Shown: one piece after another, positions 1 through 64,000 of the stretch
How the letters are laid out: each line of letters opens with the position of its first letter
How positions within the stretch are numbered: position 1 is the first letter of the stretch
Source of the DNA: Sphingobacteriales bacterium
GTDB taxonomy: Bacteria; Bacteroidota; Bacteroidia; Chitinophagales; CAIOSU01
Direction: 5' to 3'
Length of the DNA stretch: 64,000 nucleotides
NCBI GenBank assembly: GCA_027486795.1
Contig: JAIXOI010000035.1
Span: forward strand, 1 to 64,000
Notes under the pieces: generated by a model
Databases searched by the model: none
Told to the model about the DNA's origin: nothing
The model's input: the letters and a program-made list of their open reading frames with translations, nothing else
Made by a program: the position numbers and the translations under genes

Positions 1-1604
1 AAATTATAAACACCCATAGGCAGTTCGGATAAATCTAATTGGGTATTATTTTGGTTTAGGTATCCATTGATAACTACTTGGCCAATACTGTTATATAGTA
101 TAAAGTGGGCGTTTGCAAGTTGTTTGTTCCACTCAACAGTAACGATGCTATTGGTTGGGTTAGGGTAAAGCTTAACGAGTTGGTTTTTGCTTACCTCATT
201 TATACCTGTGCCACCTATTACAACCAAGGTTTGAGTAAAGTTTTTCCGGCAATTACGAGCATCAATTGCGCTTACTTCAATCTGATAAGTTCCGGCAGTA
301 GTATAGGCTGTTTTGCCGCCACCTGCTGCAGAGTTACTTCCGTTATCAAAATCCCATTGAAGATTTATAGGAAAATCGCCACCGAACAGCGTATCAATTG
401 CAAATTCAAGACTATCGGTCACGTTCAAATCTAGGGTGTCTTGTAAATCAGCAACAATTAGCGTTATAGAGTCAGGGTTTGCAATGGTAGTAGATAGTTG
501 CACTGCACAACCGCCATTATCAGAAACGGTGTAGTTATAAGTACCTGCAGTTAAAGAAATAAAAGTAGCACGGTTACCTGTGCTTACCGTTTGGGCATTA
601 CCCACTGACGGGGTAACTAAGTAATTAGGTGTACCGCCAACTGGCTTAACTTGCACCAAAGCATCGTTGCCACCAAAGCAACTTACCGGTATAACGATAA
701 GTTCGTAGGTAAGCAAAGCGCAACTATCGGCAACGGTTACAACTTCGGTTACTGCACAACCGTTATTATCAGTAATGGTAACGGTGTAGGTCCCAACTGT
801 TAGGTTGTTCACGGTACTGGTAGTTGCCGAGTTGCTCCAGCTATAGCTGTATGGTGCCGAACCGCCAATTGCTGTAACAGTTGCAGTGCCATTAGCCAAT
901 GCCGAATCAATGATAACAGTGTTGGTTGCGCTAGTGGCAAAGCCAGCGATATAACAAGCCTTTGAAGTAGCATCTATTGCAAAGCAAACAGGAACGTTAG
1001 CAGCACTGCCGCCACATTCGATAGGTAAAAAGCCACCATATTGGTTCAAAGTGCCAATGGTACTTACGAATCCATCAACACTCAATTCTTCGCCGCTTAA
1101 TACTTCAACAACCTTAAGAATGGCTTCTAAGTTAGTTACTGATGAAGCACCTGTTATTCCTTGGTTGTCAAACTCTTCACAAACTCCGTCAAGTAAAGAC
1201 TCAACCAAATTGCAACATGGCAAACCCGCAGAATATGAACCATTAATGATCTTATCCACCAAATCCCTAATCTGGCCAATATTAAACCTTACTGGTATTA
1301 CACAAACCTCGTCGCCATTGGTTATCTCGGCATAGCTCAGTAGATTGAACTGGCCAGATGCATTGGCAGCTATAATTTTTGGCGAACTGCCAATCAATTG
1401 AGTGTTGCTTACTAGTAAATATTCCAAATCAGGCAAAACGGTTCCCGAGTCAGTAAGGGTTGGTGCTGGGGTAGTTGCCGATAAACATACAACAGGCGAT
1501 GAGGCATTAGGTTGAATGACAGGCGCAGTTGAGTTACAATTTGCTTGAGCAAAAGCTTGGCTAATAGTAGCACATAGTGCCACCATCAATAATAAGTTTT
1601 TCAT
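1..1604 (-). CDS. Secreted T9SS-sorted protein with SprB-like repeats (3' end cut by window edge)
   Basis: I translated this frame by hand; it opens with ATG at 1604 and stays open to position 1, so the C-terminus lies outside the window. A signal peptide (MKNLLLMVALCATISQAFAQ) is followed by a roughly 200-residue region with several Cys pairs and no family I recognise. Then come SprB-like repeats of the form GGSAPYSYSWSN...GTYTVTITDNNGC, followed by a PKD-like stretch (WDFDNGS...AGTYQIEVSAID). Near the edge is the start of a type IX secretion sorting domain (KLYPNPTNSIVTVEW). Proteins of this build are exported by T9SS and end up on the cell surface or outside the cell. The gene begins 27 nt after the phosphodiesterase stop on the same strand, so co-transcription is likely. 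Its exact role is unknown. Confidence 0.85.
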   Translation of the reverse strand, partial: MKNLLLMVALCATISQAFAQANCNSTAPVIQPNASSPVVCLSATTPAPTLTDSGTVLPDLEYLLVSNTQLIGSSPKIIAANASGQFNLLSYAEITNGDEVCVIPVRFNIGQIRDLVDKIINGSYSAGLPCCNLVESLLDGVCEEFDNQGITGASSVTNLEAILKVVEVLSGEELSVDGFVSTIGTLNQYGGFLPIECGGSAANVPVCFAIDATSKACYIAGFATSATNTVIIDSALANGTATVTAIGGSAPYSYSWSNSATTSTVNNLTVGTYTVTITDNNGCAVTEVVTVADSCALLTYELIVIPVSCFGGNDALVQVKPVGGTPNYLVTPSVGNAQTVSTGNRATFISLTAGTYNYTVSDNGGCAVQLSTTIANPDSITLIVADLQDTLDLNVTDSLEFAIDTLFGGDFPINLQWDFDNGSNSAAGGGKTAYTTAGTYQIEVSAIDARNCRKNFTQTLVVIGGTGINEVSKNQLVKLYPNPTNSIVTVEWNKQLANAHFILYNSIGQVVINGYLNQNNTQLDLSELPMGVYN

Positions 1605-1631
1605 AGTAGGTAGGTTGGTGTATGGTGGTGA

Positions 1632-2849
1632 TTAGTTCTTTACAACTCTGTTCACCATTGAAATGCCGTTGTGTGTTACTTCAAGCAAATAAACACCTGC
1701 AGGCTCTTTACGAAGATCAAGTTGAACGTCAACCTTATCAGCGGTAAACGGTACCGATCCTGAAGTGATTGCACGACCATCCAAATCAAACAAACGGTAG
1801 CTTATATCATGCTTTACATGTTGCATTGATAAGGTAAAAGTACCATTTGTAGGATTAGGGAAAATATTTCCACCAGTTACATTTACAGTTATGTTGTTTA
1901 TGCCTGTTGTTTTGTTTAACCACGATTTGCCATCTAAATCCCAACGGGTTACGGTATCTGGGTCAACGTTTGGCAGCAAATGGTCGATAGCTGTTACGCA
2001 AATATCAACTAGTAGCGGGGCTTCATCAAAATCGTTTGCATTCGGGAAGATATAATCTAATGGATCTAGGCTACCTAAGTCAACTATAAGCTCTTGCTTG
2101 GGCAATGCACCTAAGTTGCTCCAGCCAATCCACCATATCTCACGCTCTTCGCGGGTTACACCGCCGTGTCCATTTCCCAGTCCGCCATGGTCAGTAGTCA
2201 GCATTACTACCCAGCTTTCGTTATTGAAGTTGGGGCGACTTTTCAACGCTGTCATCAATTGACCAACTTGCACGTCCGCATATTCAATGGCATTAATGTA
2301 AGTAGCATATAGTGGGTTGAAACCGTTGGCGTGGCCAGTAGCATCTACATCATCAATGTGTACAAAAAGAACATCAAGCGCAGTATCGTTGGCCAGCAAG
2401 CTTACACCAGCAGCCACACAGTCGTTATCTTCGCCCAATACTACTTTTTGATCCCAGCCATCATTGGTTACTTGGCTGCTCATAGGGTCCCAACTGGTAA
2501 TTTGCACCGCCTTAATGTCTGGGCGAAACTCTTTTGCGCGGGTTACAAAGTAAGGATACTCTGTCCAGTTAGGGTTGCTGTAATTGTTGTTAGTTACACC
2601 ATGTTTTTCTTCCCACACGCCAGTGAGCATAGCACTCCAGCTAGGGCCGCTCATTGTAGTGCGCAAATGCCATGAGCTAAAAGTAAAGGTACCACCCGCT
2701 GCAAGGCTATCCATATTTGGTGTATTAGCTTGTCGCAAAGCATCAGACCTAACGCCGTCGATGCCAATAAAAAGAACTTTCGTTACCGGCTGGGCTGCAA
2801 GGCTACCTAACAAAAAAACTAAAGAAAGAGTGTAAAATAGTTGTTTCAT
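1632..2849 (-). CDS. Secreted alkaline phosphatase-superfamily phosphodiesterase with T9SS sorting domain
   Basis: The 405-residue product has a signal peptide (about 1-19). Its catalytic domain belongs to the type I phosphodiesterase/nucleotide pyrophosphatase branch of the alkaline phosphatase superfamily. Metal-binding signatures are visible: GIDGVRSD (Asp31), TPNMDSL, HIDDVDATGH and TTDHGGLGNGHGG. The nucleophile is probably Ser67 or a close neighbour in MSGPSWSAMLTG, aligned by eye to the TxPN segment of NPP enzymes. Residues from about 330 to the end form a T9SS sorting domain (IFPNPTNGTFTLSM, ending VYLLEVTHNGISMVNRVVKN). The enzyme would act on phosphate esters or diesters at or outside the cell surface. 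It follows the TonB receptor gene by 42 nt, which suggests linked hydrolysis and uptake. The substrate cannot be read from the sequence. Confidence 0.88.
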   Translation of the reverse strand: MKQLFYTLSLVFLLGSLAAQPVTKVLFIGIDGVRSDALRQANTPNMDSLAAGGTFTFSSWHLRTTMSGPSWSAMLTGVWEEKHGVTNNNYSNPNWTEYPYFVTRAKEFRPDIKAVQITSWDPMSSQVTNDGWDQKVVLGEDNDCVAAGVSLLANDTALDVLFVHIDDVDATGHANGFNPLYATYINAIEYADVQVGQLMTALKSRPNFNNESWVVMLTTDHGGLGNGHGGVTREEREIWWIGWSNLGALPKQELIVDLGSLDPLDYIFPNANDFDEAPLLVDICVTAIDHLLPNVDPDTVTRWDLDGKSWLNKTTGINNITVNVTGGNIFPNPTNGTFTLSMQHVKHDISYRLFDLDGRAITSGSVPFTADKVDVQLDLRKEPAGVYLLEVTHNGISMVNRVVKN

Positions 2850-2891
2850 AGTTATGTGTTTGAGATTGCTAAAGTAATGAACGTATGTTAC

Positions 2892-5834
2892 CTATAGATT
2901 AAATTTAACCCCTATTATGCCCCTTATCGAATAATATTCAGTTTGTACTGGTCGCTCTATACGGCCTCTATAAATACGCAGGGGGCTGTTTAGCAAATTG
3001 TTCCACTCGGTATATATGGAAAAGTGTTTGTTAAGCTTATACGAAACTGACAAATCCATACTGGTAAATGAGCCATAAAAGGTATCGTACTCATCAGTAT
3101 CTGGGTTAATTAACTGGTTTACCCCATTAATTTCGGTGGCAGCCAGGTTTAGCTCTAACAAGTATGCACTTTTATAATTTACTGCAAGGCGGGCTTGCAG
3201 GTTATGCTTTTCATAAAACAAAGCCACATTGAATAGGTGTGGAGCCTGCCTAGGCAAAGGCTGGTTGAAAGTACGGCCGGGCACCTCCATACGCGACCAG
3301 ATATAGCTGTAATTGGCATTGATACCGAAACCACTTAAAAAGCCGGGAAGAAAATCGAAACGTCGATTGAACACAAATTCTGCACCAGCCAGATGCGAAA
3401 GCGCTTGCGCGTTTTGAAAACTCTTGATGCCGATAGCGCTATTGCCCACTGCTACATCTGTTGACGATTCGGTAGTGGCAAAAATGTGATCTTGAATGGC
3501 TTTGTAAAATGCACCGCCCGATATCATACCTATGTTGCCGAAATAATGCTCCCAGGCAATATCAAAGTTCCAGGCGTAGGTTGGTTTTAAATCAGGATTG
3601 CCGAAAGTTCGCACTAGGTCGGTAAAGGAATAGAAAGGATCGCCTGGCTTGGACTCATTAAAATTGGGTCTACGGAAAGTACGGGTAACCGCGAAACGCA
3701 AATTGTTCTTTTTGTTGGGTGAATATTTGAATTGAACCATAGGCAAAAGAGCCACATATTTGCTGCCCGACGATACGCCATATACTGGCTTGCTGGTTTC
3801 TAGTAGCCCCGTTACTGGATTAAAGAATACTTCAATCTTGCCCAACGAATCTGCTTGCATATCCAGTTCAGTATATTCCATACGCAACCCGCCAAGCAGC
3901 ATCATTTGCTCATTTATCTGGAACTCGGCCATGCCATAAGCGGCATACACGTGCTCTTGATAAGTGTAGCGTGAGCCTACAAACTCTGCAAATGAGGGGT
4001 TATTCTCATCCATCACCCTTTCGCGAAGAGTATCTCCTACTTGGCCTAGAAAACTGCTGTATTGGTCTTCGGTAAGAAACGGCATAAAGGTGCCTTGATA
4101 TGGCTGGCCCAATTCTTGCAGAAAACCGCCTTTTTCGTCCAATGCTTCCGTTTCAAACTGATCAAGGGTATATCCTTGTGGTTTCTTGGTTACATCAGGA
4201 ATCCACTCGTGCAGGCTATAAAACCGCCCCCCTTCTTTTATCCGTACCTTAGTGCCTATCTTAATCTTCCATTGGCTGTTAGGTTGGTAAGTAAGGTCCA
4301 ATTGGCCCACAATCGGGTCGCGCTCCCAAGTTTCGTTTATCTCGCTGTATGCGGTAGTAAACTCAAAATCCTCAGGGCGCAGCTCTTGTTGTATCAGTGG
4401 TTGTATATTGTCATAGTCATCTCCACCTGTCGGGTGGTCGTCCTCTATCAACTTTACCTCATCGGCGGCTAGGGCTGGGTTGGTTATAATGTTACCGCCC
4501 TCGTCGAGGTATATCAAATCCTCATAAGTAAGGTTGAAACGTTCAAACTGTACAACATGATAGCCATTGCGGTTATCATCCCCATCGAAAGGTACATTCC
4601 CGTAACCAAAGCGGTTGCTGTAACTGGCAAAGCGAACATCAAGATTAATCTTAGGGTTTAACTTAAAATTTCCACCTACCTCACCGCCAATCATACGGTT
4701 GAGCATTATATCATGGATATTTTGCAGCCTTACTGTTCTTCCAGCACCTACAAACCAGTTATACATGGTTTTACGGTTCCATTCATTATCGCGCATGCCA
4801 CCGTAGATAAACTTGGCATAAATTCGGTTTTGATCTGTAAATTTATACTCCATGCTGGCGGTGGTGCCAATGGTGCGGCGTGTGCCTACGTAATCCCTAA
4901 GCTCCAAGCGGTTTAAACCTTGGTTCTCGTTGCTTCCATATATCACTTCATAGTTATCGGTAGCGTAACTGCGGTTCCACAAGCTTCCTGCAATCAGATA
5001 GCCAAATTTCTTGTTCTTGCTGCGGTCGCCCCAAAGTATGGAGGAGTTTACTATCGGGCCTTGCGCCTGAAAGTTAAAGCCACCGCCTAAGTTAACTGAT
5101 AGTGTGCGTTCTAACGGGGCTGCCTTGGTTATAAAATTAATGCTGCCACCTATAGCGTCGCCTTCAATATCAGGGGTTAGGGCTTTGCTTACTACTATAA
5201 ACTCTATCAACTCAGCCGGAAAAATATCGAAGGCCACTGTTCGAGAGTCTGCATTTTCGTCGGCTACTGGCAATCTATCACCGTTTATGAGAGAAGCACT
5301 CCAGTCGTGTGGGGTGCCCCTTAATGAAATGTATCGCCCTTCGCCCTGGTCGCGCTCAATAGAAACAGATGGAATTCGTTGAACTGCTTCGGCAGCGTTT
5401 TTATCAGGTAGTTTGCCAATACCATCAGCAGCTACAACAGTTACAATGGTATTCGAGACTTTGGTCATGTTTATAGCTTTAGCCTCGCTGTTGCGCATAG
5501 AACCTTCAACCACAACCACATTTAAATATTCGCCAGCAGTGAGCATAACGGTACCGAGGCTCAATGGTTTTTCGGTTACGGTTATCGTGTCAATATAATC
5601 TTGGTATCCTATAAATGATACTTTTATTTGGTAAGTACCATATGGAATATTGATCAGTTGGAAATGACCGTTTAAGTCTGTACTGGCTCCATATTTGGTG
5701 CTGTCAAGCATTATTGTAGCTCCAGGTAGGGTGCCGCCACCATCAGATATGGTTCCTGAAACAGAGCCTTGCCCACGCAACAAATGCGATAAAAATAGCA
5801 ACGGTAAAATTGCAAGCAGGTATTTAATCTTCAT
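2892..5834 (-). CDS. TonB-dependent outer membrane receptor
   Basis: The 980-residue protein has a signal peptide (about 1-21), a carboxypeptidase-regulatory-like domain (about 23-105, GTISDGGGTLPGATI...YGTYQIKVSFIGY), a plug domain (about 125-235) and a long beta-barrel ending in an aromatic/hydrophobic strand (GIIGVKFNL). The plug carries AEAVQRIPSVSIERDQGEG, YISLRGTP and IEGDAIGGSINFITK, which resembles the TonB-Xanth-Caul type of receptor rather than SusC. It would import a substrate across the outer membrane using TonB-ExbBD energy. No SusD-like partner is adjacent. It overlaps the upstream small gene by 11 nt and precedes a secreted phosphodiesterase, so a phosphorylated substrate is plausible but is only an inference. 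Confidence 0.93.
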   Translation of the reverse strand: MKIKYLLAILPLLFLSHLLRGQGSVSGTISDGGGTLPGATIMLDSTKYGASTDLNGHFQLINIPYGTYQIKVSFIGYQDYIDTITVTEKPLSLGTVMLTAGEYLNVVVVEGSMRNSEAKAINMTKVSNTIVTVVAADGIGKLPDKNAAEAVQRIPSVSIERDQGEGRYISLRGTPHDWSASLINGDRLPVADENADSRTVAFDIFPAELIEFIVVSKALTPDIEGDAIGGSINFITKAAPLERTLSVNLGGGFNFQAQGPIVNSSILWGDRSKNKKFGYLIAGSLWNRSYATDNYEVIYGSNENQGLNRLELRDYVGTRRTIGTTASMEYKFTDQNRIYAKFIYGGMRDNEWNRKTMYNWFVGAGRTVRLQNIHDIMLNRMIGGEVGGNFKLNPKINLDVRFASYSNRFGYGNVPFDGDDNRNGYHVVQFERFNLTYEDLIYLDEGGNIITNPALAADEVKLIEDDHPTGGDDYDNIQPLIQQELRPEDFEFTTAYSEINETWERDPIVGQLDLTYQPNSQWKIKIGTKVRIKEGGRFYSLHEWIPDVTKKPQGYTLDQFETEALDEKGGFLQELGQPYQGTFMPFLTEDQYSSFLGQVGDTLRERVMDENNPSFAEFVGSRYTYQEHVYAAYGMAEFQINEQMMLLGGLRMEYTELDMQADSLGKIEVFFNPVTGLLETSKPVYGVSSGSKYVALLPMVQFKYSPNKKNNLRFAVTRTFRRPNFNESKPGDPFYSFTDLVRTFGNPDLKPTYAWNFDIAWEHYFGNIGMISGGAFYKAIQDHIFATTESSTDVAVGNSAIGIKSFQNAQALSHLAGAEFVFNRRFDFLPGFLSGFGINANYSYIWSRMEVPGRTFNQPLPRQAPHLFNVALFYEKHNLQARLAVNYKSAYLLELNLAATEINGVNQLINPDTDEYDTFYGSFTSMDLSVSYKLNKHFSIYTEWNNLLNSPLRIYRGRIERPVQTEYYSIRGIIGVKFNL

Positions 5835-6291
5835 GTCGGGTACATTTGCCGCAATGGCAGTGCTTGGTTAGGTAGTCGGCTCCGTATAAATCTAGTAGCA
5901 TTTTTTCTTTTCGCGCAATCAAATACGCCGCAGCCCCAAGATTTTGTTGCTTATTGGCTACCTCAATTGCTTTGTCGTAAAATGCTTCTTCTAAGTGGTG
6001 GTCGGGGTATTTGGCCTGTATTAGCGTAACCAAACGGTAAAACTCTGCAAAAATTTGCTGTCCACTAAGCTTTCCAGCTAAAAGGCTATTGGGTTCAATT
6101 TGGTTCTCTTCCATTAAGTAGGCTAACTCTAAATAATGATGAGCTAGGCTAAATTCAATATGGTAGCAGGTATCAGAGGTGTCGTGTTCGGTATGCTTAA
6201 TTTGCGATTGAGCAACTACTGATGAATATAAGGGCCAAAGAGAAATAAGCAAGAACAGCCATTTCGGGCATACCTGTAAATATTGCATCAT
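5824..6291 (-). CDS. Small secreted protein of unknown function
   Basis: The 155-residue product has a hydrophobic N-terminus typical of a signal peptide (about 9-27, WLFLLISLWPLYSSVVAQ). The rest is mostly helical by composition, with an alpha-helical-repeat look (LAHHYLELAYLMEE, EEAFYDKAIEVANKQQNLGAAAYLI). The C-terminus is Cys/His-rich (KHCHCGKC) and could bind a metal or form disulfides. I recognise no family. Two adjacent Met codons (6291 and 6288) could each be the start. It overlaps the receptor gene by 11 nt, so it is probably translated together with it and may be an accessory factor of the same uptake locus. Confidence 0.75.
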   Translation of the reverse strand: MMQYLQVCPKWLFLLISLWPLYSSVVAQSQIKHTEHDTSDTCYHIEFSLAHHYLELAYLMEENQIEPNSLLAGKLSGQQIFAEFYRLVTLIQAKYPDHHLEEAFYDKAIEVANKQQNLGAAAYLIARKEKMLLDLYGADYLTKHCHCGKCTRHED

Positions 6292-6306
6292 TTATTGTTT
6301 ATGGTG

Positions 6307-6314
6307 CAAAAGTC
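6307..6314 (-). promoter_or_regulatory. Possible Bacteroidota -7 box
   Basis: On the minus strand this reads GACTTTTG, one mismatch from TAnnTTTG. It would place transcription start about 10-14 nt before the 155-residue gene and so drive the receptor operon. No convincing -33 element was seen, so this is weak. Confidence 0.25.
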
Positions 6315-6383
6315 ATTTTTTAATGTTGAGAGAATGTTATCGAAATGTTAAAATTAGCAAGCGAATCAGATGCCAGTAACGTT

Positions 6384-6427
6384 AAAACAAGCAAGGAGCA
6401 CCAAATTTGGTGCTCCTTGCTTGTTTT
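6384..6427 (-). terminator. Perfect palindromic terminator after the ABC1 kinase gene
   Basis: A 44-nt perfect inverted repeat has arms 6384-6405 and 6406-6427, with a GC-rich core (GCAAGGAGCACC) flanked by AAAACAA and TTGTTTT. It starts 22 nt past the stop of the ABC1-family gene and would give a strong hairpin followed by U residues. Because it is fully symmetric it could act in both directions. It also insulates the downstream receptor operon. Confidence 0.85.
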
Positions 6428-6449
6428 GTAATGATATTATTTCAAAGTG

Positions 6450-7760
6450 CTATTCCGCTACATACTTGCTTTTTGTAGTAATGGTTGCGCCCATGTTATG
6501 TAGTAAATTGAAAAGGCCATAATATACCCTGCCAATGTACATTCCGTCTTTAGGGCCACGTGCCATTTTGGATGCCATTTTGAATTTTTGTTTGGCCACA
6601 CTTTCGCCGTGGGAATAAAGCTCTTTAAAGTAACTTGGGTCGCTAAAATCAAATTTACCTGCATGAACCGGACGACCAAAGAGTTCCATGGATTTTTTGA
6701 AAAGCGCATAGAAGAATTCCTTGTCCTCTTTGCTATCTTTCTCAAACAAAAACGCAAGGCGATACATTAAATCAGTAACACGCTTGTCGTCGTTTACTAG
6801 GGTGGGGTCGAGCAACAGCTTAAATTCTGCATAAAAGTCATCCGGGAGGCGTTTTACACAGCCGAAATCCAAAATTGCTAAGGTATTGTCAGGCAAAACT
6901 AAGAAGTTGCCCGGGTGCGGGTCGGCATGCACCATGCGAATGTTGTGAATCTGGAAATCGTAAAAGTCCCAAAGTTGCTGCCCTATTTGATTTCTTACTT
7001 CTTGAGATGGATTGGTTTTCAGAAACTCGTTTAGGTGCATCCCATCTATCCAATCCATGGTAAGGATGCGCGTGGTAGATAGTTCGCGGTAATATTTAGG
7101 AAAAGAAAGAAATGTAAGCGGAGCACAAGCTTTGCTTATCAATTCGGCTTGCTCTAGCTCGTTTACATAGTCAGCTTCTTCCATCAAGCGCTCCTCTACC
7201 TCATTAATGTATTGCTCGGCTTCTTTGGCGTTCATGCGCATAATGCTAAGCGCTAGCGGCCTTACCATGTTTAGGTCGCTTTTGATGCTATCGCCTACGC
7301 CCGGGTATTGAACTTTTACTGCTAATTTTTTGCCATTCAGTTCCGCTTGATGGACTTGTCCCATCGATGCAGCATGCAAAGCTTCTTTGCTAAACTTGTC
7401 GTAAACATCGCTAGGCGATTTACCCATTTGTTCTTTGAAGGTTTTTACAACCAACGGAAACGAAAGGGGAGGAGCATTGTATTGTGCTGCGGAAAACTTC
7501 TCTAGAAACTGCTTGGGCAAAGCATTTTGATCCATACTTAGCATCTGGGCAGCCTTTAATGCACTGCCCTTTAACTCAGTCATTGCATTGAAAATATCTT
7601 CTGCATTTTGCTTGTCCAGTTCATCTCGGCTTAAGTCGGGGTTCACCATTTTTTTCGAATAGTGTTTTAGGTAATTGGCTCCAACTTTCGCTCCCGTTTT
7701 TAAAAACTTGCTTGCCCGCTCTACTTTAGAGGTAGGTATATAATCTTGCTCTCCTTTCAT
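6450..7760 (-). CDS. ABC1/AarF/UbiB-family atypical protein kinase
   Basis: With the start at 7760 the product is 436 residues. Hallmarks of the UbiB/ABC1 family are present: the KxGQ-like segment as KGSALKAAQ (64-72), the Ala-rich loop HAASMGQVH (129-137) that replaces a Gly-rich loop, Lys149 (LAVKVQYPG), the catalytic loop VHADPHPGNF (277-286) and DFG (298-300). Family members are ATPases or kinases tied to isoprenoid lipids such as quinones. The frame opens further at 7796, but that start would overlap the regulator by 29 nt and adds residues unlike the family. The 7760 ATG lies 7 nt after the regulator stop. It probably forms an operon with the TetR-like gene. Confidence 0.9.
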   Translation of the reverse strand: MKGEQDYIPTSKVERASKFLKTGAKVGANYLKHYSKKMVNPDLSRDELDKQNAEDIFNAMTELKGSALKAAQMLSMDQNALPKQFLEKFSAAQYNAPPLSFPLVVKTFKEQMGKSPSDVYDKFSKEALHAASMGQVHQAELNGKKLAVKVQYPGVGDSIKSDLNMVRPLALSIMRMNAKEAEQYINEVEERLMEEADYVNELEQAELISKACAPLTFLSFPKYYRELSTTRILTMDWIDGMHLNEFLKTNPSQEVRNQIGQQLWDFYDFQIHNIRMVHADPHPGNFLVLPDNTLAILDFGCVKRLPDDFYAEFKLLLDPTLVNDDKRVTDLMYRLAFLFEKDSKEDKEFFYALFKKSMELFGRPVHAGKFDFSDPSYFKELYSHGESVAKQKFKMASKMARGPKDGMYIGRVYYGLFNLLHNMGATITTKSKYVAE

Positions 7761-7767
7761 ACTATCT

Positions 7768-8400
7768 TCAACGGTTCTTGAATAAAAATTGCCCAAACTC
7801 TATTATTGAATCCAATGGTCCGCGCGCCATTAAATCAAGCGAGAGATTTACAGAACGTTCAACTGCCTCATCTGTTTTTTGAAAATCCACACTGGTATCT
7901 TTCTTCCAGAAATTGAGAATAAACAAACATTGTGCCCACAAGGCCTCATTATATCTATCGCTTAAAAAAGCACGTTGCTCTACTTCGCCAGTCTCGATAC
8001 CGAGGTTTATTAATCCTTGTGTATAATCTAAAAATGCTTTTTTGAACAGCACTAGCACATCAGTACCCATAATGGAAGCCCCCAAGTGCAATGGGGCTAT
8101 CTTTACGTAAGCGCGGTGCGGTTTTAGTACTTCGAGCAACGTAAAATAAAATGCCAGTAACCTTTCTCGAGCAACATACTCAGCATAAGCGGGTTCGGCT
8201 TTTAATCGCTCAAAATTTTCCTCAATAAATGACTGCCAAACGGCAGCTTCTAATTGGGCTATAGAATTGAAATGGCTACCTAAGTTCTCTTTTTCTTCAC
8301 CAAAATGCTTTGCAAACTGATACAACGAACCAGGACGAGAACCCACTTCGCTTACATAATTCAAATACTCTTTTACCAAGCTGTTAGTTGTATGGTTCAA
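7768..8400 (-). CDS. TetR-like transcriptional regulator
   Basis: The 210-residue, mostly helical product has an N-terminal segment that fits a TetR helix-turn-helix (LVKEYLNYVSE...PGSLYQFAKHFG...SHFNSIAQLEAAVWQSFIEENF). The remaining ~150 residues are a ligand-binding-type helical domain. The HTH is divergent, so sequence-specific DNA binding is inferred rather than certain. The only in-frame start compatible with this N-terminus is TTG at 8400, and a promoter-like pair of boxes lies about 33-60 nt upstream. It is followed 7 nt later by the ABC1-family kinase, and the two genes appear to form one transcript. Confidence 0.75.
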   Translation of the reverse strand: MNHTTNSLVKEYLNYVSEVGSRPGSLYQFAKHFGEEKENLGSHFNSIAQLEAAVWQSFIEENFERLKAEPAYAEYVARERLLAFYFTLLEVLKPHRAYVKIAPLHLGASIMGTDVLVLFKKAFLDYTQGLINLGIETGEVEQRAFLSDRYNEALWAQCLFILNFWKKDTSVDFQKTDEAVERSVNLSLDLMARGPLDSIIEFGQFLFKNR

Positions 8401-8432
8401 TGTGCTGTGTAGTTGATTGGTTGTAGAAATAA

Positions 8433-8463
8433 CAAATTATAGGTGGTATAGTGGTAACGCAAA
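8433..8463 (-). promoter_or_regulatory. Probable promoter of the TetR-ABC1 operon
   Basis: On the minus strand TTTG (8460-8463) is followed about 18-20 nt later by TATAATTTG (8433-8441). This fits the Bacteroidota -33 TTTG / -7 TAnnTTTG pattern with a one-base variation. The predicted transcription start lies about 25 nt before the TTG start codon. Confidence 0.4.
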
Positions 8464-8595
8464 AAAGGCCAAATTTGTTTCCAAACGCTGTAATAACGGC
8501 AAATGTATTTTATTTACAAAGGTAATTATAAGACGTTTTAGAAGCACTGGTATTGCACAGCGATGAGCTATGCATAACATTTATTAACGCTGACC

Positions 8596-10968
8596 TTAAA
8601 TTGGGATGGTAATTATTAGATTAGTGCCGCTCTCTGGCAACGACACAATATCTATTTTGCCGCCCATTGCTTTAACCCGATTGGATATGTTTGAGAGACC
8701 TATGCCTTTTATATTCGTTAAATCATTCGAATTAAAACCTTGTCCATTATCTTCCATTTTAAAAACCAGTTCGTTTACATGCGAAAGGTCCACCTTAACT
8801 AAGGTTGCTTTTGAGTGTTTGATTACATTGTTTAGGGCCTCTTGTGCAATACGGTATAGGTTGTTAGCTTTATTTTGATCTAAGTATTTTTCATCCATTT
8901 GGTGGGTAAAGAGCACATCAATATTGGTTGTGCTTTTAAAGTTGGCAAATAGTAACTCTAATGTTTGGATGATGTTTTCATTTTCGAGGTTTAAAGGGGT
9001 AAGATTCGCGGTTATATTTCTATTTTCTCTCATTGCCTTTTGCAAAGTAGCGTGGCAACTAGCTATCAATTCTTTTAGTTCCTGGTCGAGGTCAATTGCT
9101 TTTGCTTCAATAGAATTCAGTAGTAAGTTGGTTGTGGCGAGCAAATGACCGATGCCATCATGAAGGTCTTCGGCTATACGTTTACGCTCACGGTCTTCGG
9201 CTTCTAAAATGGAGCTTATAACAAGCTCATCCATTTTTTTTCTTTCGGTTACATCTTGCACCAACCATACTTCACCGGTATCAAATTTATAGGCAAAGAA
9301 TGTAAGCCAACGTTTGCCGCCACTTTTATTGATAATTGAAACAGTGCGTGGCTCTTTGAAGTTTTTGGCTTTATCGTCTTCGTAATACTGTCTTATCAGT
9401 TTGCCATCTTTACCATACAATTTATCAAACCAACTATCGACATTATCAATATCTTCTAGGTTGTAACCTGTAATTTCGGATATTGCTTTGTTAAAATAAA
9501 TTTTGTCGCTCTGAACCAATACAGCCCCTGCTGGTAAGTTTTCAACCAAATGCCTATATCGCTCTTCGCTTTGGCGAATATTTTCTTGGTTTTCTATTAC
9601 ATCTGTTACATCATTTGCTATCGACATTCGAGCCGGCTGCCCATTATACTGAATGTTTACTGCCGATATTTCAACATAAATCAATTCGCCGCTTTTGGTA
9701 AGATGTCTCCATATTTGCCTTTTCTCTAGTTCGTTGTTGTCTACTTTTGCTATATCTTCCAGCACTTTTTGTATATCCTCTGCTGGCCTTATGTCTTTAA
9801 TCGTCATGCTTAAAAACTCTTCGCTACTGTAACCATATCGCTTTACCGCTGCATCGTTTACCTGCAGATAATTCAACGTTTTGGTATCGTAAATAAATAC
9901 AGGCAGCGGATTGTGCAAGAATAGCAGCTTATACTGTTCTTCACTCTCAATTAGTTTTTCTTCAACTATATACTTTTCGGTTATATCCCTAAAGTTGATT
10001 ACTATTCCATCAACCACAGGGTCCTTTAACATGCTTTTAGCATAAATTTCTAAAAATCTGAGTTGGTTGTCAGATCTTTTGTACTTGATGATTGTGCGCG
10101 CTTCATGGGTTCTGCCAGTTGCCAAATCAGCCAGTATGCTTTGTACTTTTGGAAAGTCTTCAGGTGCAATCAAAGAAAGCGAGCTAGCACCCAACCTTGA
10201 CTCTGGTGTGTAGCCAATGATTTTTTCAACGGAAGGGGTTTGGTACTTAATTATTCCGGCACTGTCAATAATGCTAACTCCATCAAAAGAGTTTTCCAAT
10301 AAGCTTTGGTAGTAGCTTACGCTCTCTTCAAGCTTGGTTTCAGCCTCTTTTAAATCTTTTATGCTGCTTATAACTAGTACAAAATATTTTGGATCACGTT
10401 GGTTATCCTCTACAATCGAAATTTTCTCTTGTGCCCAAGTTGTTTGGTTAAGATTGTTTACAAACCTCTTGTTTATTTTGAAGTTACTTATCTCGCGCCG
10501 CAATAGTTTGTCCCAGTTTTTTCTCTCTTGCGTAAGGTCGTCGGTGTAAGTGAGTTCAAAAATAGTTTTGAGCTTAAGCTCCTGTTCAGTTATCCCAAAA
10601 AACTTACAGCAATCAGGGTTTGCGTATGTAAACCGTCCGTGAATATCTAACTGCCCGATACCCACACCTACCTCATCCATTAATTTTTTTAGCGCATTGC
10701 CTGTATCTTGCTTTTGTTCGATGGCTAATTTTAGCCTCGCTGCAAAACCGCTAACCAGAAACAACAACAATACGGTAGTAATGATAACATAAGCCAAACC
10801 TTTATAGGTTTGAATTATTGTAATAGTGCCAGTATCTGAGTCAGAGAATAGCTTTTGTACTAAAGCATCGCTAAACAAAATCCATGATAAGCCAAAAGCC
10901 AAATAGACCATGCTAATGGTAACTACACCAGCACCGGCCGACCTGATTATGTTTGTTTGTTTTTTCAT
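8596..10968 (-). CDS. Membrane sensor histidine kinase with four PAS domains (HisKA_3 type)
   Basis: The 790-residue protein has two N-terminal membrane helices (about 15-35 and 58-77). Four PAS-like modules follow at about 95-210, 220-335, 345-460 and 470-580. A HisKA_3 dimerisation domain (about 585-655) carries the phospho-acceptor His603 in AEDLHDGIGHL, and a HATPase domain covers about 690-790. The ATPase N-box (QEALNNVIKHSKA), G1 (EDNGQGF) and G2 (GIGLSNISNRV) are intact. HisKA_3 kinases usually signal to NarL/LuxR-type regulators, but none is adjacent. The short periplasmic loop between the helices suggests that sensing occurs in the cytosolic PAS modules. It appears to be monocistronic. 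Confidence 0.93.
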   Translation of the reverse strand: MKKQTNIIRSAGAGVVTISMVYLAFGLSWILFSDALVQKLFSDSDTGTITIIQTYKGLAYVIITTVLLLFLVSGFAARLKLAIEQKQDTGNALKKLMDEVGVGIGQLDIHGRFTYANPDCCKFFGITEQELKLKTIFELTYTDDLTQERKNWDKLLRREISNFKINKRFVNNLNQTTWAQEKISIVEDNQRDPKYFVLVISSIKDLKEAETKLEESVSYYQSLLENSFDGVSIIDSAGIIKYQTPSVEKIIGYTPESRLGASSLSLIAPEDFPKVQSILADLATGRTHEARTIIKYKRSDNQLRFLEIYAKSMLKDPVVDGIVINFRDITEKYIVEEKLIESEEQYKLLFLHNPLPVFIYDTKTLNYLQVNDAAVKRYGYSSEEFLSMTIKDIRPAEDIQKVLEDIAKVDNNELEKRQIWRHLTKSGELIYVEISAVNIQYNGQPARMSIANDVTDVIENQENIRQSEERYRHLVENLPAGAVLVQSDKIYFNKAISEITGYNLEDIDNVDSWFDKLYGKDGKLIRQYYEDDKAKNFKEPRTVSIINKSGGKRWLTFFAYKFDTGEVWLVQDVTERKKMDELVISSILEAEDRERKRIAEDLHDGIGHLLATTNLLLNSIEAKAIDLDQELKELIASCHATLQKAMRENRNITANLTPLNLENENIIQTLELLFANFKSTTNIDVLFTHQMDEKYLDQNKANNLYRIAQEALNNVIKHSKATLVKVDLSHVNELVFKMEDNGQGFNSNDLTNIKGIGLSNISNRVKAMGGKIDIVSLPESGTNLIITIPI

Positions 10969-11082
10969 TAAAAGGGCTCAACCCAAAATTTACTAATTGT
11001 ACTTTGATCGGCAGGTGCAAACAGCTAAAGGCTATTTACCTCAAATTAAAATTAATTTTATGAATAAACCCATGTTTTTATC

Positions 11083-11114
11083 AAAAAAAAAGCGTCCGAA
11101 ATTTCGGACGCTTT
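11083..11114 (-). terminator. Rho-independent terminator of sucC
   Basis: A perfect 26-nt palindrome (11089-11114, AAAGCGTCCGAAA and its complement) is followed on the minus strand by a run of T (11083-11088 read as A on plus). It lies about 27 nt past the sucC stop. Confidence 0.9.
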
Positions 11115-11140
11115 GATAATCTGTATTTTAAAACAATCAA

Positions 11141-12334
11141 TTAGTTATTTAATACTTCGGCAACTTTCTCTGCCGCCTCTTTTAACAAAATAGCTGAAAT
11201 TACCTTCAAACCAGACTCGTCGATTAGTTGCTTAGCTTCAACAGCATTGGTACCTTGCAAACGCACAATAATCGGCACATTAATATTGCCAATGTTGTTA
11301 TAAGCATCTACAATACCTTGAGCTACACGGTCGCAACGAACAATACCACCAAAAATATTTACCAAAATGGCTTTCACGTTAGGGTCGGTAAGGATAATTC
11401 GGAATCCAGCCTCAACCGTGCGTGCGTTTGCTGTGCCGCCCACATCAAGAAAGTTGGCAGGCGCACCGCCAGCAAGTTTAATAATGTCCATAGTGGCCAT
11501 TGCAAGTCCTGCGCCGTTTACCATGCAACCTACGTTTCCGTCAAGTTTTACGAAATTTAGGTTGAATTTGCCAGCTTCTACTTCCGTAGGGTCTTCCTCG
11601 GTCACGTCGCGCATTTCTGCATAATCGGCGTGGCGATAAAGGGCGTTCTCATCTAACGTAACCTTGGCATCAACGGCCAAAATTTGATCATCAGAGGTCT
11701 TAAAAAGGGGATTGATCTCGAACATGGCCGCATCTGACTCTACATAGGCAGTGTACAAAGCGGGGATAAATTTTACCATTTCTTTCAAAGCGTTACCGCT
11801 CAAGCCAAGATTGAAGGCTATTTTGCGTGCTTGAAAAGCTTGCAATCCAACTTTTGGATCAATAAACTCTTTATGTATTTTTTCTGGGTGGTGCTCACTT
11901 ACCTCCTCAATGTCCATTCCGCCTTCAGTTGAGTATATTATAACATTGCGGCTGCTTGCGCGGTCAAGTAGTACACTCATGTAGAATTCCTTAACCTCGC
12001 TAGCACCTGGGTAGTATACATCTTGGGCCACTAATATCTTATTCACTTTTTTGCCTTCGGGACCCGTTTGTGGGGTTATAAGCTGCATGCCCAATATAGC
12101 ACCAGCTTTTTCACGCAAGTCGTCAAGGTTTTTGGCCAGTTTCACACCACCGCCTTTACCACGTCCGCCGGCATGTATTTGGGCTTTTACCACCCACCAA
12201 CCAGTTCCAGTTTGTTCTTGTAAAGTTTTTGCGGCTTCCACTGCTGCCTCAACAGTATCCACGGCTATACCTTCTTGAATTTTAACTCCATACGATTTTA
12301 GGATGGACTTGCCTTGATATTCGTGTAAATTCAT
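11141..12334 (-). CDS. sucC: Succinate-CoA ligase, beta subunit
   Basis: The 397-residue product starts [17 protein letters not shown], the standard N-terminus of the family. It has the ATP-grasp region ([12 protein letters not shown]), the metal- and ATP-binding part (FEINPLF) and the C-terminal CoA-ligase domain with [10 protein letters not shown]. With the alpha subunit it converts succinyl-CoA to succinate with substrate-level phosphorylation in the TCA cycle. The alpha subunit gene is not in this window. The open frame extends to 12403, but those 23 extra residues are not family-like, and a good promoter (12373-12404) lies inside them. Confidence 0.97.
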
Positions 12335-12372
12335 TGTGTATCCAAGTTTTGTATTTATGGCCAAATGGCTGC

Positions 12373-12404
12373 TAAAATTACGGCATTGAAAGGGAAATGA
12401 CAAA
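12373..12404 (-). promoter_or_regulatory. Probable sucC promoter
   Basis: On the minus strand TTTG (12401-12404) and TAATTTTA (12373-12380) are separated by 20 nt, close to the Bacteroidota consensus. Transcription would start about 30 nt before the ATG at 12334, which supports that start over the upstream one. Confidence 0.5.
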
Positions 12405-12432
12405 TAGTGACAGGCGCATAGTAGCCCGGGTA

Positions 12433-13329
12433 CTAAAAATTATTAATTGAGCCATTACACCAGCCCCATAGCAAAGCACTGCCAGCAACTAAAATTGCAT
12501 GCAAAATCAATAAACCATCAAGCTTGAAAGCGTAATGCCACTCGTTGCTGGTTTCTTTTGTGCGGTATATCAAGCCAATTTCAAAACCTAAGCTTATTAT
12601 TATACCCAATAATACAGGCCACGTCCAATCGGTTTGCGCCCACCACAGGGTTATAGCAACAAAGCCTGCCAATAAAAACAGATAGGATAGTGCCAAAGTA
12701 CGTTTAATGCCCAGTTTTACGGGAAGAGTAGGATAAGCCATGGTGGCGCGGTCAAAGTTCATATCCTTTATGTCAAAAGGTATGCAAATGCCTATCATGG
12801 TTAGGCAACGAGCCACTATTAGCCAATCATTATTATATCCATAACAAGTTACTTGGCAATCGTGCGCAATGGCTAACAGTGGGAGTAGGGTAGTAGTAAT
12901 ACCCCAAGTAATGCCTAGCACAACTGGTTTGGCAAAGCCAAAGTCTCTTAGCCGTATAAAGCCGCGAGGGCTTGGTAATAGTGGTAAGGCATATATTACT
13001 GAAACTAACCCCAGGATAATCAATGCCGCTTGTTGCTTTTGTGCCAGTTGGAAGAAGTTGTAGCTGCAGATAGCCAAAGCCACTGCACTAGCCAAAGTGC
13101 CCGAAAACAAATTGCGCCCCATCCATTGGCTTAGCTGCGAAATGGCGTGTTGCTGGCGTTTTTTAACGGATAGCATCCGCTGCCAATTGTACGTGAGCAA
13201 AGTGCTAAAAAACACGATGCTGTATAAATTGAGGGAAGAAATGCCTTCGTTGGCCAGAACATCGGTAGCAAAAAGGAGCGCTATGGCTCCAAAGCTTATC
13301 CAAATGTTACTGTTAACGATGAATTTCAT
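12433..13329 (-). CDS. UbiA-superfamily-like multipass membrane protein
   Basis: The 298-residue protein has about eight or nine hydrophobic segments. It contains FDIKDMNFD (185-193), which matches the second Asp-rich motif of UbiA prenyltransferases (DxxxD type). The place where the first NDxxDxxxD motif is expected reads TYNWQRML (46-53), so that motif is absent or strongly altered. True prenyl transfer activity is therefore doubtful. The protein may be a divergent UbiA homologue acting on another lipid or a non-catalytic relative. It is on the same strand as sucC but about 100 nt upstream, with a separate promoter for sucC between them. Confidence 0.7.
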   Translation of the reverse strand: MKFIVNSNIWISFGAIALLFATDVLANEGISSLNLYSIVFFSTLLTYNWQRMLSVKKRQQHAISQLSQWMGRNLFSGTLASAVALAICSYNFFQLAQKQQAALIILGLVSVIYALPLLPSPRGFIRLRDFGFAKPVVLGITWGITTTLLPLLAIAHDCQVTCYGYNNDWLIVARCLTMIGICIPFDIKDMNFDRATMAYPTLPVKLGIKRTLALSYLFLLAGFVAITLWWAQTDWTWPVLLGIIISLGFEIGLIYRTKETSNEWHYAFKLDGLLILHAILVAGSALLWGWCNGSINNF

Positions 13330-13457
13330 GGTAGTTTCGTTGATCCGTTAACAGGTTGGATAAATGGTATTAAATAGGCTTTGCAAAAAATGCTATTCAA
13401 CACCACCCAAAAACGATACCGTTAAGCCTGGTCAACAAATTAACTGATTAACCAAAA

Positions 13458-14564
13458 TCAATCTAGGTACTTGAAGTTGAATTTTGGGTGAAGCTCTTGC
13501 AATGTTGCGTAAATTAATTGAATTACTTGCTCTACGTCCTTAATGTCAACCGATTCAACGGTGGTATGCATGTAACGCAACGCCAATGAAATAAGGGCCG
13601 AAGGTACTCCTTCATTAGAATAGGCAAAGGCGTCGGTATCGGTGCCAGTGGCGCGGCTGGCTGCATCCAATTGGAGGGCTATTTCTTGCTTTTCGGCAGT
13701 ATCCCTTATCAGTTGCAATAGTTTATTGTGCACTGCCGGGCCAAAAGTAACCACGGGGCCTCGGCCGCAGGCATAATCACCTTCTACAATTTTGTTGATG
13801 CCTGGTGTTGTGGTATCGTGGCATACATCTGTAACAATAGCTACATTGGGCTTTATTCGGGCAGCAATCATTTCGGCACCACGAAGGCCAACTTCCTCTT
13901 GCACGGCATTTACTATGTATAACCCAAAAGGCAATTTTATTTTGTTCTCTTTAAGCAGGCGTGCTACTTGTGCAATCATAAAACCACCTACTCGGTTGTC
14001 CAAGGCACGGCCCACATAATATCTGTTATTTAGCTTAATAAACTCGTCCTCGTAAGTAATAACACAACCCGGGTGAATGCCCATTTCCGTTACTTCCTTT
14101 TTGTTTCGGGCACCACAATCTAAGCATATGTTTTTCATGCTAGGAGCTTCCTCCTTTCCTGCTTCCCGGGTATGAATTGCTGGCCAACCAAACACTGCTT
14201 TTACTTGGCCATTTTTGGTGTGGATATTTACACGTTTTGAGGGGGCAATTTGATGGTCGCTACCACCATTTCTTTTTACATAAACGAAGCCGTCTTCAGA
14301 AATGTAACTCACAAACCAAGAAATTTCATCGGCATGGGCTTCAATTACCACTTTAAATACTGCCTCAGGGTTTATTACACCAACTACAGTTCCGTAATTA
14401 TCAACAAAATAATCATCGATATAGGGTTTTAGGTAGTTAAGCCAAATTTTTTGACCTTCTGCCTCAAAACCAGTGGGTGAGGGGTTATTTAAATATTTTT
14501 CGAGGAATTTTTCGGCTTCGGGAGTGATAATACTGGGCGCAGCAGTCTTTTTTGATTTTGCCAT
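13458..14564 (-). CDS. M42-family metal-dependent aminopeptidase
   Basis: The 368-residue protein is of usual length for M42 (glutamyl aminopeptidase/tetrahedral aminopeptidase) enzymes. Likely dinuclear metal ligands and catalytic residues are His77 (EAHADEI), Asp189 (GRALDNRVGG), Glu223/Glu224 (NAVQEEVGLRG), Asp246 (TDVCHD) and His333 (RYMHTTVE). It would trim N-terminal residues from peptides in the cytosol, probably as a large oligomer. No signal peptide is present. The start is ATG at 14564. Confidence 0.94.
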   Translation of the reverse strand: MAKSKKTAAPSIITPEAEKFLEKYLNNPSPTGFEAEGQKIWLNYLKPYIDDYFVDNYGTVVGVINPEAVFKVVIEAHADEISWFVSYISEDGFVYVKRNGGSDHQIAPSKRVNIHTKNGQVKAVFGWPAIHTREAGKEEAPSMKNICLDCGARNKKEVTEMGIHPGCVITYEDEFIKLNNRYYVGRALDNRVGGFMIAQVARLLKENKIKLPFGLYIVNAVQEEVGLRGAEMIAARIKPNVAIVTDVCHDTTTPGINKIVEGDYACGRGPVVTFGPAVHNKLLQLIRDTAEKQEIALQLDAASRATGTDTDAFAYSNEGVPSALISLALRYMHTTVESVDIKDVEQVIQLIYATLQELHPKFNFKYLD

Positions 14565-14736
14565 ATTTTAAAATGTCTGAATGGTTTGTATCCTCCAAAT
14601 TTCAGTTAATTCAATTTTAATACCTAATAATTAGCAGAAAATGTGGTTTGCTATTTAACAAAAGAATAGTTAATAGCCACGAATAGGTAGTTGTAAAGGT
14701 TAATTGCTGTGAAACATGCTTGAGTAATTAATAGGC

Positions 14737-16068
14737 TTATATCTCCGTTTTTTTCCAACGGCCTGTACGGAAATAGAGACCAGATATCAGCAGTAAAAGC
14801 AGCCAATAGAATATTTCGGTGCTCCATGCTGCGGCTACGCTCAAACCTTCGATCCGGAATAGACCAAAAACGAACACCAAATATAAAAACACCGTAACAA
14901 TCATAATGCCCAGCGATACCTTTACCGAACCTGTGCTAACTATGCCGTGGAAAATGATAAGTGATACCGAGTAAACAAGCAATGCTGCTACCATTACATA
15001 CATTACTGGCACAGAAGCGGGCACCAAGCTTTTTAACTCCGGATTTAGGGTGTAGCTTACAAATGTTTCTGGAATCAATAACAAAGGAAGCGAAACAATC
15101 ACCGTGGTAACAAAACTAAGGACGGCAATATTTTTGATTGCAGCAAAAACCCTATGGTACAATTTTTGGCCCATTAAATTGCTTATGATAGTGCCTGCCG
15201 CTGCCGAATAGGCCCAAGCTGGCAGGCCAAAAAACATATAGAGTGATTTAACGAGGTTTGATACTTGAGTATCGAATGCACCCATTTTTTCTACAAAGTA
15301 CATAAACACAATCCAACCTAGTAGTCCAATAATAGTTAATACAACAATGGGGAAAGAGATAGAAGCTAATGAGCTGGCTACTGATACTGAAAGTACATGG
15401 CGTTTGAAAAAGGAATACTTTATATGGAATTTTTGGACCAAAGTATACACCACAAATATAATAGTTACTAAACCCTCGGATATATTGGAAGCCAAGGCCG
15501 ACCCACTGATGCCCATTTCGGGAAACCCCCATTTGCCAAAAACAAGCAAATAGTTGAGGAAAATATTAACGGTTGACATTAAAAGCATTGAAAATACCAA
15601 TACCCTCATAATACCTAGACCAAGGAAAAACGCTAAGAAAACTGAGCCAGTGAAGCTAAAAAAAATACCGTAAGCCCTTATTTCTAGGTATTCAGTGCCA
15701 GCTTTTCGGGCAAGCTCGTCTTCAAAATACCACTCCATGGCATACGAAGAGCCAAAACGAAGTGCCAGAAACACCAAAAGACCCAACGCCAAAAGGATAA
15801 CAAAGCTGTTCGAAAATATTGCTCCAATTGCTGGTAAGTTTTGCTCGCCCAAGCGCCTTGCTGTAAATATTTGGGTACCCTTAGTAAATGCAAAGCCTGC
15901 CATAAAAAGCACAAGGTACCATACACTCACAATACCTACGGCAGTTAACTCAGGCTGACCGTACCTAGCTAGCATTGCGGTATCGGCAAAGGCAATTGAG
16001 TTTTGGGCAACCCCGCCCAAAAGAATTGGGGTTGCTAGCCTAATAATGTCTTTGTAGTCGCCCTTCAC
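14737..16068 (-). CDS. MATE-family transporter (NorM/DinF type)
   Basis: The 443-residue protein has about twelve hydrophobic segments arranged as two halves, as in multidrug and toxin extrusion antiporters. The N-terminus (DIIRLATPILLGGVAQNSIAFADTAMLARYG) is typical: proline-containing first helix followed by the conserved D-x-A-M-L segment. It would exchange Na+ or H+ for organic cations or other metabolites. The start is GTG at 16068; no closer ATG preserves the first helix. The substrate cannot be predicted. Confidence 0.92.
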   Translation of the reverse strand: MKGDYKDIIRLATPILLGGVAQNSIAFADTAMLARYGQPELTAVGIVSVWYLVLFMAGFAFTKGTQIFTARRLGEQNLPAIGAIFSNSFVILLALGLLVFLALRFGSSYAMEWYFEDELARKAGTEYLEIRAYGIFFSFTGSVFLAFFLGLGIMRVLVFSMLLMSTVNIFLNYLLVFGKWGFPEMGISGSALASNISEGLVTIIFVVYTLVQKFHIKYSFFKRHVLSVSVASSLASISFPIVVLTIIGLLGWIVFMYFVEKMGAFDTQVSNLVKSLYMFFGLPAWAYSAAAGTIISNLMGQKLYHRVFAAIKNIAVLSFVTTVIVSLPLLLIPETFVSYTLNPELKSLVPASVPVMYVMVAALLVYSVSLIIFHGIVSTGSVKVSLGIMIVTVFLYLVFVFGLFRIEGLSVAAAWSTEIFYWLLLLLISGLYFRTGRWKKTEI

Positions 16069-16163
16069 CTTTTCTGTAACTTGAGTTTGTATTTGATGCC
16101 CTAAATTTAATTGAACCTTATAGAATGCGGCTGGTGCAATAAACGCAACAATCGGTCTTAGGT

Positions 16164-16616
16164 TTAGCCTCCGTACTTATCATTTACTTTATCGTCTATC
16201 ACTCCCATGGTGGCAGATGCTTTTGCTATCAATACCTCCTTACCTTCTTTTACTGCATATAGTTCGCTTTCACAAAAATGAAAACGCTTGCCAGGCTTTA
16301 GCACCCATCCTTTTGCCAGTATTTTTTCGCCGATACCGGGTCTTAAATAACTAACTTTCAATTCGACGGTAAAAACTTGCACCCCCTCAGCAACTAGGCT
16401 GTAAGCAGCAAAACCACATGCCATATCGCATAGCGCTGATATAACGCCACCGTGTACAAAGCCGTTTTGTTGCTCATGCATTTCGCCAACAATTAGCGCT
16501 CCTTTTACCTGTCCTTCAGCAATTTCAGTGAGTTCAAAACCAAGTTGCTGCATAAACCTGTTACGCGAAACTTTTAATTGCACATACTCGCGATATTGAG
16601 GATTCATACTTAGCAT
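16164..16616 (-). CDS. PaaI/hotdog-fold acyl-CoA thioesterase
   Basis: The 150-residue product shows the hotdog thioesterase signature NGFVHGGVISALCDMACGFAA with the central helix and the usual beta-sheet segments (VELKVSYLRPG, FCESELYA). Such enzymes hydrolyse acyl- or aryl-CoA thioesters in the cytosol. Two start codons compete: ATG 16616 and ATG 16607 (MNPQYREYVQ). A perfect -7 box sits only 5 nt before the first ATG, so the mRNA may be leaderless or the second ATG may be used. Confidence 0.9.
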   Translation of the reverse strand: MLSMNPQYREYVQLKVSRNRFMQQLGFELTEIAEGQVKGALIVGEMHEQQNGFVHGGVISALCDMACGFAAYSLVAEGVQVFTVELKVSYLRPGIGEKILAKGWVLKPGKRFHFCESELYAVKEGKEVLIAKASATMGVIDDKVNDKYGG

Positions 16617-16620
16617 TATC

Positions 16621-16628
16621 CAAAACTA
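16621..16628 (-). promoter_or_regulatory. -7 promoter box of the thioesterase gene
   Basis: The minus strand reads TAGTTTTG, a perfect TAnnTTTG. A TTTG occurs about 24 nt upstream, slightly farther than ideal for the -33 element. It predicts transcription starting at or beside the first ATG. Confidence 0.45.
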
Positions 16629-16856
16629 TACAATCTCTTTTATAACCTTGTACAAAGTGCCATCAAATCATCGCTTGGTTTCTTATGAGGACGAAAAAAC
16701 GTTATTATTGTGGCATTAAGTTGGCACATCAAAATCAAAACTGTAAAATTAGCGCTCAACACCGCTTTGTTTATTGGCGTTTTTGTTTTCTCTTTTCTTT
16801 TTGAAAATCTATAATAGAGCCAATAAAGGTTGATGATTTGCTAAAAAAAATGTGAA

Positions 16857-17285
16857 TTGGCAGACTATGAGCGACCGATAGAGATTAAAAAATCTGAAAT
16901 GACATATCTTGAGGCACACGGTTATTTTGCCAGCAGTTTGGATAGTATATTCTATTCAATCAAGCACAATTTGGTGCCCAAAGTTAAGGTGGTTAAGAAA
17001 CCCAATTTGCAAGAGAAGGACAGCGCTGCTGATGTAGTTTACAATTCTAACAATGAGTTATTGTTAGAAAAAACTCTGAACAACCAAAATAGTTCCGCTG
17101 ATTCTGTGAGGAATATACTTGATACTGACGGAAAACTATTTAATGTTAATGTGTCATACATTAAGGAGTTTGTAAATAGTATTCCAAATTTTGAAACGTT
17201 TTCTGCCATGAAAGAACATATGTTAGATCGAGTTCAAAAATATGTAAGTTTAGATGGCAGGTTCATTGTTAGAAGCAAGATATGA
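16857..17285 (+). CDS. Hypothetical protein upstream of DUF3822
   Basis: The 142-residue product matches no family I know. It is hydrophilic, without signal peptide or membrane segment, and rich in Asn, Ser and Lys (SAADVVYNSNNELLLEKTLNNQNSSADSV). Its stop overlaps the DUF3822 start as ATGA, indicating translational coupling and a real coding region. The frame begins at TTG 16857; the first ATG is at 16899 (MTYLEAHGYF), giving 128 residues, and either is possible. Being co-transcribed with DUF3822, rsmD and coaD suggests a housekeeping context rather than an acquired one. Confidence 0.65.
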   Translation: MADYERPIEIKKSEMTYLEAHGYFASSLDSIFYSIKHNLVPKVKVVKKPNLQEKDSAADVVYNSNNELLLEKTLNNQNSSADSVRNILDTDGKLFNVNVSYIKEFVNSIPNFETFSAMKEHMLDRVQKYVSLDGRFIVRSKI

Positions 17286-18145
17286 TGGCAACTGGGAGTA
17301 ACATATTTCCTACCGTTCGCATAGCGGATTCTGCTTTTCAGCCTTTGGGGCAGTCAGATAGCACATTGCTAATACAATTATTTAACTCTAGGCTTAGCTA
17401 TGCGATATATAACAACTTAAGCAACACAGTTGAGGCTTATTGCAGTTATACTTTGGACGGTGATGAACCATTAAGCAAAGCGATTCATATTTTAGCTACC
17501 GATGATTGGACAAGGGCCTCACGGTTAAATGTAAAAGCAATTTTAGAACCTCACGATTATGTATTGGTTCCTAAGTTATTGTTTGATGCTAACGAAATAA
17601 ACACTTACCTAAACTTCCACGGTTTTATTAAAATAGAAAACAGCCAGTTGTTTGATTGTATAGATAATATTGGTGCAGTTGGTGTTTATCGGATTTCAAG
17701 TTTTCTTTCAGAAGCGCTGTATTCACAATTTTCTAAACTAGAAGTATTGGCATGTCCTACGCCTTTCATACAGTTGGTTTCGAGGGAGTATAAAAATACG
17801 AAAGGGGATAACCTGTTTGTTAATTTGGATGACAGCCGAATACATATTTTAGCGCTTAACCAAAGTAAACTTTTATACTATAATAGTTTCGAAATCGCTA
17901 CCAAAGAAGATGTATCGTACTACACGCTATCGGTATGCGAACAATTGCTTTTTAGTCCAGAAAAGGCGCTTGTAGTAGTTTGGGGCAATGGCAGTAATTT
18001 TGAAGAGCAGTATAGCACACTTAAATATTATTTCCGTAACGTGCAGCAAGGCGTGAGGCCATTGGCTATGAAGTTTACCGATGCTTTGAATAGCTTGCCG
18101 GTTTTTGCTGAATATAATTTATTTGCAGCAGCAGTATGCGAGTAA
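17282..18145 (+). CDS. DUF3822 family protein
   Basis: The 287-residue protein resembles the DUF3822 family, which in Bacteroidota commonly sits just before rsmD, as here. The sequence suggests two sub-domains with beta-strand-rich segments (GDNLFVNLDDSRIHILALNQSKLLYYNSFEI, then ALVVVWGNGSNFEE), reminiscent of the actin/PilM-like ATPase fold, although no clear nucleotide-binding motif is visible. Function is unknown. It overlaps the preceding gene by 4 nt and rsmD by 10 nt, so the three are almost certainly translated from one message. Confidence 0.85.
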   Translation: MMATGSNIFPTVRIADSAFQPLGQSDSTLLIQLFNSRLSYAIYNNLSNTVEAYCSYTLDGDEPLSKAIHILATDDWTRASRLNVKAILEPHDYVLVPKLLFDANEINTYLNFHGFIKIENSQLFDCIDNIGAVGVYRISSFLSEALYSQFSKLEVLACPTPFIQLVSREYKNTKGDNLFVNLDDSRIHILALNQSKLLYYNSFEIATKEDVSYYTLSVCEQLLFSPEKALVVVWGNGSNFEEQYSTLKYYFRNVQQGVRPLAMKFTDALNSLPVFAEYNLFAAAVCE

Positions 18146-18672
18146 TAGGAGGAACATTAAAAGGAAGGCGCTTTTATCCGCCATTTTTGGAGCCTACAAG
18201 GCCAACTACCGACTTTTCGAAAGAAGCTTTGTACAATATACTTTACAACGTTTGGGATTTTGAAGGGCTTAAGTTTCTTGATTTGTTTGCCGGAACAGGA
18301 GGACATAGTTATGAGTTTGTGTCGCGCGGGGCTGCAAAAGCGGTGGCTGTAGATGCATTTGGAGAAAGCGTTGCCTACATTCGAAAAACTGCTGAAGAGT
18401 TTAAAATTAGCGACAAGCTTACGGTTGTTCAAACCGATGTTTACAGGTTTATTGACTCGTGCACCGATAAATTTGATGTCATATTTGCGGGCCCACCATA
18501 TAAATTGACTACTTTGGATACCATACCCCACCGCATTTTTGAGCAAGGTCTCTTGCAAGAGGGTGGTTGGTTAATATTAGAGCATAATCCCGACCACGAC
18601 TTTGGGCAGCACCCAAAATTTATTGACCTCAGGAAATATGGTACCACTTATTTTAGTTTTTTTGAGGCTTAA
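18136..18672 (+). CDS. rsmD: 16S rRNA guanine-N2 methyltransferase RsmD
   Basis: The 178-residue product has the RsmD N-terminus (MRVIGGTLKGRRF...TRPTTDFSKEALYNIL) and the SAM-binding motif LDLFAGTGGHSYEFVSRGA (48-66). RsmD methylates G966 of 16S rRNA (E. coli numbering) during 30S assembly. The catalytic motif IV, normally (D/N)PPY, reads GPPY here (FAGPPYK, 117-123), with Gly in place of Asp; a single A-to-G change would account for it. Activity may be altered, or the base may be a sequencing error. The gene is followed by coaD, a common arrangement. Confidence 0.92.
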   Translation: MRVIGGTLKGRRFYPPFLEPTRPTTDFSKEALYNILYNVWDFEGLKFLDLFAGTGGHSYEFVSRGAAKAVAVDAFGESVAYIRKTAEEFKISDKLTVVQTDVYRFIDSCTDKFDVIFAGPPYKLTTLDTIPHRIFEQGLLQEGGWLILEHNPDHDFGQHPKFIDLRKYGTTYFSFFEA

Positions 18673-18763
18673 AATGCATTATTCTCGATATTATTGCCAG
18701 CCCAAGTACCCATCCCGTTAATTTATTTCCTTAATATTGACACCGAACAACTAATTGCTCGCT

Positions 18764-19234
18764 ATGGCAAATATTGCGGTTTTCCCAGGCTCGTTTGACC
18801 CAATTACCTTGGGGCATGTAAATGTTGTAAAGCGCGCTGCACCTTTATTTGATAAAATAATTGTGGCAATTGGCAACAACACTACCAAAAAATACTACTT
18901 TACTTTTGAGCAGCGCAAGCAGTGGATTGATGAAATTTTTCGAGAGTATCCAAATGTAGAAACTACCGCCTACCAAGGGCTTACTGTGAATTTTACTAAA
19001 AGTGTGGGTGCTAAATATTTACTTCGCGGTATACGCAATGCTGCCGATTTTGACTATGAAAAAACCATTGCACAGCTCAATAAAGCAATGGACCCTGAGT
19101 TGGAAACCATTTGCATCATAAGCGATCCGGAACTATCGCACATTAGTTCAACTATTGTGCGAGAGATACTCATTAATGGGGGAGATGTAAGTAAGTTCGT
19201 TCCGGCGCAAATAGAAGTTATCAAGCTAGGTTAA
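18764..19234 (+). CDS. coaD: Phosphopantetheine adenylyltransferase
   Basis: The product of 156 residues is the usual length. It has the nucleotidyltransferase motif GSFDPITLGHVNVVKRA near the N-terminus, LLRGIRNAADFDYE in the middle and ISSTIVRE near the C-terminus, all diagnostic of CoaD. It transfers AMP from ATP to 4'-phosphopantetheine, the penultimate step of coenzyme A synthesis. The open frame begins with a TTG at 18755, but the ATG at 18764 gives the family N-terminus MANIAVFPGSFDP. Confidence 0.97.
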   Translation: MANIAVFPGSFDPITLGHVNVVKRAAPLFDKIIVAIGNNTTKKYYFTFEQRKQWIDEIFREYPNVETTAYQGLTVNFTKSVGAKYLLRGIRNAADFDYEKTIAQLNKAMDPELETICIISDPELSHISSTIVREILINGGDVSKFVPAQIEVIKLG

Positions 19235-19589
19235 AAACCAAATACGAAACCATTGTTTTCCGCTCAAGCTATTTTAAAAATCACACTTTACTAGGTCAAT
19301 AGTCATCAACAAAGACTCTATCAACTCGATAAAAATTACTTTTACTTAGTCGTCATGAAATTGGGCAGCTAAAACTAGTTCAATTTTTAAGTCGAATTGG
19401 TTGCCTCCAGTTTAAATTATAGTCCATTTGGCAGTTAATTATCTCGCCATCAGGTTAATCCATTAAATTCGGAACATCGTTTCCGCTTATAGCAAGGCTG
19501 GAAGGTAGTTATAGTAAAAATCCGTAGTACCCCGTACATACATGCCGGCAAACATTATCTATTTTTGAATTTACAACTACAAACCTACT
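19235..19589. other. Intergenic region before the FHA-protease operon
   Basis: This 355-nt AT-rich stretch holds no open frame that looks coding, no clear hairpin terminator after coaD and no repeat that I can see. The only signal is the promoter box near its right end. Confidence 0.6.
19560..19567 (+). promoter_or_regulatory. -7 box for the FHA-kinase-protease operon
   Basis: TATTTTTG is a perfect TAnnTTTG match 22 nt before the ATG at 19590, which leaves a leader of roughly 17 nt. No TTTG is present at the ideal upstream distance, so an alternative sigma factor or activator may be involved. Confidence 0.45.
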
Positions 19590-21104
19590 ATGGCAGCAAA
19601 AGTAACCAAGGCATTAACCACAGGCATGAAGGTACTGGGTGGTGGCAATGTATCAGCGTACACGCTCGAACACTTAAGCAACAGCCGCAAGCATCCTGCA
19701 GGCTCTTTCGAAACTATAATTATACCGTATATTGAGCTAGGTCGCGATGGCTCAAATGCCGTTAGTTTTGGCGACGATATGGCCACTGTTAGCCGCAAAC
19801 ATGCAGCTATTGAGCGTAAGGGAGACAATGTGGTTATCAAAAACCTATCGACCAGCAACCCTACATTGGTAAACGGGCGACCAGTAAAAAACGAGTATTT
19901 CCTGAACAATGGCGACGAGATACAACTTTCTTTAGAAGGTCCGCGCATGCGATTCAACCTTTCAGCTTCGGGTACCGCCAAAATGGGTGTTACAAGGCGC
20001 ATGAATTTGGTGATGCAACAAGCCGTTCGACCTTATAGGGCTGCAGTTGCAGGATTGGCCGCGATGATAATATTAATTACGGGGGTAGGCGGCTTTTTAA
20101 CCTATACTCAAATAACTCACCTTACAGCAAAAAATGATGAGCTGGTTGTCAAAACTGACTCAATACTCAAAGCGAGCGATGTAGCCAAAAATGAGTTGTT
20201 GGCTACTATTGATAACATGAAGAAAACGAATAACGATGCATTAGAAAAACTATCGAAAAACAATGCTTCGTTAACTGGTAAGCTGAACAACCTAAGCGCA
20301 CAAAACCTACAGTTGAGGGCAGATGTTACTGTATTAGCCACAACCCCGAAAAATAGTAATGAAGAGCTAGCCGAGGCATATGACAACTTGAAAAACCATG
20401 TTTATTATCTTGAAGTAGTTGAGTTTCAGTTGCAATATCCTGATGGCTCAGTGGAAGATGTAGCGATGGGATGGACAGGCACTGGATTTATGCTCAAGGA
20501 TGGTAGGTTTGTAACCGCGAGGCATTGCGTGCAAGGATGGCGTTTTGGTACCGAAGAAAATGACATTATCCTCAACTCGTTGGAACAAGCAGGTGTTAAA
20601 TTCAATGTAAAATTCCGCTGTACCTCTCCATCGCAGCAGCTTACCTTTATGTACAAGGATTTTAAAGTAAATGATTCGCAAGACGAAAAAGTTAACCTTG
20701 CTGACTATGATATGGACGGTTTTATTAAGCTAGCTGCGCTTGACCGTTACGATTGGGCCTATGTGAGTACTTCCAATACAGATGGACTAATGTTTGACGA
20801 TGAGTTGTCAAAATCGTTGAAAGCTGGTTCTAAAGTTTTTGCACTTGGCTTTACCGAAGGGTTTGGCGGTAGCGATAACAGTTCAAGCGTATCGCCAATG
20901 CTGGGCGAAGCTACTGTTGGGCAAAGCGGATTGACCAAAGATGGAAACATAAGCGTAACCAGCAAAGGTTGGGGCGCAGGTAACTCAGGTGGCCCGGTAT
21001 TAACCAAAGCCAAAGATGGCTTTAAAGTAGTAGGTATTGTTTCTTGGGGCCCGCATATTAAAGGCGATATTGGTTTCCTAGTTCCAGTAGCAGAGGTAAA
21101 GTAG
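19590..21104 (+). CDS. FHA domain - membrane helix - trypsin-like protease fusion, copy 1
   Basis: The 504-residue protein has an N-terminal FHA domain (about 23-125) with the phosphothreonine-binding residues GRD (51-53), SRKH (68-71) and TLVNGRPV. One membrane helix follows (about 151-172), then a coiled-coil stretch (about 180-250). A trypsin-like serine protease domain (about 268-504) carries His312 (VTARHCVQGW), Asp388 (DRYDWAYV) and Ser466 (AGNSGGPV). With no signal peptide and a positively charged segment before the helix (RPYR), the FHA part should be cytoplasmic and the protease periplasmic. This would couple recognition of a phosphorylated partner inside the cell to proteolysis outside. 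It is followed by a close paralogue after 73 nt. Confidence 0.9.
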   Translation: MAAKVTKALTTGMKVLGGGNVSAYTLEHLSNSRKHPAGSFETIIIPYIELGRDGSNAVSFGDDMATVSRKHAAIERKGDNVVIKNLSTSNPTLVNGRPVKNEYFLNNGDEIQLSLEGPRMRFNLSASGTAKMGVTRRMNLVMQQAVRPYRAAVAGLAAMIILITGVGGFLTYTQITHLTAKNDELVVKTDSILKASDVAKNELLATIDNMKKTNNDALEKLSKNNASLTGKLNNLSAQNLQLRADVTVLATTPKNSNEELAEAYDNLKNHVYYLEVVEFQLQYPDGSVEDVAMGWTGTGFMLKDGRFVTARHCVQGWRFGTEENDIILNSLEQAGVKFNVKFRCTSPSQQLTFMYKDFKVNDSQDEKVNLADYDMDGFIKLAALDRYDWAYVSTSNTDGLMFDDELSKSLKAGSKVFALGFTEGFGGSDNSSSVSPMLGEATVGQSGLTKDGNISVTSKGWGAGNSGGPVLTKAKDGFKVVGIVSWGPHIKGDIGFLVPVAEVK

Positions 21105-21177
21105 CAAATGTAAAATGGGCAAAGTCCGTTTTGGTAATCCTTGTGTATTTTTCATAGCATAACAAAATTAACCTAAC

Positions 21178-22707
21178 ATGGCAGCTAGAGTAACAAAAGC
21201 TTTAACCACAGGTATGAAAGTGCTTGGTGGTGCTAATGTACCAGCATACACATTGGAGCATTTAACCACCACCCGCAAACATCCATCGGGTACTTTTGAG
21301 ACTATTGTAGTGCCTTATATTGAGTTGGGCCGCGATAGTAGTTGTGCCATAACATACGGCGACGAGATAAGCACCGTGAGCAGACGACACGCCGCAATTG
21401 AGCGAAATGGCAACGATGTTGTTATAAAGAACCTAAGCACTACCAATCCAACATTGGTAAATGGCAGGCCAGTAAAGAACCAATACTTTCTTAATAATGG
21501 CGATGAAATTCAGCTATCGGTTGAAGGTCCTCGCTTACGTTATAATGTAACTTCCACAGGCACGGCCAAAATGGGCGTAACCCAACGGATGAACTTGGTT
21601 ATGAACCAAGCTGTTCGCCCGTATCGTGCAGCTGTTGCCGGTTTAGCTACCCTGGTTGTGCTGGTGGGCGCTGTTGGGGCTTTCTTTATCTTCCGTCAGA
21701 GTCAAGATATTTCAACGTTGGCTGATAATAACTTGAAATTGCAAATGCAGGCAGATTCATTGCTTGTGGAGCAGCGAAAAGCAAAGGAAGAGTTTGCGGC
21801 ATCGGTAGAAGCTGTTAAAACGCAGAGCATGGAGGACATGAAGCGGCTAAAAAGCGAGAATGCCAGTCTAGCTAGTTTGGTGAAAAACCTTGGAGACCAG
21901 AACCGCCAGATAATGGATGATGTAAAGGTTATCGGTACGGCACCAGCTGGCGGCGGGCAAGAGCTTTCGGCTGTGTATGATGCCGTTAAAGAGAATGTAT
22001 ATTTCATGAGCGTAAGTAAGTTTGAACTTGATTACGGTGGAGGGCAAACGGAAGAAATTGATTTCGGCTGGACATGCACCGGTTTTGTAGTAAGCGATGG
22101 CAAATTTGTAACAGCTAGGCACTGCGTGCAGGGATGGAGATTTTTGGGTGCAGACTCTCCCGAGGCCATGATATTGTTGAATTCGTTGGAGCAGGAGGGA
22201 GTAAAATTCAATATCGTTATCGATTGTACTTCGCCATCAAACAGTTTTCAGATAACCTACAACGATGCTAAGCTCAATGACCGAAACGATGAGGTAATAA
22301 CTGGGGAAGATGGCGATGGAAACCCTATTACGGTAAAAATGGCAACACTTGACCGCGACGATTGGGCATATGTTCCAACAGGCCGCAGTTCTTCCTTGCA
22401 ATTTGATGCTGCTCTATCAAAAAATCTTAAGGCTGGCGATAAAGTGATGGTGCTTGGCTATTCTTACGGATTGGGTGGCAGCGCTAATAGCTCCGATGTC
22501 GCTCCTTTGCTCTCCGAATCGACAGTAGCTCAAAATGGGGTGAATCCTGAAGGTTCAATCAGCCTAACAAATAGAAATTTTGGGCAGGGTAATTCGGGAG
22601 GTCCCGTTTTAATAAAAACCGCCGATGGGTATAAGGCAATTGGCATAGTTTCTGCTGGCATGGGAGCCGAAATCGGCTTTATAGTGCCGATAGGAGAGCT
22701 TAAGTAA
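21178..22707 (+). CDS. FHA domain - membrane helix - trypsin-like protease fusion, copy 2
   Basis: The 509-residue paralogue of the preceding gene has the same build: FHA domain with GRD (51-53) and SRRH (68-71), membrane helix (about 151-172), coiled coil (about 178-250) and protease domain. Likely catalytic residues are His315 (TARHCVQGW), Asp395 (DRDDWAYV) and Ser473 (QGNSGGPV). By hand count the first 150 residues share about 117 identities with copy 1, whereas the coiled coil and parts of the protease have diverged and this copy has a small insertion near 374-386 (TGEDGDGNPI). The pair therefore arose by tandem duplication with the FHA end held constant, and the proteases may have different targets or form a hetero-oligomer. 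Confidence 0.9.
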   Translation: MAARVTKALTTGMKVLGGANVPAYTLEHLTTTRKHPSGTFETIVVPYIELGRDSSCAITYGDEISTVSRRHAAIERNGNDVVIKNLSTTNPTLVNGRPVKNQYFLNNGDEIQLSVEGPRLRYNVTSTGTAKMGVTQRMNLVMNQAVRPYRAAVAGLATLVVLVGAVGAFFIFRQSQDISTLADNNLKLQMQADSLLVEQRKAKEEFAASVEAVKTQSMEDMKRLKSENASLASLVKNLGDQNRQIMDDVKVIGTAPAGGGQELSAVYDAVKENVYFMSVSKFELDYGGGQTEEIDFGWTCTGFVVSDGKFVTARHCVQGWRFLGADSPEAMILLNSLEQEGVKFNIVIDCTSPSNSFQITYNDAKLNDRNDEVITGEDGDGNPITVKMATLDRDDWAYVPTGRSSSLQFDAALSKNLKAGDKVMVLGYSYGLGGSANSSDVAPLLSESTVAQNGVNPEGSISLTNRNFGQGNSGGPVLIKTADGYKAIGIVSAGMGAEIGFIVPIGELK

Positions 22708-22722
22708 CCTATAAAAACAGCA

Positions 22723-23508
22723 ATGCAACGATTTATATTTTTATTGGCATTCACTTTCAGTTCACTTCTAAGCCATGCACAACCAGGCAAAGGGCTTGAT
22801 TTGAATTTGTTTAAGGATCGTAACCAAACCGTAAAAAACGCAGTTGCCCCAGGGTTGTTTCTAGTTCAGCAAAACTTTATTGCCGTTGATTCTGCAGGCC
22901 AGGAATATGGTTTCAACAACCAAGATGATTTTGGCACTATTTATTCTATCGGTATTAAAGTAAAAGAGGGCTTGCTGCTTCCGAGTACTTTTAACACCCC
23001 CGGTTTGCTTGATTCCAATTTTGAGCCATACCGAGCTGGTTACACTGCGCGTAATAGCAGTATAAAGACAAGGGGAATTGATAGTTTGAAGTATGACAAT
23101 ATAGACTTAGCGAGTTTTAACAATCAAGTACCCAGGATTAACCAAGCCAATGATGACGAGTATTTCGGAATTAAAGATTACAAAAGTGTAACGAATGGCA
23201 AAATGCTGCTTGTGTATGCTGATGACATAACTAAGCTAGACAAGGAAACTCTTAAGACCAACATCATACAAGTGGATGAGTTGGTTTGGGACGATAAGGG
23301 CTTTGCGCAGCCAAAAAATATTGTGATTGGTAATAAGACCTTAATTGGGGGCATATTTTTTTATGAAGAAGTAACTTTTGGTGCTGTAACTTTTGAGCCA
23401 GTGGCTTTTTTTGAAAATATTAACGGCGCATGGATACTTAAAGCGATAGACATAAAACAATCGCCAGGTGGTGGACTTAACCCAATTGATAAAAAGAAGA
23501 AGAAATAA
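22723..23508 (+). CDS. Secreted protein of unknown function in the FHA cluster
   Basis: The 261-residue product has a signal peptide (MQRFIFLLAFTFSSLLSHAQ) and no further membrane segment. The mature protein is rich in Asn, Asp and Lys and ends in a short Lys-rich tail (KKKKK). I recognise no domain. It starts 15 nt after the second FHA-protease and ends 8 nt before the PP2C gene, so it belongs to the same transcript. Located in the periplasm, it could be a substrate, inhibitor or activator of the adjacent protease domains. That role is inferred from position only. Confidence 0.75.
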   Translation: MQRFIFLLAFTFSSLLSHAQPGKGLDLNLFKDRNQTVKNAVAPGLFLVQQNFIAVDSAGQEYGFNNQDDFGTIYSIGIKVKEGLLLPSTFNTPGLLDSNFEPYRAGYTARNSSIKTRGIDSLKYDNIDLASFNNQVPRINQANDDEYFGIKDYKSVTNGKMLLVYADDITKLDKETLKTNIIQVDELVWDDKGFAQPKNIVIGNKTLIGGIFFYEEVTFGAVTFEPVAFFENINGAWILKAIDIKQSPGGGLNPIDKKKKK

Positions 23509-23516
23509 CCCAGCCT

Positions 23517-24908
23517 ATGAAAGTTGAAATCTTCGGTAGTACGGATGTTGGGCAGGTGCGCGACCATAATGAGGATAACTTTGTATTGTGCAAAGACCTA
23601 TCTAACCAAGATTGGACATATAAGCGCGACGAGCAGTTTGATTTAGGCGCATTAGGCGCAGTGTTGTTTGTTGCCGACGGCATGGGTGGCACCAATGCAG
23701 GCGAAGTGGCATCGGAAATTGCGCAAGAAAGTGTAGCAGAAGAGTTTAAAAAAGTCACAGCTTTGCCTGGCGACGACCAAGCAATATTGAGTTTTGTAAA
23801 GAAAGTTGTAGTAAAAGCCCACCAAAATATTGTTCAGCGCACCCACGAAGACCCAACTACTGCTGGTATGGGAACTACAGCAGTAGTTTGCTGGGTAGTA
23901 AACGAGAAAGCATACGTGGCATGGTCGGGCGATAGCCGAATGTATTTATACCGCGAAGGTTCAGAGTTTTACCCCATTACCGATGACCACTCCATTGTTT
24001 GGGAATTGGTAAAAAATGGTCAGCTAACTGCCGAAGAAGCCCGGTTGCATGAAAATAGCAACATTATCACCCAAAGTTTGGGTGATGAGGCCAGGGGCCC
24101 AAAGCCAGATGCCAAAATGGTGTCTTTGCAAAAAGGTGACAGGGTGCTGCTTTGCAGTGATGGGCTAAGTGGCATGGTAAGCGATAACATGCTTGGTGGA
24201 ATATTGAGTGCCCGATTGAGCACTGCTGAAACGTGTAAGGAGCTGATACAAGCTGCCAATGCAGCTGGCGGAACCGATAATATTACGGTATTGCTGCTCG
24301 ACGTAATTGAAGGTAAAGCAGGTGCCACAGTGAGCAGCAAGCCTAGCACTGGTATTAAAACGGCAGCATCTAATGGCGGGAGTTCACCAATCAATACCGT
24401 TGCATCAAAAGAAGGACCCAACAAAGGGCTGATAATTGGGGTGATAGTAGTATTGGCAATAATTGCAGCGGTGGTATTTTTTGTATTGAAACCAGGCCAA
24501 GGCGATGTTGGGCAAGATAGTAACGATACATTAGTAAACCCAATTGACACGCCTGCTTTGAACAATTCAGTTATTGAAACGCCCGCAAGTGTAATTGAAC
24601 CAACCCAAGTGAATGCACCAGCAACTAACACCACTAATAGCCAAACTAACAACACTGCACCCATTACACCCACTAAACCACCTGTAACAGGATCCAATAC
24701 TAATAGCGTTACTAATGGTGGCAATGAAAAACCGATAGATAACACTTCGCCAAAAACGACAGCCCCAAAAGACACCACAAAACCATCTGGAATAAACGTT
24801 AATTTACCGAAAGATACCGCCAACAATAATACCCCAGGTGGATTAACACCCCGTAAATCGGGACCAAACTTACCAAAAGGCGGCCTCAACCCTGATGGGG
24901 GCAAGTAA
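23517..24908 (+). CDS. Membrane-anchored PP2C-type Ser/Thr phosphatase
   Basis: The 463-residue protein has a PP2C domain (about 1-265) with all metal-binding motifs: RDHNEDN (15-21), DGMGG (54-58), SGDSRMY (137-143), SDGLSGMV (214-221) and GGTDNIT (251-257). A linker leads to one membrane helix (about 304-325). A Pro/Thr/Asn-rich tail of about 140 residues should lie outside the cytoplasm. The phosphatase domain would be cytosolic and remove phosphate from Ser/Thr sites placed by the nearby kinase. Bacterial signalling sets often pair PP2C with a Hanks-type kinase, as here. The function of the low-complexity tail is unknown; it could touch peptidoglycan or the secreted neighbour. Confidence 0.93.
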   Translation: MKVEIFGSTDVGQVRDHNEDNFVLCKDLSNQDWTYKRDEQFDLGALGAVLFVADGMGGTNAGEVASEIAQESVAEEFKKVTALPGDDQAILSFVKKVVVKAHQNIVQRTHEDPTTAGMGTTAVVCWVVNEKAYVAWSGDSRMYLYREGSEFYPITDDHSIVWELVKNGQLTAEEARLHENSNIITQSLGDEARGPKPDAKMVSLQKGDRVLLCSDGLSGMVSDNMLGGILSARLSTAETCKELIQAANAAGGTDNITVLLLDVIEGKAGATVSSKPSTGIKTAASNGGSSPINTVASKEGPNKGLIIGVIVVLAIIAAVVFFVLKPGQGDVGQDSNDTLVNPIDTPALNNSVIETPASVIEPTQVNAPATNTTNSQTNNTAPITPTKPPVTGSNTNSVTNGGNEKPIDNTSPKTTAPKDTTKPSGINVNLPKDTANNNTPGGLTPRKSGPNLPKGGLNPDGGK

Positions 24909-24949
24909 ATTAAATTGAAAACACAACTGAACCTACTAAACCAATAACT

Positions 24950-25768
24950 ATGATACGTTGCCAAGAATGTGGTTTTACCAATGAAGCGGATTCCAAGGTT
25001 TGTAAAAAATGCGGATCACAGTTAGCGGGTTCGGCCGGTAGTGGTGATTTAAGCGCCCCCAAGGGCAATGTAGGTGGTAGCAACCCTACCATGATTGGCG
25101 GTGCAGCTTCGGGCCCTGCTTGGGATAGTAATGATACCCCAGCGGCTGGCGGCGGCGGAGGTAGGTTGTCAAATCCTACTATCGTTGGTGGACGCTCAAA
25201 TATGCCCGCTTGGGATGAGAATAGCACCGGATCTTCAAACCTAATACCGCCTGCATCAGGAGGCCAAAATACCGCTGCCAGTAATGTAACCAAATGCCCA
25301 TCATGCGGTTTTTACCCGCTTCGTAATGAAGTTTCGGCGTCAAACCCTTGCCCTAATTGTGGCACAATTGGCGATGCGAAAGCAGCAGCTACAGCAGCCC
25401 CAGCGTATCAACCAGCTGCTAGCCATCAAATACAAAAAGCTGCTGGTGCTAGTAAAACCATGCGCCTAGGCGATTTGACCCCTGAAGAAGAGGCCAAGCC
25501 AGAGTTTAAATTGATTGAGGAGCGCAGCCAAAGCGTGAAAGAGTTTAACGGTGCAGAAGTATCAGTAAACCGTGACAACTTAGATGCTGGCAATATGAGT
25601 ATTTCTGGCCAAGAGCATGCCAGTTTTGTGTTTGAGGATGGCAAATGGTACTTAAATGATAAAAGCTCAAACGGCGCCACCTTTATTCAGGTAAATGGCA
25701 AAGTAGAACTAACAGAAGGGTCTAAGATATTAATGGGCAACCGTATTTATACCTTCCAAACCAAGTAA
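24950..25768 (+). CDS. Double zinc-ribbon FHA-domain protein
   Basis: The 272-residue soluble protein has two zinc-ribbon motifs, Cys4/Cys7/Cys18/Cys21 (CQECGF...CKKCGS) and Cys116/Cys119/Cys134/Cys137 (CPSCGF...CPNCGT). A C-terminal FHA-like domain (about 185-272) has VSVNRDN, SISGQEHASF and DKSSNGATF. The linker between the ribbons holds a repeated motif, SNPTMIGG...PAWD (44-59) and SNPTIVGG...PAWD (74-89), and a third Thr-centred site, KTMRLGDLTPEE (169-180), precedes the FHA domain. These threonines are candidate phospho-sites for the adjacent kinase, making this protein a possible adaptor. It sits between phosphatase and kinase genes with short spacers. Confidence 0.88.
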   Translation: MIRCQECGFTNEADSKVCKKCGSQLAGSAGSGDLSAPKGNVGGSNPTMIGGAASGPAWDSNDTPAAGGGGGRLSNPTIVGGRSNMPAWDENSTGSSNLIPPASGGQNTAASNVTKCPSCGFYPLRNEVSASNPCPNCGTIGDAKAAATAAPAYQPAASHQIQKAAGASKTMRLGDLTPEEEAKPEFKLIEERSQSVKEFNGAEVSVNRDNLDAGNMSISGQEHASFVFEDGKWYLNDKSSNGATFIQVNGKVELTEGSKILMGNRIYTFQTK

Positions 25769-25774
25769 AGCACA

Positions 25775-27106
25775 GTGAGCAGCGGCCCCTCATTTACTCC
25801 CGAAAAAGTTGATATCGTTCCTGGATATGTTTTTTCCAGTGAGCGTGCCTCGTATAAGGTTATAAAAGAGTTGGGAGAAGGTGGTTTTGGTAGCGTTTAC
25901 TTAGTAGAAGGGCAGGGGCGCAAATACGCGCTTAAGATTACCAAAATGTGGAATTTCCTGCCTCAAGAGCGACAAGAATACGCTAAGCGTTTTAGGCAAG
26001 AGTATGAGCACGGTAGCAATCTCGATTCGGAATTTGTGGTGCGCAGCTACGATTTTCACCATGTAGGTGGCAACCCGTATATGTTGATGGATCTTTGCCC
26101 TGGCGGTTCGTTGAGGGATAAGGTGGGCGAAAAGCTACCCAAAACCGAAATAAACCGTATTGCTTACGGAATATTAAAGGGTTTGGGCGTGTTGCACGCA
26201 AAAGGCATTATCCATCGCGATATAAAGCCGGAGAACATCCTTTTTAACGAAAACGGCAATACTGCACTGGCCGACTTTGGTATATCAGCATCTATTAAAA
26301 AGCGCCATACCATTACCAACTTTATGGGCCATGCCAAGCAAGTTTTTGCTACAGGCACTTATTCGCCACCAGAACAAAGTGACCCTACCAAGGCATTTAA
26401 AGTAATGGGCAACACCAATGATATTTATGCCTTTGGGGTAGTAATGTATGAATTGCTCACTGGCGGCACACTGCCCTATGGCGATTTTGACGATTACATT
26501 GCCGACATGGCCGGATATGAAGCCAGAAAGAAACTTGGCAATTGGGACCGCAGTATATTAGAGCGCTCAGTTAATGATAGAATGTGGATTGAGGTTATAG
26601 ATAAATGCCTTCGCCCGGAAGCAACTGAACGTTACCAATTTGCACAAGATATAATAGATAAACTAAACCTCAGTGCTGGGTACTCAGTACTTCGCAAAGA
26701 GCCCATTCAAGTTTTGCCACATCACCAATGGTTGTTTAAAGTGATGAATGGCGACGAGATAGGTAGGACCTATAATTTATCGAACTTATTAAGGTTACAA
26801 GGTAAAAAACTACTTACCATAGGTTGGTTCAATGCTGATAGTCCTTTTACCAACGATATCGGTATTATGGAGCAATACACCAATTACGTTTCCAATTTCC
26901 ATGCTACCATAGAGTACGATGCACCAAGCAACTACTGGTATATACGCGACGGGCAGTGGCGCAACAAAGAGGGTGTGCCAGGGTGGTACCGTTCTACCAA
27001 TGGCGTATTGGTAAATTCTATGCCTATTGATGACCGTGGCATAATGCTTCAGCCTGATGATATCATCACCATCGGCGATACTACTATCCAAGTAAGTATT
27101 CAGTAG
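25775..27106 (+). CDS. Hanks-type Ser/Thr protein kinase with C-terminal FHA domain
   Basis: The 443-residue soluble protein has a full kinase domain (about 22-300): GEGGFG (34-39), Lys54, catalytic loop HRDIKPEN (147-154), DFG (167-169) and an APE equivalent PPE (198-200). A C-terminal FHA-like domain (about 315-443) keeps the S-x-x-H core (SNFHATI) but has IGW in place of the usual GR, so phosphopeptide binding may be weaker or different. No membrane helix is present, unlike PknB-type sensor kinases, so input probably comes from a partner such as the membrane FHA-proteases. The start is GTG at 25775, 6 nt after the previous stop. It closes the cluster. Confidence 0.93.
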   Translation: MSSGPSFTPEKVDIVPGYVFSSERASYKVIKELGEGGFGSVYLVEGQGRKYALKITKMWNFLPQERQEYAKRFRQEYEHGSNLDSEFVVRSYDFHHVGGNPYMLMDLCPGGSLRDKVGEKLPKTEINRIAYGILKGLGVLHAKGIIHRDIKPENILFNENGNTALADFGISASIKKRHTITNFMGHAKQVFATGTYSPPEQSDPTKAFKVMGNTNDIYAFGVVMYELLTGGTLPYGDFDDYIADMAGYEARKKLGNWDRSILERSVNDRMWIEVIDKCLRPEATERYQFAQDIIDKLNLSAGYSVLRKEPIQVLPHHQWLFKVMNGDEIGRTYNLSNLLRLQGKKLLTIGWFNADSPFTNDIGIMEQYTNYVSNFHATIEYDAPSNYWYIRDGQWRNKEGVPGWYRSTNGVLVNSMPIDDRGIMLQPDDIITIGDTTIQVSIQ

Positions 27107-27249
27107 CAGTCAATAGCAATTTATTGTGTTTTCACTTTAAGGTAAAAAACTTAATTAGTTGTTTACCAATGGCTTATTTCTTGTGATATAAGTAAAATTA
27201 AACCATAAAATTTAATGCCTGCTCGATTAATTCAACGATTGGTTTCTGA

Positions 27250-27257
27250 TATTTTTG
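27250..27257 (+). promoter_or_regulatory. -7 box before the aldehyde dehydrogenase gene
   Basis: TATTTTTG fits TAnnTTTG exactly and lies 38 nt before the first ATG of the dehydrogenase. A clear -33 element is not visible. Confidence 0.4.
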
Positions 27258-27295
27258 TGGTAGTTGTATATTGAGGTACTCTAAAATGATTACTC

Positions 27296-28660
27296 ATGAT
27301 GCAGTCGGTAAATCCAGCCACAGGTAAAATTTTAAAGGATTACAAATCGCTTCTCAAAGACGAGTTAGACGAGTGTATAAGCCAAGGTCATCAAGCTTGG
27401 TTGGCCTGGCGCAAAACTGATTTTGAGCATCGTGCTGAGCTAATGCGCAAGGCTGCCGAAAAATTGCGAGCACAAAGCCACGAGCTTGCGAAGCTAATGG
27501 CCGAGGAAATGGGGAAACCAGTTAAACAAGGAATTTCAGAGGTAGAAAAGTGTGCTTGGGTGTGCGAATACTATGCTGATAACGCGGAAGGTTTCCTGAA
27601 AGACCAACCCATAGTAAGCGATACGAGTGAAAGCTTTGTCCATTTTGAGCCGATCGGGATTGTTTTGGCGGTCATGCCTTGGAATTTCCCTTTTTGGCAA
27701 GTTTTTCGCTTTATTGCGCCAGCATTAATGGCTGGAAATGCTGGAGTATTGAAGCATGCTAGCAATGTACCAAGCTGTGCCTTAGCCATTGAGCGGGTGT
27801 TGATAGAGGCGGGTTTTCCAAAATACCTATTCCAAACCTTATTGATTGGTAGTGAGTTAGTGCCGCAAGTAGTTGAGCACCCATTAATTAAGGCAGTGAC
27901 CCTTACTGGAAGCACTCCAGCTGGCAGTGCTGTTGCTGCATTAGCAGGTAAAAGTCTTAAAAAGACAGTGCTTGAGCTGGGTGGCAGCGACCCATACATA
28001 ATACTGGAAGATGCTGATTTGAAACATGCGGCCCAGCAATGTGCTAAAAGCCGATTGATTAATAACGGACAAAGCTGCATTGCGGCAAAGCGTTTTATAG
28101 TGGTGGATGCCGTTTATGATGAGTTTATACAACTCTTTGTTGCCGAAATGGAACAAGCCATTATGGGCGACCCTTTGGATAAAAATACTACACTTGGGCC
28201 ATTGGCAAGACACGACCTTCGAGACGAGATTCACGCCCAAGTAATTGACAGTATAGCGCATGGCGCAACAGTGCTGCTTGGGGCACAAGTGCCTGATAGG
28301 GCAGGAGCCTATTATCCGGCTACGGTGCTGGCCAATGTGCATAAAGGCCAGCCAGCCTACGACCAAGAGATTTTTGGCCCTGTAGCGGCGGTTATAAGGG
28401 TTAAGGATGTTGATGAAGCCATTTACGTAGCCAATGATACGGTTTTCGGGCTCGGTGCTGCGGTATTTACCCAAAACAAGGAACTGGGCAAGAAAATTGC
28501 TGCCGAATCGCTTGAAGCTGGTTGCTGCTTTGTAAATGCATTTGTAAAATCTGACCCGCGCTTGCCTTTTGGTGGTATAAAGCAAAGTGGCTATGGCCGC
28601 GAGTTGTCGGCGTTTGGTATAAAGGAGTTTGTAAACATTAAAACAGTGTATGTGGCATAG
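27296..28660 (+). CDS. Aldehyde dehydrogenase, succinate-semialdehyde dehydrogenase type
   Basis: The 454-residue enzyme belongs to the NAD(P)-dependent aldehyde dehydrogenase family. Key residues are Asn130 in MPWNFPFW, Glu227 in LELGGSDP and the catalytic Cys261 in NNGQSCIAAKR. Its compact N-terminus (MQSVNPATGK) and the LELGGSDPYIILEDAD segment are typical of short succinate-semialdehyde dehydrogenases of the GabD/Sad group. It would oxidise succinic semialdehyde or a similar aldehyde to the acid, feeding the TCA cycle. Two adjacent ATGs (27296 and 27299) could be used. The substrate is inferred from family resemblance; no GABA aminotransferase gene is adjacent. Confidence 0.9.
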   Translation: MMQSVNPATGKILKDYKSLLKDELDECISQGHQAWLAWRKTDFEHRAELMRKAAEKLRAQSHELAKLMAEEMGKPVKQGISEVEKCAWVCEYYADNAEGFLKDQPIVSDTSESFVHFEPIGIVLAVMPWNFPFWQVFRFIAPALMAGNAGVLKHASNVPSCALAIERVLIEAGFPKYLFQTLLIGSELVPQVVEHPLIKAVTLTGSTPAGSAVAALAGKSLKKTVLELGGSDPYIILEDADLKHAAQQCAKSRLINNGQSCIAAKRFIVVDAVYDEFIQLFVAEMEQAIMGDPLDKNTTLGPLARHDLRDEIHAQVIDSIAHGATVLLGAQVPDRAGAYYPATVLANVHKGQPAYDQEIFGPVAAVIRVKDVDEAIYVANDTVFGLGAAVFTQNKELGKKIAAESLEAGCCFVNAFVKSDPRLPFGGIKQSGYGRELSAFGIKEFVNIKTVYVA

Positions 28661-28745
28661 GCCCACTTGTCAGAGTTTTGTAAAAATGACCATCAAGGTT
28701 CGTATTTGATTTTATTACCTTTAACTTGCCTGTTCAAGATAAACT

Positions 28746-29438
28746 ATGAAACCGCGTATACTATTGGTAGAAGATGAGGAGCATTTGCTGGAGGCAGTAA
28801 GAATGAACCTTGAACTGGAAGATTACGAGGTAGTAGCTGTAGCCGATGGCGAACTAGCTTTGCTTAAATTCAAAGACCAGCGCTTTAATCTAATTATACT
28901 GGATGTAATGCTGCCCCGCATGGATGGTTATGCCGTTTGTGAGCAGGTAAGGCTGTCGGACATGGATATTCCTATACTGTTTTTGACTGCCAAAGGCGAT
29001 AGTAATGATAAAATAAAAGGCTTTAAAGTAGGTGGCGATGATTACTTGCCCAAGCCCTTTAACCTTGAAGAGTTGCTGCTAAGGGTAAAAGTGCTTATCA
29101 AGCACAGCCTAAAAGGCACTGCTGAAGAGGGGAGCCTTAAAAACTACAAGTTTGGCGGCAATGAAGTAAACTTTCTTACCCATGAGGCCAAGGGCGTAAA
29201 TGGCGACTTCCTGCTTACCAAGCGGGAGGCCATGCTATTAAAACTATTGATTGATAAAAAGGGTGAACCTGTATCAAGAAACCAAATATTGCAATACGTT
29301 TGGGGCTACGATGTTTACCCATCAACCCGAACAATTGACAATTTCATTCTTTCTTTTCGCAAATACTTTGAGGAAGACATGAAAGAACCCCAACATTTCC
29401 ACTCCATTCGGGGTATCGGCTACAAATTCACCGACTAG
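28746..29438 (+). CDS. OmpR-family response regulator without an adjacent kinase
   Basis: The 230-residue protein has a receiver domain (about 1-120) with acidic pocket Glu9-Asp10-Glu11, phospho-acceptor Asp53 (ILDVMLPRMDG), FLTAKGD and LPKPF. A winged-helix DNA-binding domain (about 135-230) ends IRGIGYKFTD. It would bind DNA as a phosphorylated dimer. No histidine kinase lies beside it; the nearest one (29856-31340) is on the other strand and has its own regulator. It may be served by a distant kinase. Confidence 0.92.
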   Translation: MKPRILLVEDEEHLLEAVRMNLELEDYEVVAVADGELALLKFKDQRFNLIILDVMLPRMDGYAVCEQVRLSDMDIPILFLTAKGDSNDKIKGFKVGGDDYLPKPFNLEELLLRVKVLIKHSLKGTAEEGSLKNYKFGGNEVNFLTHEAKGVNGDFLLTKREAMLLKLLIDKKGEPVSRNQILQYVWGYDVYPSTRTIDNFILSFRKYFEEDMKEPQHFHSIRGIGYKFTD

Positions 29439-29539
29439 CTCAGCAAGTTAAACTGCTCATTATGAGTGCTTATGGTTGCCTTTTGGCAAGCGTTGCACAA
29501 TAATTTTCGCCTCAGTGTTAAAATAATCCTAACTATTCT

Positions 29540-29547
29540 TACTTTTG
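29540..29547 (+). promoter_or_regulatory. -7 box of the tRNA-Ser gene
   Basis: TACTTTTG is a perfect TAnnTTTG and ends 5 nt before the first base of the tRNA, the spacing expected for a start at or just before the mature 5' end. Confidence 0.6.
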
Positions 29548-29552
29548 CCCAC

Positions 29553-29637
29553 GGAGAGATGGCAGAGCGGTCGAATGCGGCGGTCTTGAAAACCGTTGGC
29601 TGTTAAAGGCCCGGGGGTTCGAATCCCTCTCTCTCCG
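29553..29637 (+). tRNA. tRNA-Ser (anticodon UGA)
   Basis: An 85-nt cloverleaf with a long variable arm, as expected for class II serine tRNA. The acceptor stem GGAGAGA (29553-29559) pairs with TCTCTCC (29630-29636) and the discriminator base is G. The anticodon loop CTTGAAA places TGA at 29587-29589. The T-arm loop is TTCGAAT. The CCA end is not encoded. Confidence 0.95.
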
Positions 29638-29641
29638 CACT

Positions 29642-29674
29642 AAGCGGGTTTCGTGTAACGAGGCCCGCTTTTTT
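29642..29674 (+). terminator. Terminator after tRNA-Ser
   Basis: AAGCGGGTTTCGT and ACGAGGCCCGCTT form a 13-bp stem (two G-U pairs) with loop GTA, followed by a T run. It starts 4 nt after the tRNA 3' end. Confidence 0.88.
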
Positions 29675-29855
29675 ATTTGTTTTAGCTATGCTTTTATTCT
29701 TTCCTATACCTTTAGATGAAGCACAAAGCAACGGTTCGCTAGTATCTTGAATGGATGATGATATCCGCGAAAACACACTAACATATTAGTTATGCCGGTC
29801 CGAGATACTCAAGCATTTGAGAACAATCCGTTGTTGACAGAAATGGATTATGAAA

Positions 29856-31340
29856 TTAGCTTTCAGGTTTAATACTCTTAAACACTCGCAACTTAAAACT
29901 AAACGAACTGCCCTTGTTTTCTATACTAGTCAAATCAAGGGTAGAATTGTGCAAATCCAATATTTTTTTGGCAATAGCTAGGCCTAAACCAGTGCTGTTT
30001 TTTAGGTCTGTGAAGTTGTTGGCGCGGTAGTATCGGGCAAATATTTGCTCTCGTTCAGCTTCTGGTATGCCTATGCCTGTATCGGTTACAGATACTACAA
30101 TGCGTTCATCACTTTTGTAGGTTTTAATATTAATGTTACCTCCATCGGGTGTAAATTTCAAGGCATTGTCTATCAGGTTTTGTATCACCCGTTCAATTAA
30201 TGATATATCAGCATACACCGGCGGAAGCTCTTTGGATAGTTCGGTAGTGATGGTGATGTTTTTGGTTTTGGCAATCAACTGATACTTGTTGCATATATCG
30301 CCCACCAGTTCACTAATGATAAATGGTTCCTTTTTAGCCTCAACTTGGTTGGCCTCCAGTTTGCTCAGTTCAAACAATTCATTCACCAATCTATCCAGTT
30401 TTTCAGCACTATCGCTAACTGTATTAATGTAATGTCTCCGTTTTTCATCAGAAATGCTGTCTTCTTTCATTTGAAGGGTCTCGGTGTAGCCCCTAATGAT
30501 GGCAATAGGCGTGCGTAAATCGTGCGACACATTTGCAATAAGTTCGCGGCGCAGGTTTTCAACCTCCTTCAGTTTTTCAATGTTTTGGGTTAATATGTCG
30601 GCCATATCGTTAAACATAACGCCCAATTCTTTTACATCGCCCGCCGATTGTACATTTACCCTTGCTGATAAGTCTCCCTCTCTAAATTTTTGCATTACCT
30701 CAACTATTCTTGAAAAGTTGCTGGTAATAATACGGATGATAAACAACCCGATAAGGAGGGTAACCAAAAGGGTAACCAGCATGGTTCGGGTGCCAATTTG
30801 CAAAAGGTAATTGGCAAACAATGAGCTTGAGGCCGCGTAATACTCTTGCCCTGAAAGCACTACATACACGTAGGCATAAAGCATATCGTTCATGTACAAG
30901 GGGGAAGCTGAAAATACTTTTTGGGTTGCGGGGTTTAATGGGTCGTCGCCTCTAATGGTTTGGTTAGTACTGTCGTTTATGAACTGGATTATTGGCTCTA
31001 GATTAATTCGTTTCAGAGAGATCTCCTTCTCGGGCGGATACCAAGCCAGTATATTACCTTGGGGGTCAAGTAGGTAAACTTCCAAGCTAGGGTTTATAAC
31101 CATCACGCTATGAAACAGCTCTTCCCAAGCTGGTTTAATAACCTCCCCATTGTAAAAAGGGGTGGAGTTTTTAACAATATTGTAGGCCGTATCATGGTTG
31201 AGCCGTTGGTTAACTTGGTCGAAGTATTGGCCTGAAAAAGTAACGGTTATATAAATATAAACGGCCCCTACGGCAGCCAGCAACATAAAGAAAACTGCCG
31301 ATATTTTCCAAAAAAGGCTATTGAAATTATTCTTTTTCAT
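29856..31340 (-). CDS. Membrane sensor histidine kinase of a PhoR-like pair
   Basis: With the ATG at 31340 the product is 494 residues. It has a first membrane helix (about 13-35), a periplasmic sensor domain (about 36-180, with LEVYLLDPQGNILAWYP), a second helix (about 185-205) and a HAMP linker. The HisKA domain carries His273 (ANVSHDLRTPIA) and the HATPase domain has NLIDNALKFTPDGG, VTDTGIGIP and GLGLAIAKKI. The open frame reaches 31415, but that would overlap the response regulator by 68 nt and adds non-family residues; the 31340 ATG is 7 nt after the regulator stop. The pair forms a standard two-component system with unknown signal. Confidence 0.93.
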   Translation of the reverse strand: MKKNNFNSLFWKISAVFFMLLAAVGAVYIYITVTFSGQYFDQVNQRLNHDTAYNIVKNSTPFYNGEVIKPAWEELFHSVMVINPSLEVYLLDPQGNILAWYPPEKEISLKRINLEPIIQFINDSTNQTIRGDDPLNPATQKVFSASPLYMNDMLYAYVYVVLSGQEYYAASSSLFANYLLQIGTRTMLVTLLVTLLIGLFIIRIITSNFSRIVEVMQKFREGDLSARVNVQSAGDVKELGVMFNDMADILTQNIEKLKEVENLRRELIANVSHDLRTPIAIIRGYTETLQMKEDSISDEKRRHYINTVSDSAEKLDRLVNELFELSKLEANQVEAKKEPFIISELVGDICNKYQLIAKTKNITITTELSKELPPVYADISLIERVIQNLIDNALKFTPDGGNINIKTYKSDERIVVSVTDTGIGIPEAEREQIFARYYRANNFTDLKNSTGLGLAIAKKILDLHNSTLDLTSIENKGSSFSFKLRVFKSIKPES

Positions 31341-31347
31341 TGATAGC

Positions 31348-32040
31348 TTAAATATCGGTGAAACGATAACCAACTCCCCAAGTGGTAAGAATATACTTCG
31401 GTGCGGCCAAATCAAGTTCGATTTTGGCCCTAAGGCGGTTTATGTGAGAATTTACGGTATGCTCATAACCACTAAACTCGTAACCCCATACTTGCTTCAA
31501 TAAGCTATCCCGGCTGTAGCTTTTGCCAGGGTTCGACATAAACAAATAGAGTAGGTCAAATTCCTTAGGGGTCAGGTCTACTTTTATACCTGCTAGGGTA
31601 ACTTTTCGTTTGTCTGGGTCAATAGAAAGGCCACCATAAGTTAAGGATACATTTATTTGTTTTGCACCATGGTCAATCTCTGTTCGTCGCAGAATGGCCT
31701 TAACCCGAGCAATAAACTCCCTAATGCTGAAAGGTTTGGTTAAATAGTCGTCAGCTCCAGTTTCAAGGCCAATTATCTTATCTATTTCCTCGCTACGGGC
31801 AGTAAGCATCAGAATGGGGGTGTAATTTTTTTGGGTCCTCAGTTGCTTACAAATTTCCACACCATCAATATCGGGCAGCATTATATCCAGTATTATTAAG
31901 TCATACTGATTGTTGGCGGCCAATTTCAATCCATCGTAGCCTCGGTTTGCTTTAGTGGTATGGCAGTTTATGTCTGCTAAATGGATGTCAACTAGCTCAA
32001 TAATACTAGGGTCATCTTCAACAATTAGTATGTTTTTCAT
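31348..32040 (-). CDS. OmpR/PhoB-family response regulator
   Basis: The 230-residue product has a receiver domain with Glu8-Asp9-Asp10, phospho-acceptor Asp52 (ILDIMLPDIDG), MLTARSEE and LTKPFS, and a winged-helix domain ending TTWGVGYRFTDI. It is encoded directly upstream of its probable kinase with a 7-nt gap. Phosphorylation by that kinase would control its DNA binding. A 671-nt non-coding region separates it from the divergent helicase gene. Confidence 0.94.
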   Translation of the reverse strand: MKNILIVEDDPSIIELVDIHLADINCHTTKANRGYDGLKLAANNQYDLIILDIMLPDIDGVEICKQLRTQKNYTPILMLTARSEEIDKIIGLETGADDYLTKPFSIREFIARVKAILRRTEIDHGAKQINVSLTYGGLSIDPDKRKVTLAGIKVDLTPKEFDLLYLFMSNPGKSYSRDSLLKQVWGYEFSGYEHTVNSHINRLRAKIELDLAAPKYILTTWGVGYRFTDI

Positions 32041-32514
32041 AATGCTGTTACATTTGGCGCAAAAAAGATGTAAACGTTAGTTAAAGATAGGAATGGGAGC
32101 CAAACTTTTAGCCAAGTCAACGGCTCTCACATTCAAAATAAAAACCAATGTTAGCCTAAATTGACTGCTACAAAATCCATAATAAACCTTAACCTAGCAA
32201 TTACTAAGGATTTACTTTGGGTGTTAACGCTTGTGCATATCCGCATCTTCTTTTGCATAATTAACCTAATAATTAACTGCATCGCTCTCGGCATTATTCC
32301 ATGCTATTAAAAGCAAACGCAATAACTTGTTTTCATCTTAAAACCACCCAAACGGCTTTTTAATTTGATGGGGTATCATCAAGTCTCTTTTCTGCTTTGT
32401 AAAATTAATAATCTACCATTATAAGATTATCACGGAAAGGTAACGATTGAGGTTGTAATTGCTTTATCAGGGTACTATTTCTGTTTGCTATTTAATGTCA
32501 GCTTGAACTATTAC

Positions 32515-32546
32515 TTGACTTGCTACGTATATATACCGTATCTTAG
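32515..32546 (+). promoter_or_regulatory. Possible helicase promoter
   Basis: TTG (32515-32517) and TATCTTAG (32539-32546, one mismatch from TAnnTTTG) are about 21 nt apart. If used, the helicase mRNA would have a 5' leader of about 160 nt that includes the multi-stem element. Confidence 0.3.
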
Positions 32547-32648
32547 CACCAGAAAACCACCATAACACGACTTTCTGCCCTTGTAAACCGTTATATCTTA
32601 AGTTCGTGATTGGCTCGGAAACCATTTCAAATTACAACACATTTTAAC

Positions 32649-32699
32649 AAAGCCGCCTCAGGATGCAAGGCATCCAATAACGGATCTCGGATCGGCTTT
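32649..32699 (+). promoter_or_regulatory. Multi-stem RNA leader element before the DEAD-box helicase
   Basis: A closing stem AAAGCCG (32649-32655) pairs with CGGCTTT (32693-32699). Inside it lies a perfect 6-bp hairpin, GGATGC-AAG-GCATCC (32661-32675), and a second short self-complementary segment, GATC-TCG-GATC (32683-32693), that competes for part of the closing stem. The element ends 12 nt before the start codon. Helicase genes of this group are often cold-regulated through their leaders, so translational control or autoregulation is plausible. No known RNA family is asserted. Confidence 0.5.
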
Positions 32700-32711
32700 C
32701 CACAATAAATT

Positions 32712-34025
32712 ATGACATTTCAGGAATTGAATTTGATTGTCCCTATTCAAAAGGCTTTAGCCGAAGAAGGATACACTCAGCCTACGCCCATTCAGGAACA
32801 GGCTATCCCCATTGCACTGCAAGGTAAAGACGTATTGGGCTGCGCCCAAACGGGTACCGGTAAAACGGCGGCATTTGCCATACCGATTTTGCAACTGTTG
32901 CACGGCACCAAAGCTGGAAAGCCCAACCACCACATCAGCTCATTGATCTTGACCCCAACCCGCGAGCTTGCCTTGCAAATTGGCGAGAGTTTTGATGCTT
33001 ATGGCAAGTATACAGGCATCCGCAACCAAGTAATTTTTGGTGGTGTGGGTCAGCACCAACAAACACAGGGCCTTAAACGCGGTACTGATGTGCTGATTGC
33101 AACGCCAGGACGTCTGCTCGACTTGATTGACCAAGGGTTTATCGACCTACGCAACATAGAGATTTTCGTGCTCGATGAAGCCGACCGTATGTTGGATATG
33201 GGCTTTATTAACGACGTGAAAAAGTTACTACGCAAGTTGCCAACTAAAAAACAAACGTTGTTTTTCTCGGCTACCATGCCAAAGGATATTCAAGAGTTGG
33301 CCAATACCATATTGCATAATCCAACCAAAGTAGCTGTTACCCCTGTATCTTCTACAGTTGAGATTATTGCCCAATCGGTATACTATGTAGAGAAGCCAGA
33401 CAAGAAAGACTTGTTGCGCCACATATTAAGCGATAGCAGTATTGCTTCGGCGTTAGTGTTTACCCGCACTAAGCATGGTGCTAACAAGGTTGAGAAAGAT
33501 TTGAATGCCGTTGGCATCCGTTCCGAAGCTATTCACGGTAACAAATCGCAAAATGCCCGCCAGGCAGCGTTAAGTAACTTCAAGAGCGGCAAAACACGAG
33601 TGTTGGTTGCTACCGATATTGCAGCGCGTGGTATTGATGTTGACCAATTGAGCCACGTTATCAACTTTGAGTTGCCCAACGTGCCCGAAACCTACGTACA
33701 CCGTATTGGCCGAACGGGTAGGGCAGGAGCAACCGGTGTAGCAATTTCGTTTTGCGATACCGAGGAGCGTGCTTTCCTTAAGGACATCAACAAACTGATT
33801 GCCAAGCAAATTCCTATTGTTGATGAGCACCCGTTTAAGGTAAAAATCGACGGGAAAGCAGCGGCCGCGATGGCAGCTATTGAGGAGGCTACACATAAAC
33901 CAGCTCCGCCTTCGTCGGCTCGTAATAAGGATAGGAAGAGCTACTGGCAAAAGCGCCGCAGCAGTGGTGGTGGTGACAATAAAGGTGGCAATAATGCCAA
34001 TCGTCCGCCAAGGGCTAATTCATAA
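32712..34025 (+). CDS. RhlE-type DEAD-box ATP-dependent RNA helicase
   Basis: The 437-residue protein carries all DEAD-box motifs: Q motif (YTQPTPIQEQAIP), Walker A (AQTGTGKTAAF), PTRELALQ, DEAD (VLDEADRMLDMGF), SAT and the C-terminal HRIGRTGRAG. A basic, Ser/Gly/Asn-rich tail (RKSYWQKRRSSGGGDN) probably aids RNA binding, as is usual in RhlE proteins. It would unwind short RNA duplexes, for example during ribosome assembly or growth in the cold. It is monocistronic with a terminator 22 nt downstream and a structured leader upstream. Confidence 0.95.
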   Translation: MTFQELNLIVPIQKALAEEGYTQPTPIQEQAIPIALQGKDVLGCAQTGTGKTAAFAIPILQLLHGTKAGKPNHHISSLILTPTRELALQIGESFDAYGKYTGIRNQVIFGGVGQHQQTQGLKRGTDVLIATPGRLLDLIDQGFIDLRNIEIFVLDEADRMLDMGFINDVKKLLRKLPTKKQTLFFSATMPKDIQELANTILHNPTKVAVTPVSSTVEIIAQSVYYVEKPDKKDLLRHILSDSSIASALVFTRTKHGANKVEKDLNAVGIRSEAIHGNKSQNARQAALSNFKSGKTRVLVATDIAARGIDVDQLSHVINFELPNVPETYVHRIGRTGRAGATGVAISFCDTEERAFLKDINKLIAKQIPIVDEHPFKVKIDGKAAAAMAAIEEATHKPAPPSSARNKDRKSYWQKRRSSGGGDNKGGNNANRPPRANS

Positions 34026-34046
34026 CATGCTTTTATAGCTATATTG

Positions 34047-34076
34047 GCCCTCTCTTGCAAATGAGAGGGCTTTTTT
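34047..34076 (+). terminator. Rho-independent terminator of the helicase gene
   Basis: GCCCTCTC (34047-34054) pairs perfectly with GAGAGGGC (34063-34070) across an 8-nt loop, followed by TTTTTT. Confidence 0.93.
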
Positions 34077-34192
34077 GTTTATCGCAACAATACACTTAAA
34101 CAAGTGAATTTGTATAATGATTAAAATGGCACGGTTATAAATGCGTAAATTCAGTAAGTGTTAGTTTTTTAGCATTATTAAACAACCCAATT

Positions 34193-34669
34193 ATGAACGG
34201 CGCCCATCTGCATTTGATTTTTAATCACTTGCCAATTGTATTTCCTATTGTTGCCTTGCTAGTATTAATAGGGGGCTTTTTGTTCAAGTCGGCAGTGATA
34301 AAGCGAGTGGCACTTGCCATTTTTGTTGCAGGCTCAATAGCTGCTCTTCCGGCAACTTTAACGGGTGATGGCGCAGAGGAGGTAGTTGAAAACTATGCTG
34401 GCATTAGCGAAGCGCTCATGCACGAACACGAAGAAATTGCCGAAACATTTGCACTACTCTCGTATGTTTTGGGTGTGTTTGCCATAATTGGGCTTTGGGC
34501 CAATTGGAAAAAGAAATCATTTTCTAATTACTTGGCTGTTACTGTTTTGATATTTAGTTTGGTAGTGTTGTTCTTTGCCCAACAAGCTGGCACTAGCGGT
34601 GGAGAAATAAGGCATGAGGAAATACGCGCTAATGCCGCAACTGTAATACCTGAGGGAGACGACGACTAA
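34193..34669 (+). CDS. Four-helix membrane protein, DUF2231-like
   Basis: The 158-residue product has about four membrane helices. Its N-terminus AHLHLIFNHLPIVFP, with several His residues, and the central TGDGAEEVVE...HEHEEIAETF segment resemble the DUF2231 family of small membrane proteins. The conserved His residues could bind haem or metal. The next gene, 53 nt downstream, encodes a cytochrome c lipoprotein, so a role in an electron-transfer or redox-sensing unit is possible. The family assignment is by eye. Confidence 0.75.
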   Translation: MNGAHLHLIFNHLPIVFPIVALLVLIGGFLFKSAVIKRVALAIFVAGSIAALPATLTGDGAEEVVENYAGISEALMHEHEEIAETFALLSYVLGVFAIIGLWANWKKKSFSNYLAVTVLIFSLVVLFFAQQAGTSGGEIRHEEIRANAATVIPEGDDD

Positions 34670-34722
34670 GTCAACATTTTAGCGTTGTGGTTGTTGCCCT
34701 TTATTTAACTTAAAAGCTTCCA

Positions 34723-35061
34723 ATGAAAACCTGTGTATTGTTTGCTAGCCTTTTTTTCTTAGTTGGCTGTTTCTCATATAAATCAGTATCTGTAGCGCAA
34801 AGTGATATTGATAGAGTGGCCGCCACTTACCCCGACCTTAATTTGGCAGCACTTAAGCAAGGCCAAATGCTATACGAAACGCATTGCAATAACTGCCATG
34901 GATATAAAAATCCGGCTTCGAAAGATAATGAGGGCTGGAGCAAAACCGTTCCGCGTATGGCAGCCAAAATAAACAAGAAAGGAGAGGTGCTATCTAAAAC
35001 CGACCAAGAGTTAATTATTCAATTTTTGGTGACAGTGGGTGGCAAGCCTAAGGATAGCTAA
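34723..35061 (+). CDS. Monohaem cytochrome c lipoprotein
   Basis: The 112-residue product has a lipoprotein signal peptide with lipobox LVGC (Cys16). It contains one haem c site, CNNCH (in THCNNCHGYKNP), and the distal Met is probably in VPRMAAKINKK. The remaining segments (LSKTDQELIIQFLVTVGG) fit a small class I cytochrome c. It would carry electrons at the periplasmic face of a membrane. It probably shares a transcript with the preceding DUF2231-like gene. Confidence 0.88.
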   Translation: MKTCVLFASLFFLVGCFSYKSVSVAQSDIDRVAATYPDLNLAALKQGQMLYETHCNNCHGYKNPASKDNEGWSKTVPRMAAKINKKGEVLSKTDQELIIQFLVTVGGKPKDS

Positions 35062-35127
35062 AATATTTAAATCTTGATTAAATTACCTGATTTGAAACCA
35101 TTTTTGCGATGAGTTGCTTTACACCGT

Positions 35128-36978
35128 ATGTCTATATTTAATTCCTTCTTTAGGCCTGTTAAGAGCAACGAAGACCAACCACCCGTAAAAGATCAGTTTA
35201 GAGCGCTTAAAAACTTGCCTCCATTTTTCAAAATGGTATGGCAAACCAGCAAGTGGCTAACTTTGGCTAGCATTACATTGAGGCTTTCGCGTGCCGCATT
35301 GCCGCTATCAATGTTATATGTGGGTAAGCTGATTATCGATAAGGTAATTTGGCATGTGAACAATAACAATACCGACGACCTAAGCCCGCTCTATATCCTT
35401 ATTGGCATCGAAATGGCTTTGGTAGTAGCTTCAGAGCTGCTAAGCCGTGCTATTATATTGGCCGATAGTCTGTTGGGCGACCAATTCTCAAACGCTAGCT
35501 CGGTGCAGTTAATCAAGCATGCTGCTACTCTCGACTTGTGGCAATTTGAAGACCCCACCTTTTATGATAAACTAGAGCGCGCCCGTAGGCAAACCGTGGG
35601 CAGGGTAATGTTAATCTCGCAGGTGATGTCGCAGTTTCAGGATATCATTACCATTCTTTTCTTGGCCGGTGGTTTGGTAGCATTTAGTCCATGGTTATTG
35701 TTGCTATTGATAGTGGCCGTGATACCTTCGTTTATTGGTGAGAGTTACTTCAATGAGCGTTCATACTCCCTTTCGCGCAGTTGGACACCCGAACGGCGCG
35801 AACTGGATTACCTGCGCTACATTGGTGCCAGCGACGAAACCGCCAAAGAGATCAAGATATTCGACCTCTCTGATTTTATTGCCGACCGTTTCAAGCGCCT
35901 ATCCGACCGCTATTACGAATCGAACAAAAAGCTCACCATACAGCGGGCAGCTTGGGGCAGCGCATTGTCGTTTTTGGGAACGATAGCCTATTACGGGGCA
36001 TATGTATTTATTGTTTTGCAAGCCGTGGCTGCCATTATCACCATTGGTAGCCTTACATTTTTGGCCGGCTCGTTCAATCAAATGCGGAACATATTGCAGG
36101 GCGTAATGAGCCGTTTCTCACAAATAGCCGAAGGGGCGCTGTATTTGCAAGACCTTTTCGATTTTCTAGCCATTAGGCCCAATGTTCCTTTCGATAAGAA
36201 GGGTTTGCCTTTTCCGCAGCCAGTGAAGCATGGGTTTACTTTTGAAGGTGTTGGTTTTAAATATCTCAACAGTGAGCGCTGGGCGATTCGCAATTTGTCG
36301 TTTCATCTAAAAGCAGGCGAAAAGCTGGCTTTGGTAGGGGAGAACGGCGCTGGCAAAACTACCTTGGTAAAACTCTTGGCCCGCCTTTACGAACCCGTAG
36401 AAGGCCGAATATTGCTAGATGGAATCGACATTAGAGAGTATGATTTGAATGACTTGCGAAAAGAAATTGGGGTAATTTTTCAGGATTATGTCAAATTCCA
36501 AATGAACGTATCGGAGAATATTGCAATTGGCAGAATAGAAGCTAGGGAAGACGTGCCTCGCATTGAGACTTCAGCCCAAAAAAGCCTTGCTGATGCCGTT
36601 ATCGCTAAGTTTCCAGATAAGTATGGGCAGATGCTCGGTAAACGCTTTAGCAAAGGCGTGGAGTTGTCGGGTGGCGAGTGGCAGAAGATTGCACTGGCCC
36701 GTGCTTACATGGGCAATGCCCAACTATTAATTTTAGATGAACCTACCAGTGCACTTGATGCTAGGGCCGAGAACGAGGTGTTTGTTCGCTTTGCGGAGTT
36801 GATTGAAGGTCGCACAGCGGTACTCATTTCGCACCGTTTCTCCACCGTCCGAATGGCTGATAGAATACTATTGCTGGAAAATGGCGAGAAGAAAGAACTC
36901 GGTAGCCACGAAGAACTACTGGCCCTCGGCGGTAAATATGCCGAGCTGTTTAATCTGCAGGCAAAAGGATATGTGTAG
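35128..36978 (+). CDS. ABC transporter, fused permease and ATPase
   Basis: The 616-residue half-transporter has an N-terminal membrane domain (about 40-340, roughly six helices) and a nucleotide-binding domain (about 375-615). The latter has Walker A (GENGAGKTTLV), Q-loop (FQDYVKF), signature LSGGEWQK, Walker B (LLILDEPTSALD) and switch His (LISHRFS). It is built like exporters of lipids, peptides or drugs and would work as a homodimer. No dedicated substrate gene is adjacent. It ends exactly next to the convergent stop at 36979. Confidence 0.93.
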   Translation: MSIFNSFFRPVKSNEDQPPVKDQFRALKNLPPFFKMVWQTSKWLTLASITLRLSRAALPLSMLYVGKLIIDKVIWHVNNNNTDDLSPLYILIGIEMALVVASELLSRAIILADSLLGDQFSNASSVQLIKHAATLDLWQFEDPTFYDKLERARRQTVGRVMLISQVMSQFQDIITILFLAGGLVAFSPWLLLLLIVAVIPSFIGESYFNERSYSLSRSWTPERRELDYLRYIGASDETAKEIKIFDLSDFIADRFKRLSDRYYESNKKLTIQRAAWGSALSFLGTIAYYGAYVFIVLQAVAAIITIGSLTFLAGSFNQMRNILQGVMSRFSQIAEGALYLQDLFDFLAIRPNVPFDKKGLPFPQPVKHGFTFEGVGFKYLNSERWAIRNLSFHLKAGEKLALVGENGAGKTTLVKLLARLYEPVEGRILLDGIDIREYDLNDLRKEIGVIFQDYVKFQMNVSENIAIGRIEAREDVPRIETSAQKSLADAVIAKFPDKYGQMLGKRFSKGVELSGGEWQKIALARAYMGNAQLLILDEPTSALDARAENEVFVRFAELIEGRTAVLISHRFSTVRMADRILLLENGEKKELGSHEELLALGGKYAELFNLQAKGYV

Positions 36979-37749
36979 TTACTTAATTAACCTGAACAAA
37001 TATGGCAATGCCAAGAATGGCATATAAGCCATAGCTATTTCTATAAATGTATCGAAGCTTAGTGCCATAAATTCTATGACTAGTGCGGCGCGAACAGGAC
37101 TTTCAAAGGTTCCTGTTTCTATCCAACGCGTGTTGGCGGTAAACTCTGCTATGTTCCAAACCAAGCCAATGCTAGCCATTACCAAATACATATACAGTGC
37201 CCGTTTCCGGGCGAGGGGAGTAGCTTTTGTTTTGGCCCACCATAGTGTAAAGGCTAGCGCAGTAAAAAGCAGGAGTAAACCAATGGGGTTTAGCATGTCG
37301 CGCCTAGAGAGTACCTCGCCACCTGCATTTTTTATTGGTATTGCTTGCATAAGCGATTGGGTGACAATACTTAAAAGCACTACTATTAATGCAACTCCGA
37401 AAGCCCAACGTTCTTTACCCTTGCTCATCAATCCGTCAGCAAAAAATACTCCCATAACAGCTATCAGCGCTCCCTCAAAACCTCCGCGAAGCAACGCCTG
37501 AACGAATGAGTTGATAGGAATACCGAACAAATTAGCATCTTGAATATCGCGAATGCCCATGAGCTGCAAAAACCATTTTACACCAAACCATGCCAAAAAG
37601 CCAATGGTATATACCCACACATAATCGAGCTTTTTATATCTCACCCAATAATAAAACGCCAGTATTGCGCCAATAAGGGCACCAAATAGCTTTAAGTCGT
37701 AGTTGGAACCGAAGTTTCCGTCTCGTATCATGAAAACTGTTTCGAGCAT
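36979..37749 (-). CDS. Multipass membrane protein of unknown function
   Basis: The product has 256 residues from the ATG at 37749 and contains about seven hydrophobic segments. Notable polar motifs are MIRDGNFGSNYDLKLFG at the N-terminus and LRGGFEGALIAVMGVFFADGLMSKGKERW in the middle. I do not recognise the family with certainty. The open frame reaches a TTG at 37809, which adds 20 residues; the ATG is preferred. It faces the ABC transporter gene tail to tail with no intergenic base. Confidence 0.75.
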   Translation of the reverse strand: MLETVFMIRDGNFGSNYDLKLFGALIGAILAFYYWVRYKKLDYVWVYTIGFLAWFGVKWFLQLMGIRDIQDANLFGIPINSFVQALLRGGFEGALIAVMGVFFADGLMSKGKERWAFGVALIVVLLSIVTQSLMQAIPIKNAGGEVLSRRDMLNPIGLLLLFTALAFTLWWAKTKATPLARKRALYMYLVMASIGLVWNIAEFTANTRWIETGTFESPVRAALVIEFMALSFDTFIEIAMAYMPFLALPYLFRLIK

Positions 37750-37932
37750 GGGTGTTTTTTTTGAATACAAATACTTGGCAGCTAAGAATACTATAGTTTG
37801 GGTGGACAAGTGTTTAAGTTTCTGCTATCTAGAAACTAACAACATAATCGTGAGTCAAAAAAAGGCCTGATTTAAGGTTTCTTCATTTTAACTATAATAG
37901 TTTGTATTAATATTTTCTGTGTATTTTCTTCA

Positions 37933-38877
37933 TCACTCACTCCCCTCCAACCTCTTTCTTTTATGATACTCAATACTCACGTTAAGCTCAAAGCCGATGA
38001 GCAGGGCCATAGTGTTGAGGTATATCCATATCTGTAAGGCCACTACTGCCCAAATGGAGCCGTACAGCGTGTTTGTCTGCACAAAGCGGTTCACAAATAC
38101 AGAGAAAATGATGGAAATACCAATGGATATAATGGTAGCCAGCAGGGAGCCGGGAGTAAGGAATTTCCATTTTTTGTTTAAGGCCGGGCCATAATAGTAG
38201 ATGATAGAAATGGAATTGAGGAATAAGAACAGTATGATCACATACTTTACCGTGCTTACCAAAAATACGTTGAATGTACTGAGCATATGAAACCGATCCA
38301 AGAGTACCACAATAAGATTGTTGCCCGCTACAATCAACGTAAGCGAAAACACCATCAAGATTAACAATACTAGGGTAAGCTTTAAGGCAGTAGCGCGTTT
38401 GGCCAACCCGCGGCGTTCGCGAAAAACCGCACTCATGCTCTGCGAACGGTCGAATGAGCTCATAATACCCATCATACCATTGCTGGAAATAAACAGGGCC
38501 AGGAAGAATACTAACGATAGCACTTCTACCCGCCTACGCACCACTATATCATCAATTATGCCATTGAGTAAGCTGCTAGTAGCGTTGGGCAGCACGTCTT
38601 TCATGAGGCCCATCAGGGTATCCTGCAAGTTGTCAATTGGTAGATAAGCAATAACCGAGAGCAAAAACATTAATGCTGGGAACAATGCCAAAAAGAATGT
38701 AAAAGCAGTACCCCTGGCCATCATCGTTACCGATTCCTGCTTCATGTCATTCATCAGGTACTTGGCAACATCGTAGATAGGAACATCGTTAAACCCAGGC
38801 AAGCTCCTCCGTTTACTTATTTCCACCAGTTTTGGTGTGGCGGGAATTTTGTACATGATGTTTCTTACAAAGCTCAT
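37933..38877 (-). CDS. YihY/BrkB-family inner membrane protein
   Basis: The 314-residue protein has about six membrane helices and the conserved region MARGTAFTFFLALFPALMFLLSVIAYLP, typical of the YihY/virulence factor BrkB family (once wrongly annotated as ribonuclease BN). The segment GSIWAVVALQIWIYLNTMALLIGFELN near the C-terminus is also characteristic. Its biochemical role is not established; transport or lipid-related roles have been suggested for relatives. Its ATG overlaps the stop of the upstream thioesterase gene (ATGA), so the two genes are translationally coupled. Confidence 0.92.
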   Translation of the reverse strand: MSFVRNIMYKIPATPKLVEISKRRSLPGFNDVPIYDVAKYLMNDMKQESVTMMARGTAFTFFLALFPALMFLLSVIAYLPIDNLQDTLMGLMKDVLPNATSSLLNGIIDDIVVRRRVEVLSLVFFLALFISSNGMMGIMSSFDRSQSMSAVFRERRGLAKRATALKLTLVLLILMVFSLTLIVAGNNLIVVLLDRFHMLSTFNVFLVSTVKYVIILFLFLNSISIIYYYGPALNKKWKFLTPGSLLATIISIGISIIFSVFVNRFVQTNTLYGSIWAVVALQIWIYLNTMALLIGFELNVSIEYHKRKRLEGSE

Positions 38878-39290
38878 ACAGTAAATTTAAAATACGGCTC
38901 TAGCACATCAATTAACTGCGCTGGGGCACTACACGGCTTTCGGCTTTCAGCTTTTACAAACAGCAGGCGGGTTTCACCTTCGTTTATCAGTTTGCCAACC
39001 TCATTGTATATAGCCGTATCAAAAACCATGCTTCGGGAAGGCATTTCCCTTACACGGCTAACAATTTTTAGCAACTCATCATATTTTGCTGGAGCTTTAA
39101 AGCGCACTTTCATTTCGGCCACTGGCATCATGATGCCATTTTTTTCTAATTCTTTGTAACTTACCCCTAATGACTTAATAGCCTCTGAGCGACCTTGTTC
39201 GTAGTAAAGGCTATAATTGCCATAATATACGTAACCCATTTGGTCTGTTTCTCCATATCTAACCCTTATGTAAATCGTATGTTCAAACAT
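38874..39290 (-). CDS. YbgC/FadM-type acyl-CoA thioesterase
   Basis: The 138-residue product is a single hotdog domain beginning FEHTIYIRVRYGETDQMGYVYYGNYSLYYEQGR. The Asp in GETDQMG corresponds to the catalytic Asp of 4-hydroxybenzoyl-CoA thioesterase-type enzymes. It would hydrolyse acyl-CoA or acyl-ACP thioesters in the cytosol. It is upstream of and overlaps the YihY-family gene by 4 nt. The precise substrate is unknown. Confidence 0.92.
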   Translation of the reverse strand: MFEHTIYIRVRYGETDQMGYVYYGNYSLYYEQGRSEAIKSLGVSYKELEKNGIMMPVAEMKVRFKAPAKYDELLKIVSRVREMPSRSMVFDTAIYNEVGKLINEGETRLLFVKAESRKPCSAPAQLIDVLEPYFKFTV

Positions 39291-39414
39291 AAATTATGCC
39301 CGAGCAGATAAATTTATGTCTACAGCTGGGCGTTAAAGATAAAAAACCTGCAAACAAGTATTGCATGCGGTATATTGGTATTATTATTGTAGCCAATCGC
39401 AAAACCAACTGTAA

Positions 39415-40002
39415 ATGAAAAAAAGTGCCTTGTTATTGAGTTTATTATGCTTGTTTGCTGCAGGCAATGTGTTTGCTCAAAAAAATAAAGAGGAAAAGAA
39501 AAAGCGGAAGGAGTTCTTGGAACTTGCCATACCCGCATGTATAAACCAATTGGAAAATAGCGAAGCATCGGAGGGAATTTCGGACGCTGTTAATGCAAAT
39601 GGTTATTGCACTTGTATGATGGAGCATTTAATTGAATCGTATAGTATTGACGATTTGAGCCAGTTGTTTGTGAATAAAACAAAAGCTGAAATGATGATTG
39701 CTTTTTTTGAGGATAAAGCCAATTACGGCAAAACTATGGAGTGCATGCGCAATAATGTAAAGGACGAAAAAGCCATGAAGCAATTTGTGCTGCGCAACTC
39801 TTTCGGTTTGGAGGCTTGCGTAGAGAGCATAAAAGCCGGTGGGCTTGCCGAAAAACTAAATGGTGAGGGATATTGCACCTGTATGTTTGATAAGATGGAA
39901 GAAACCTTTAGTTTATCAGAACTACTGGATGAGACCACCTATGAAACCGATAAGTTTAAAGTATTGGCGTTTGAGTGTGTAATGGCTAATACTATTGAGT
40001 GA
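39415..40002 (+). CDS. Secreted protein with a duplicated four-cysteine repeat
   Basis: The 195-residue product has a signal peptide (about 1-21, ending NVFAQ) and a basic stretch (KEEKKKRKEF). The mature part consists of two similar units. Unit 1 has Cys42, Cys65, Cys67 and Cys110 around GYCTCMMEHLIESYS; unit 2 has Cys135, Cys154, Cys156 and Cys188 around GYCTCMFDKMEETFS. Each unit is mostly helical, so disulfide-stabilised helical hairpins are likely. I recognise no named family. The gene stands alone between two minus-strand operons. Confidence 0.82.
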   Translation: MKKSALLLSLLCLFAAGNVFAQKNKEEKKKRKEFLELAIPACINQLENSEASEGISDAVNANGYCTCMMEHLIESYSIDDLSQLFVNKTKAEMMIAFFEDKANYGKTMECMRNNVKDEKAMKQFVLRNSFGLEACVESIKAGGLAEKLNGEGYCTCMFDKMEETFSLSELLDETTYETDKFKVLAFECVMANTIE

Positions 40003-40048
40003 ATAGTGAACATTAACTTTGTAACCTTAAAAATCAAAGTGGTAATGC

Positions 40049-40642
40049 TTATCTGTTCGCTTCAATAAACCATGTAGGGTTAATATAGCCAGTGGTATCT
40101 ATAGCATAGCCTCCACCCAACGGAAGGCCAGGTTGCTCCCTGATTTCTAAGTGCAAATGTGCGTAATATTGCCCGTGTGCATTACCAATAGTGCCAATTG
40201 GCTTACCGATAGCAATCCAAGTGCCTAGCTTCACAAAAATGGTATCCAAGTGCGCATACAACGATTCAACCGCCGGGCTATATGAATGGTCCTTTGGCAA
40301 AGAATGCACCACTCTAACCACATTGCCCCAACCTCCATATAAATCGGCCGCTTCGGTTACATAGCCATTGGCTATAGCATAAACGGTATCTCCAAGGTCA
40401 GTATTGCCGCCATCTTTACCATTCCAGTCATCTCCTAAATGTGTGTTTTTGCCAAAGCTTTGGGCGTTGTAATAGTCCTTTCCATTAGGTAAGCCTACTG
40501 GATAGTTGAATTGAACAGCCCATAGCGTATCGGTAGCACTCTTTGAATTTCCAGATGCGAAAGTTTCAATAGATAAATTACTCGGACTATCAATAACATT
40601 TGAACATCCAAACAATACTAACAAAAGCAAAATAAATTGCAT
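40049..40642 (-). CDS. M23-family peptidase lipoprotein
   Basis: From the ATG at 40642 the product has 197 residues, with a lipobox LFGC (Cys13). The LytM/M23 domain has its zinc-binding residues at His68 and Asp72 (THLGDDW) and His164 in AHLHLEI; His131 (SLYAHLD) is the second catalytic His. The canonical glycine loop GNVVRVVH is also present. Such enzymes cut peptidoglycan cross-links, and here it would act from a membrane anchor in the periplasm. The open frame begins at 40699, but that would overlap the upstream lipoprotein gene; the chosen ATG is 4 nt after its stop. Confidence 0.9.
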   Translation of the reverse strand: MQFILLLLVLFGCSNVIDSPSNLSIETFASGNSKSATDTLWAVQFNYPVGLPNGKDYYNAQSFGKNTHLGDDWNGKDGGNTDLGDTVYAIANGYVTEAADLYGGWGNVVRVVHSLPKDHSYSPAVESLYAHLDTIFVKLGTWIAIGKPIGTIGNAHGQYYAHLHLEIREQPGLPLGGGYAIDTTGYINPTWFIEANR

Positions 40643-40646
40643 AAAA

Positions 40647-41303
40647 TTACTTGAAAGAAACCCTAAATGTACCAAAGAGCTGAAGCGTATCGGTACCAAG
40701 CGTATCGGTCAGTAATGCATTCATCTCAAAACGCGTAAAACATTCGTTACCGTTTACGCCTTCAATTTGCAAGGGTTGAAACCCATAACCGCCAACTTGC
40801 CAGTTGGTAGGTAACAGATAGCTTTCATAGGTATTGCCTGCATTGTTGGCAAAGGTAATATTGGTTACAACCGAAACGGTATCTTGCAAGCTACTTCCCA
40901 ATCGGTGAAAATTACTATCTAATATGGCGCAAATATTGGCAGGCGATATAACCCTATTGGTGTCCGTTCCAGAAATGGTTGTTTCAACTAGGTTTTCGGG
41001 GGCGAAAAAAAACAAATCGAACTGAAAGGTTCCTGAAGTAGTATCGCCTTTTTGCAGATAAAATTTATTGGTAACATTTGAGAAGCGGAAACCTAAGGTA
41101 GCTTCCGAGCTTACCTTCTGCGCAGTAGAATCAACCACCAAATGCCATTCGCTGCATGGTGTAAGTGTGTTGTAACTGGTATTTTCAATCGTAATGTCGG
41201 CCCAAAAAGCATCACTTTGGCAGTTTGGGGCTTCTGTTTTGGTACACGACGTTAAGGTTGCCAATAGGCCAATAAACAGGTAAGTAAGTAGGTTGTTTCT
41301 CAT
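40647..41303 (-). CDS. Lipoprotein of unknown function
   Basis: From the ATG at 41303 the product has 218 residues and a lipoprotein signal (LLATLTSC, lipobox Cys about residue 20). The mature part is beta-rich by composition (FRFSNVTNKFYLQKGD, GTFQFDLFFFAPENL) and ends LQLFGTFRVSFK. No domain is recognised. The open frame starts at 41354, but the first 17 residues do not fit a signal peptide. It is transcribed together with the M23 peptidase lipoprotein, 4 nt downstream, so a cell-envelope role is likely. Confidence 0.8.
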   Translation of the reverse strand: MRNNLLTYLFIGLLATLTSCTKTEAPNCQSDAFWADITIENTSYNTLTPCSEWHLVVDSTAQKVSSEATLGFRFSNVTNKFYLQKGDTTSGTFQFDLFFFAPENLVETTISGTDTNRVISPANICAILDSNFHRLGSSLQDTVSVVTNITFANNAGNTYESYLLPTNWQVGGYGFQPLQIEGVNGNECFTRFEMNALLTDTLGTDTLQLFGTFRVSFK

Positions 41304-41464
41304 CGCTCTATCAACACAAAGATGGAAATTAATATTGTACCAGTGACCTAGCAAGTTTGATTAATGCGCTTTTTGGCAGTTTTTTTATTGATTGTGACTC
41401 AATGAATGACTAATTTAATATTCACCCGACCATTTTTAGTAATTTAGCCTACACAATATCCGCT

Positions 41465-41701
41465 ATGCAACTAGTTAATTTTATTGCCCACATTGAAGAG
41501 GAGTTTGAAGATTTGCCTAAAGGATTGATAGTTGGAGAAACTGCATTTAGGCAGCTTGAGGGCTGGAGCTCTATGATGGCACTTATCCTTATTGCTCGTA
41601 TTGATTCCGAATACAATGTTAATCTTTCTGCTGAAGAGTTAGCAGAAGCCACGAGTGTAAACGATTTGTTTGATTTGGTAAAAGCTCGGGTAGCCATTTA
41701 A
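41465..41701 (+). CDS. Acyl carrier protein-like protein
   Basis: The 78-residue acidic protein has an ACP fold pattern. Its phosphopantetheine site reads GWSSMMAL instead of the usual DSL motif; Ser36 (or Ser35) would hold the prosthetic group. Helix III residues NVNLSAEELAEATSVNDLFDLV match ACPs. It is a specialised carrier rather than the central fatty acid ACP, since it opens a cassette with a KASIII enzyme 2 nt downstream, then a glycosyltransferase and an acetyltransferase. It would carry acyl intermediates made by the next gene product. Confidence 0.85.
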   Translation: MQLVNFIAHIEEEFEDLPKGLIVGETAFRQLEGWSSMMALILIARIDSEYNVNLSAEELAEATSVNDLFDLVKARVAI

Positions 41702-41703
41702 GC

Positions 41704-42765
41704 ATGGCTATTTTCTCCATACCAGGTGTAAAACTAGCAGGTATAGCCACCACAGTGCCTATGCACGAAGTATCGAACCTAGACTTTGAAACTATACCCG
41801 AAGCGGAACGCAAACTATTCGTGCGCTCAACTGGCATAAACAAGCGGCGCGTAGCTAAAAAAGGCACCTGCACCTCTGATTTGTGCGAGCATGCCGCAAA
41901 TGCCTTGTTAAAGGCTTTAAACTGGAAGCCAGAGGAGATATCGGTATTGGTTTTCCTTACTCAAACCCCAGATTATATTACCCCTGCTTCTGCTGCATTA
42001 TTGCAGCACAAGCTTGGTCTGCCTAAAACCTGTATGGCCCTTGATGTGAATTTGGGTTGCTCAGGTTATCCTTACGGATTATCGTTAGTGGCTTCTTTGC
42101 TGCGCAATATGCCAGGTGCCAAGGCTTTGTTTTTGGCTGGCGATGTTTCATCGGCTTGCCTTTCGGAGCAAGATAAGAGTGCAGCTCCTATCTTTTCCGA
42201 TGCAGGTTCAGCTACAGCTTTGATGCAGGACAGCACTGCAGTCGATATGCACTTCAACCTAGAAACGGATGGCAGCGGATATGAAGCTATTATCATTCCG
42301 CAAGGTGGCTACAGAAACCCTACAACGCTTGAGTCGCTGCAATATGCGGAGGAAAGCCCTGGTATAATCCGAAATAAAACACATTTAGTACTAAATGGCA
42401 TAAACGTGTTTAACTTCTCGGTTCAGACAGCGCCTAAAAACGCGAGGGCGTTATTAGAGCATTTAAATATGGACCAATCATCCGTCGATTTTTTTGTTTT
42501 CCACCAAGCTAATTTGATTATCAACGAGTCCATTCGTAAAAAAATGGGGCTAACCATTGAGCAAGCACCGCAAACTTTGCACCGATTTGGCAACACATCT
42601 TCGGCCACTATACCCATTACTATAGCCAGCGAAATACAGGCTGCCATTAGCGAAAAGCCTTGCAGGTTGTTGTTGTCAGGCTTTGGTGTAGGGCTCTCTT
42701 GGGGAGCCGCCGTAATAGAAACCAATGGTATGGTTTGCCTGCCTGTACAGGAAGCTGACCTGTAA
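41704..42765 (+). CDS. 3-oxoacyl-ACP synthase III-family enzyme
   Basis: The 353-residue thiolase-fold enzyme has the KASIII catalytic triad: Cys119 (VNLGCSGYPYGL), His267 (FHQANLIIN) and Asn297 (RFGNTSSATIP). Length and motifs match FabH, but the start only 2 nt after an unusual ACP gene suggests a dedicated pathway. It would condense an acyl-CoA with malonyl-ACP, or transfer an acyl group, in the cytosol. In sugar-modification loci such pairs make acyl groups for attachment to surface glycans. The actual product is not predictable from sequence. Confidence 0.93.
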   Translation: MAIFSIPGVKLAGIATTVPMHEVSNLDFETIPEAERKLFVRSTGINKRRVAKKGTCTSDLCEHAANALLKALNWKPEEISVLVFLTQTPDYITPASAALLQHKLGLPKTCMALDVNLGCSGYPYGLSLVASLLRNMPGAKALFLAGDVSSACLSEQDKSAAPIFSDAGSATALMQDSTAVDMHFNLETDGSGYEAIIIPQGGYRNPTTLESLQYAEESPGIIRNKTHLVLNGINVFNFSVQTAPKNARALLEHLNMDQSSVDFFVFHQANLIINESIRKKMGLTIEQAPQTLHRFGNTSSATIPITIASEIQAAISEKPCRLLLSGFGVGLSWGAAVIETNGMVCLPVQEADL

Positions 42766-42825
42766 GCGGCACTTATGTTGATTACATCAAATGGTGATAC
42801 ACAATATTTTTTTTAAATTTCGCAC

Positions 42826-43743
42826 ATGCAGCGTGTAGCCTATGCCATAGTGGTGCCAGTATATAATGGCGCCGATACTCTTAATGAGCTCTTTGAGCGC
42901 ACGAAGCAAACTATGGCAAGTATTGATGCCACCTTTCGGATGGTGTTTGTTGACGATTGCAGCAAAGATGGGAGCTGGGATAACATAAAGGCTCTCAAGA
43001 AAAAGTACCCTACACAAGTTACCGCCATTAAATTAGCGCGAAACAGCGGACAACACAATGCCACCCTTTGTGGCTTGCACCATTGCAATGCCGATTTTGT
43101 AGTTACCATTGATGATGACTTGCAAATACCCCCTGAAGAGATTCCGAAGCTTATAGCCAGACAAAAGGAAACCGAGGCCGATTTGGTATATGGGGTGTTC
43201 GATGCAAAAAAACATGCACCAATAAGAAATGCAGGCAGTTGGTTCGTGAATAAGTTCTTTTACTATTTTGCCAATACATCTGGCAACGGCTCCTCGTTTC
43301 GATTGGTGAGCAGTAACTTGGTTGAGCGCCTTCGAAACGTAAATCAAAAGTACTTGCTGCTTGATGAAGTACTAAGTTGGTACACTTCAAGTGTGAGCAA
43401 CGTTAATGTTGAACACCTTCAACGCGTTCAAGGCAGGTCGGGGTACTCAGCTCTGAAACTGATGCTGCTTACTTTTAATTATATTATTAACTACACGGTT
43501 TTACCGCTTAGGCTGATGACATACTTGGGCATTTTTGGTTCTATTATTTGTTTGATACTAAGTATTATCTACGTTTACCAAAAGCTAAGCTACGATGTAG
43601 AGCTAGGGTTTACCTCGCTTATTGTGGCTATATTCTTTTCTACCAGCCTTATCTTGTTTTGTTTGGGCATTATTGGCGAGTACATAAGTCGATTGTACGT
43701 TAAAGACGGCTCAACGTATTATGTGATAAAAGAAATACGCTGA
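42826..43743 (+). CDS. Family 2 glycosyltransferase with C-terminal membrane helices
   Basis: The 305-residue protein has a GT2 domain (about 1-225) with VVPVYNGADTLNELF, the nucleotide-binding VDDCSKDGSWD and the metal-binding IDDDLQ. Two membrane helices follow (about 234-257 and 266-290). This is the architecture of dolichol/undecaprenyl-phosphate sugar transferases such as DPM1 and GtrB, which make a polyprenyl-phosphate sugar donor for envelope glycans. It sits in the ACP-KASIII cassette, and its stop overlaps the next start (TGATG). Confidence 0.92.
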   Translation: MQRVAYAIVVPVYNGADTLNELFERTKQTMASIDATFRMVFVDDCSKDGSWDNIKALKKKYPTQVTAIKLARNSGQHNATLCGLHHCNADFVVTIDDDLQIPPEEIPKLIARQKETEADLVYGVFDAKKHAPIRNAGSWFVNKFFYYFANTSGNGSSFRLVSSNLVERLRNVNQKYLLLDEVLSWYTSSVSNVNVEHLQRVQGRSGYSALKLMLLTFNYIINYTVLPLRLMTYLGIFGSIICLILSIIYVYQKLSYDVELGFTSLIVAIFFSTSLILFCLGIIGEYISRLYVKDGSTYYVIKEIR

Positions 43744-44381
43744 TGATAGTTTCGAGGTACGGCGTAAAACTTATAAAACTGCAGCAAGAGCATATTGAAC
43801 TGCTGCGCACTTGGCGCAATGCTGAGAAGATTTCAAGGTTCATGGAGTTTCGTGACCATATTACCCCCAAAATGCAACAACGTTGGTTTGAAGGGTTGAG
43901 TAATGAAGCCGACTTTTACTTTATGATTGAGTACCGAGGCAGCTTAGTCGGTATGATTCACGCATCGGGCATAGATTGGAAACAGGGCAGGGGAGATGCC
44001 GGCCTTTTTATTTATGAAGATCGATATTTAAGCACTTATACGCCTGTTTTGGCATCACTTTGCATGGTCGATTTGTTTTTCGGTGTGTTTACGCTGGAGC
44101 GCTTGTATGCAAAAGTGATGCGCAACAACCCCGTAGCCGAAGCTTACAATAGTAATCTAGGTTTTAAGCCTATACCTACACAAGAGGAGCATGATTTTCA
44201 GATGTTTGAACTTACGAGAGAAAACTACTTTGCGGCTACCGAAAGTTTAAGAAAGAAGGCTATAGCTGTCGAAGGAAACCACTTTACGCTTCAGTTAAGC
44301 AACGGAGGCAAGCAGCTTTTGAATAAGTTGGGAGCATTAAGGCCAGTTGCCGAATTTGAAATAACCCTTGAACACGTATAA
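43743..44381 (+). CDS. GNAT-family N-acetyltransferase
   Basis: The 212-residue protein shows a GNAT fold: an N-terminal IELLRTWRNAEKISRFMEFR, the central strands MIEYRGSLVGMIHASGIDW and YLSTYTPVLASLCMVDLFF, then LYAKVMRNNPVAEAYNSNLGFK. The last segment is the typical acetyl-CoA-binding and substrate region of this family, similar to PseH- or RimJ-like amino-sugar and protein acetyltransferases. It would acylate an amino group, perhaps on a sugar nucleotide, using acetyl-CoA or an acyl-ACP from the neighbouring genes. About 30 extra residues follow the fold and are not recognised. Confidence 0.88.
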   Translation: MIVSRYGVKLIKLQQEHIELLRTWRNAEKISRFMEFRDHITPKMQQRWFEGLSNEADFYFMIEYRGSLVGMIHASGIDWKQGRGDAGLFIYEDRYLSTYTPVLASLCMVDLFFGVFTLERLYAKVMRNNPVAEAYNSNLGFKPIPTQEEHDFQMFELTRENYFAATESLRKKAIAVEGNHFTLQLSNGGKQLLNKLGALRPVAEFEITLEHV

Positions 44382-44383
44382 GT

Positions 44384-44836
44384 ATGGACACGCTCGATCA
44401 AATGGAAATAAACGGCAAGCAAGAATTGGTTACTCCGCAGGTTTTATCCAATATACAAGGTATAGCACCGTGGATGACGGTTATGGGCGTATTTTTTCTT
44501 ATTGCCGCTGCATTCATGGTTCTTGCAGGAATAGGGGTGTTAATGAATGCCAATGAATATAGTTCGATAGGCATGGTAAATGCCATGCGGGTTATGGGTA
44601 CTTATTACATGCTCAGTGGTTCTTTGTTTGGCTATGGAGGTGTGCTTTGTATTTTAAGTGGTACTAGAGCCAGTTCGTTTGCCAAATTCCCTTCTAGTAT
44701 TTTGTTACTTGAGTTTACCGCAAAGCAGAAAACGTTTTGGATGTTGATGGCGGTAAATGCCATAATTACTATTGCTTTTGGAGCTATTTTTATTGCTATG
44801 GCCGGCAAACTAGCTTCAATAGCTACCAAAATGTAG
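44384..44836 (+). CDS. DUF5362-like small membrane protein
   Basis: The 150-residue protein has about three or four membrane helices (GVFFLIAAAFMVLAGIGVLM, MLSGSLFGYGGVLCIL, MLMAVNAIITIAFGAIFIAMAG). The cytosolic N-terminus and the overall pattern resemble DUF5362 proteins of Bacteroidota, assigned by eye. It begins 2 nt after the acetyltransferase stop, so it is probably the last gene of that transcript. It ends 2 nt before the convergent DUF58 gene stop. Function unknown. Confidence 0.75.
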   Translation: MDTLDQMEINGKQELVTPQVLSNIQGIAPWMTVMGVFFLIAAAFMVLAGIGVLMNANEYSSIGMVNAMRVMGTYYMLSGSLFGYGGVLCILSGTRASSFAKFPSSILLLEFTAKQKTFWMLMAVNAIITIAFGAIFIAMAGKLASIATKM

Positions 44837-44838
44837 GC

Positions 44839-46167
44839 TTAAATCAATCCTCTTGATTTGAACGCCAAATACTTGTTGATGGTATTGATTGATAGATCTT
44901 TTGGGGTGGTAAGAATGGAATGAATACCATAATGTTTAAGTTCTTGCACCATCAATTGCTTTTCATTTTGCAACTTTCTAGCAATGGTTTTGCTGTATAT
45001 GTCCTCAACGGTTTGGGCGTTTTTGTCCGTATAGTCAATCAACTCGGTATTCTCAAAAAACACCACAACCAACAAGTGGAAACGATTTAGGCGGCGTAAT
45101 ACTGGCAAAGCCCTTTCAAGCGCATACATACTCTCAAAGTTGGTAAACAAGAGTATCATACTCCTATTTCGAATCATGTTGCGGCTTGCTTGGTAAAGCA
45201 GCTCATAGTTAGCCTCTAGTGCGCGCTCTTTTTGGCGGTAAAGGCCTTCTAATATCAACTTAAGCTGGTTGCGCTTACGCTCTGCTTTTAAGTAGGTGCC
45301 AATTTTATCCGAGAAAGTAAGCAATCCCACCCGGTCGTATTTTAGCAGGGCTATGTTGCTAATGGCCAGGCTCGAGTTAATGGCATAATCCAATAGGCTC
45401 ATTTCTTCGAAAGGCATACGCATGGCGCGGCTTTTATCAATTACGCAATATACTTGTTGCGAGCGCTCATCCTCGTATTGGTTTACCATCAAATCGCCCT
45501 TTCGGCTAGTGGCTTTCCAGTTGATGCCTCTAAAATCGTCACCTTGAACGTAGTTCTTTATTTGTTCAAATTCATAGCTATGACCTAATCGGCGGGTACG
45601 CTTTATGCCTTCACTTGTTGATATTTTAGCGAATGCCATCAGCTCGTATTGCTTCATTTGAATAATGGACGGATATGCTGCCACCTCTTCATCTAAAGGA
45701 AACGAAATGCGCCGCTGCACCAACGCTAATGCAGAACACACAAACACGCGCAAAGCTCCAAATTGATATATACCCCGCTTTACGGGTCTTAAAGCATACT
45801 CAATGGTTTTTATCGACCCTGAATCTAAAGGGAAGGTAAACTTAAAATCGCGCAATTGCAGCTGCTCCGGCAGCTCATCTATTACCTCAGCATCAAGTGC
45901 CATAGGTGCATTGCTGCCAATAAGCAGTTTAATGTTGTTTTGGTCTGATAGCGAAAGTACTTTCGGTGCTACTCGCTCTCCAGTAATTTTAAGATTTATG
46001 CCAAAGAGCATCAGAAAATCTACCAAAGTCATCACGGCAAAGGTACCAAGCAGGGTTTGCCCCATATAAAACAGGGGTTTCCATACAAAGCCGATGCTTA
46101 GTAATAGCACTATGGCGCCTAGTAAGCGAAAAAACCGATTGGTAAGATATATGTTGCTCAGCTTCAT
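44839..46167 (-). CDS. DUF58-domain membrane protein
   Basis: The 442-residue protein has two N-terminal membrane helices (about 13-55) and a beta-sandwich-like region. The DUF58 core contains GHSYEFEQIKNYVQGDDFRGINWKATSR followed by a von Willebrand A-like segment (QVYCVIDKSRAMRM). Members are always found with MoxR ATPases and are thought to work with them in assembling or activating envelope proteins. It overlaps the MoxR gene by 1 nt. The locus order here is the one usual for Bacteroidota. Confidence 0.93.
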   Translation of the reverse strand: MKLSNIYLTNRFFRLLGAIVLLLSIGFVWKPLFYMGQTLLGTFAVMTLVDFLMLFGINLKITGERVAPKVLSLSDQNNIKLLIGSNAPMALDAEVIDELPEQLQLRDFKFTFPLDSGSIKTIEYALRPVKRGIYQFGALRVFVCSALALVQRRISFPLDEEVAAYPSIIQMKQYELMAFAKISTSEGIKRTRRLGHSYEFEQIKNYVQGDDFRGINWKATSRKGDLMVNQYEDERSQQVYCVIDKSRAMRMPFEEMSLLDYAINSSLAISNIALLKYDRVGLLTFSDKIGTYLKAERKRNQLKLILEGLYRQKERALEANYELLYQASRNMIRNRSMILLFTNFESMYALERALPVLRRLNRFHLLVVVFFENTELIDYTDKNAQTVEDIYSKTIARKLQNEKQLMVQELKHYGIHSILTTPKDLSINTINKYLAFKSRGLI

Positions 46168-47294
46168 TAGCGCGGCACCTCAATTTTATTGAGGATATCC
46201 TTAATTACATCCTCTACTTCAATGCCTTCCATTTCGCGCTCAGGGGCCAATATTATCCTATGATTTAATACAGGGTAGCAAACGGTGCGTATATCATCTG
46301 GCGTAACAAAGTCACGGCCATTCATAGCAGCAAAAGCCTTTGATGTACGCAATATAGCTAACGATGCACGAGGTGAGGCACCTAAGTACAAGTCGCCATT
46401 GGTGCGGGTATCATTAACAATTTTGGCAATGTAGTCAATCAACTCATCCTTGATATACACCTTCTCTATTTGCGCGGTGCATTTTTGTAGCTCATCAGGC
46501 GTAATTACCGCCATCACATCGTTAGAAGATTTTTGGCTAAAGTCGTCTCTAAAACGGCGTAAGATGAGTTTTTCATCCTCCAAAGAAGGATAGCGTAACT
46601 TGATACGGAACAAGAAACGGTCAAGCTGTGCTTCTGGTAGTTTATAGGTGCCTTCTTGGTCAATAGGGTTTTGGGTAGCAATTACAAAGAAGGGATACTC
46701 CATAAACCTCGTTTCGCCATCAATGGTTACTTGGCGTTCTTCCATCACCTCAAACATGGCCGATTGTGTTTTTGCTGGGGCACGGTTTATTTCATCGATA
46801 AGGATAATATTGGAGAAGATTGGGCCCGCCTTAAAGTTAAACTCCGAGGTTTTCATGTTGAAAACCGAAGTGCCAACAATATCGGTAGGCATCAGGTCGG
46901 GCGTAAACTGTATACGAGAGAAATCGGACTTAATACACTTGGCCAATAGCTTCGCGGTAAGCGTTTTGGCTATGCCAGGTACGCCTTCCATTAAAACGTG
47001 CCCATTGGCGAAAATAGCAGCTAAAAGCAAGTCAATTGTTTCGTCTTGGCCCACAATAACTTTGTGAATCTCTCTTTTTATTCGCACTACCGCATCGCTT
47101 ATGTGGTTAAGGTTATGTCTTGGCGCGGCCCATAGTGTAGCATTAGGGTCTTCGGTAGGGGCGTGGTGAGCATCTGTATGTTTATCATCACTTACAGTGT
47201 TTTGCGCTTCAAAATTGCGCAGTTCAGATTCGCTTTGCTCGCCGGGTTGGCCATATTGTGGTTCGTTAAGCCCGTCATTAAGTTGTTCTTCCAT
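46167..47294 (-). CDS. MoxR-family AAA+ ATPase
   Basis: The 375-residue protein has an acidic, low-complexity N-terminal extension of about 60 residues, then the AAA+ core. Walker A is EGVPGIAKTLTAK, Walker B is ILIDEINRAPAKTQSAM, and sensor 1 is ATQNPIDQEGTYKLPEAQLDRF, all typical of MoxR. Such ATPases act as chaperones for metal-cofactor or envelope proteins with their DUF58 partner. It lies directly between the DUF58 and DUF4350 genes. Confidence 0.95.
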   Translation of the reverse strand: MEEQLNDGLNEPQYGQPGEQSESELRNFEAQNTVSDDKHTDAHHAPTEDPNATLWAAPRHNLNHISDAVVRIKREIHKVIVGQDETIDLLLAAIFANGHVLMEGVPGIAKTLTAKLLAKCIKSDFSRIQFTPDLMPTDIVGTSVFNMKTSEFNFKAGPIFSNIILIDEINRAPAKTQSAMFEVMEERQVTIDGETRFMEYPFFVIATQNPIDQEGTYKLPEAQLDRFLFRIKLRYPSLEDEKLILRRFRDDFSQKSSNDVMAVITPDELQKCTAQIEKVYIKDELIDYIAKIVNDTRTNGDLYLGASPRASLAILRTSKAFAAMNGRDFVTPDDIRTVCYPVLNHRIILAPEREMEGIEVEDVIKDILNKIEVPR

Positions 47295-47306
47295 ATAGAA
47301 GGGGTG

Positions 47307-48680
47307 CTATTTGCAATTTTTATAAAAGTATTCTAGGTAATTATTAAAACTAATCAATTGCTCCTCGTTCATGTGCATATTGCCTTCAAAAGCTTTATAG
47401 CTTTCAACCACTTTGCGCACCTGCTGTTCATCAACCTTGCCAGTAGAGGCTACCTTTTTAATAAACGCCTCATCAATAACCTGCGTTGGTATGCGGTATC
47501 TATTGCGCAAGTAACTCAAAAATAGTTTAAACTTTTGTTCCGCCAATTTGCGGTGTTCCTTTTTCATAAAATACAATGCACCAATACTTTGCACATACTC
47601 AATTGAAGTATTGGCATAAGGCTCTATTACCGAAATTATTCGTTGGCGGCGTTTCATGTAAAATACTATGTAGAGCAAAATGCCTGTAAGCAGGGTATAA
47701 AACGCCCATCGAGATGCTGGCTGCGAAAGTATATAGTTCAGCTCCGATTTGCCAAACGCATTTGATCTACCGTCACTGCCATCGTCACTGTGATAATAAT
47801 GCGAGCCCTCATCCCAGTATATAGCGCCATCAGGCAAGTGCGAGAAAACGTTTTGGGCATAGCTTAGTTTATCTTCATCGCGCAAGTAGTAATTGGTAAA
47901 AGCTATTGGTGTGGTGTGTATATAAAAATAGCCTTTGCCGTAAGGTACTTTGATAAAGTTAACAACATCAGATACGCTTCCAAGCCTTGCTACCACTGAA
48001 TCGCCGCCACACCAGCTATCGAAATTAAAGTACGACCAGTTGTACGTATCTGTTTGGTTGTTGGGCTTGTATATATAGTTGGGAGGCAATTTGAGCGCCA
48101 GCGATGGATGTAAGAGGTTTAGGCTGGCCGCAGTGTCTTCATACGAAAACAACAGACTATCTAGCATATTATATTCAATGGTACTCAAGATATTGGTATC
48201 CGCTTCGTAGTCCTCCCAATTTTCATCGCCCCAATCTTCATCAAGAGCTAAGGTATCATCTGATTCTAGTGTATCCTCAAATACAACCGGAACTTCACAT
48301 TTCAGCAGATTCAAACGGTGTGCCAGATCTAAATCTAAATAGTTGACACTTAAGAACGCATCGTGCCCGTTTTCGACAAACAACAATAGGCTATCTATAT
48401 CGTCGTAGCTATAGTTCGAATTGGCACCCACATATACATAGCTGGCGGTGGTATTTATAACGCTTGGGCTAAACCCTTTAGATAGGGATGTTTTGACCAT
48501 AAAAAAGGAGTCCTCAACAGCCCTTGCCTTAAGCAAGGCAAACAATAGATTGTTGTCATATGGTTGCTCGGTATTGTACTTATACTCCTCGCTCCAATCA
48601 AACTTTGTTTCTTCGTTCGAGAACATCCAAACCAATAAAAAAACTGCCACTAGCACCAATGCACCAATGCCAATTATCAA
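47307..48680 (-). CDS. DUF4350-domain membrane protein
   Basis: The 457-residue protein has an N-terminal membrane helix (about 2-20), a large extracytoplasmic region with DUF4350 features (NTEQPYDNNLLFALLKAR, then SVNYLDLDLAHRL) and a second helix near 325-345. A cytosolic tail follows (YVQSIGALYFMKKEHRKLAEQKF). The start is TTG at 48680; no ATG lies between it and the previous in-frame stop. It is part of the MoxR/DUF58 locus, where such proteins are assumed to form a membrane complex; biochemical function is unknown. Confidence 0.88.
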   Translation of the reverse strand: MIIGIGALVLVAVFLLVWMFSNEETKFDWSEEYKYNTEQPYDNNLLFALLKARAVEDSFFMVKTSLSKGFSPSVINTTASYVYVGANSNYSYDDIDSLLLFVENGHDAFLSVNYLDLDLAHRLNLLKCEVPVVFEDTLESDDTLALDEDWGDENWEDYEADTNILSTIEYNMLDSLLFSYEDTAASLNLLHPSLALKLPPNYIYKPNNQTDTYNWSYFNFDSWCGGDSVVARLGSVSDVVNFIKVPYGKGYFYIHTTPIAFTNYYLRDEDKLSYAQNVFSHLPDGAIYWDEGSHYYHSDDGSDGRSNAFGKSELNYILSQPASRWAFYTLLTGILLYIVFYMKRRQRIISVIEPYANTSIEYVQSIGALYFMKKEHRKLAEQKFKLFLSYLRNRYRIPTQVIDEAFIKKVASTGKVDEQQVRKVVESYKAFEGNMHMNEEQLISFNNYLEYFYKNCK

Positions 48681-48706
48681 ATGGTTTTTGTTATTCGATT
48701 TCAGGC

Positions 48707-49558
48707 TTACTGTTTTTTAAAGGAATTAATGAATGATTGAAACTGCGGATTGAGGGCCTCAAAATGACTGCGCATTATAGTTTCATTGCTATACCATGCT
48801 CTCTCGAAAGAAATGGTAAGTGCTTTAAATGCACTACCTCCTTGTTTTTCCATCATTTCTCGCACATATTGGCCATTAGTTTTATCCCGTTTCCACTTTA
48901 TTAAGTCTTTCAGCGATAGCTCTTTGATAATGGTAAGGTAGTATATCCTGATGGCCAATCGATAATCTTGGGAATCTAGAGCAAGTCGCAATGCACGTTC
49001 CAAATCCGATTCGTGCAGGTTGTCTTCAATATTCTCTAATAATTTGGCGCCGGTAATAGTCTGCTTTATTGTATGATTGGTATGGAACAAACCTGATTTT
49101 ATTATCATGAAAACTAACAGCGCTAATACCATTATGATACCCACAATTGCAATTACTTGCGCAAGTGGCCCTAGGTTTAAATCCCAATTAGAAGATTGGT
49201 AATTAGCGTTATCCTGAGTATTCTCGGTTATCTCATCGCCGTTGCCCGATTTAGAACCATTTTTTCCATCTTCAGTGTTTTTCTTCTCCTGCTCTTTCTT
49301 CTTTTTGTCGCTATAGTCTAAGCCTTCTCTTTTCTTGTTCCAAGTTTCTCGGTCAAATGGTTTGGGAGCGACTTTGCTATTTAAGTATTCTTTATCCGTA
49401 CTCGGATTTTTGTTCGTTTCTATTTGTTGTTCTTGCGCTGAGGAGTTTTGCTTGTTTTGAGCTATAGCAACATTATTCGTGAATAGGCCCGAAATGGCCA
49501 TCACGAAAAGTAACGTAACCCAAATTGAGCGAAGGTTATACTTCCTGCTCAAAGCCAT
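48707..49558 (-). CDS. DUF4129-like membrane protein of the MoxR locus
   Basis: The 283-residue protein has an N-terminal signal-like helix (about 12-34), a charged linker very rich in Lys/Glu/Asn (KKKKEQEKKNTEDGKNGSK) and a central membrane helix (about 135-158). The C-terminal domain, ERALRLALDSQDYRLAIRIYYLTIIKELSLKDLI, matches the DUF4129 pattern. Its start overlaps the end of the SpoIIM-domain gene by 23 nt, which suggests coupling. It lies between SpoIIM-like and DUF4350 genes, as is common. Confidence 0.85.
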   Translation of the reverse strand: MALSRKYNLRSIWVTLLFVMAISGLFTNNVAIAQNKQNSSAQEQQIETNKNPSTDKEYLNSKVAPKPFDRETWNKKREGLDYSDKKKKEQEKKNTEDGKNGSKSGNGDEITENTQDNANYQSSNWDLNLGPLAQVIAIVGIIMVLALLVFMIIKSGLFHTNHTIKQTITGAKLLENIEDNLHESDLERALRLALDSQDYRLAIRIYYLTIIKELSLKDLIKWKRDKTNGQYVREMMEKQGGSAFKALTISFERAWYSNETIMRSHFEALNPQFQSFINSFKKQ

Positions 49559-51449
49559 ATACCCTCTTTTTAGTACCTAACAACTCAATTTTTGTCAACA
49601 ACTCCGTTGCATTATTTTGCTCGTTGCAAGAGCTTAAAAACAACTTTGTAGCCGAAACTACTACTGCAAAATATAGTGAAAATACTATGCCACCCAATAT
49701 ACAGGTAAACAGGTCGGTTACTTTTCGAATTGTTTCTGTATCAAAATCAAAGATGAGCTGAATGCTCTCCAAGTAAAAAGTAAATAACAGTGAGCCGAAC
49801 AAAGAAACGAATAAAAGCTGCAGTAGCATGAGAATAAAATACAACCCAATTAGGTTGGATACGTTGCCTTTTATGGTAGAAAAGGTTCTTTTAATGGCAG
49901 CAATTGGGTGTATTTTTTCTTCGTCCATTATCAGCGTAATACCAATAACAATAGGCAGTATGGGCAAGAGTGCCGATATCCATGCGGTAACTTCAAACGA
50001 AAGCAATCCAACTATAACTATTGCATACATGCCGATTCCAAGGTAATGCTGCCTTACTATGTTAGCCATATCCGACCATAAACCAATGGTATTAAAGGAG
50101 TTTAGGCGCATCCTGCGCGTTACAGCCAAGCCAGTGGTAAGCAGTGCAGCCCAAAAGCCCAAGTTGACAATGCTGAACAATGGCTTATCCACAATATCAT
50201 AAACCCTGAAAAAGTCTCCGATTAGGCTAAACACTTCGGCAAGGATATATCCGAAGTTGGCAACCAGAAAAAGCTGCCCGCTAAAGTTAAATCTGAAATT
50301 CATGGAGTTACTAAAAAAAATCACGGCCATGGCCCCATAAATAGTACCAGCAATAGCACCAATTAATACAAATCGACTCAAAAATGGCAAAATTGAGGTA
50401 AAGGTTTCTGCTACAACTTCTCCAATGCCACGTATTTTACCCCAATCTATTGCCACTATCTTGTTTGGTTGTATTTCATCGCGGGCATATCTTTCACCAA
50501 AGCCTTTTTTAGCCTTTAACTGAGGATAATAAACATAATAAAATAGAATAAAAATAAGTGATGCAAGCATTATACCCGCCCTCAGAACAATTGGCGCATC
50601 GGTGTATCGGGTAAGGAACGACTCAATAAAACCAGCAATAATAAATAGTGGAATGGTGCCGATAATTATCTTCAACCCTTTTCTAGCCGAAAGAATAAAG
50701 GCTTGACTGCGGCTATAGGTACCAGGCACTATTAGCCCTGAGCCAAACACAATGCCGGCGCCACCTGCAATTATAATTGCACTTATCTCGAGCGTTCCAT
50801 GCACCCAAATGGTAAAGAACATTTCGGTAAATAACCCTTGGTTAATGAAATATTGCTGGAAGGCACCAACCATTATAGCATTCTTTATAATTACTAGAAT
50901 AGTGCCTATTGAAGCTAAAACCCCCATTATAAAGGTTATAAAGCTTACCTGAATGTTGTTTACCGTAATACGCAGGAACATGGTATCCTCGGCTTCGTCT
51001 TTATAAACGCCCATAGGGTCACCTTTGGCAATATTCTCATCGGTCATTTGTATGTAGCCTTTGCCCAATATCTGTTCAGCAAAGGCTGGGTCGTTGTAGC
51101 TTGATAGCATACCTACGCCCATAAACAGCAAAAACACCAATAAGGATAACTGCAAAGCCTTGCGGCTTTCGAATAGAATTTTAGGTAGCTCTTCGGTCCA
51201 AAATTCTACTAACCTACCTCGTTTTCCTTTTTTATTTTTATATAGGGTAAGGAAAATAGATTGGGCAACATTATTTAAATAAACTCTGACCGAACGGTTG
51301 GGATAAAAAGTGCGAGAATAAGAGAGATCGTCGGTAACTTGAACAAACAGTTCGCTCATTTTTTCCGGATCGCTATCGTTCCGATTGAGCATGCGTTCAA
51401 AATCATCCCACTTTTGCTTATTTTGGTTGATGAAATGAGTCTCTCTCAT
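49536..51449 (-). CDS. SpoIIM-domain protein fused to a second multipass membrane domain
   Basis: From the ATG at 51449 the product has 637 residues. Residues about 1-95 are cytosolic and helical (DDFERMLNRNDSDPEKM). The SpoIIM/DUF95 membrane domain (about 100-340) includes FFTIWVHGTLEISAIIIAGGAG with its conserved HGTLE. A second multipass part (about 370-625) with LPILPIVIGITLIMDEEKIHPIAAI ends in charged residues. In many Bacteroidota loci these two parts seem to be separate genes, so this may be a fusion. The frame is open to 51539, but the upstream residues overlap the divergent RDD gene. Function is unknown. Confidence 0.85.
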   Translation of the reverse strand: MRETHFINQNKQKWDDFERMLNRNDSDPEKMSELFVQVTDDLSYSRTFYPNRSVRVYLNNVAQSIFLTLYKNKKGKRGRLVEFWTEELPKILFESRKALQLSLLVFLLFMGVGMLSSYNDPAFAEQILGKGYIQMTDENIAKGDPMGVYKDEAEDTMFLRITVNNIQVSFITFIMGVLASIGTILVIIKNAIMVGAFQQYFINQGLFTEMFFTIWVHGTLEISAIIIAGGAGIVFGSGLIVPGTYSRSQAFILSARKGLKIIIGTIPLFIIAGFIESFLTRYTDAPIVLRAGIMLASLIFILFYYVYYPQLKAKKGFGERYARDEIQPNKIVAIDWGKIRGIGEVVAETFTSILPFLSRFVLIGAIAGTIYGAMAVIFFSNSMNFRFNFSGQLFLVANFGYILAEVFSLIGDFFRVYDIVDKPLFSIVNLGFWAALLTTGLAVTRRMRLNSFNTIGLWSDMANIVRQHYLGIGMYAIVIVGLLSFEVTAWISALLPILPIVIGITLIMDEEKIHPIAAIKRTFSTIKGNVSNLIGLYFILMLLQLLFVSLFGSLLFTFYLESIQLIFDFDTETIRKVTDLFTCILGGIVFSLYFAVVVSATKLFLSSCNEQNNATELLTKIELLGTKKRVYGFEQEV

Positions 51450-51494
51450 GTTATTAATTGCCCTTGGAGAGCTAAAATTATAAAAAAGGCTTGA

Positions 51495-52226
51495 ATGCGT
51501 ACCATAGATATTACAACAACGCAAAATGTTACCATACAATATGAGTTGGCCGACCTAAAAGATAGGTTTTTGGCTTGGTTGATTGACATCATTGTTATGA
51601 GCGTTTCTTTGGGAATACTGTCTGTTGCATTTTTTTTAATATTTGAAGGAGAGCGAGCATTTACTTACTTCCAATATCTATTGATCTTACCCATACTGCT
51701 TTTCTATTCTTTGGTATCCGAAATATTAATGGATGGACAAAGCTTGGGTAAAAAGGCCTTAAAACTGCGGATTGTAAAACTTAATGGCAGGCAACCTTCT
51801 TTAAGCGACTATCTTTTTAGATGGGCATTTCGAGGTCTTGATATTTATTTTTCAGTTGGGGCGCTTGGCTCGGTTTTAATTAGTTCATCAACTAGGGCAC
51901 AGCGCATGGGCGATATAGTGAGCAATACCGCAGTGGTGCGCACTCAACCGCAATTGGATTTTAAGCTAAACGATATAATGCGCATTAATACTATGGATAA
52001 CTATGAACCCAAGTATCCAGATGTGAGGCGTTTTAGCGAAGATGACATGCTGCTAGTAAAGCAAACTATTGAGCGTGCTAGAAAATACCCTAACGCTAGC
52101 CATAAGAAGGCAGTGGCACTTATGGTGGAAAAACTTTGCAATGAAATGGGCATTGCCCAACCAACTGGCGACCACCTTAGTTTCCTCCGTAATTTGGTGA
52201 GCGATTACATAGTGCTTACCCGCTAG
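51495..52226 (+). CDS. RDD-family membrane protein
   Basis: The 243-residue protein has the RDD domain (about 15-155), starting ELADLKDRFLAWLIDIIVM, with Arg and Asp pairs in the membrane helices and the loop DGQSLGKKALKLRIVKLNG. A cytosolic C-terminal part of about 85 residues (VKQTIERARKYPNASHKKAVALMVEKLC) is helical. RDD proteins are small transporters or accessory membrane proteins; some exchange Na+/H+. It is divergent from the SpoIIM gene with only 45 nt between the start codons, so both probably use a shared control region. Confidence 0.9.
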   Translation: MRTIDITTTQNVTIQYELADLKDRFLAWLIDIIVMSVSLGILSVAFFLIFEGERAFTYFQYLLILPILLFYSLVSEILMDGQSLGKKALKLRIVKLNGRQPSLSDYLFRWAFRGLDIYFSVGALGSVLISSSTRAQRMGDIVSNTAVVRTQPQLDFKLNDIMRINTMDNYEPKYPDVRRFSEDDMLLVKQTIERARKYPNASHKKAVALMVEKLCNEMGIAQPTGDHLSFLRNLVSDYIVLTR

Positions 52227-52310
52227 TATTTAGCGATAAATGCAAAATTTTAGCATTGTCGCAATCTGTATTCTTCAATCTGCGTTTTGATAGTAAGCCA
52301 ATCAAAAAAC

Positions 52311-52316
52311 AGGAGG
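52311..52316 (+). promoter_or_regulatory. Canonical Shine-Dalgarno of the CAP-domain gene
   Basis: AGGAGG at optimal spacing (6 nt) before ATG 52323. Most genes in this window lack such a site, so this one may be translated at an unusually high rate. Confidence 0.6.
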
Positions 52317-52322
52317 TAGATT

Positions 52323-53021
52323 ATGAAACCCATTATGTTGATGTTTGTTGCTATTCCCTTACTGATGACGGCAGCCCCCGTTGAACCAAAGCCTGTGGCC
52401 TTTCCGGAGGGTAATTACGTGAATTTTGATTGGGACACTTTCGAAAATTGGTCAGCTGCCAGAGCAAGGATTGACGCAAACAGTGTTGATTATAGCTTAC
52501 TTCAAGCGGCTATCTTTTTTTACACTAATCAATTTAGGGCAAGTAAGAACCTCAAACCTTTGGCTTATCAGCCTAATTTGTGTCAAGCATCTCAGTATCA
52601 TACCCGACAAATGGGTGATAAAAACTTTTATGACCACATAAATAGAATGGATAGAAATATGCGCACGGCACTTGATAGGGCGAGAAATTTTGGTTTTTTG
52701 GGTGGTGCCATAGGCGAGAATATAGCCCTTGAATTTTTACTAGATTATAAGGCTGAAGCTAGCTACTGGCATCAAACAACGCCTAATGGTATTAAATACT
52801 ATTATGGCGATAGTGGAAGTAATAAAGGTTATATTCCAGCGCACACTTACCTAAGTTTGGGTAAATCAATTGTATTGGCATGGATAAATTCACCTGGTCA
52901 CCGGGCTAATATGCTCAACAAAGAATTTAAGTTTCTTGGGGTTGGTGTTTGTTTAGAACCTGAAATACAAGGAAATACTAACATCCCGCGCATATTTGCT
53001 GCCCAGCTATTTGGCGGCTAA
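52323..53021 (+). CDS. Secreted CAP-domain (SCP/PR-1-like) protein
   Basis: The 232-residue product has a signal peptide (about 1-17) and a CAP domain. Conserved residues are His93 (CQASQYHTRQM), Glu132 in GENIAL and His202 in SPGHRANML. CAP proteins are secreted and bind lipids or act as proteases in some cases; bacterial roles are mostly unknown. The gene has an unusually strong Shine-Dalgarno for this phylum: AGGAGG at 52311-52316, 6 nt before the ATG. It appears to be monocistronic. Confidence 0.9.
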   Translation: MKPIMLMFVAIPLLMTAAPVEPKPVAFPEGNYVNFDWDTFENWSAARARIDANSVDYSLLQAAIFFYTNQFRASKNLKPLAYQPNLCQASQYHTRQMGDKNFYDHINRMDRNMRTALDRARNFGFLGGAIGENIALEFLLDYKAEASYWHQTTPNGIKYYYGDSGSNKGYIPAHTYLSLGKSIVLAWINSPGHRANMLNKEFKFLGVGVCLEPEIQGNTNIPRIFAAQLFGG

Positions 53022-53099
53022 TACCATATCTTGGTGGTTGGCACTAAACTTGATGTAATTTAGTTGGTCTAAAACAGCTAATTACCTTATTTTGTACTT

Positions 53100-53747
53100 A
53101 TGAAATATCAATATCTAGTTAAAGGTGCCCTATTGTCGCTATTGCTTCTGATGGCATTTGTCCCTAAAGCGAAAGCGCAAGAAACAGAAAAGCAGCTAAT
53201 TCAGCTATCTGGCTTGGTGCTTACCAGCGATAGCCTAATTGGCATACCATATACAACAGTTATTGTAAAAGGTACTGGCCGAGGTACTATAAGTAACGCT
53301 CAGGGATTTTTCTCCATTGTGGCTGCGCAAGGCGATGTGCTAGTGTTTAGCTCCATTGGATTTAAGTTGGGGTATTACAAAATTAGCGATACGCTGGCTG
53401 AGAAGCGTTATTCTATCGTGCAACTGCTTACTATGGATACGGTGTTTTTGCCGGAGACAATGGTTTACCCTTGGCCTACTAAAGAGCAGTTTCGCGAAGC
53501 ATTTCTATCTTTGAATATACCTGCTGACGATTTGGAAGTTGCTAAGCGTAATTTAGATAAGCAACGAATGATGGAATTGGGGGAAACCTTAGCCTACGAC
53601 CCTACTGAAACAGCGCAGCTTTACCTTCGGAGCGAGGCACAGAAGTTTTACTATGCCGGACAAGCACCGCCTATGAATATATTCAACCCAATAGCTTGGG
53701 CCAAGTTTGTACAAGCTTGGAAAAATGGCGACTTTAAGAAAAGGTAA
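53100..53747 (+). CDS. Secreted protein with carboxypeptidase-regulatory-like domain
   Basis: The 215-residue product has a signal peptide (about 1-26) and a beta-sandwich domain (about 30-105, LSGLVLTSDSLIGIPYTTVIVKGTGRGTISNAQGFFSIVAAQGDVLVFSSIGF) of the CarboxypepD_reg-like type. About 110 residues without a recognised fold follow. In Bacteroidota such domains occur at the N-terminus of TonB receptors and as free-standing envelope proteins. No receptor domain follows here and the stop is clean, so this is a short free-standing form. It ends 5 nt before the convergent oxidoreductase stop. Confidence 0.85.
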   Translation: MKYQYLVKGALLSLLLLMAFVPKAKAQETEKQLIQLSGLVLTSDSLIGIPYTTVIVKGTGRGTISNAQGFFSIVAAQGDVLVFSSIGFKLGYYKISDTLAEKRYSIVQLLTMDTVFLPETMVYPWPTKEQFREAFLSLNIPADDLEVAKRNLDKQRMMELGETLAYDPTETAQLYLRSEAQKFYYAGQAPPMNIFNPIAWAKFVQAWKNGDFKKR

Positions 53748-53752
53748 TAACC

Positions 53753-55246
53753 TTACTTGTGATCCAAGAGTAACTTGTGGGCTGCTATAATACCGCTTAG
53801 AGTAGCTCCAGGTATTCCTTGTCCCGGGTAAGTGCTATCGCCGCAGATGTATGCCCCCTTGCCATCCAATCTTGCATCTTTCATCTGCCATGGCTTTATG
53901 CTTTTATATTGTGGGTATCCGCCTACAAAACCATATTTGCGGTGCAGCCAATCTTGCCAAGCCTTTGGGTCGGCGCTAAAACTATAAAGTAAATCTTCGC
54001 GCTTAAAAAATCCATGTTCCATTAATACTTCCATAATGGCATCTTCCACAGTTTTTTTGTCAAAACTGAGGCTTTTTTCAGGGTCGGGTACGTGCGTGCT
54101 TACTGACGCTACCGCTGCACCTAATGGTGCCCTCTCCAAATCATCGGGATGGCTAAGGCTAACAAAAATACTAGTAGCACCAATTAATGGCAACGGCTTG
54201 TTAAGGTGTATTTGATGATGTAAACATGGGAAGCTTTTTGTTCGATTAAAAGCTATTCCCATTTGGAAGGCACTGTTCAACTTTGGGCTTTCCATTATGT
54301 AGCTGCTATGCTTAGTTTTTAGCTTGTTATCACACCAAAGGTCTACCGTGTTGTTTAGCGGTATAGCCGATACTACATGTTTGCAAGTAAAGCTGTGAGA
54401 ATTGGTATCAACCCGGTAGCCATTTAGTTCAGGGGTTATAAGCTCCACCTTTTGCCTCGACCTGTAATCACTGCCGTTTGCCAATAAATACTCCACCAGC
54501 AGCTTTGGCAGTTCAATCATACCTCCTTTTAGGTAATAGTTTCCATAATTGGTGTAGCAAAGCGCGGCACTGCCAAAAAGCTGGTTTACCTCTTGGTGGG
54601 TATTTTGGGCAGTTATCATTAGTTGAGCATCAATAAACTGCACAAATGGTTGGTTACTTATTAATCCATGCTCATTCAACCAATCTTCAATAGTTCCAAA
54701 AGCATAGGGTAGGCTTTTCAATTGCGAGAGCGATACATTGCGCGCTGATTGTAACAAATCACTTAAGGATGAAGGTGGAAAGGCAAGTTGTTTGATGGAG
54801 TTGCTCCATACCAATTGACTAACTGCAAATGCCTTTTCCCAAAAAGGTCGCTGTCCTTTTATACCAAAGACCCGCTCAGCCTCATTAATCCATTGCTCTA
54901 AATTGTGGTACCTATTTATGGTTTGCCCATTCAAATGCACCTGCATAGGCAATTGCAGCTTATCGGCGAGTATTTCTAACCCAAGCTGCTGTAATAGATA
55001 TTGCAAGGGCATTTTATCATCTAAACCCACCAGGGTAGTTGCGCCGCTTTCAAACCAATAGCCTTGTCGGTAATAACTACTTGAGCAACCGCCAGGTAAG
55101 TAGTTGGCTTCGAGTACCAATACTTTTTGACCTTGTTTTGTTAGTAGTGTAGCAGCGCTTAGTCCGGCCATACCGCTGCCAATAACCACGGTATCAAAGT
55201 TTAAATCTAAGGCACCTTTGCGCAATAACTGTTTAATGTTTTCCAT
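53753..55246 (-). CDS. FAD-dependent oxidoreductase of the phytoene desaturase/CrtI-like group
   Basis: From the ATG at 55246 the product has 497 residues. It has the dinucleotide-binding site VVIGSGMAGLSAATLLTKQG near residue 20 and LVLEANYLPGGCSSSYYRQG, typical of the CrtI/CrtH and retinol-saturase branch of amine-oxidase-like flavoenzymes. The C-terminus GAYICGDSTYPGQGIPGATLSGIIAAHKL binds FAD. Relatives desaturate or isomerise carotenoids and related lipids. No carotenoid synthase is adjacent, so the substrate is uncertain. The open frame begins with TTG at 55261; the ATG is preferred. Confidence 0.88.
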   Translation of the reverse strand: MENIKQLLRKGALDLNFDTVVIGSGMAGLSAATLLTKQGQKVLVLEANYLPGGCSSSYYRQGYWFESGATTLVGLDDKMPLQYLLQQLGLEILADKLQLPMQVHLNGQTINRYHNLEQWINEAERVFGIKGQRPFWEKAFAVSQLVWSNSIKQLAFPPSSLSDLLQSARNVSLSQLKSLPYAFGTIEDWLNEHGLISNQPFVQFIDAQLMITAQNTHQEVNQLFGSAALCYTNYGNYYLKGGMIELPKLLVEYLLANGSDYRSRQKVELITPELNGYRVDTNSHSFTCKHVVSAIPLNNTVDLWCDNKLKTKHSSYIMESPKLNSAFQMGIAFNRTKSFPCLHHQIHLNKPLPLIGATSIFVSLSHPDDLERAPLGAAVASVSTHVPDPEKSLSFDKKTVEDAIMEVLMEHGFFKREDLLYSFSADPKAWQDWLHRKYGFVGGYPQYKSIKPWQMKDARLDGKGAYICGDSTYPGQGIPGATLSGIIAAHKLLLDHK

Positions 55247-55310
55247 TGAAAGGCTAAACAAAATACTAAAAGCATTGTTCTACCTACCGAATTAACATTA
55301 AAAAAACTCA

Positions 55311-56033
55311 ATGGATATTTTTATAGAGGCAAGTTTGGGTAATAATAGTTGCTCAACTAATAGCTACATATCCCCATCTAAAAAGAATGAAATAGTGGAG
55401 GAAATTGGCGACATGCACATTGGCACTTCTGCAGATACCCCTTTGCGCCCAGATGCTTTTGACAAAAGTGACGACCAAAAGATATCAGAAATTGAAGGCC
55501 ATTTTAGGAAGATAATGGAAGTTATGGGCCTTGACCTTAATGATGATAGCCTGAGTGGGACACCACACAGGGTAGCCAAAATGTACATCCAGGAAATTTT
55601 TAGTGGGCTTAGCCCAGCCAACAAACCCGATATAAAGCTTTTTGACAATAAATACAAGTATAATGAAATGTTGGTTGAGAAAGGGATAACTTTTTACTCA
55701 AACTGCGAGCATCATTTTGTGCCTATTATTGGTAAGGCTCATGTAGCTTACATCTCGTCGGGCAAGGTTATCGGACTGTCGAAGTTAAACCGCATTGTGC
55801 AATACTACGCTAAGCGGCCACAGGTACAAGAACGTTTAACAGTGCAAATTGCCGAAGAATTAAAGCGCGTATTGCAAACTGATGATGTTGCAGTATTGAT
55901 TGATGCGCAGCACTTGTGTGTATCGTCTCGAGGGGTGCAGGATATTAACAGCAGCACAGTAACTAGCTATTATGGTGGTAAATTCAAAAACGAGTTTACA
56001 CGCCAAGAATTTATCAAATATGTAGAGCTATAA
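55311..56033 (+). CDS. folE: GTP cyclohydrolase I
   Basis: The 240-residue product has the FolE core. Zinc and catalytic residues are Cys132, His134/His135 (YSNCEHHFVP), His201 and Cys203 (AQHLCVSSRG). The GTP-binding segments SKLNRIVQYYAKRPQVQERLT and DINSSTVTSYYGG are intact. It converts GTP to 7,8-dihydroneopterin triphosphate for folate or other pterins. The N-terminus is about 30 residues longer than a minimal FolE, and an internal Met35 (MHIGTSADTP) is an alternative start. It is followed after 1 nt by an SDR gene, suggesting a joint pterin pathway. Confidence 0.95.
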   Translation: MDIFIEASLGNNSCSTNSYISPSKKNEIVEEIGDMHIGTSADTPLRPDAFDKSDDQKISEIEGHFRKIMEVMGLDLNDDSLSGTPHRVAKMYIQEIFSGLSPANKPDIKLFDNKYKYNEMLVEKGITFYSNCEHHFVPIIGKAHVAYISSGKVIGLSKLNRIVQYYAKRPQVQERLTVQIAEELKRVLQTDDVAVLIDAQHLCVSSRGVQDINSSTVTSYYGGKFKNEFTRQEFIKYVEL

Positions 56034-56034
56034 C

Positions 56035-56739
56035 ATGGCAAACTTTGTAGTGGTAGGTGGTTCAAGTGGCATTGGTCTTTCGTTGGCGTTACGACTGGCA
56101 AAAGATGATAACAGGGTATTGGTGCTTTCTAGAAACACTAATGAGCAACTAGAGGCTAAGGGTATTGAGCATATACAATGGGATGCGGCTATCGAAGAAT
56201 TTCCAGTTGATAGATTACCTAGCGAAATTCAGGGATTAGCATACTGCCCAGGCAGTATTACTCTCAAACCTTTCCACGGGCTGAAACAAGCTGATTTTCA
56301 AAAAGACCTGGATATAAATTTGTTTGGAGCAATTAAATCTATTCAGGCGCTTTTGCCTGCTCTTAAGCGTGCTAATGGTTCATCGGTAGTGCTGTTTAGT
56401 ACCGTTGCTGCGCGCATGGGTATGCCTTTTCATTCATCTATAGCTGCGGCTAAAGGTGCCATTGAGGGTCTATCGGTATCGTTGGCGGCCGAGTTAGCTC
56501 CATCTAACATTCGGGTAAATGTTATAGCGCCATCATTAACCAATACTGCTTTGGCCAATCGTTTACTGTCGACGCCAGAAAAGGTGGAAGCAGGTGGTAA
56601 ACGCCACCCGTTAGGTAGAGTAGGAGAACCTGAAGATATCAGTGCTATGGCTGCGTTTCTGCTAGGTGCTGAAACTTCTTGGATTACAGGTCAAATATTG
56701 TCCGTTGATGGTGGCATGAGCCATATAAATAGAGGCTAA
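56035..56739 (+). CDS. Short-chain dehydrogenase/reductase with substituted active-site Tyr
   Basis: The 234-residue protein has the cofactor motif VGGSSGIGLSLALRLA and the active-site Ser122 (FSTVAARMG). In the usual YxxxK motif the Lys (Lys140, in AAAKGAIEGL) is kept but the Tyr position holds Ile136. The C-terminus (NVIAPSLTNTALANRLLS, WITGQILSVDGG) is normal. Loss of the Tyr usually means altered catalysis, so a non-standard mechanism or a non-catalytic role must be considered. The gene is 1 nt after folE, which points to a pterin-related substrate. It is convergent with tamL, ending 1 nt away. Confidence 0.9.
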   Translation: MANFVVVGGSSGIGLSLALRLAKDDNRVLVLSRNTNEQLEAKGIEHIQWDAAIEEFPVDRLPSEIQGLAYCPGSITLKPFHGLKQADFQKDLDINLFGAIKSIQALLPALKRANGSSVVLFSTVAARMGMPFHSSIAAAKGAIEGLSVSLAAELAPSNIRVNVIAPSLTNTALANRLLSTPEKVEAGGKRHPLGRVGEPEDISAMAAFLLGAETSWITGQILSVDGGMSHINRG

Positions 56740-56740
56740 G

Positions 56741-59074
56741 TCAGAACGGATAGCCAATAGCGATATTGAATATCAAGTTGTCTTTTCTCCAGACTTTATC
56801 TCTCCAGCGCATTTCGTCGAATGCCCAACGATCGCCATCTGGCAAAGATGGTTTGTGGATGGGTATAGAAACATCAAGCCTTATAACTACGAATGTAAAA
56901 TCGAGCCTTAGCCCGTAACCTGTGCCAATGGCAAACTCCTTATAAAAGTCTTTTGAGAACTTGGCTCCTGGCCTTTGTGGGTCATCTTTTAGAAGCCATA
57001 TATTTCCAATATCTGCAAATACGGCTCCTTTAATGAACTTGTAAATGGTGTGCCTAAACTCGGAGGTCCACTCTAACTTTATGTCGCCAGTTTGATCGGG
57101 ATATGAGCTAGTGGTATTGCTACCATCATAAGACCCAGGTCCTAGTGTACGGAAACGATATGCCCGCATGCCTGTTGACCCTCCGCTGAAAAATTGCTTT
57201 GTATAGGGCGTTATATCAATATTGCCGTAAGCTACAGCTATACCCCCAATTACCCGATTTATCCATTGCGTTTTGGCGTGAATAATATTATAATATCGGG
57301 TGTCGGTTTCAATCCTAAAATACTGTGCAATAGGCACCCCGGTAATGTCAATTTGTGTCTCCTTATTTTTACTAATTGCTTTGCCTATTGCATTGAATAA
57401 ATTGCCAGCAAGTTGCACATCGCCATTAAAGTACCAATAGTTTTGCAAAGGGCGTTTTGGATCGGGGTTGTAGAAGCTGTAAATGTGCTGGAAGCCCAAA
57501 ATAAATACATCCTCAAAAGTGCTACGCAAAACAGGGTTTTCAGATAATATAACATTAAAGGCATCGGAGGTATTCAAGGTGCGCACACGCTGCACGTACA
57601 ACGGCGAAAACTGGTGGTGATGCTCTGAGTTTCTCCTCCAATCGTAAGTTATATTGGCACCGAAAGAGTTAAGAGAGAAAAACTCGTAGCGGCTTTGGTA
57701 GCCATCCGAAAGGCTAAACTTGGTGCGAGGGGTGTATTGTACATCCTTATTATACTGTTTCCAAGGCACCAAAAACCTTGGTAAGGTTAGTTCCCACTTG
57801 CCATTAAGTTGAATGGTATTAATGAAGCTAGCGTTCTTTTTCCCCAACTGTGTTTCTATACCGCCCGAAAGTGTCAAGCTCATTTGATCGGCACCTTTAA
57901 AAATATTGCGATTGACATAGCTAACTGAGGCAAACGTACCTAAAAAGTTAGTAGTAGTAGTACTGGCATTTAGTTCCGCAGTAATGGTTTGTGTATTGCC
58001 AGGCGTCATATATATGTACGCATCCAATGAGTCGGGGCCTACCTTCTCGTATCTGATGTTCACAAACTTAAACACTCCCAAATCGAGCATTTTACTTACA
58101 GAATAGTTGTGCCGTGTTTGCGAGAAACGCTCTCCGGGTATGGTAAGTAGGTTTCTACCGACAGTTGTGACCCGAATATACTTCTTTACATTTGGGTATA
58201 TGAAAATGAACTTTCTAAATTTGGAGGTATCGCCTGTAAGCCCTTGATTGGGCCTATCAATAGAGTAACCAGGATATATAGTAACGTTACGAAAGTAAAA
58301 CTGATGGTGCTTTTCGTTAGTATCGGGGTTCTCAATGTTAAAATATACATCTACCTGCTGGTTACCTACAGTAGTGTCAATATAATAGTAAATGTATTCT
58401 GGGCTAAAGGAATAGTAGCCTGAGTCTCTTACTAGGGTGGCTATGGTATTCCGGTCGTTATCTAGCTTCGAAAGTTTATACAACTTGCCAGATTCCGTAA
58501 GTAATAAATCTTGGTTGTTGTATATTATCTTATTTATGTAATCGGCACTATCAGCAGGTAAGTTCACATTCCGAACCCTATGTCTTCCGTTTGATGCCAT
58601 AGTATAGGTAACGCTAATAGCATTTACCTCGTTGTTGTTTATCTCATAAGTAATGGTAGAACCAAAGTATCCCTGCTCCCTAAGGAATTTCTCCATCAGT
58701 AGTTTACTTCTTTTTACATCACTGGTATTGAGATAAACAGGAGGTTCGCCAATCTTGTTTTTCAAGAAATTCCGTAATCCTTTTTTTGCCACCTCATTAC
58801 CGTTATCATCCAATTTGGTCTTTGGGTCTTTAGTGCGTTGATATATCCATAAGCGAGTGCGGAAAAGCCCAAGAAATTTCTTGTTACCCTGTGGTTGTAT
58901 ATTAGCCTTTATTTCACCTGCTGTGCGGCCAGGTTTATGCACCATTTCTGGGTTCAAGTATTTCAACTCAGCCCCCACGTAAAGCTTCTTACCCTCGGGT
59001 ATTAGCTTAGTAGCCGTGCAGCCCCACGCCAGTATTGTTGTTATCAATAAGGTTAGGTAATGCCTACGGTTCAT
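56741..59074 (-). CDS. tamL: TamL, outer-membrane BamA/TamA-family lipoprotein
   Basis: The 777-residue protein has a lipoprotein signal with the lipobox Cys19 (TTILAWGCTATKLIPEGKKLY), which distinguishes Bacteroidota TamL from TamA. POTRA-like regions follow (about 120-400, e.g. SGKLYKLSKLDNDRNTI) and then a BamA-type barrel with the typical FSGGSTGMRAYRFRTLGPGSY region near residue 625. It ends FNIAIGYPF. With TamB it helps to insert or move components across the cell envelope. Its ATG overlaps the tamB stop by 4 nt, giving a coupled tamB-tamL operon. Confidence 0.9.
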   Translation of the reverse strand: MNRRHYLTLLITTILAWGCTATKLIPEGKKLYVGAELKYLNPEMVHKPGRTAGEIKANIQPQGNKKFLGLFRTRLWIYQRTKDPKTKLDDNGNEVAKKGLRNFLKNKIGEPPVYLNTSDVKRSKLLMEKFLREQGYFGSTITYEINNNEVNAISVTYTMASNGRHRVRNVNLPADSADYINKIIYNNQDLLLTESGKLYKLSKLDNDRNTIATLVRDSGYYSFSPEYIYYYIDTTVGNQQVDVYFNIENPDTNEKHHQFYFRNVTIYPGYSIDRPNQGLTGDTSKFRKFIFIYPNVKKYIRVTTVGRNLLTIPGERFSQTRHNYSVSKMLDLGVFKFVNIRYEKVGPDSLDAYIYMTPGNTQTITAELNASTTTTNFLGTFASVSYVNRNIFKGADQMSLTLSGGIETQLGKKNASFINTIQLNGKWELTLPRFLVPWKQYNKDVQYTPRTKFSLSDGYQSRYEFFSLNSFGANITYDWRRNSEHHHQFSPLYVQRVRTLNTSDAFNVILSENPVLRSTFEDVFILGFQHIYSFYNPDPKRPLQNYWYFNGDVQLAGNLFNAIGKAISKNKETQIDITGVPIAQYFRIETDTRYYNIIHAKTQWINRVIGGIAVAYGNIDITPYTKQFFSGGSTGMRAYRFRTLGPGSYDGSNTTSSYPDQTGDIKLEWTSEFRHTIYKFIKGAVFADIGNIWLLKDDPQRPGAKFSKDFYKEFAIGTGYGLRLDFTFVVIRLDVSIPIHKPSLPDGDRWAFDEMRWRDKVWRKDNLIFNIAIGYPF

Positions 59075-62000
59075 TCTTGCTCTTTGGTTTTTGGGGCTAT
59101 GGTTGGTATACTATCATTTGGAATAGTGTCGTTTGGCAGCACTGGTAATGGTACTTCCAAAGGCATATTTTCTCGATCTTCAACTTTTTTTCTTTTTCTA
59201 AAACTATGTTGAAAGGTGAGGCCCACGCCAGTGCGGTTCACGTTGTTTTGATACAAAAGGTTATAGTCCGATGTATTGAAAATTTTAACTCGATACTTTC
59301 CGTTTTCGGTAAGTTTATACTCCAATACAAAGTTTCCTGCCCATTGCGTAAAGCCACTTCCTTGATTGGCGTTTCCGGTATTACTTTCCAAATTCACATC
59401 GCCACCGGCTTTTAACTCCAATCGGTTATCAAACAGACCTTTGCTAACACTTACCCCTAACTCAGTAACGGTATTATTGGCATCGGTTGCAGAATAGCCT
59501 TCGTAAGAACTGGCATCAATGTTCACCGAAAAGTCTTTTACTTTGCTTGTAAATCGGCTCAATTGCTGGTTTACCAGTCCGCTTACACTTTTTAATGCGG
59601 TATTTACTCCTGGTATTCCTCCACCCGAACTAGTGCTGCCACTCGAAATAAAGCTATTCATTAGTAATATGGCAAATACCTGGGTGTTTATTTCATTTTG
59701 GTCTTGGCGCATTTGTTGCAATCGACGGCTAGCAATGCTGCTTATACCCGATTCGTTTGGCAATCTAATGTCGAAAGAAATGATGGGACTAGAAAGTACC
59801 CCTCGCATAGTCAGCACCACTTCTACATTGCTTGGCTTTTTGGCATCCGATTGTTCTTGAGGGGTGAGCGTTGTGGCTTGGTCTCCAATTAAAGCATAGG
59901 TGCTTATTTTGGTGGCGTAGATAGCATTAATACTTAGTCGTGCATCCATCGGGTCGCCACTAAGGTCAATTCGGCTGCCTTTTTCAATAATGAATTTACG
60001 TTTTAAGAAAGCCTGGGTCATACGATAGCTTCCGCTTACTACATCCAATCCGCCAATTATGGAGATATTGCCGTTGGCGGGGATGTTTACAGCAAGGTTA
60101 CCTTCAGCTACTAAGTCAAGTTGGTCGCCGGTCCCGGCATCAACAACTACAACAAAGTAGGCATCATCGGTTACTTCTAGGTTCAAAGTTAAATCAATGG
60201 GTAATGAAGTAACACTATATCTTTTCTGGGTCACTAAGGTATCGCCGGAGTTGGGGTTATGGTATATTACATAAGCTGCATCTTGTATACCTTCTTCAAG
60301 GGTTAATGGCGAAACTGTAAGGTTAGTACCTTTTTTTGTTGAAGTGGCCACGTCGAGTATTGGCAGCGCAGGTGTTCCAGTAATGCGGGCATCAACGCTC
60401 AAGATTAAAGTGCCATAAAACAGTTCGCGTATATCACGTTTTGTATTCAAGAACTGGAAACCGTTGGTTTTGAAACGGAGATTGAACTGGAAATCTTTAA
60501 AATAATCGTGTGTTATTTTGCCGTCCAAGGTAGCTAAATCGCCTCTTGCATCTTTTAATTGCAGACTGTTCAGCGTAATCTGGCTACTTGTAAAATTAAC
60601 GTCGTGGTTGGGTATTTGAAACTGGGTGCCAGCAAAGAGTACAAAGGTCTTGACACTATTAAACCCAACGTGACCGTTTATTTCTGGTTTGCCATAAGTG
60701 CCTCTTATTGTTGCTTCAGCATTTATTGAGCCTTCACTATCCTTCACGAAATCTTTTAGGAACGGGTCGAATATTTTAAGGTCGATTTTGGCGATATTGA
60801 AACCAGCATTGATTTCTTGTGTATTCGTGTTTATTTTACCCAGTAGTGTCATATTATTGGCCCCCGAGAGAACAATGCCCACATCAATATTCGGCCCTGA
60901 TCTTGAACCATTAATGCTCATGTCGCCTACCGAACTTTCATTGATTTCGATGTCCTTTATTTTAATGTCGGAGACAAAATCAAGGCTTTGTTTGACGTCG
61001 TAAACGGTTGCTGCACCATTTATCGTACCTGCAAAATCCAATCCCTCATAAGAAACTAACTCGGATAGCTCGCCCAACGGGAAGTTGTTGAACGAAATTT
61101 GCAATGGATTTTTACCATTGGTTGTATCAGGGGTATTAAACAGAAAACGTTTTTCACCGTTCTCGAAACCAAACTTTTCAAAGTTCAACCCTTTAGGAGC
61201 AACTATCAATTTGTTGCCCGCTAAACTGGTCCACGTTTCGCCATTAAGTATGAGAGGTCTATCAAATGAAAACCAATATTCGTCGTCGTTTTGTTGCATG
61301 TAGCCGCCCATTTTTAAACGGTAAAACGAGGTGTCAGCATCATATATATTCAATCCATATCGCAAGCTATCATTACGAAAGAATGTGAACAGCCTTGTAT
61401 GTGGTATGTCAATTTCTTCGCCATAGGTAAGGCTATCAACAATTACCATAGCTCCAAATAATTTACCGCGACCACCTGTGCGCACGGTAACTTTGTTGAT
61501 TGATAGACTATCGTATCTAACTTCAGGAATAACGGCGGTAATAATCAAATCGCCTTTTTCATTATCGAACCTGCCTGTAATTGATGCTGTATCCAAAATC
61601 AATCCTGGGGCTAAAATATCAATTAGCGGCTGTGGCTCGCTTATGGTTAGCAGCATATCAAACTGCTGTGGTGTTTTTACCTTATAGGGCTTAATAATAC
61701 TGTCGCCTACATTATCAACATAGCTGGCTATGAAGGCTTGCAACTCGGTGGGTAGGGCTTCTAGGTTGTAGCGTCCTGCTATAAATCCGTTTATAACAGG
61801 CGAACTTATTTGTATTGTTTTGCCAGTGTCGTTGGCGTAGGCCTCTACCACAAAACTATCCATCGTAAACACGTCAGCGCTATCATTAATTTTAATGTCC
61901 AAAAGTGCTGCCTTTCCATCCACGTCTATTGAGCTGAATCCTTTAAGGTCTACATCCATTTGCATACTAATGCCTATTGGAGTAGTGGTAATATTTAGCT

Positions 62001-64000
62001 TGTGCAAGTTTATAGTATCTAACGATGCCATGAACGATAACTCGGTATTGGCAGTATCTAGATTGACCAGTCCATCAAAATCAAACTTAAGGTTCGGGTC
62101 GTCGATATGGATGCTGCCATTAAACTGCATTTTGTCCATCTTACCCCCAATTGAAATATTGTGGTAGGTATATTTCATGGCCTCCACCTCGCTAATAATG
62201 GCATCTATAGTGGTATGTATGCTGTCTAAAGAAAGTCCTTGCCCCTTAGCAGTAGCACTTAGGCTAATTCTTCCTAAATCTTCAGTGCCTAACAACGCTC
62301 CTAACTGGAAAGTATCTAGTCTCACTTTTCCGTCATAAGTAGCTTGGGTATATGTTTCGTTAAAGTTTGCCGACAAATCAGCTTTCAATGTTCCTAGGTC
62401 GCTGGATAACAGCCCCTTTAGACTCATATCAGTAATGGTACCGTCGAAAGTGCCGCTGTAGGTAACTGTACCAAGTTTAGTTAGCATTTCGGGCAAAGTA
62501 TCATCCACAAAAGGCGCAATTTCTTGGCTTCTGGTTTTTAAGTAGTTTAGGTTTATGGTAAATCGAGTGCTGGCAATATCTGGCAAGCCTATTGCTCTAA
62601 TATTACCTGATAAACCTGTTACCTTTTGGGTGCTCAGTACTACTTTTTTGGCGTCAATAGAATCTAAGCGACCACCAATGTCACCAGTAAGCCTAAGGGT
62701 ACCAAACTTGCTTACGCCTTTTGGTATGCCAACTTCGCCAATTATCGCAAGCACATCATAGTAGTCGGTAGTTACTTGGTTTAGCTTTATTTGGAACGTG
62801 GCTGTTTTGTAGTCGGGTAGGCCTTGCGCAATGCCGCTAAGCTTTACTTTGGTAATGGAGTTTGTGGTTAGTTCAACCAAATCAAGCTTTAAATCGCCTA
62901 TAGTTCCGTTTGCTTTGATAGTAAGATTTATAATGGCCTCTCGTGCTTTAGGCGCCAGTATACCATCTGTCCAAAGAAAGGGTAGGAAATGTTCTAGCGC
63001 TCCTAGTTTAATGTTTGCTTTTTCTAGGTCCAGTTCAACGCCTGTGTTCGGGTCAAAAGTTAGTAGTTGGTTAAAGCTAGTGTATTGCACTTTTGCATCT
63101 AGCGCAACATCAATTCCGGTGCTTTTTAGAGCAAACCCTTGCACATTAATTCCTTTTTCGGTAATCGCTAAATCTCCAGTTAACTGCTCAATCACCGTTC
63201 CGTCGGCTGAGTTTAGCGAAATGCCTTCAATATTCACCTCTAACAAGTTGTGCTCCCAATCAACATCTTCCAGTTCGACGTTAATGTTGGATATGTCTAG
63301 ATGGTTGTAATCAAAGCCACCTATTTTGGGTTGATTGGTCTGGTCTAGTTTTACCTTTAGGTTTTCTAGCTTCACATCCTCAATGGAAAAGGCCCAACCA
63401 ACATCAGGCAGTGGAAAATCCTTGGTAGAACTCATCAAACCGACACTATCAACAGCCGTTGAATCGCTGATGCTAGTTATGAATAGTGTTACTTGGCTGT
63501 TGGATATGTTGATGTGGTCGGCAGCGATGCTTTGGTTTACCAAATCTAGCTTATCCAACTCCACATCGGCCTCACTCACATAAGTATTTAGCTTCAGGCC
63601 CTCTATGTCCAAATTAAACCGGACATTGGTGAGATGTGCCTGCCTTGCCGAAATAACCCAGTTGCTGGGTGTAGTATCAACAGTGGCTGTTGTATCGCTA
63701 AACGCATCAATAATGTATTGAAAGTTAAAATCACCTGTTTCAGGCGATTGGCTTAGGTTTCCTACGGCATCTTCTAACTCAACTGCATCAATATGAATTT
63801 CCTGCTTAAGTATCCGCCAAAGGCTAATATCAACTTCCAGCCTTTTTGCATACAACAATGTATCGCCATTGGGCTCTTCTACATACACACCCTTAAGCAA
63901 TACGTTGTCAATGAAATTAATGCGTACTTGGTTTACACTAATATGCCCACCTGTTTTTTCGGCAAGCATGGAGGTAGCCTTTTGAGCAATAAAGGTTTGC
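59071..64000 (-). CDS. tamB: Translocation and assembly module protein TamB (N-terminus cut by window edge)
   Basis: The frame is open from 64000 to the stop at 59071 and encodes at least 1642 residues. The first residues, QTFIAQKATSMLAEKTGGHISV, match the region just after the N-terminal membrane helix of Bacteroidota TamB, so the true start is outside the window and the ATG at 63969 is internal. Long beta-helical repeats fill most of the protein. The DUF490/TamB C-terminal domain (around residues 1150-1560) includes VVLTMRGVLSSPIISFDIRLP and RRLQQMRQDQNEINTQVFAILLMN. TamB spans the periplasm and moves lipid or protein to the outer membrane with TamL. Confidence 0.95.
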   Translation of the reverse strand, partial: QTFIAQKATSMLAEKTGGHISVNQVRINFIDNVLLKGVYVEEPNGDTLLYAKRLEVDISLWRILKQEIHIDAVELEDAVGNLSQSPETGDFNFQYIIDAFSDTTATVDTTPSNWVISARQAHLTNVRFNLDIEGLKLNTYVSEADVELDKLDLVNQSIAADHINISNSQVTLFITSISDSTAVDSVGLMSSTKDFPLPDVGWAFSIEDVKLENLKVKLDQTNQPKIGGFDYNHLDISNINVELEDVDWEHNLLEVNIEGISLNSADGTVIEQLTGDLAITEKGINVQGFALKSTGIDVALDAKVQYTSFNQLLTFDPNTGVELDLEKANIKLGALEHFLPFLWTDGILAPKAREAIINLTIKANGTIGDLKLDLVELTTNSITKVKLSGIAQGLPDYKTATFQIKLNQVTTDYYDVLAIIGEVGIPKGVSKFGTLRLTGDIGGRLDSIDAKKVVLSTQKVTGLSGNIRAIGLPDIASTRFTINLNYLKTRSQEIAPFVDDTLPEMLTKLGTVTYSGTFDGTITDMSLKGLLSSDLGTLKADLSANFNETYTQATYDGKVRLDTFQLGALLGTEDLGRISLSATAKGQGLSLDSIHTTIDAIISEVEAMKYTYHNISIGGKMDKMQFNGSIHIDDPNLKFDFDGLVNLDTANTELSFMASLDTINLHKLNITTTPIGISMQMDVDLKGFSSIDVDGKAALLDIKINDSADVFTMDSFVVEAYANDTGKTIQISSPVINGFIAGRYNLEALPTELQAFIASYVDNVGDSIIKPYKVKTPQQFDMLLTISEPQPLIDILAPGLILDTASITGRFDNEKGDLIITAVIPEVRYDSLSINKVTVRTGGRGKLFGAMVIVDSLTYGEEIDIPHTRLFTFFRNDSLRYGLNIYDADTSFYRLKMGGYMQQNDDEYWFSFDRPLILNGETWTSLAGNKLIVAPKGLNFEKFGFENGEKRFLFNTPDTTNGKNPLQISFNNFPLGELSELVSYEGLDFAGTINGAATVYDVKQSLDFVSDIKIKDIEINESSVGDMSINGSRSGPNIDVGIVLSGANNMTLLGKINTNTQEINAGFNIAKIDLKIFDPFLKDFVKDSEGSINAEATIRGTYGKPEINGHVGFNSVKTFVLFAGTQFQIPNHDVNFTSSQITLNSLQLKDARGDLATLDGKITHDYFKDFQFNLRFKTNGFQFLNTKRDIRELFYGTLILSVDARITGTPALPILDVATSTKKGTNLTVSPLTLEEGIQDAAYVIYHNPNSGDTLVTQKRYSVTSLPIDLTLNLEVTDDAYFVVVVDAGTGDQLDLVAEGNLAVNIPANGNISIIGGLDVVSGSYRMTQAFLKRKFIIEKGSRIDLSGDPMDARLSINAIYATKISTYALIGDQATTLTPQEQSDAKKPSNVEVVLTMRGVLSSPIISFDIRLPNESGISSIASRRLQQMRQDQNEINTQVFAILLMNSFISSGSTSSGGGIPGVNTALKSVSGLVNQQLSRFTSKVKDFSVNIDASSYEGYSATDANNTVTELGVSVSKGLFDNRLELKAGGDVNLESNTGNANQGSGFTQWAGNFVLEYKLTENGKYRVKIFNTSDYNLLYQNNVNRTGVGLTFQHSFRKRKKVEDRENMPLEVPLPVLPNDTIPNDSIPTIAPKTKEQE

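Follow-up and report, generated by a model that had tools for sequence, protein, structure and literature searches.

Six consecutive plus-strand genes of a Sphingobacteriales bacterium encode what we read as a self-contained, co-inherited trans-membrane Ser/Thr-phosphorylation module, which would exert inside-out control over a membrane-anchored protease; we give this reading an even chance. The genes occupy positions 19590-27106 of the window, i.e. the whole 64,000-nucleotide stretch of contig JAIXOI010000035.1 that was analyzed. To judge by their sequences, the products include an active-looking kinase (KIN), a PP2C phosphatase that likewise looks active and is tethered to the membrane, a soluble adaptor (ZF), and two proteins (FT1 and FT2) that join a canonical FHA domain to a protease domain with an intact catalytic triad. 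That the six genes form one system, as had been proposed from gene order, is well supported by their recurrence in other families and in another class, by the co-occurrence of FT and KIN, by a second chromosomal site within the genus, and by congruent gene trees.

Organization and genomic setting of the island

The intergenic gaps of the island are 73, 15, 8, 41 and 6 nt. The sequence-only reading had correctly given the strand, the order and gaps of about 6-73 nt; its count of seven genes has to be lowered to six, the number to which its own gene list likewise adds up. The leader between coaD and FT1 (19235..19589, plus strand) is a probable promoter region, with one TAnnTTTG-like element at 19560 that is a consensus match only. 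The island is flanked by coaD and rsmD on one side and an aldehyde dehydrogenase gene on the other. All four Pfam FHA matches of the 3.9 Mb window genome (G000) fall inside it, and besides KIN one further Ser/Thr kinase in this genome scores above the Pfam cut-off. Counted where dS is unsaturated, dN/dS across the island is 0.02-0.12, and the reading frames are therefore under purifying selection. Elsewhere in the window, a 142-aa ORF (16857-17285), located upstream of the gene for the DUF3822 protein, is fast-diverging among members of the genus: its identity is 82% in G003 and 41% in G004, as against 88-99% for rsmD and coaD in the same genomes.

The FT proteins

FT1 (19590..21104, plus strand) consists of a cytosolic FHA domain (residues 49-113), one TM helix at about 152-170, a coiled coil and a trypsin-like protease domain. 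FT2 (21178..22707, plus strand) is its paralogue, with 57% identity and the identical architecture. The Pfam matches for FT1 and FT2 (FHA, E 3e-14 and 3e-15; Trypsin, E 4e-9 and 2e-10) bear out the earlier description of two transmembrane FHA-protease fusions. Both FHA domains retain the canonical phosphopeptide-binding residues, namely GR, SR[RK]H and N90. Their best PDB matches are GarA and OdhI, with the best alignment to GarA, a known phosphothreonine reader. Unlike FT, GarA is a small, soluble regulator of metabolism.

The protease domain (Pfam PF00089/PF13365) carries a GNSGGP motif in both window copies, and in FT2 the triad is formed by H315, D395 and S473. Among FT homologues, 22/22 have an intact His-Asp-Ser triad, the GR and SRxH residues of the FHA domain and a single TM helix. 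By triad and Pfam family we assign the protease domain to the S1 chymotrypsin-like peptidases, with an apparently intact catalytic site. The AF2 model of FT2 is weak (pLDDT 48), and the Foldseek matches of this low-confidence model are Deg2/Deg9, urokinase (uPA) and Rv3671c (MarP) at E 1e-5 to 1e-4; the MarP NCBIfam model matches FT1 at E 0.056 only. A Lys/Arg specificity was considered and set aside: by eye, Asn or Gly stands six positions before the catalytic Ser, and the Asp of a trypsin-like S1 pocket is therefore not apparent. The topology was derived from hydropathy only: one hydrophobic helix is preceded by a stretch slightly richer in basic residues, and on this basis the protease domain is predicted to be extracytoplasmic. 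A cytosolic or catalytically dead protease, either of which would have spoken against the earlier proposal, is thus neither predicted by this topology nor suggested by the triad.

The phosphatase, the kinase, the adaptor and SEC

PP2C (23517..24908, plus strand) combines a cytosolic phosphatase domain, whose metal-site motifs are intact, with one TM helix at about 305-323 and a low-complexity extracytoplasmic tail. The Pfam domain and TM helix agree with its prior labelling as a membrane PP2C phosphatase. It scores 228 bits with the NCBIfam Stp1/IreP model (cut-off 230), with the TM helix and tail as extra elements. KIN (25775..27106, plus strand), which begins with a GTG start, is a soluble Ser/Thr kinase with the catalytic Lys, HRD and DFG motifs and an activation-loop Thr179. 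Pfam recovers both its kinase and its C-terminal FHA domain, as the sequence-only reading had stated. In this FHA domain GW replaces GR, placing Trp at the phosphate-contacting Arg, and many relatives show the same replacement.

ZF (24950..25768, plus strand) is a predicted soluble adaptor with a zinc-ribbon region, a linker bearing threonine motifs and a C-terminal FHA domain. Of the double zinc ribbon claimed for it, Pfam detects one N-terminal ribbon; the second is a mid-protein CxxC...CxxC pair seen in the alignment. Its FHA domain is divergent: it has NR, its SxxH loop is one residue longer, and its Pfam score of 21.5 bits barely exceeds the cut-off of 20.7. Hence, of the four phosphothreonine readers previously counted in the locus, two are canonical, those of FT1 and FT2, whereas the GW variant of KIN and the FHA domain of ZF depart from the canonical form.

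The ZF linker of the window contains the threonine motifs NPTMIGG, NPTIVGG and KTMRLGDL. A KTxx[ILVMF]-type motif occurs in the linkers of 8/12 lineages and a T[VMI]xG-type motif in 7/12; with the patterns chosen after inspection of the alignment, shuffled linkers give an expectation of 0.8 and 0.4 lineages, and 0/20,000 shuffles reach the observed number. FHA domains favor their ligands by a pT+3 rule, and the mostly aliphatic +3 residue of the ZF motifs fits it. The position of these motifs N-terminal to the FHA domain also recalls GarA, which has an N-terminal phosphosite. Both motif types, KTxx[IL] and T[VMI]xG, are conserved and likely serve as docking sites for FHA domains.

SEC (22723..23508, plus strand) is a predicted exported protein with a basic C-terminal tail and appears to be an optional part of the module. 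Its designation as a secreted protein stands on a signal-peptide-like N-terminus, a hydrophobic stretch ending in SHAQ that was judged by eye; SEC has no match in Pfam, NCBIfam or the PDB. Its AF2 model (pLDDT 36) offers no usable fold. The idea that SEC is a degenerate protease was ruled out: hhalign gives a probability of 1%, and it is unrelated to trypsin. SEC homologues adjoin FT in families f1 and f5 and in most f19 loci, and were not seen in the G650, G608, G240 and G133 loci.

Conservation, co-occurrence and transfer as a unit

Within the window genus, the gene order is identical in G003, G004 and G001, and in G002 as far as the contig reaches, with two to three FT copies per genome (three in G001). 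The island lies between coaD and the dehydrogenase gene in G000, G003 and G004, and G002 shows the dehydrogenase side; in G001 the same members occupy a different chromosomal site, with coaD on another contig. Beyond the genus, family f5 keeps the order FT-SEC-PP2C-ZF-KIN, with identities of 37-43% for FT, 53% for KIN and 23-24% for SEC. Family f19 has the permuted order ZF-KIN-(second kinase KIN2)-FT-SEC-PP2C. In another class of the phylum FT is found in G650, G608 and G975; the locus of the first reads KIN-ZF-PP2C-FT and that of the second PP2C-FT, with no ZF or FHA-kinase seen in the 20 kb examined in G608. One FT turns up at the same contig position and with the same score in bins from two genera (G907:C36:13647-15170 and G936:C574:13647-15170), which are probably the same contig binned twice.

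Among 398 genomes of the order, FT is present in 14 and KIN in 17, and 14/14 FT genomes have KIN (Fisher p = 3e-23, a value that overstates independence because the genomes are related; the sample includes five genomes of one genus, and FT spans 8 genera). The genes that the sequence-only reading placed in one system are thus conserved together, in fixed order across the genus and in related, partly permuted loci elsewhere. Of the three KIN-only genomes, two have KIN on contig fragments and the third (G300) has a locus of the form ZF-KIN-ExbD-like-MotA-PP2C-kinase; as this lacks FT, modules of this kind have other outputs as well. The trees of FT, KIN, PP2C and ZF share groupings against taxonomy (G385+G906, G139+G167, and G031/G650/window genus), put G650 close to f5 and the window genus although it belongs to the other class, and split the f19 members (Mantel r 0.71-0.91 between the genes). 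The gene trees agreeing with each other against taxonomy implies that the module has been inherited and transferred as a unit. A clean empty site was not found in comparison with G005 and G006, because G005 has a different gene after MATE-thioesterase-DUF3822-rsmD-coaD and G006 lacks synteny.

A motor pair beside related modules

In the f5, G650, G608 and G906 loci, FT is adjoined by genes for a protein of the MotA/TolQ/ExbB type and an ExbD-like protein with one TM helix. The latter has the architecture SFLDLLSGALGAVIILYIIVPK, followed by a coiled coil and then a variable extracytoplasmic domain, vWA or other (vWA in f5). The pair stands beside the kinase in G328 and in the FT-less G300. No close relative of the MotA protein was found in the window genus when its genomes were searched with the MotA/ExbB member, G004 giving a weak partial match only. 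The pair may represent an undescribed family of ion-driven motors, and it recalls ZorAB. It is encoded with kinase, PP2C and FHA genes at loci L028/L029, L055, L077, L078, L079 and L108.

Relationship to known phospho-signaling systems

Kinase-PP2C-FHA sets are familiar from the threonine phosphorylation pathway of T6SSs and from mycobacterial loci. The T6SS set PpkA-PppA-Fha likewise encodes a kinase, a PP2C and an FHA protein together and controls an envelope machine; in the island, by comparison, FHA is fused to a TM-protease and the kinase is soluble with an FHA domain of its own. Regulation of a T6SS by the island was ruled out for the window genome because TssC and TssD are absent from it, with a working positive control (G942); both are likewise absent from G001, G003, G004, G010 and G167. 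In G942 itself, which has TssC and TssD, relatives of the module's proteins, namely a ZF protein, a kinase and an FHA protein of 143 aa, are encoded (L110, G942:C81, 7031-9462) beside T6SS-like genes (TssE/TssF/TssK/PAAR-like, by eye); this related cassette may serve a T6SS.

The sequence-only reading did not know of a comparable protease-containing combination. We found no description of the module in the full-text literature searched, a coverage outside which most subscription papers and preprints lie. The fusion itself has a precedent in an FHA-FHA-trypsin protein of Bacteroides thetaiotaomicron (NP_811686.1), tabulated in 2008 (PMC2605481). As listed there, it resembles FT in having FHA N-terminal to a trypsin-like protease and differs in having two FHA domains.

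A proposed mechanism and its alternatives

Setting out from the observed anatomy and co-inheritance, we infer the phosphorylation, docking and gating, their direction and the substrate as follows. The proposed targets of KIN are threonines in the linker of ZF (KTMRLGDL, NPTIVGG) and possibly others in FT next to the membrane. When phosphorylated, these sites would be bound by the FHA domains on the cytosolic side of FT, and this docking might cluster or re-orient the FT coiled coils so as to switch the extracytoplasmic protease. Once switched, the protease would process envelope proteins, with SEC as the nearest candidate substrate, and the membrane PP2C would reset the state. In the relatives with a MotA/ExbB and ExbD-like pair, the switch is probably coupled to an ion-driven envelope motor.

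The strongest alternative, which we consider unlikely while still giving it appreciable weight, reverses the direction. Here FT would sense misfolded or foreign envelope proteins, like DegS/HtrA, and the kinase-phosphatase pair would read its state via FHA in an envelope-stress or surface-contact response. The Deg/HtrA-type fold matches are consistent with this. So, too, is a leaner sister type (type II) of operon. Its products are a kinase of about 560-617 aa, a short PP2C and a protein of FHA-TM-trypsin architecture; in several instances the adjacent genes encode an outer-membrane beta-barrel, a response-regulator-like protein and a further sensor-like protein. Several f19 loci additionally hold exported, lipoprotein-like genes. 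However, what FT places in the cytosol is a reader rather than an enzyme, KIN has no TM or sensor domain, and Pfam finds no PDZ domain in FT1 or FT2. MarP (Rv3671c) and DegS/HtrA, which like FT are membrane-anchored chymotrypsin-fold proteases outside the cytosol, lack FHA and have different gene partners.

The sister operons were seen at loci L034, L081, L082 and L083. Small lipoprotein-like proteins, with a Cys-containing N-terminal hydrophobic stretch followed by an 'INNxxxP/INGxxxP'-like motif, recur beside phospho-modules (L054:13470-14159, L051:6494-7189, L049:5585-6658 and L110:6306-7031); the L054 member has no Pfam match.

A second alternative, in our view improbable, would make FT mainly a structural scaffold. 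Its FHA domain would build a phospho-regulated trans-envelope complex, like GltG in Myxococcus gliding, with proteolysis secondary. The motor genes beside FT, or beside the kinase, lend themselves to this, and the Agl-Glt gliding machine does join a TolQR-like motor (AglRQS) with an FHA membrane protein, GltG (PMC3169522). Yet its published cluster table shows no kinase, PP2C or protease (PMC3169522), the window genus lacks such a motor, and the strict conservation of the triad argues that catalysis matters.

A defense role, in which invader sensing would lead through phosphorylation to toxic proteolysis or an ion motor, is the least probable of the three. One model for it is KKP (PfkA-PfkB-PfpC), a mostly prophage-borne kinase-phosphatase toxin-antitoxin system with a PP2C and two kinases, one bearing a cold-shock and the other an FHA domain (PMC11341870). 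A PP2C and a kinase with a C-terminal FHA domain are common to both; the island has one kinase, no cold-shock domain and housekeeping rather than prophage surroundings, and KKP lacks the protease and the zinc-ribbon/FHA adaptor. By Pfam, none of the six genes has the features of the other candidate model, the peptidase-bearing VMAP/iSTAND systems (MoxR AAA, vWA or a VMAP/iSTAND component). The patchy distribution (about 1-4% of genomes), the transfer as a unit between classes, the ZorAB-like pair and the presence of trypsin-type peptidases in conflict systems (PMC7159879) would suit defense, but the module has no DNA- or RNA-directed effector, KIN and FT2 had no plasmid match and FT none in the viral contigs searched, its PADLOC matches reflect generic domains, kinase, PP2C or trypsin (the identities mad6 and PD-T4-6 for the kinase being rejected as such), and the housekeeping flanks, low dN/dS and predicted outward-pointing protease all count against it.

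Implications

Returning to inside-out control, it is possible, at somewhat less than even chances, that these loci represent a new class of trans-envelope machine, in which Thr phosphorylation read by an FHA-TM-coiled-coil-protease gates proteolysis outside the cytosol, and which in several lineages includes a MotA/ExbB-ExbD-type motor. The module is compact, constitutes the sole FHA set of the window genome, and exists naturally in versions that have or lack the motor, carry one to three proteases, or have no protease; its logic is therefore amenable to testing. If the reading is true, reversible Thr phosphorylation controlling extracytoplasmic proteolysis would be a new output of bacterial eukaryotic-like kinases. 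The distantly related Bacteroidota between which the set travels probably own an undescribed device linking phosphorylation on the inside to a protease on the outside.
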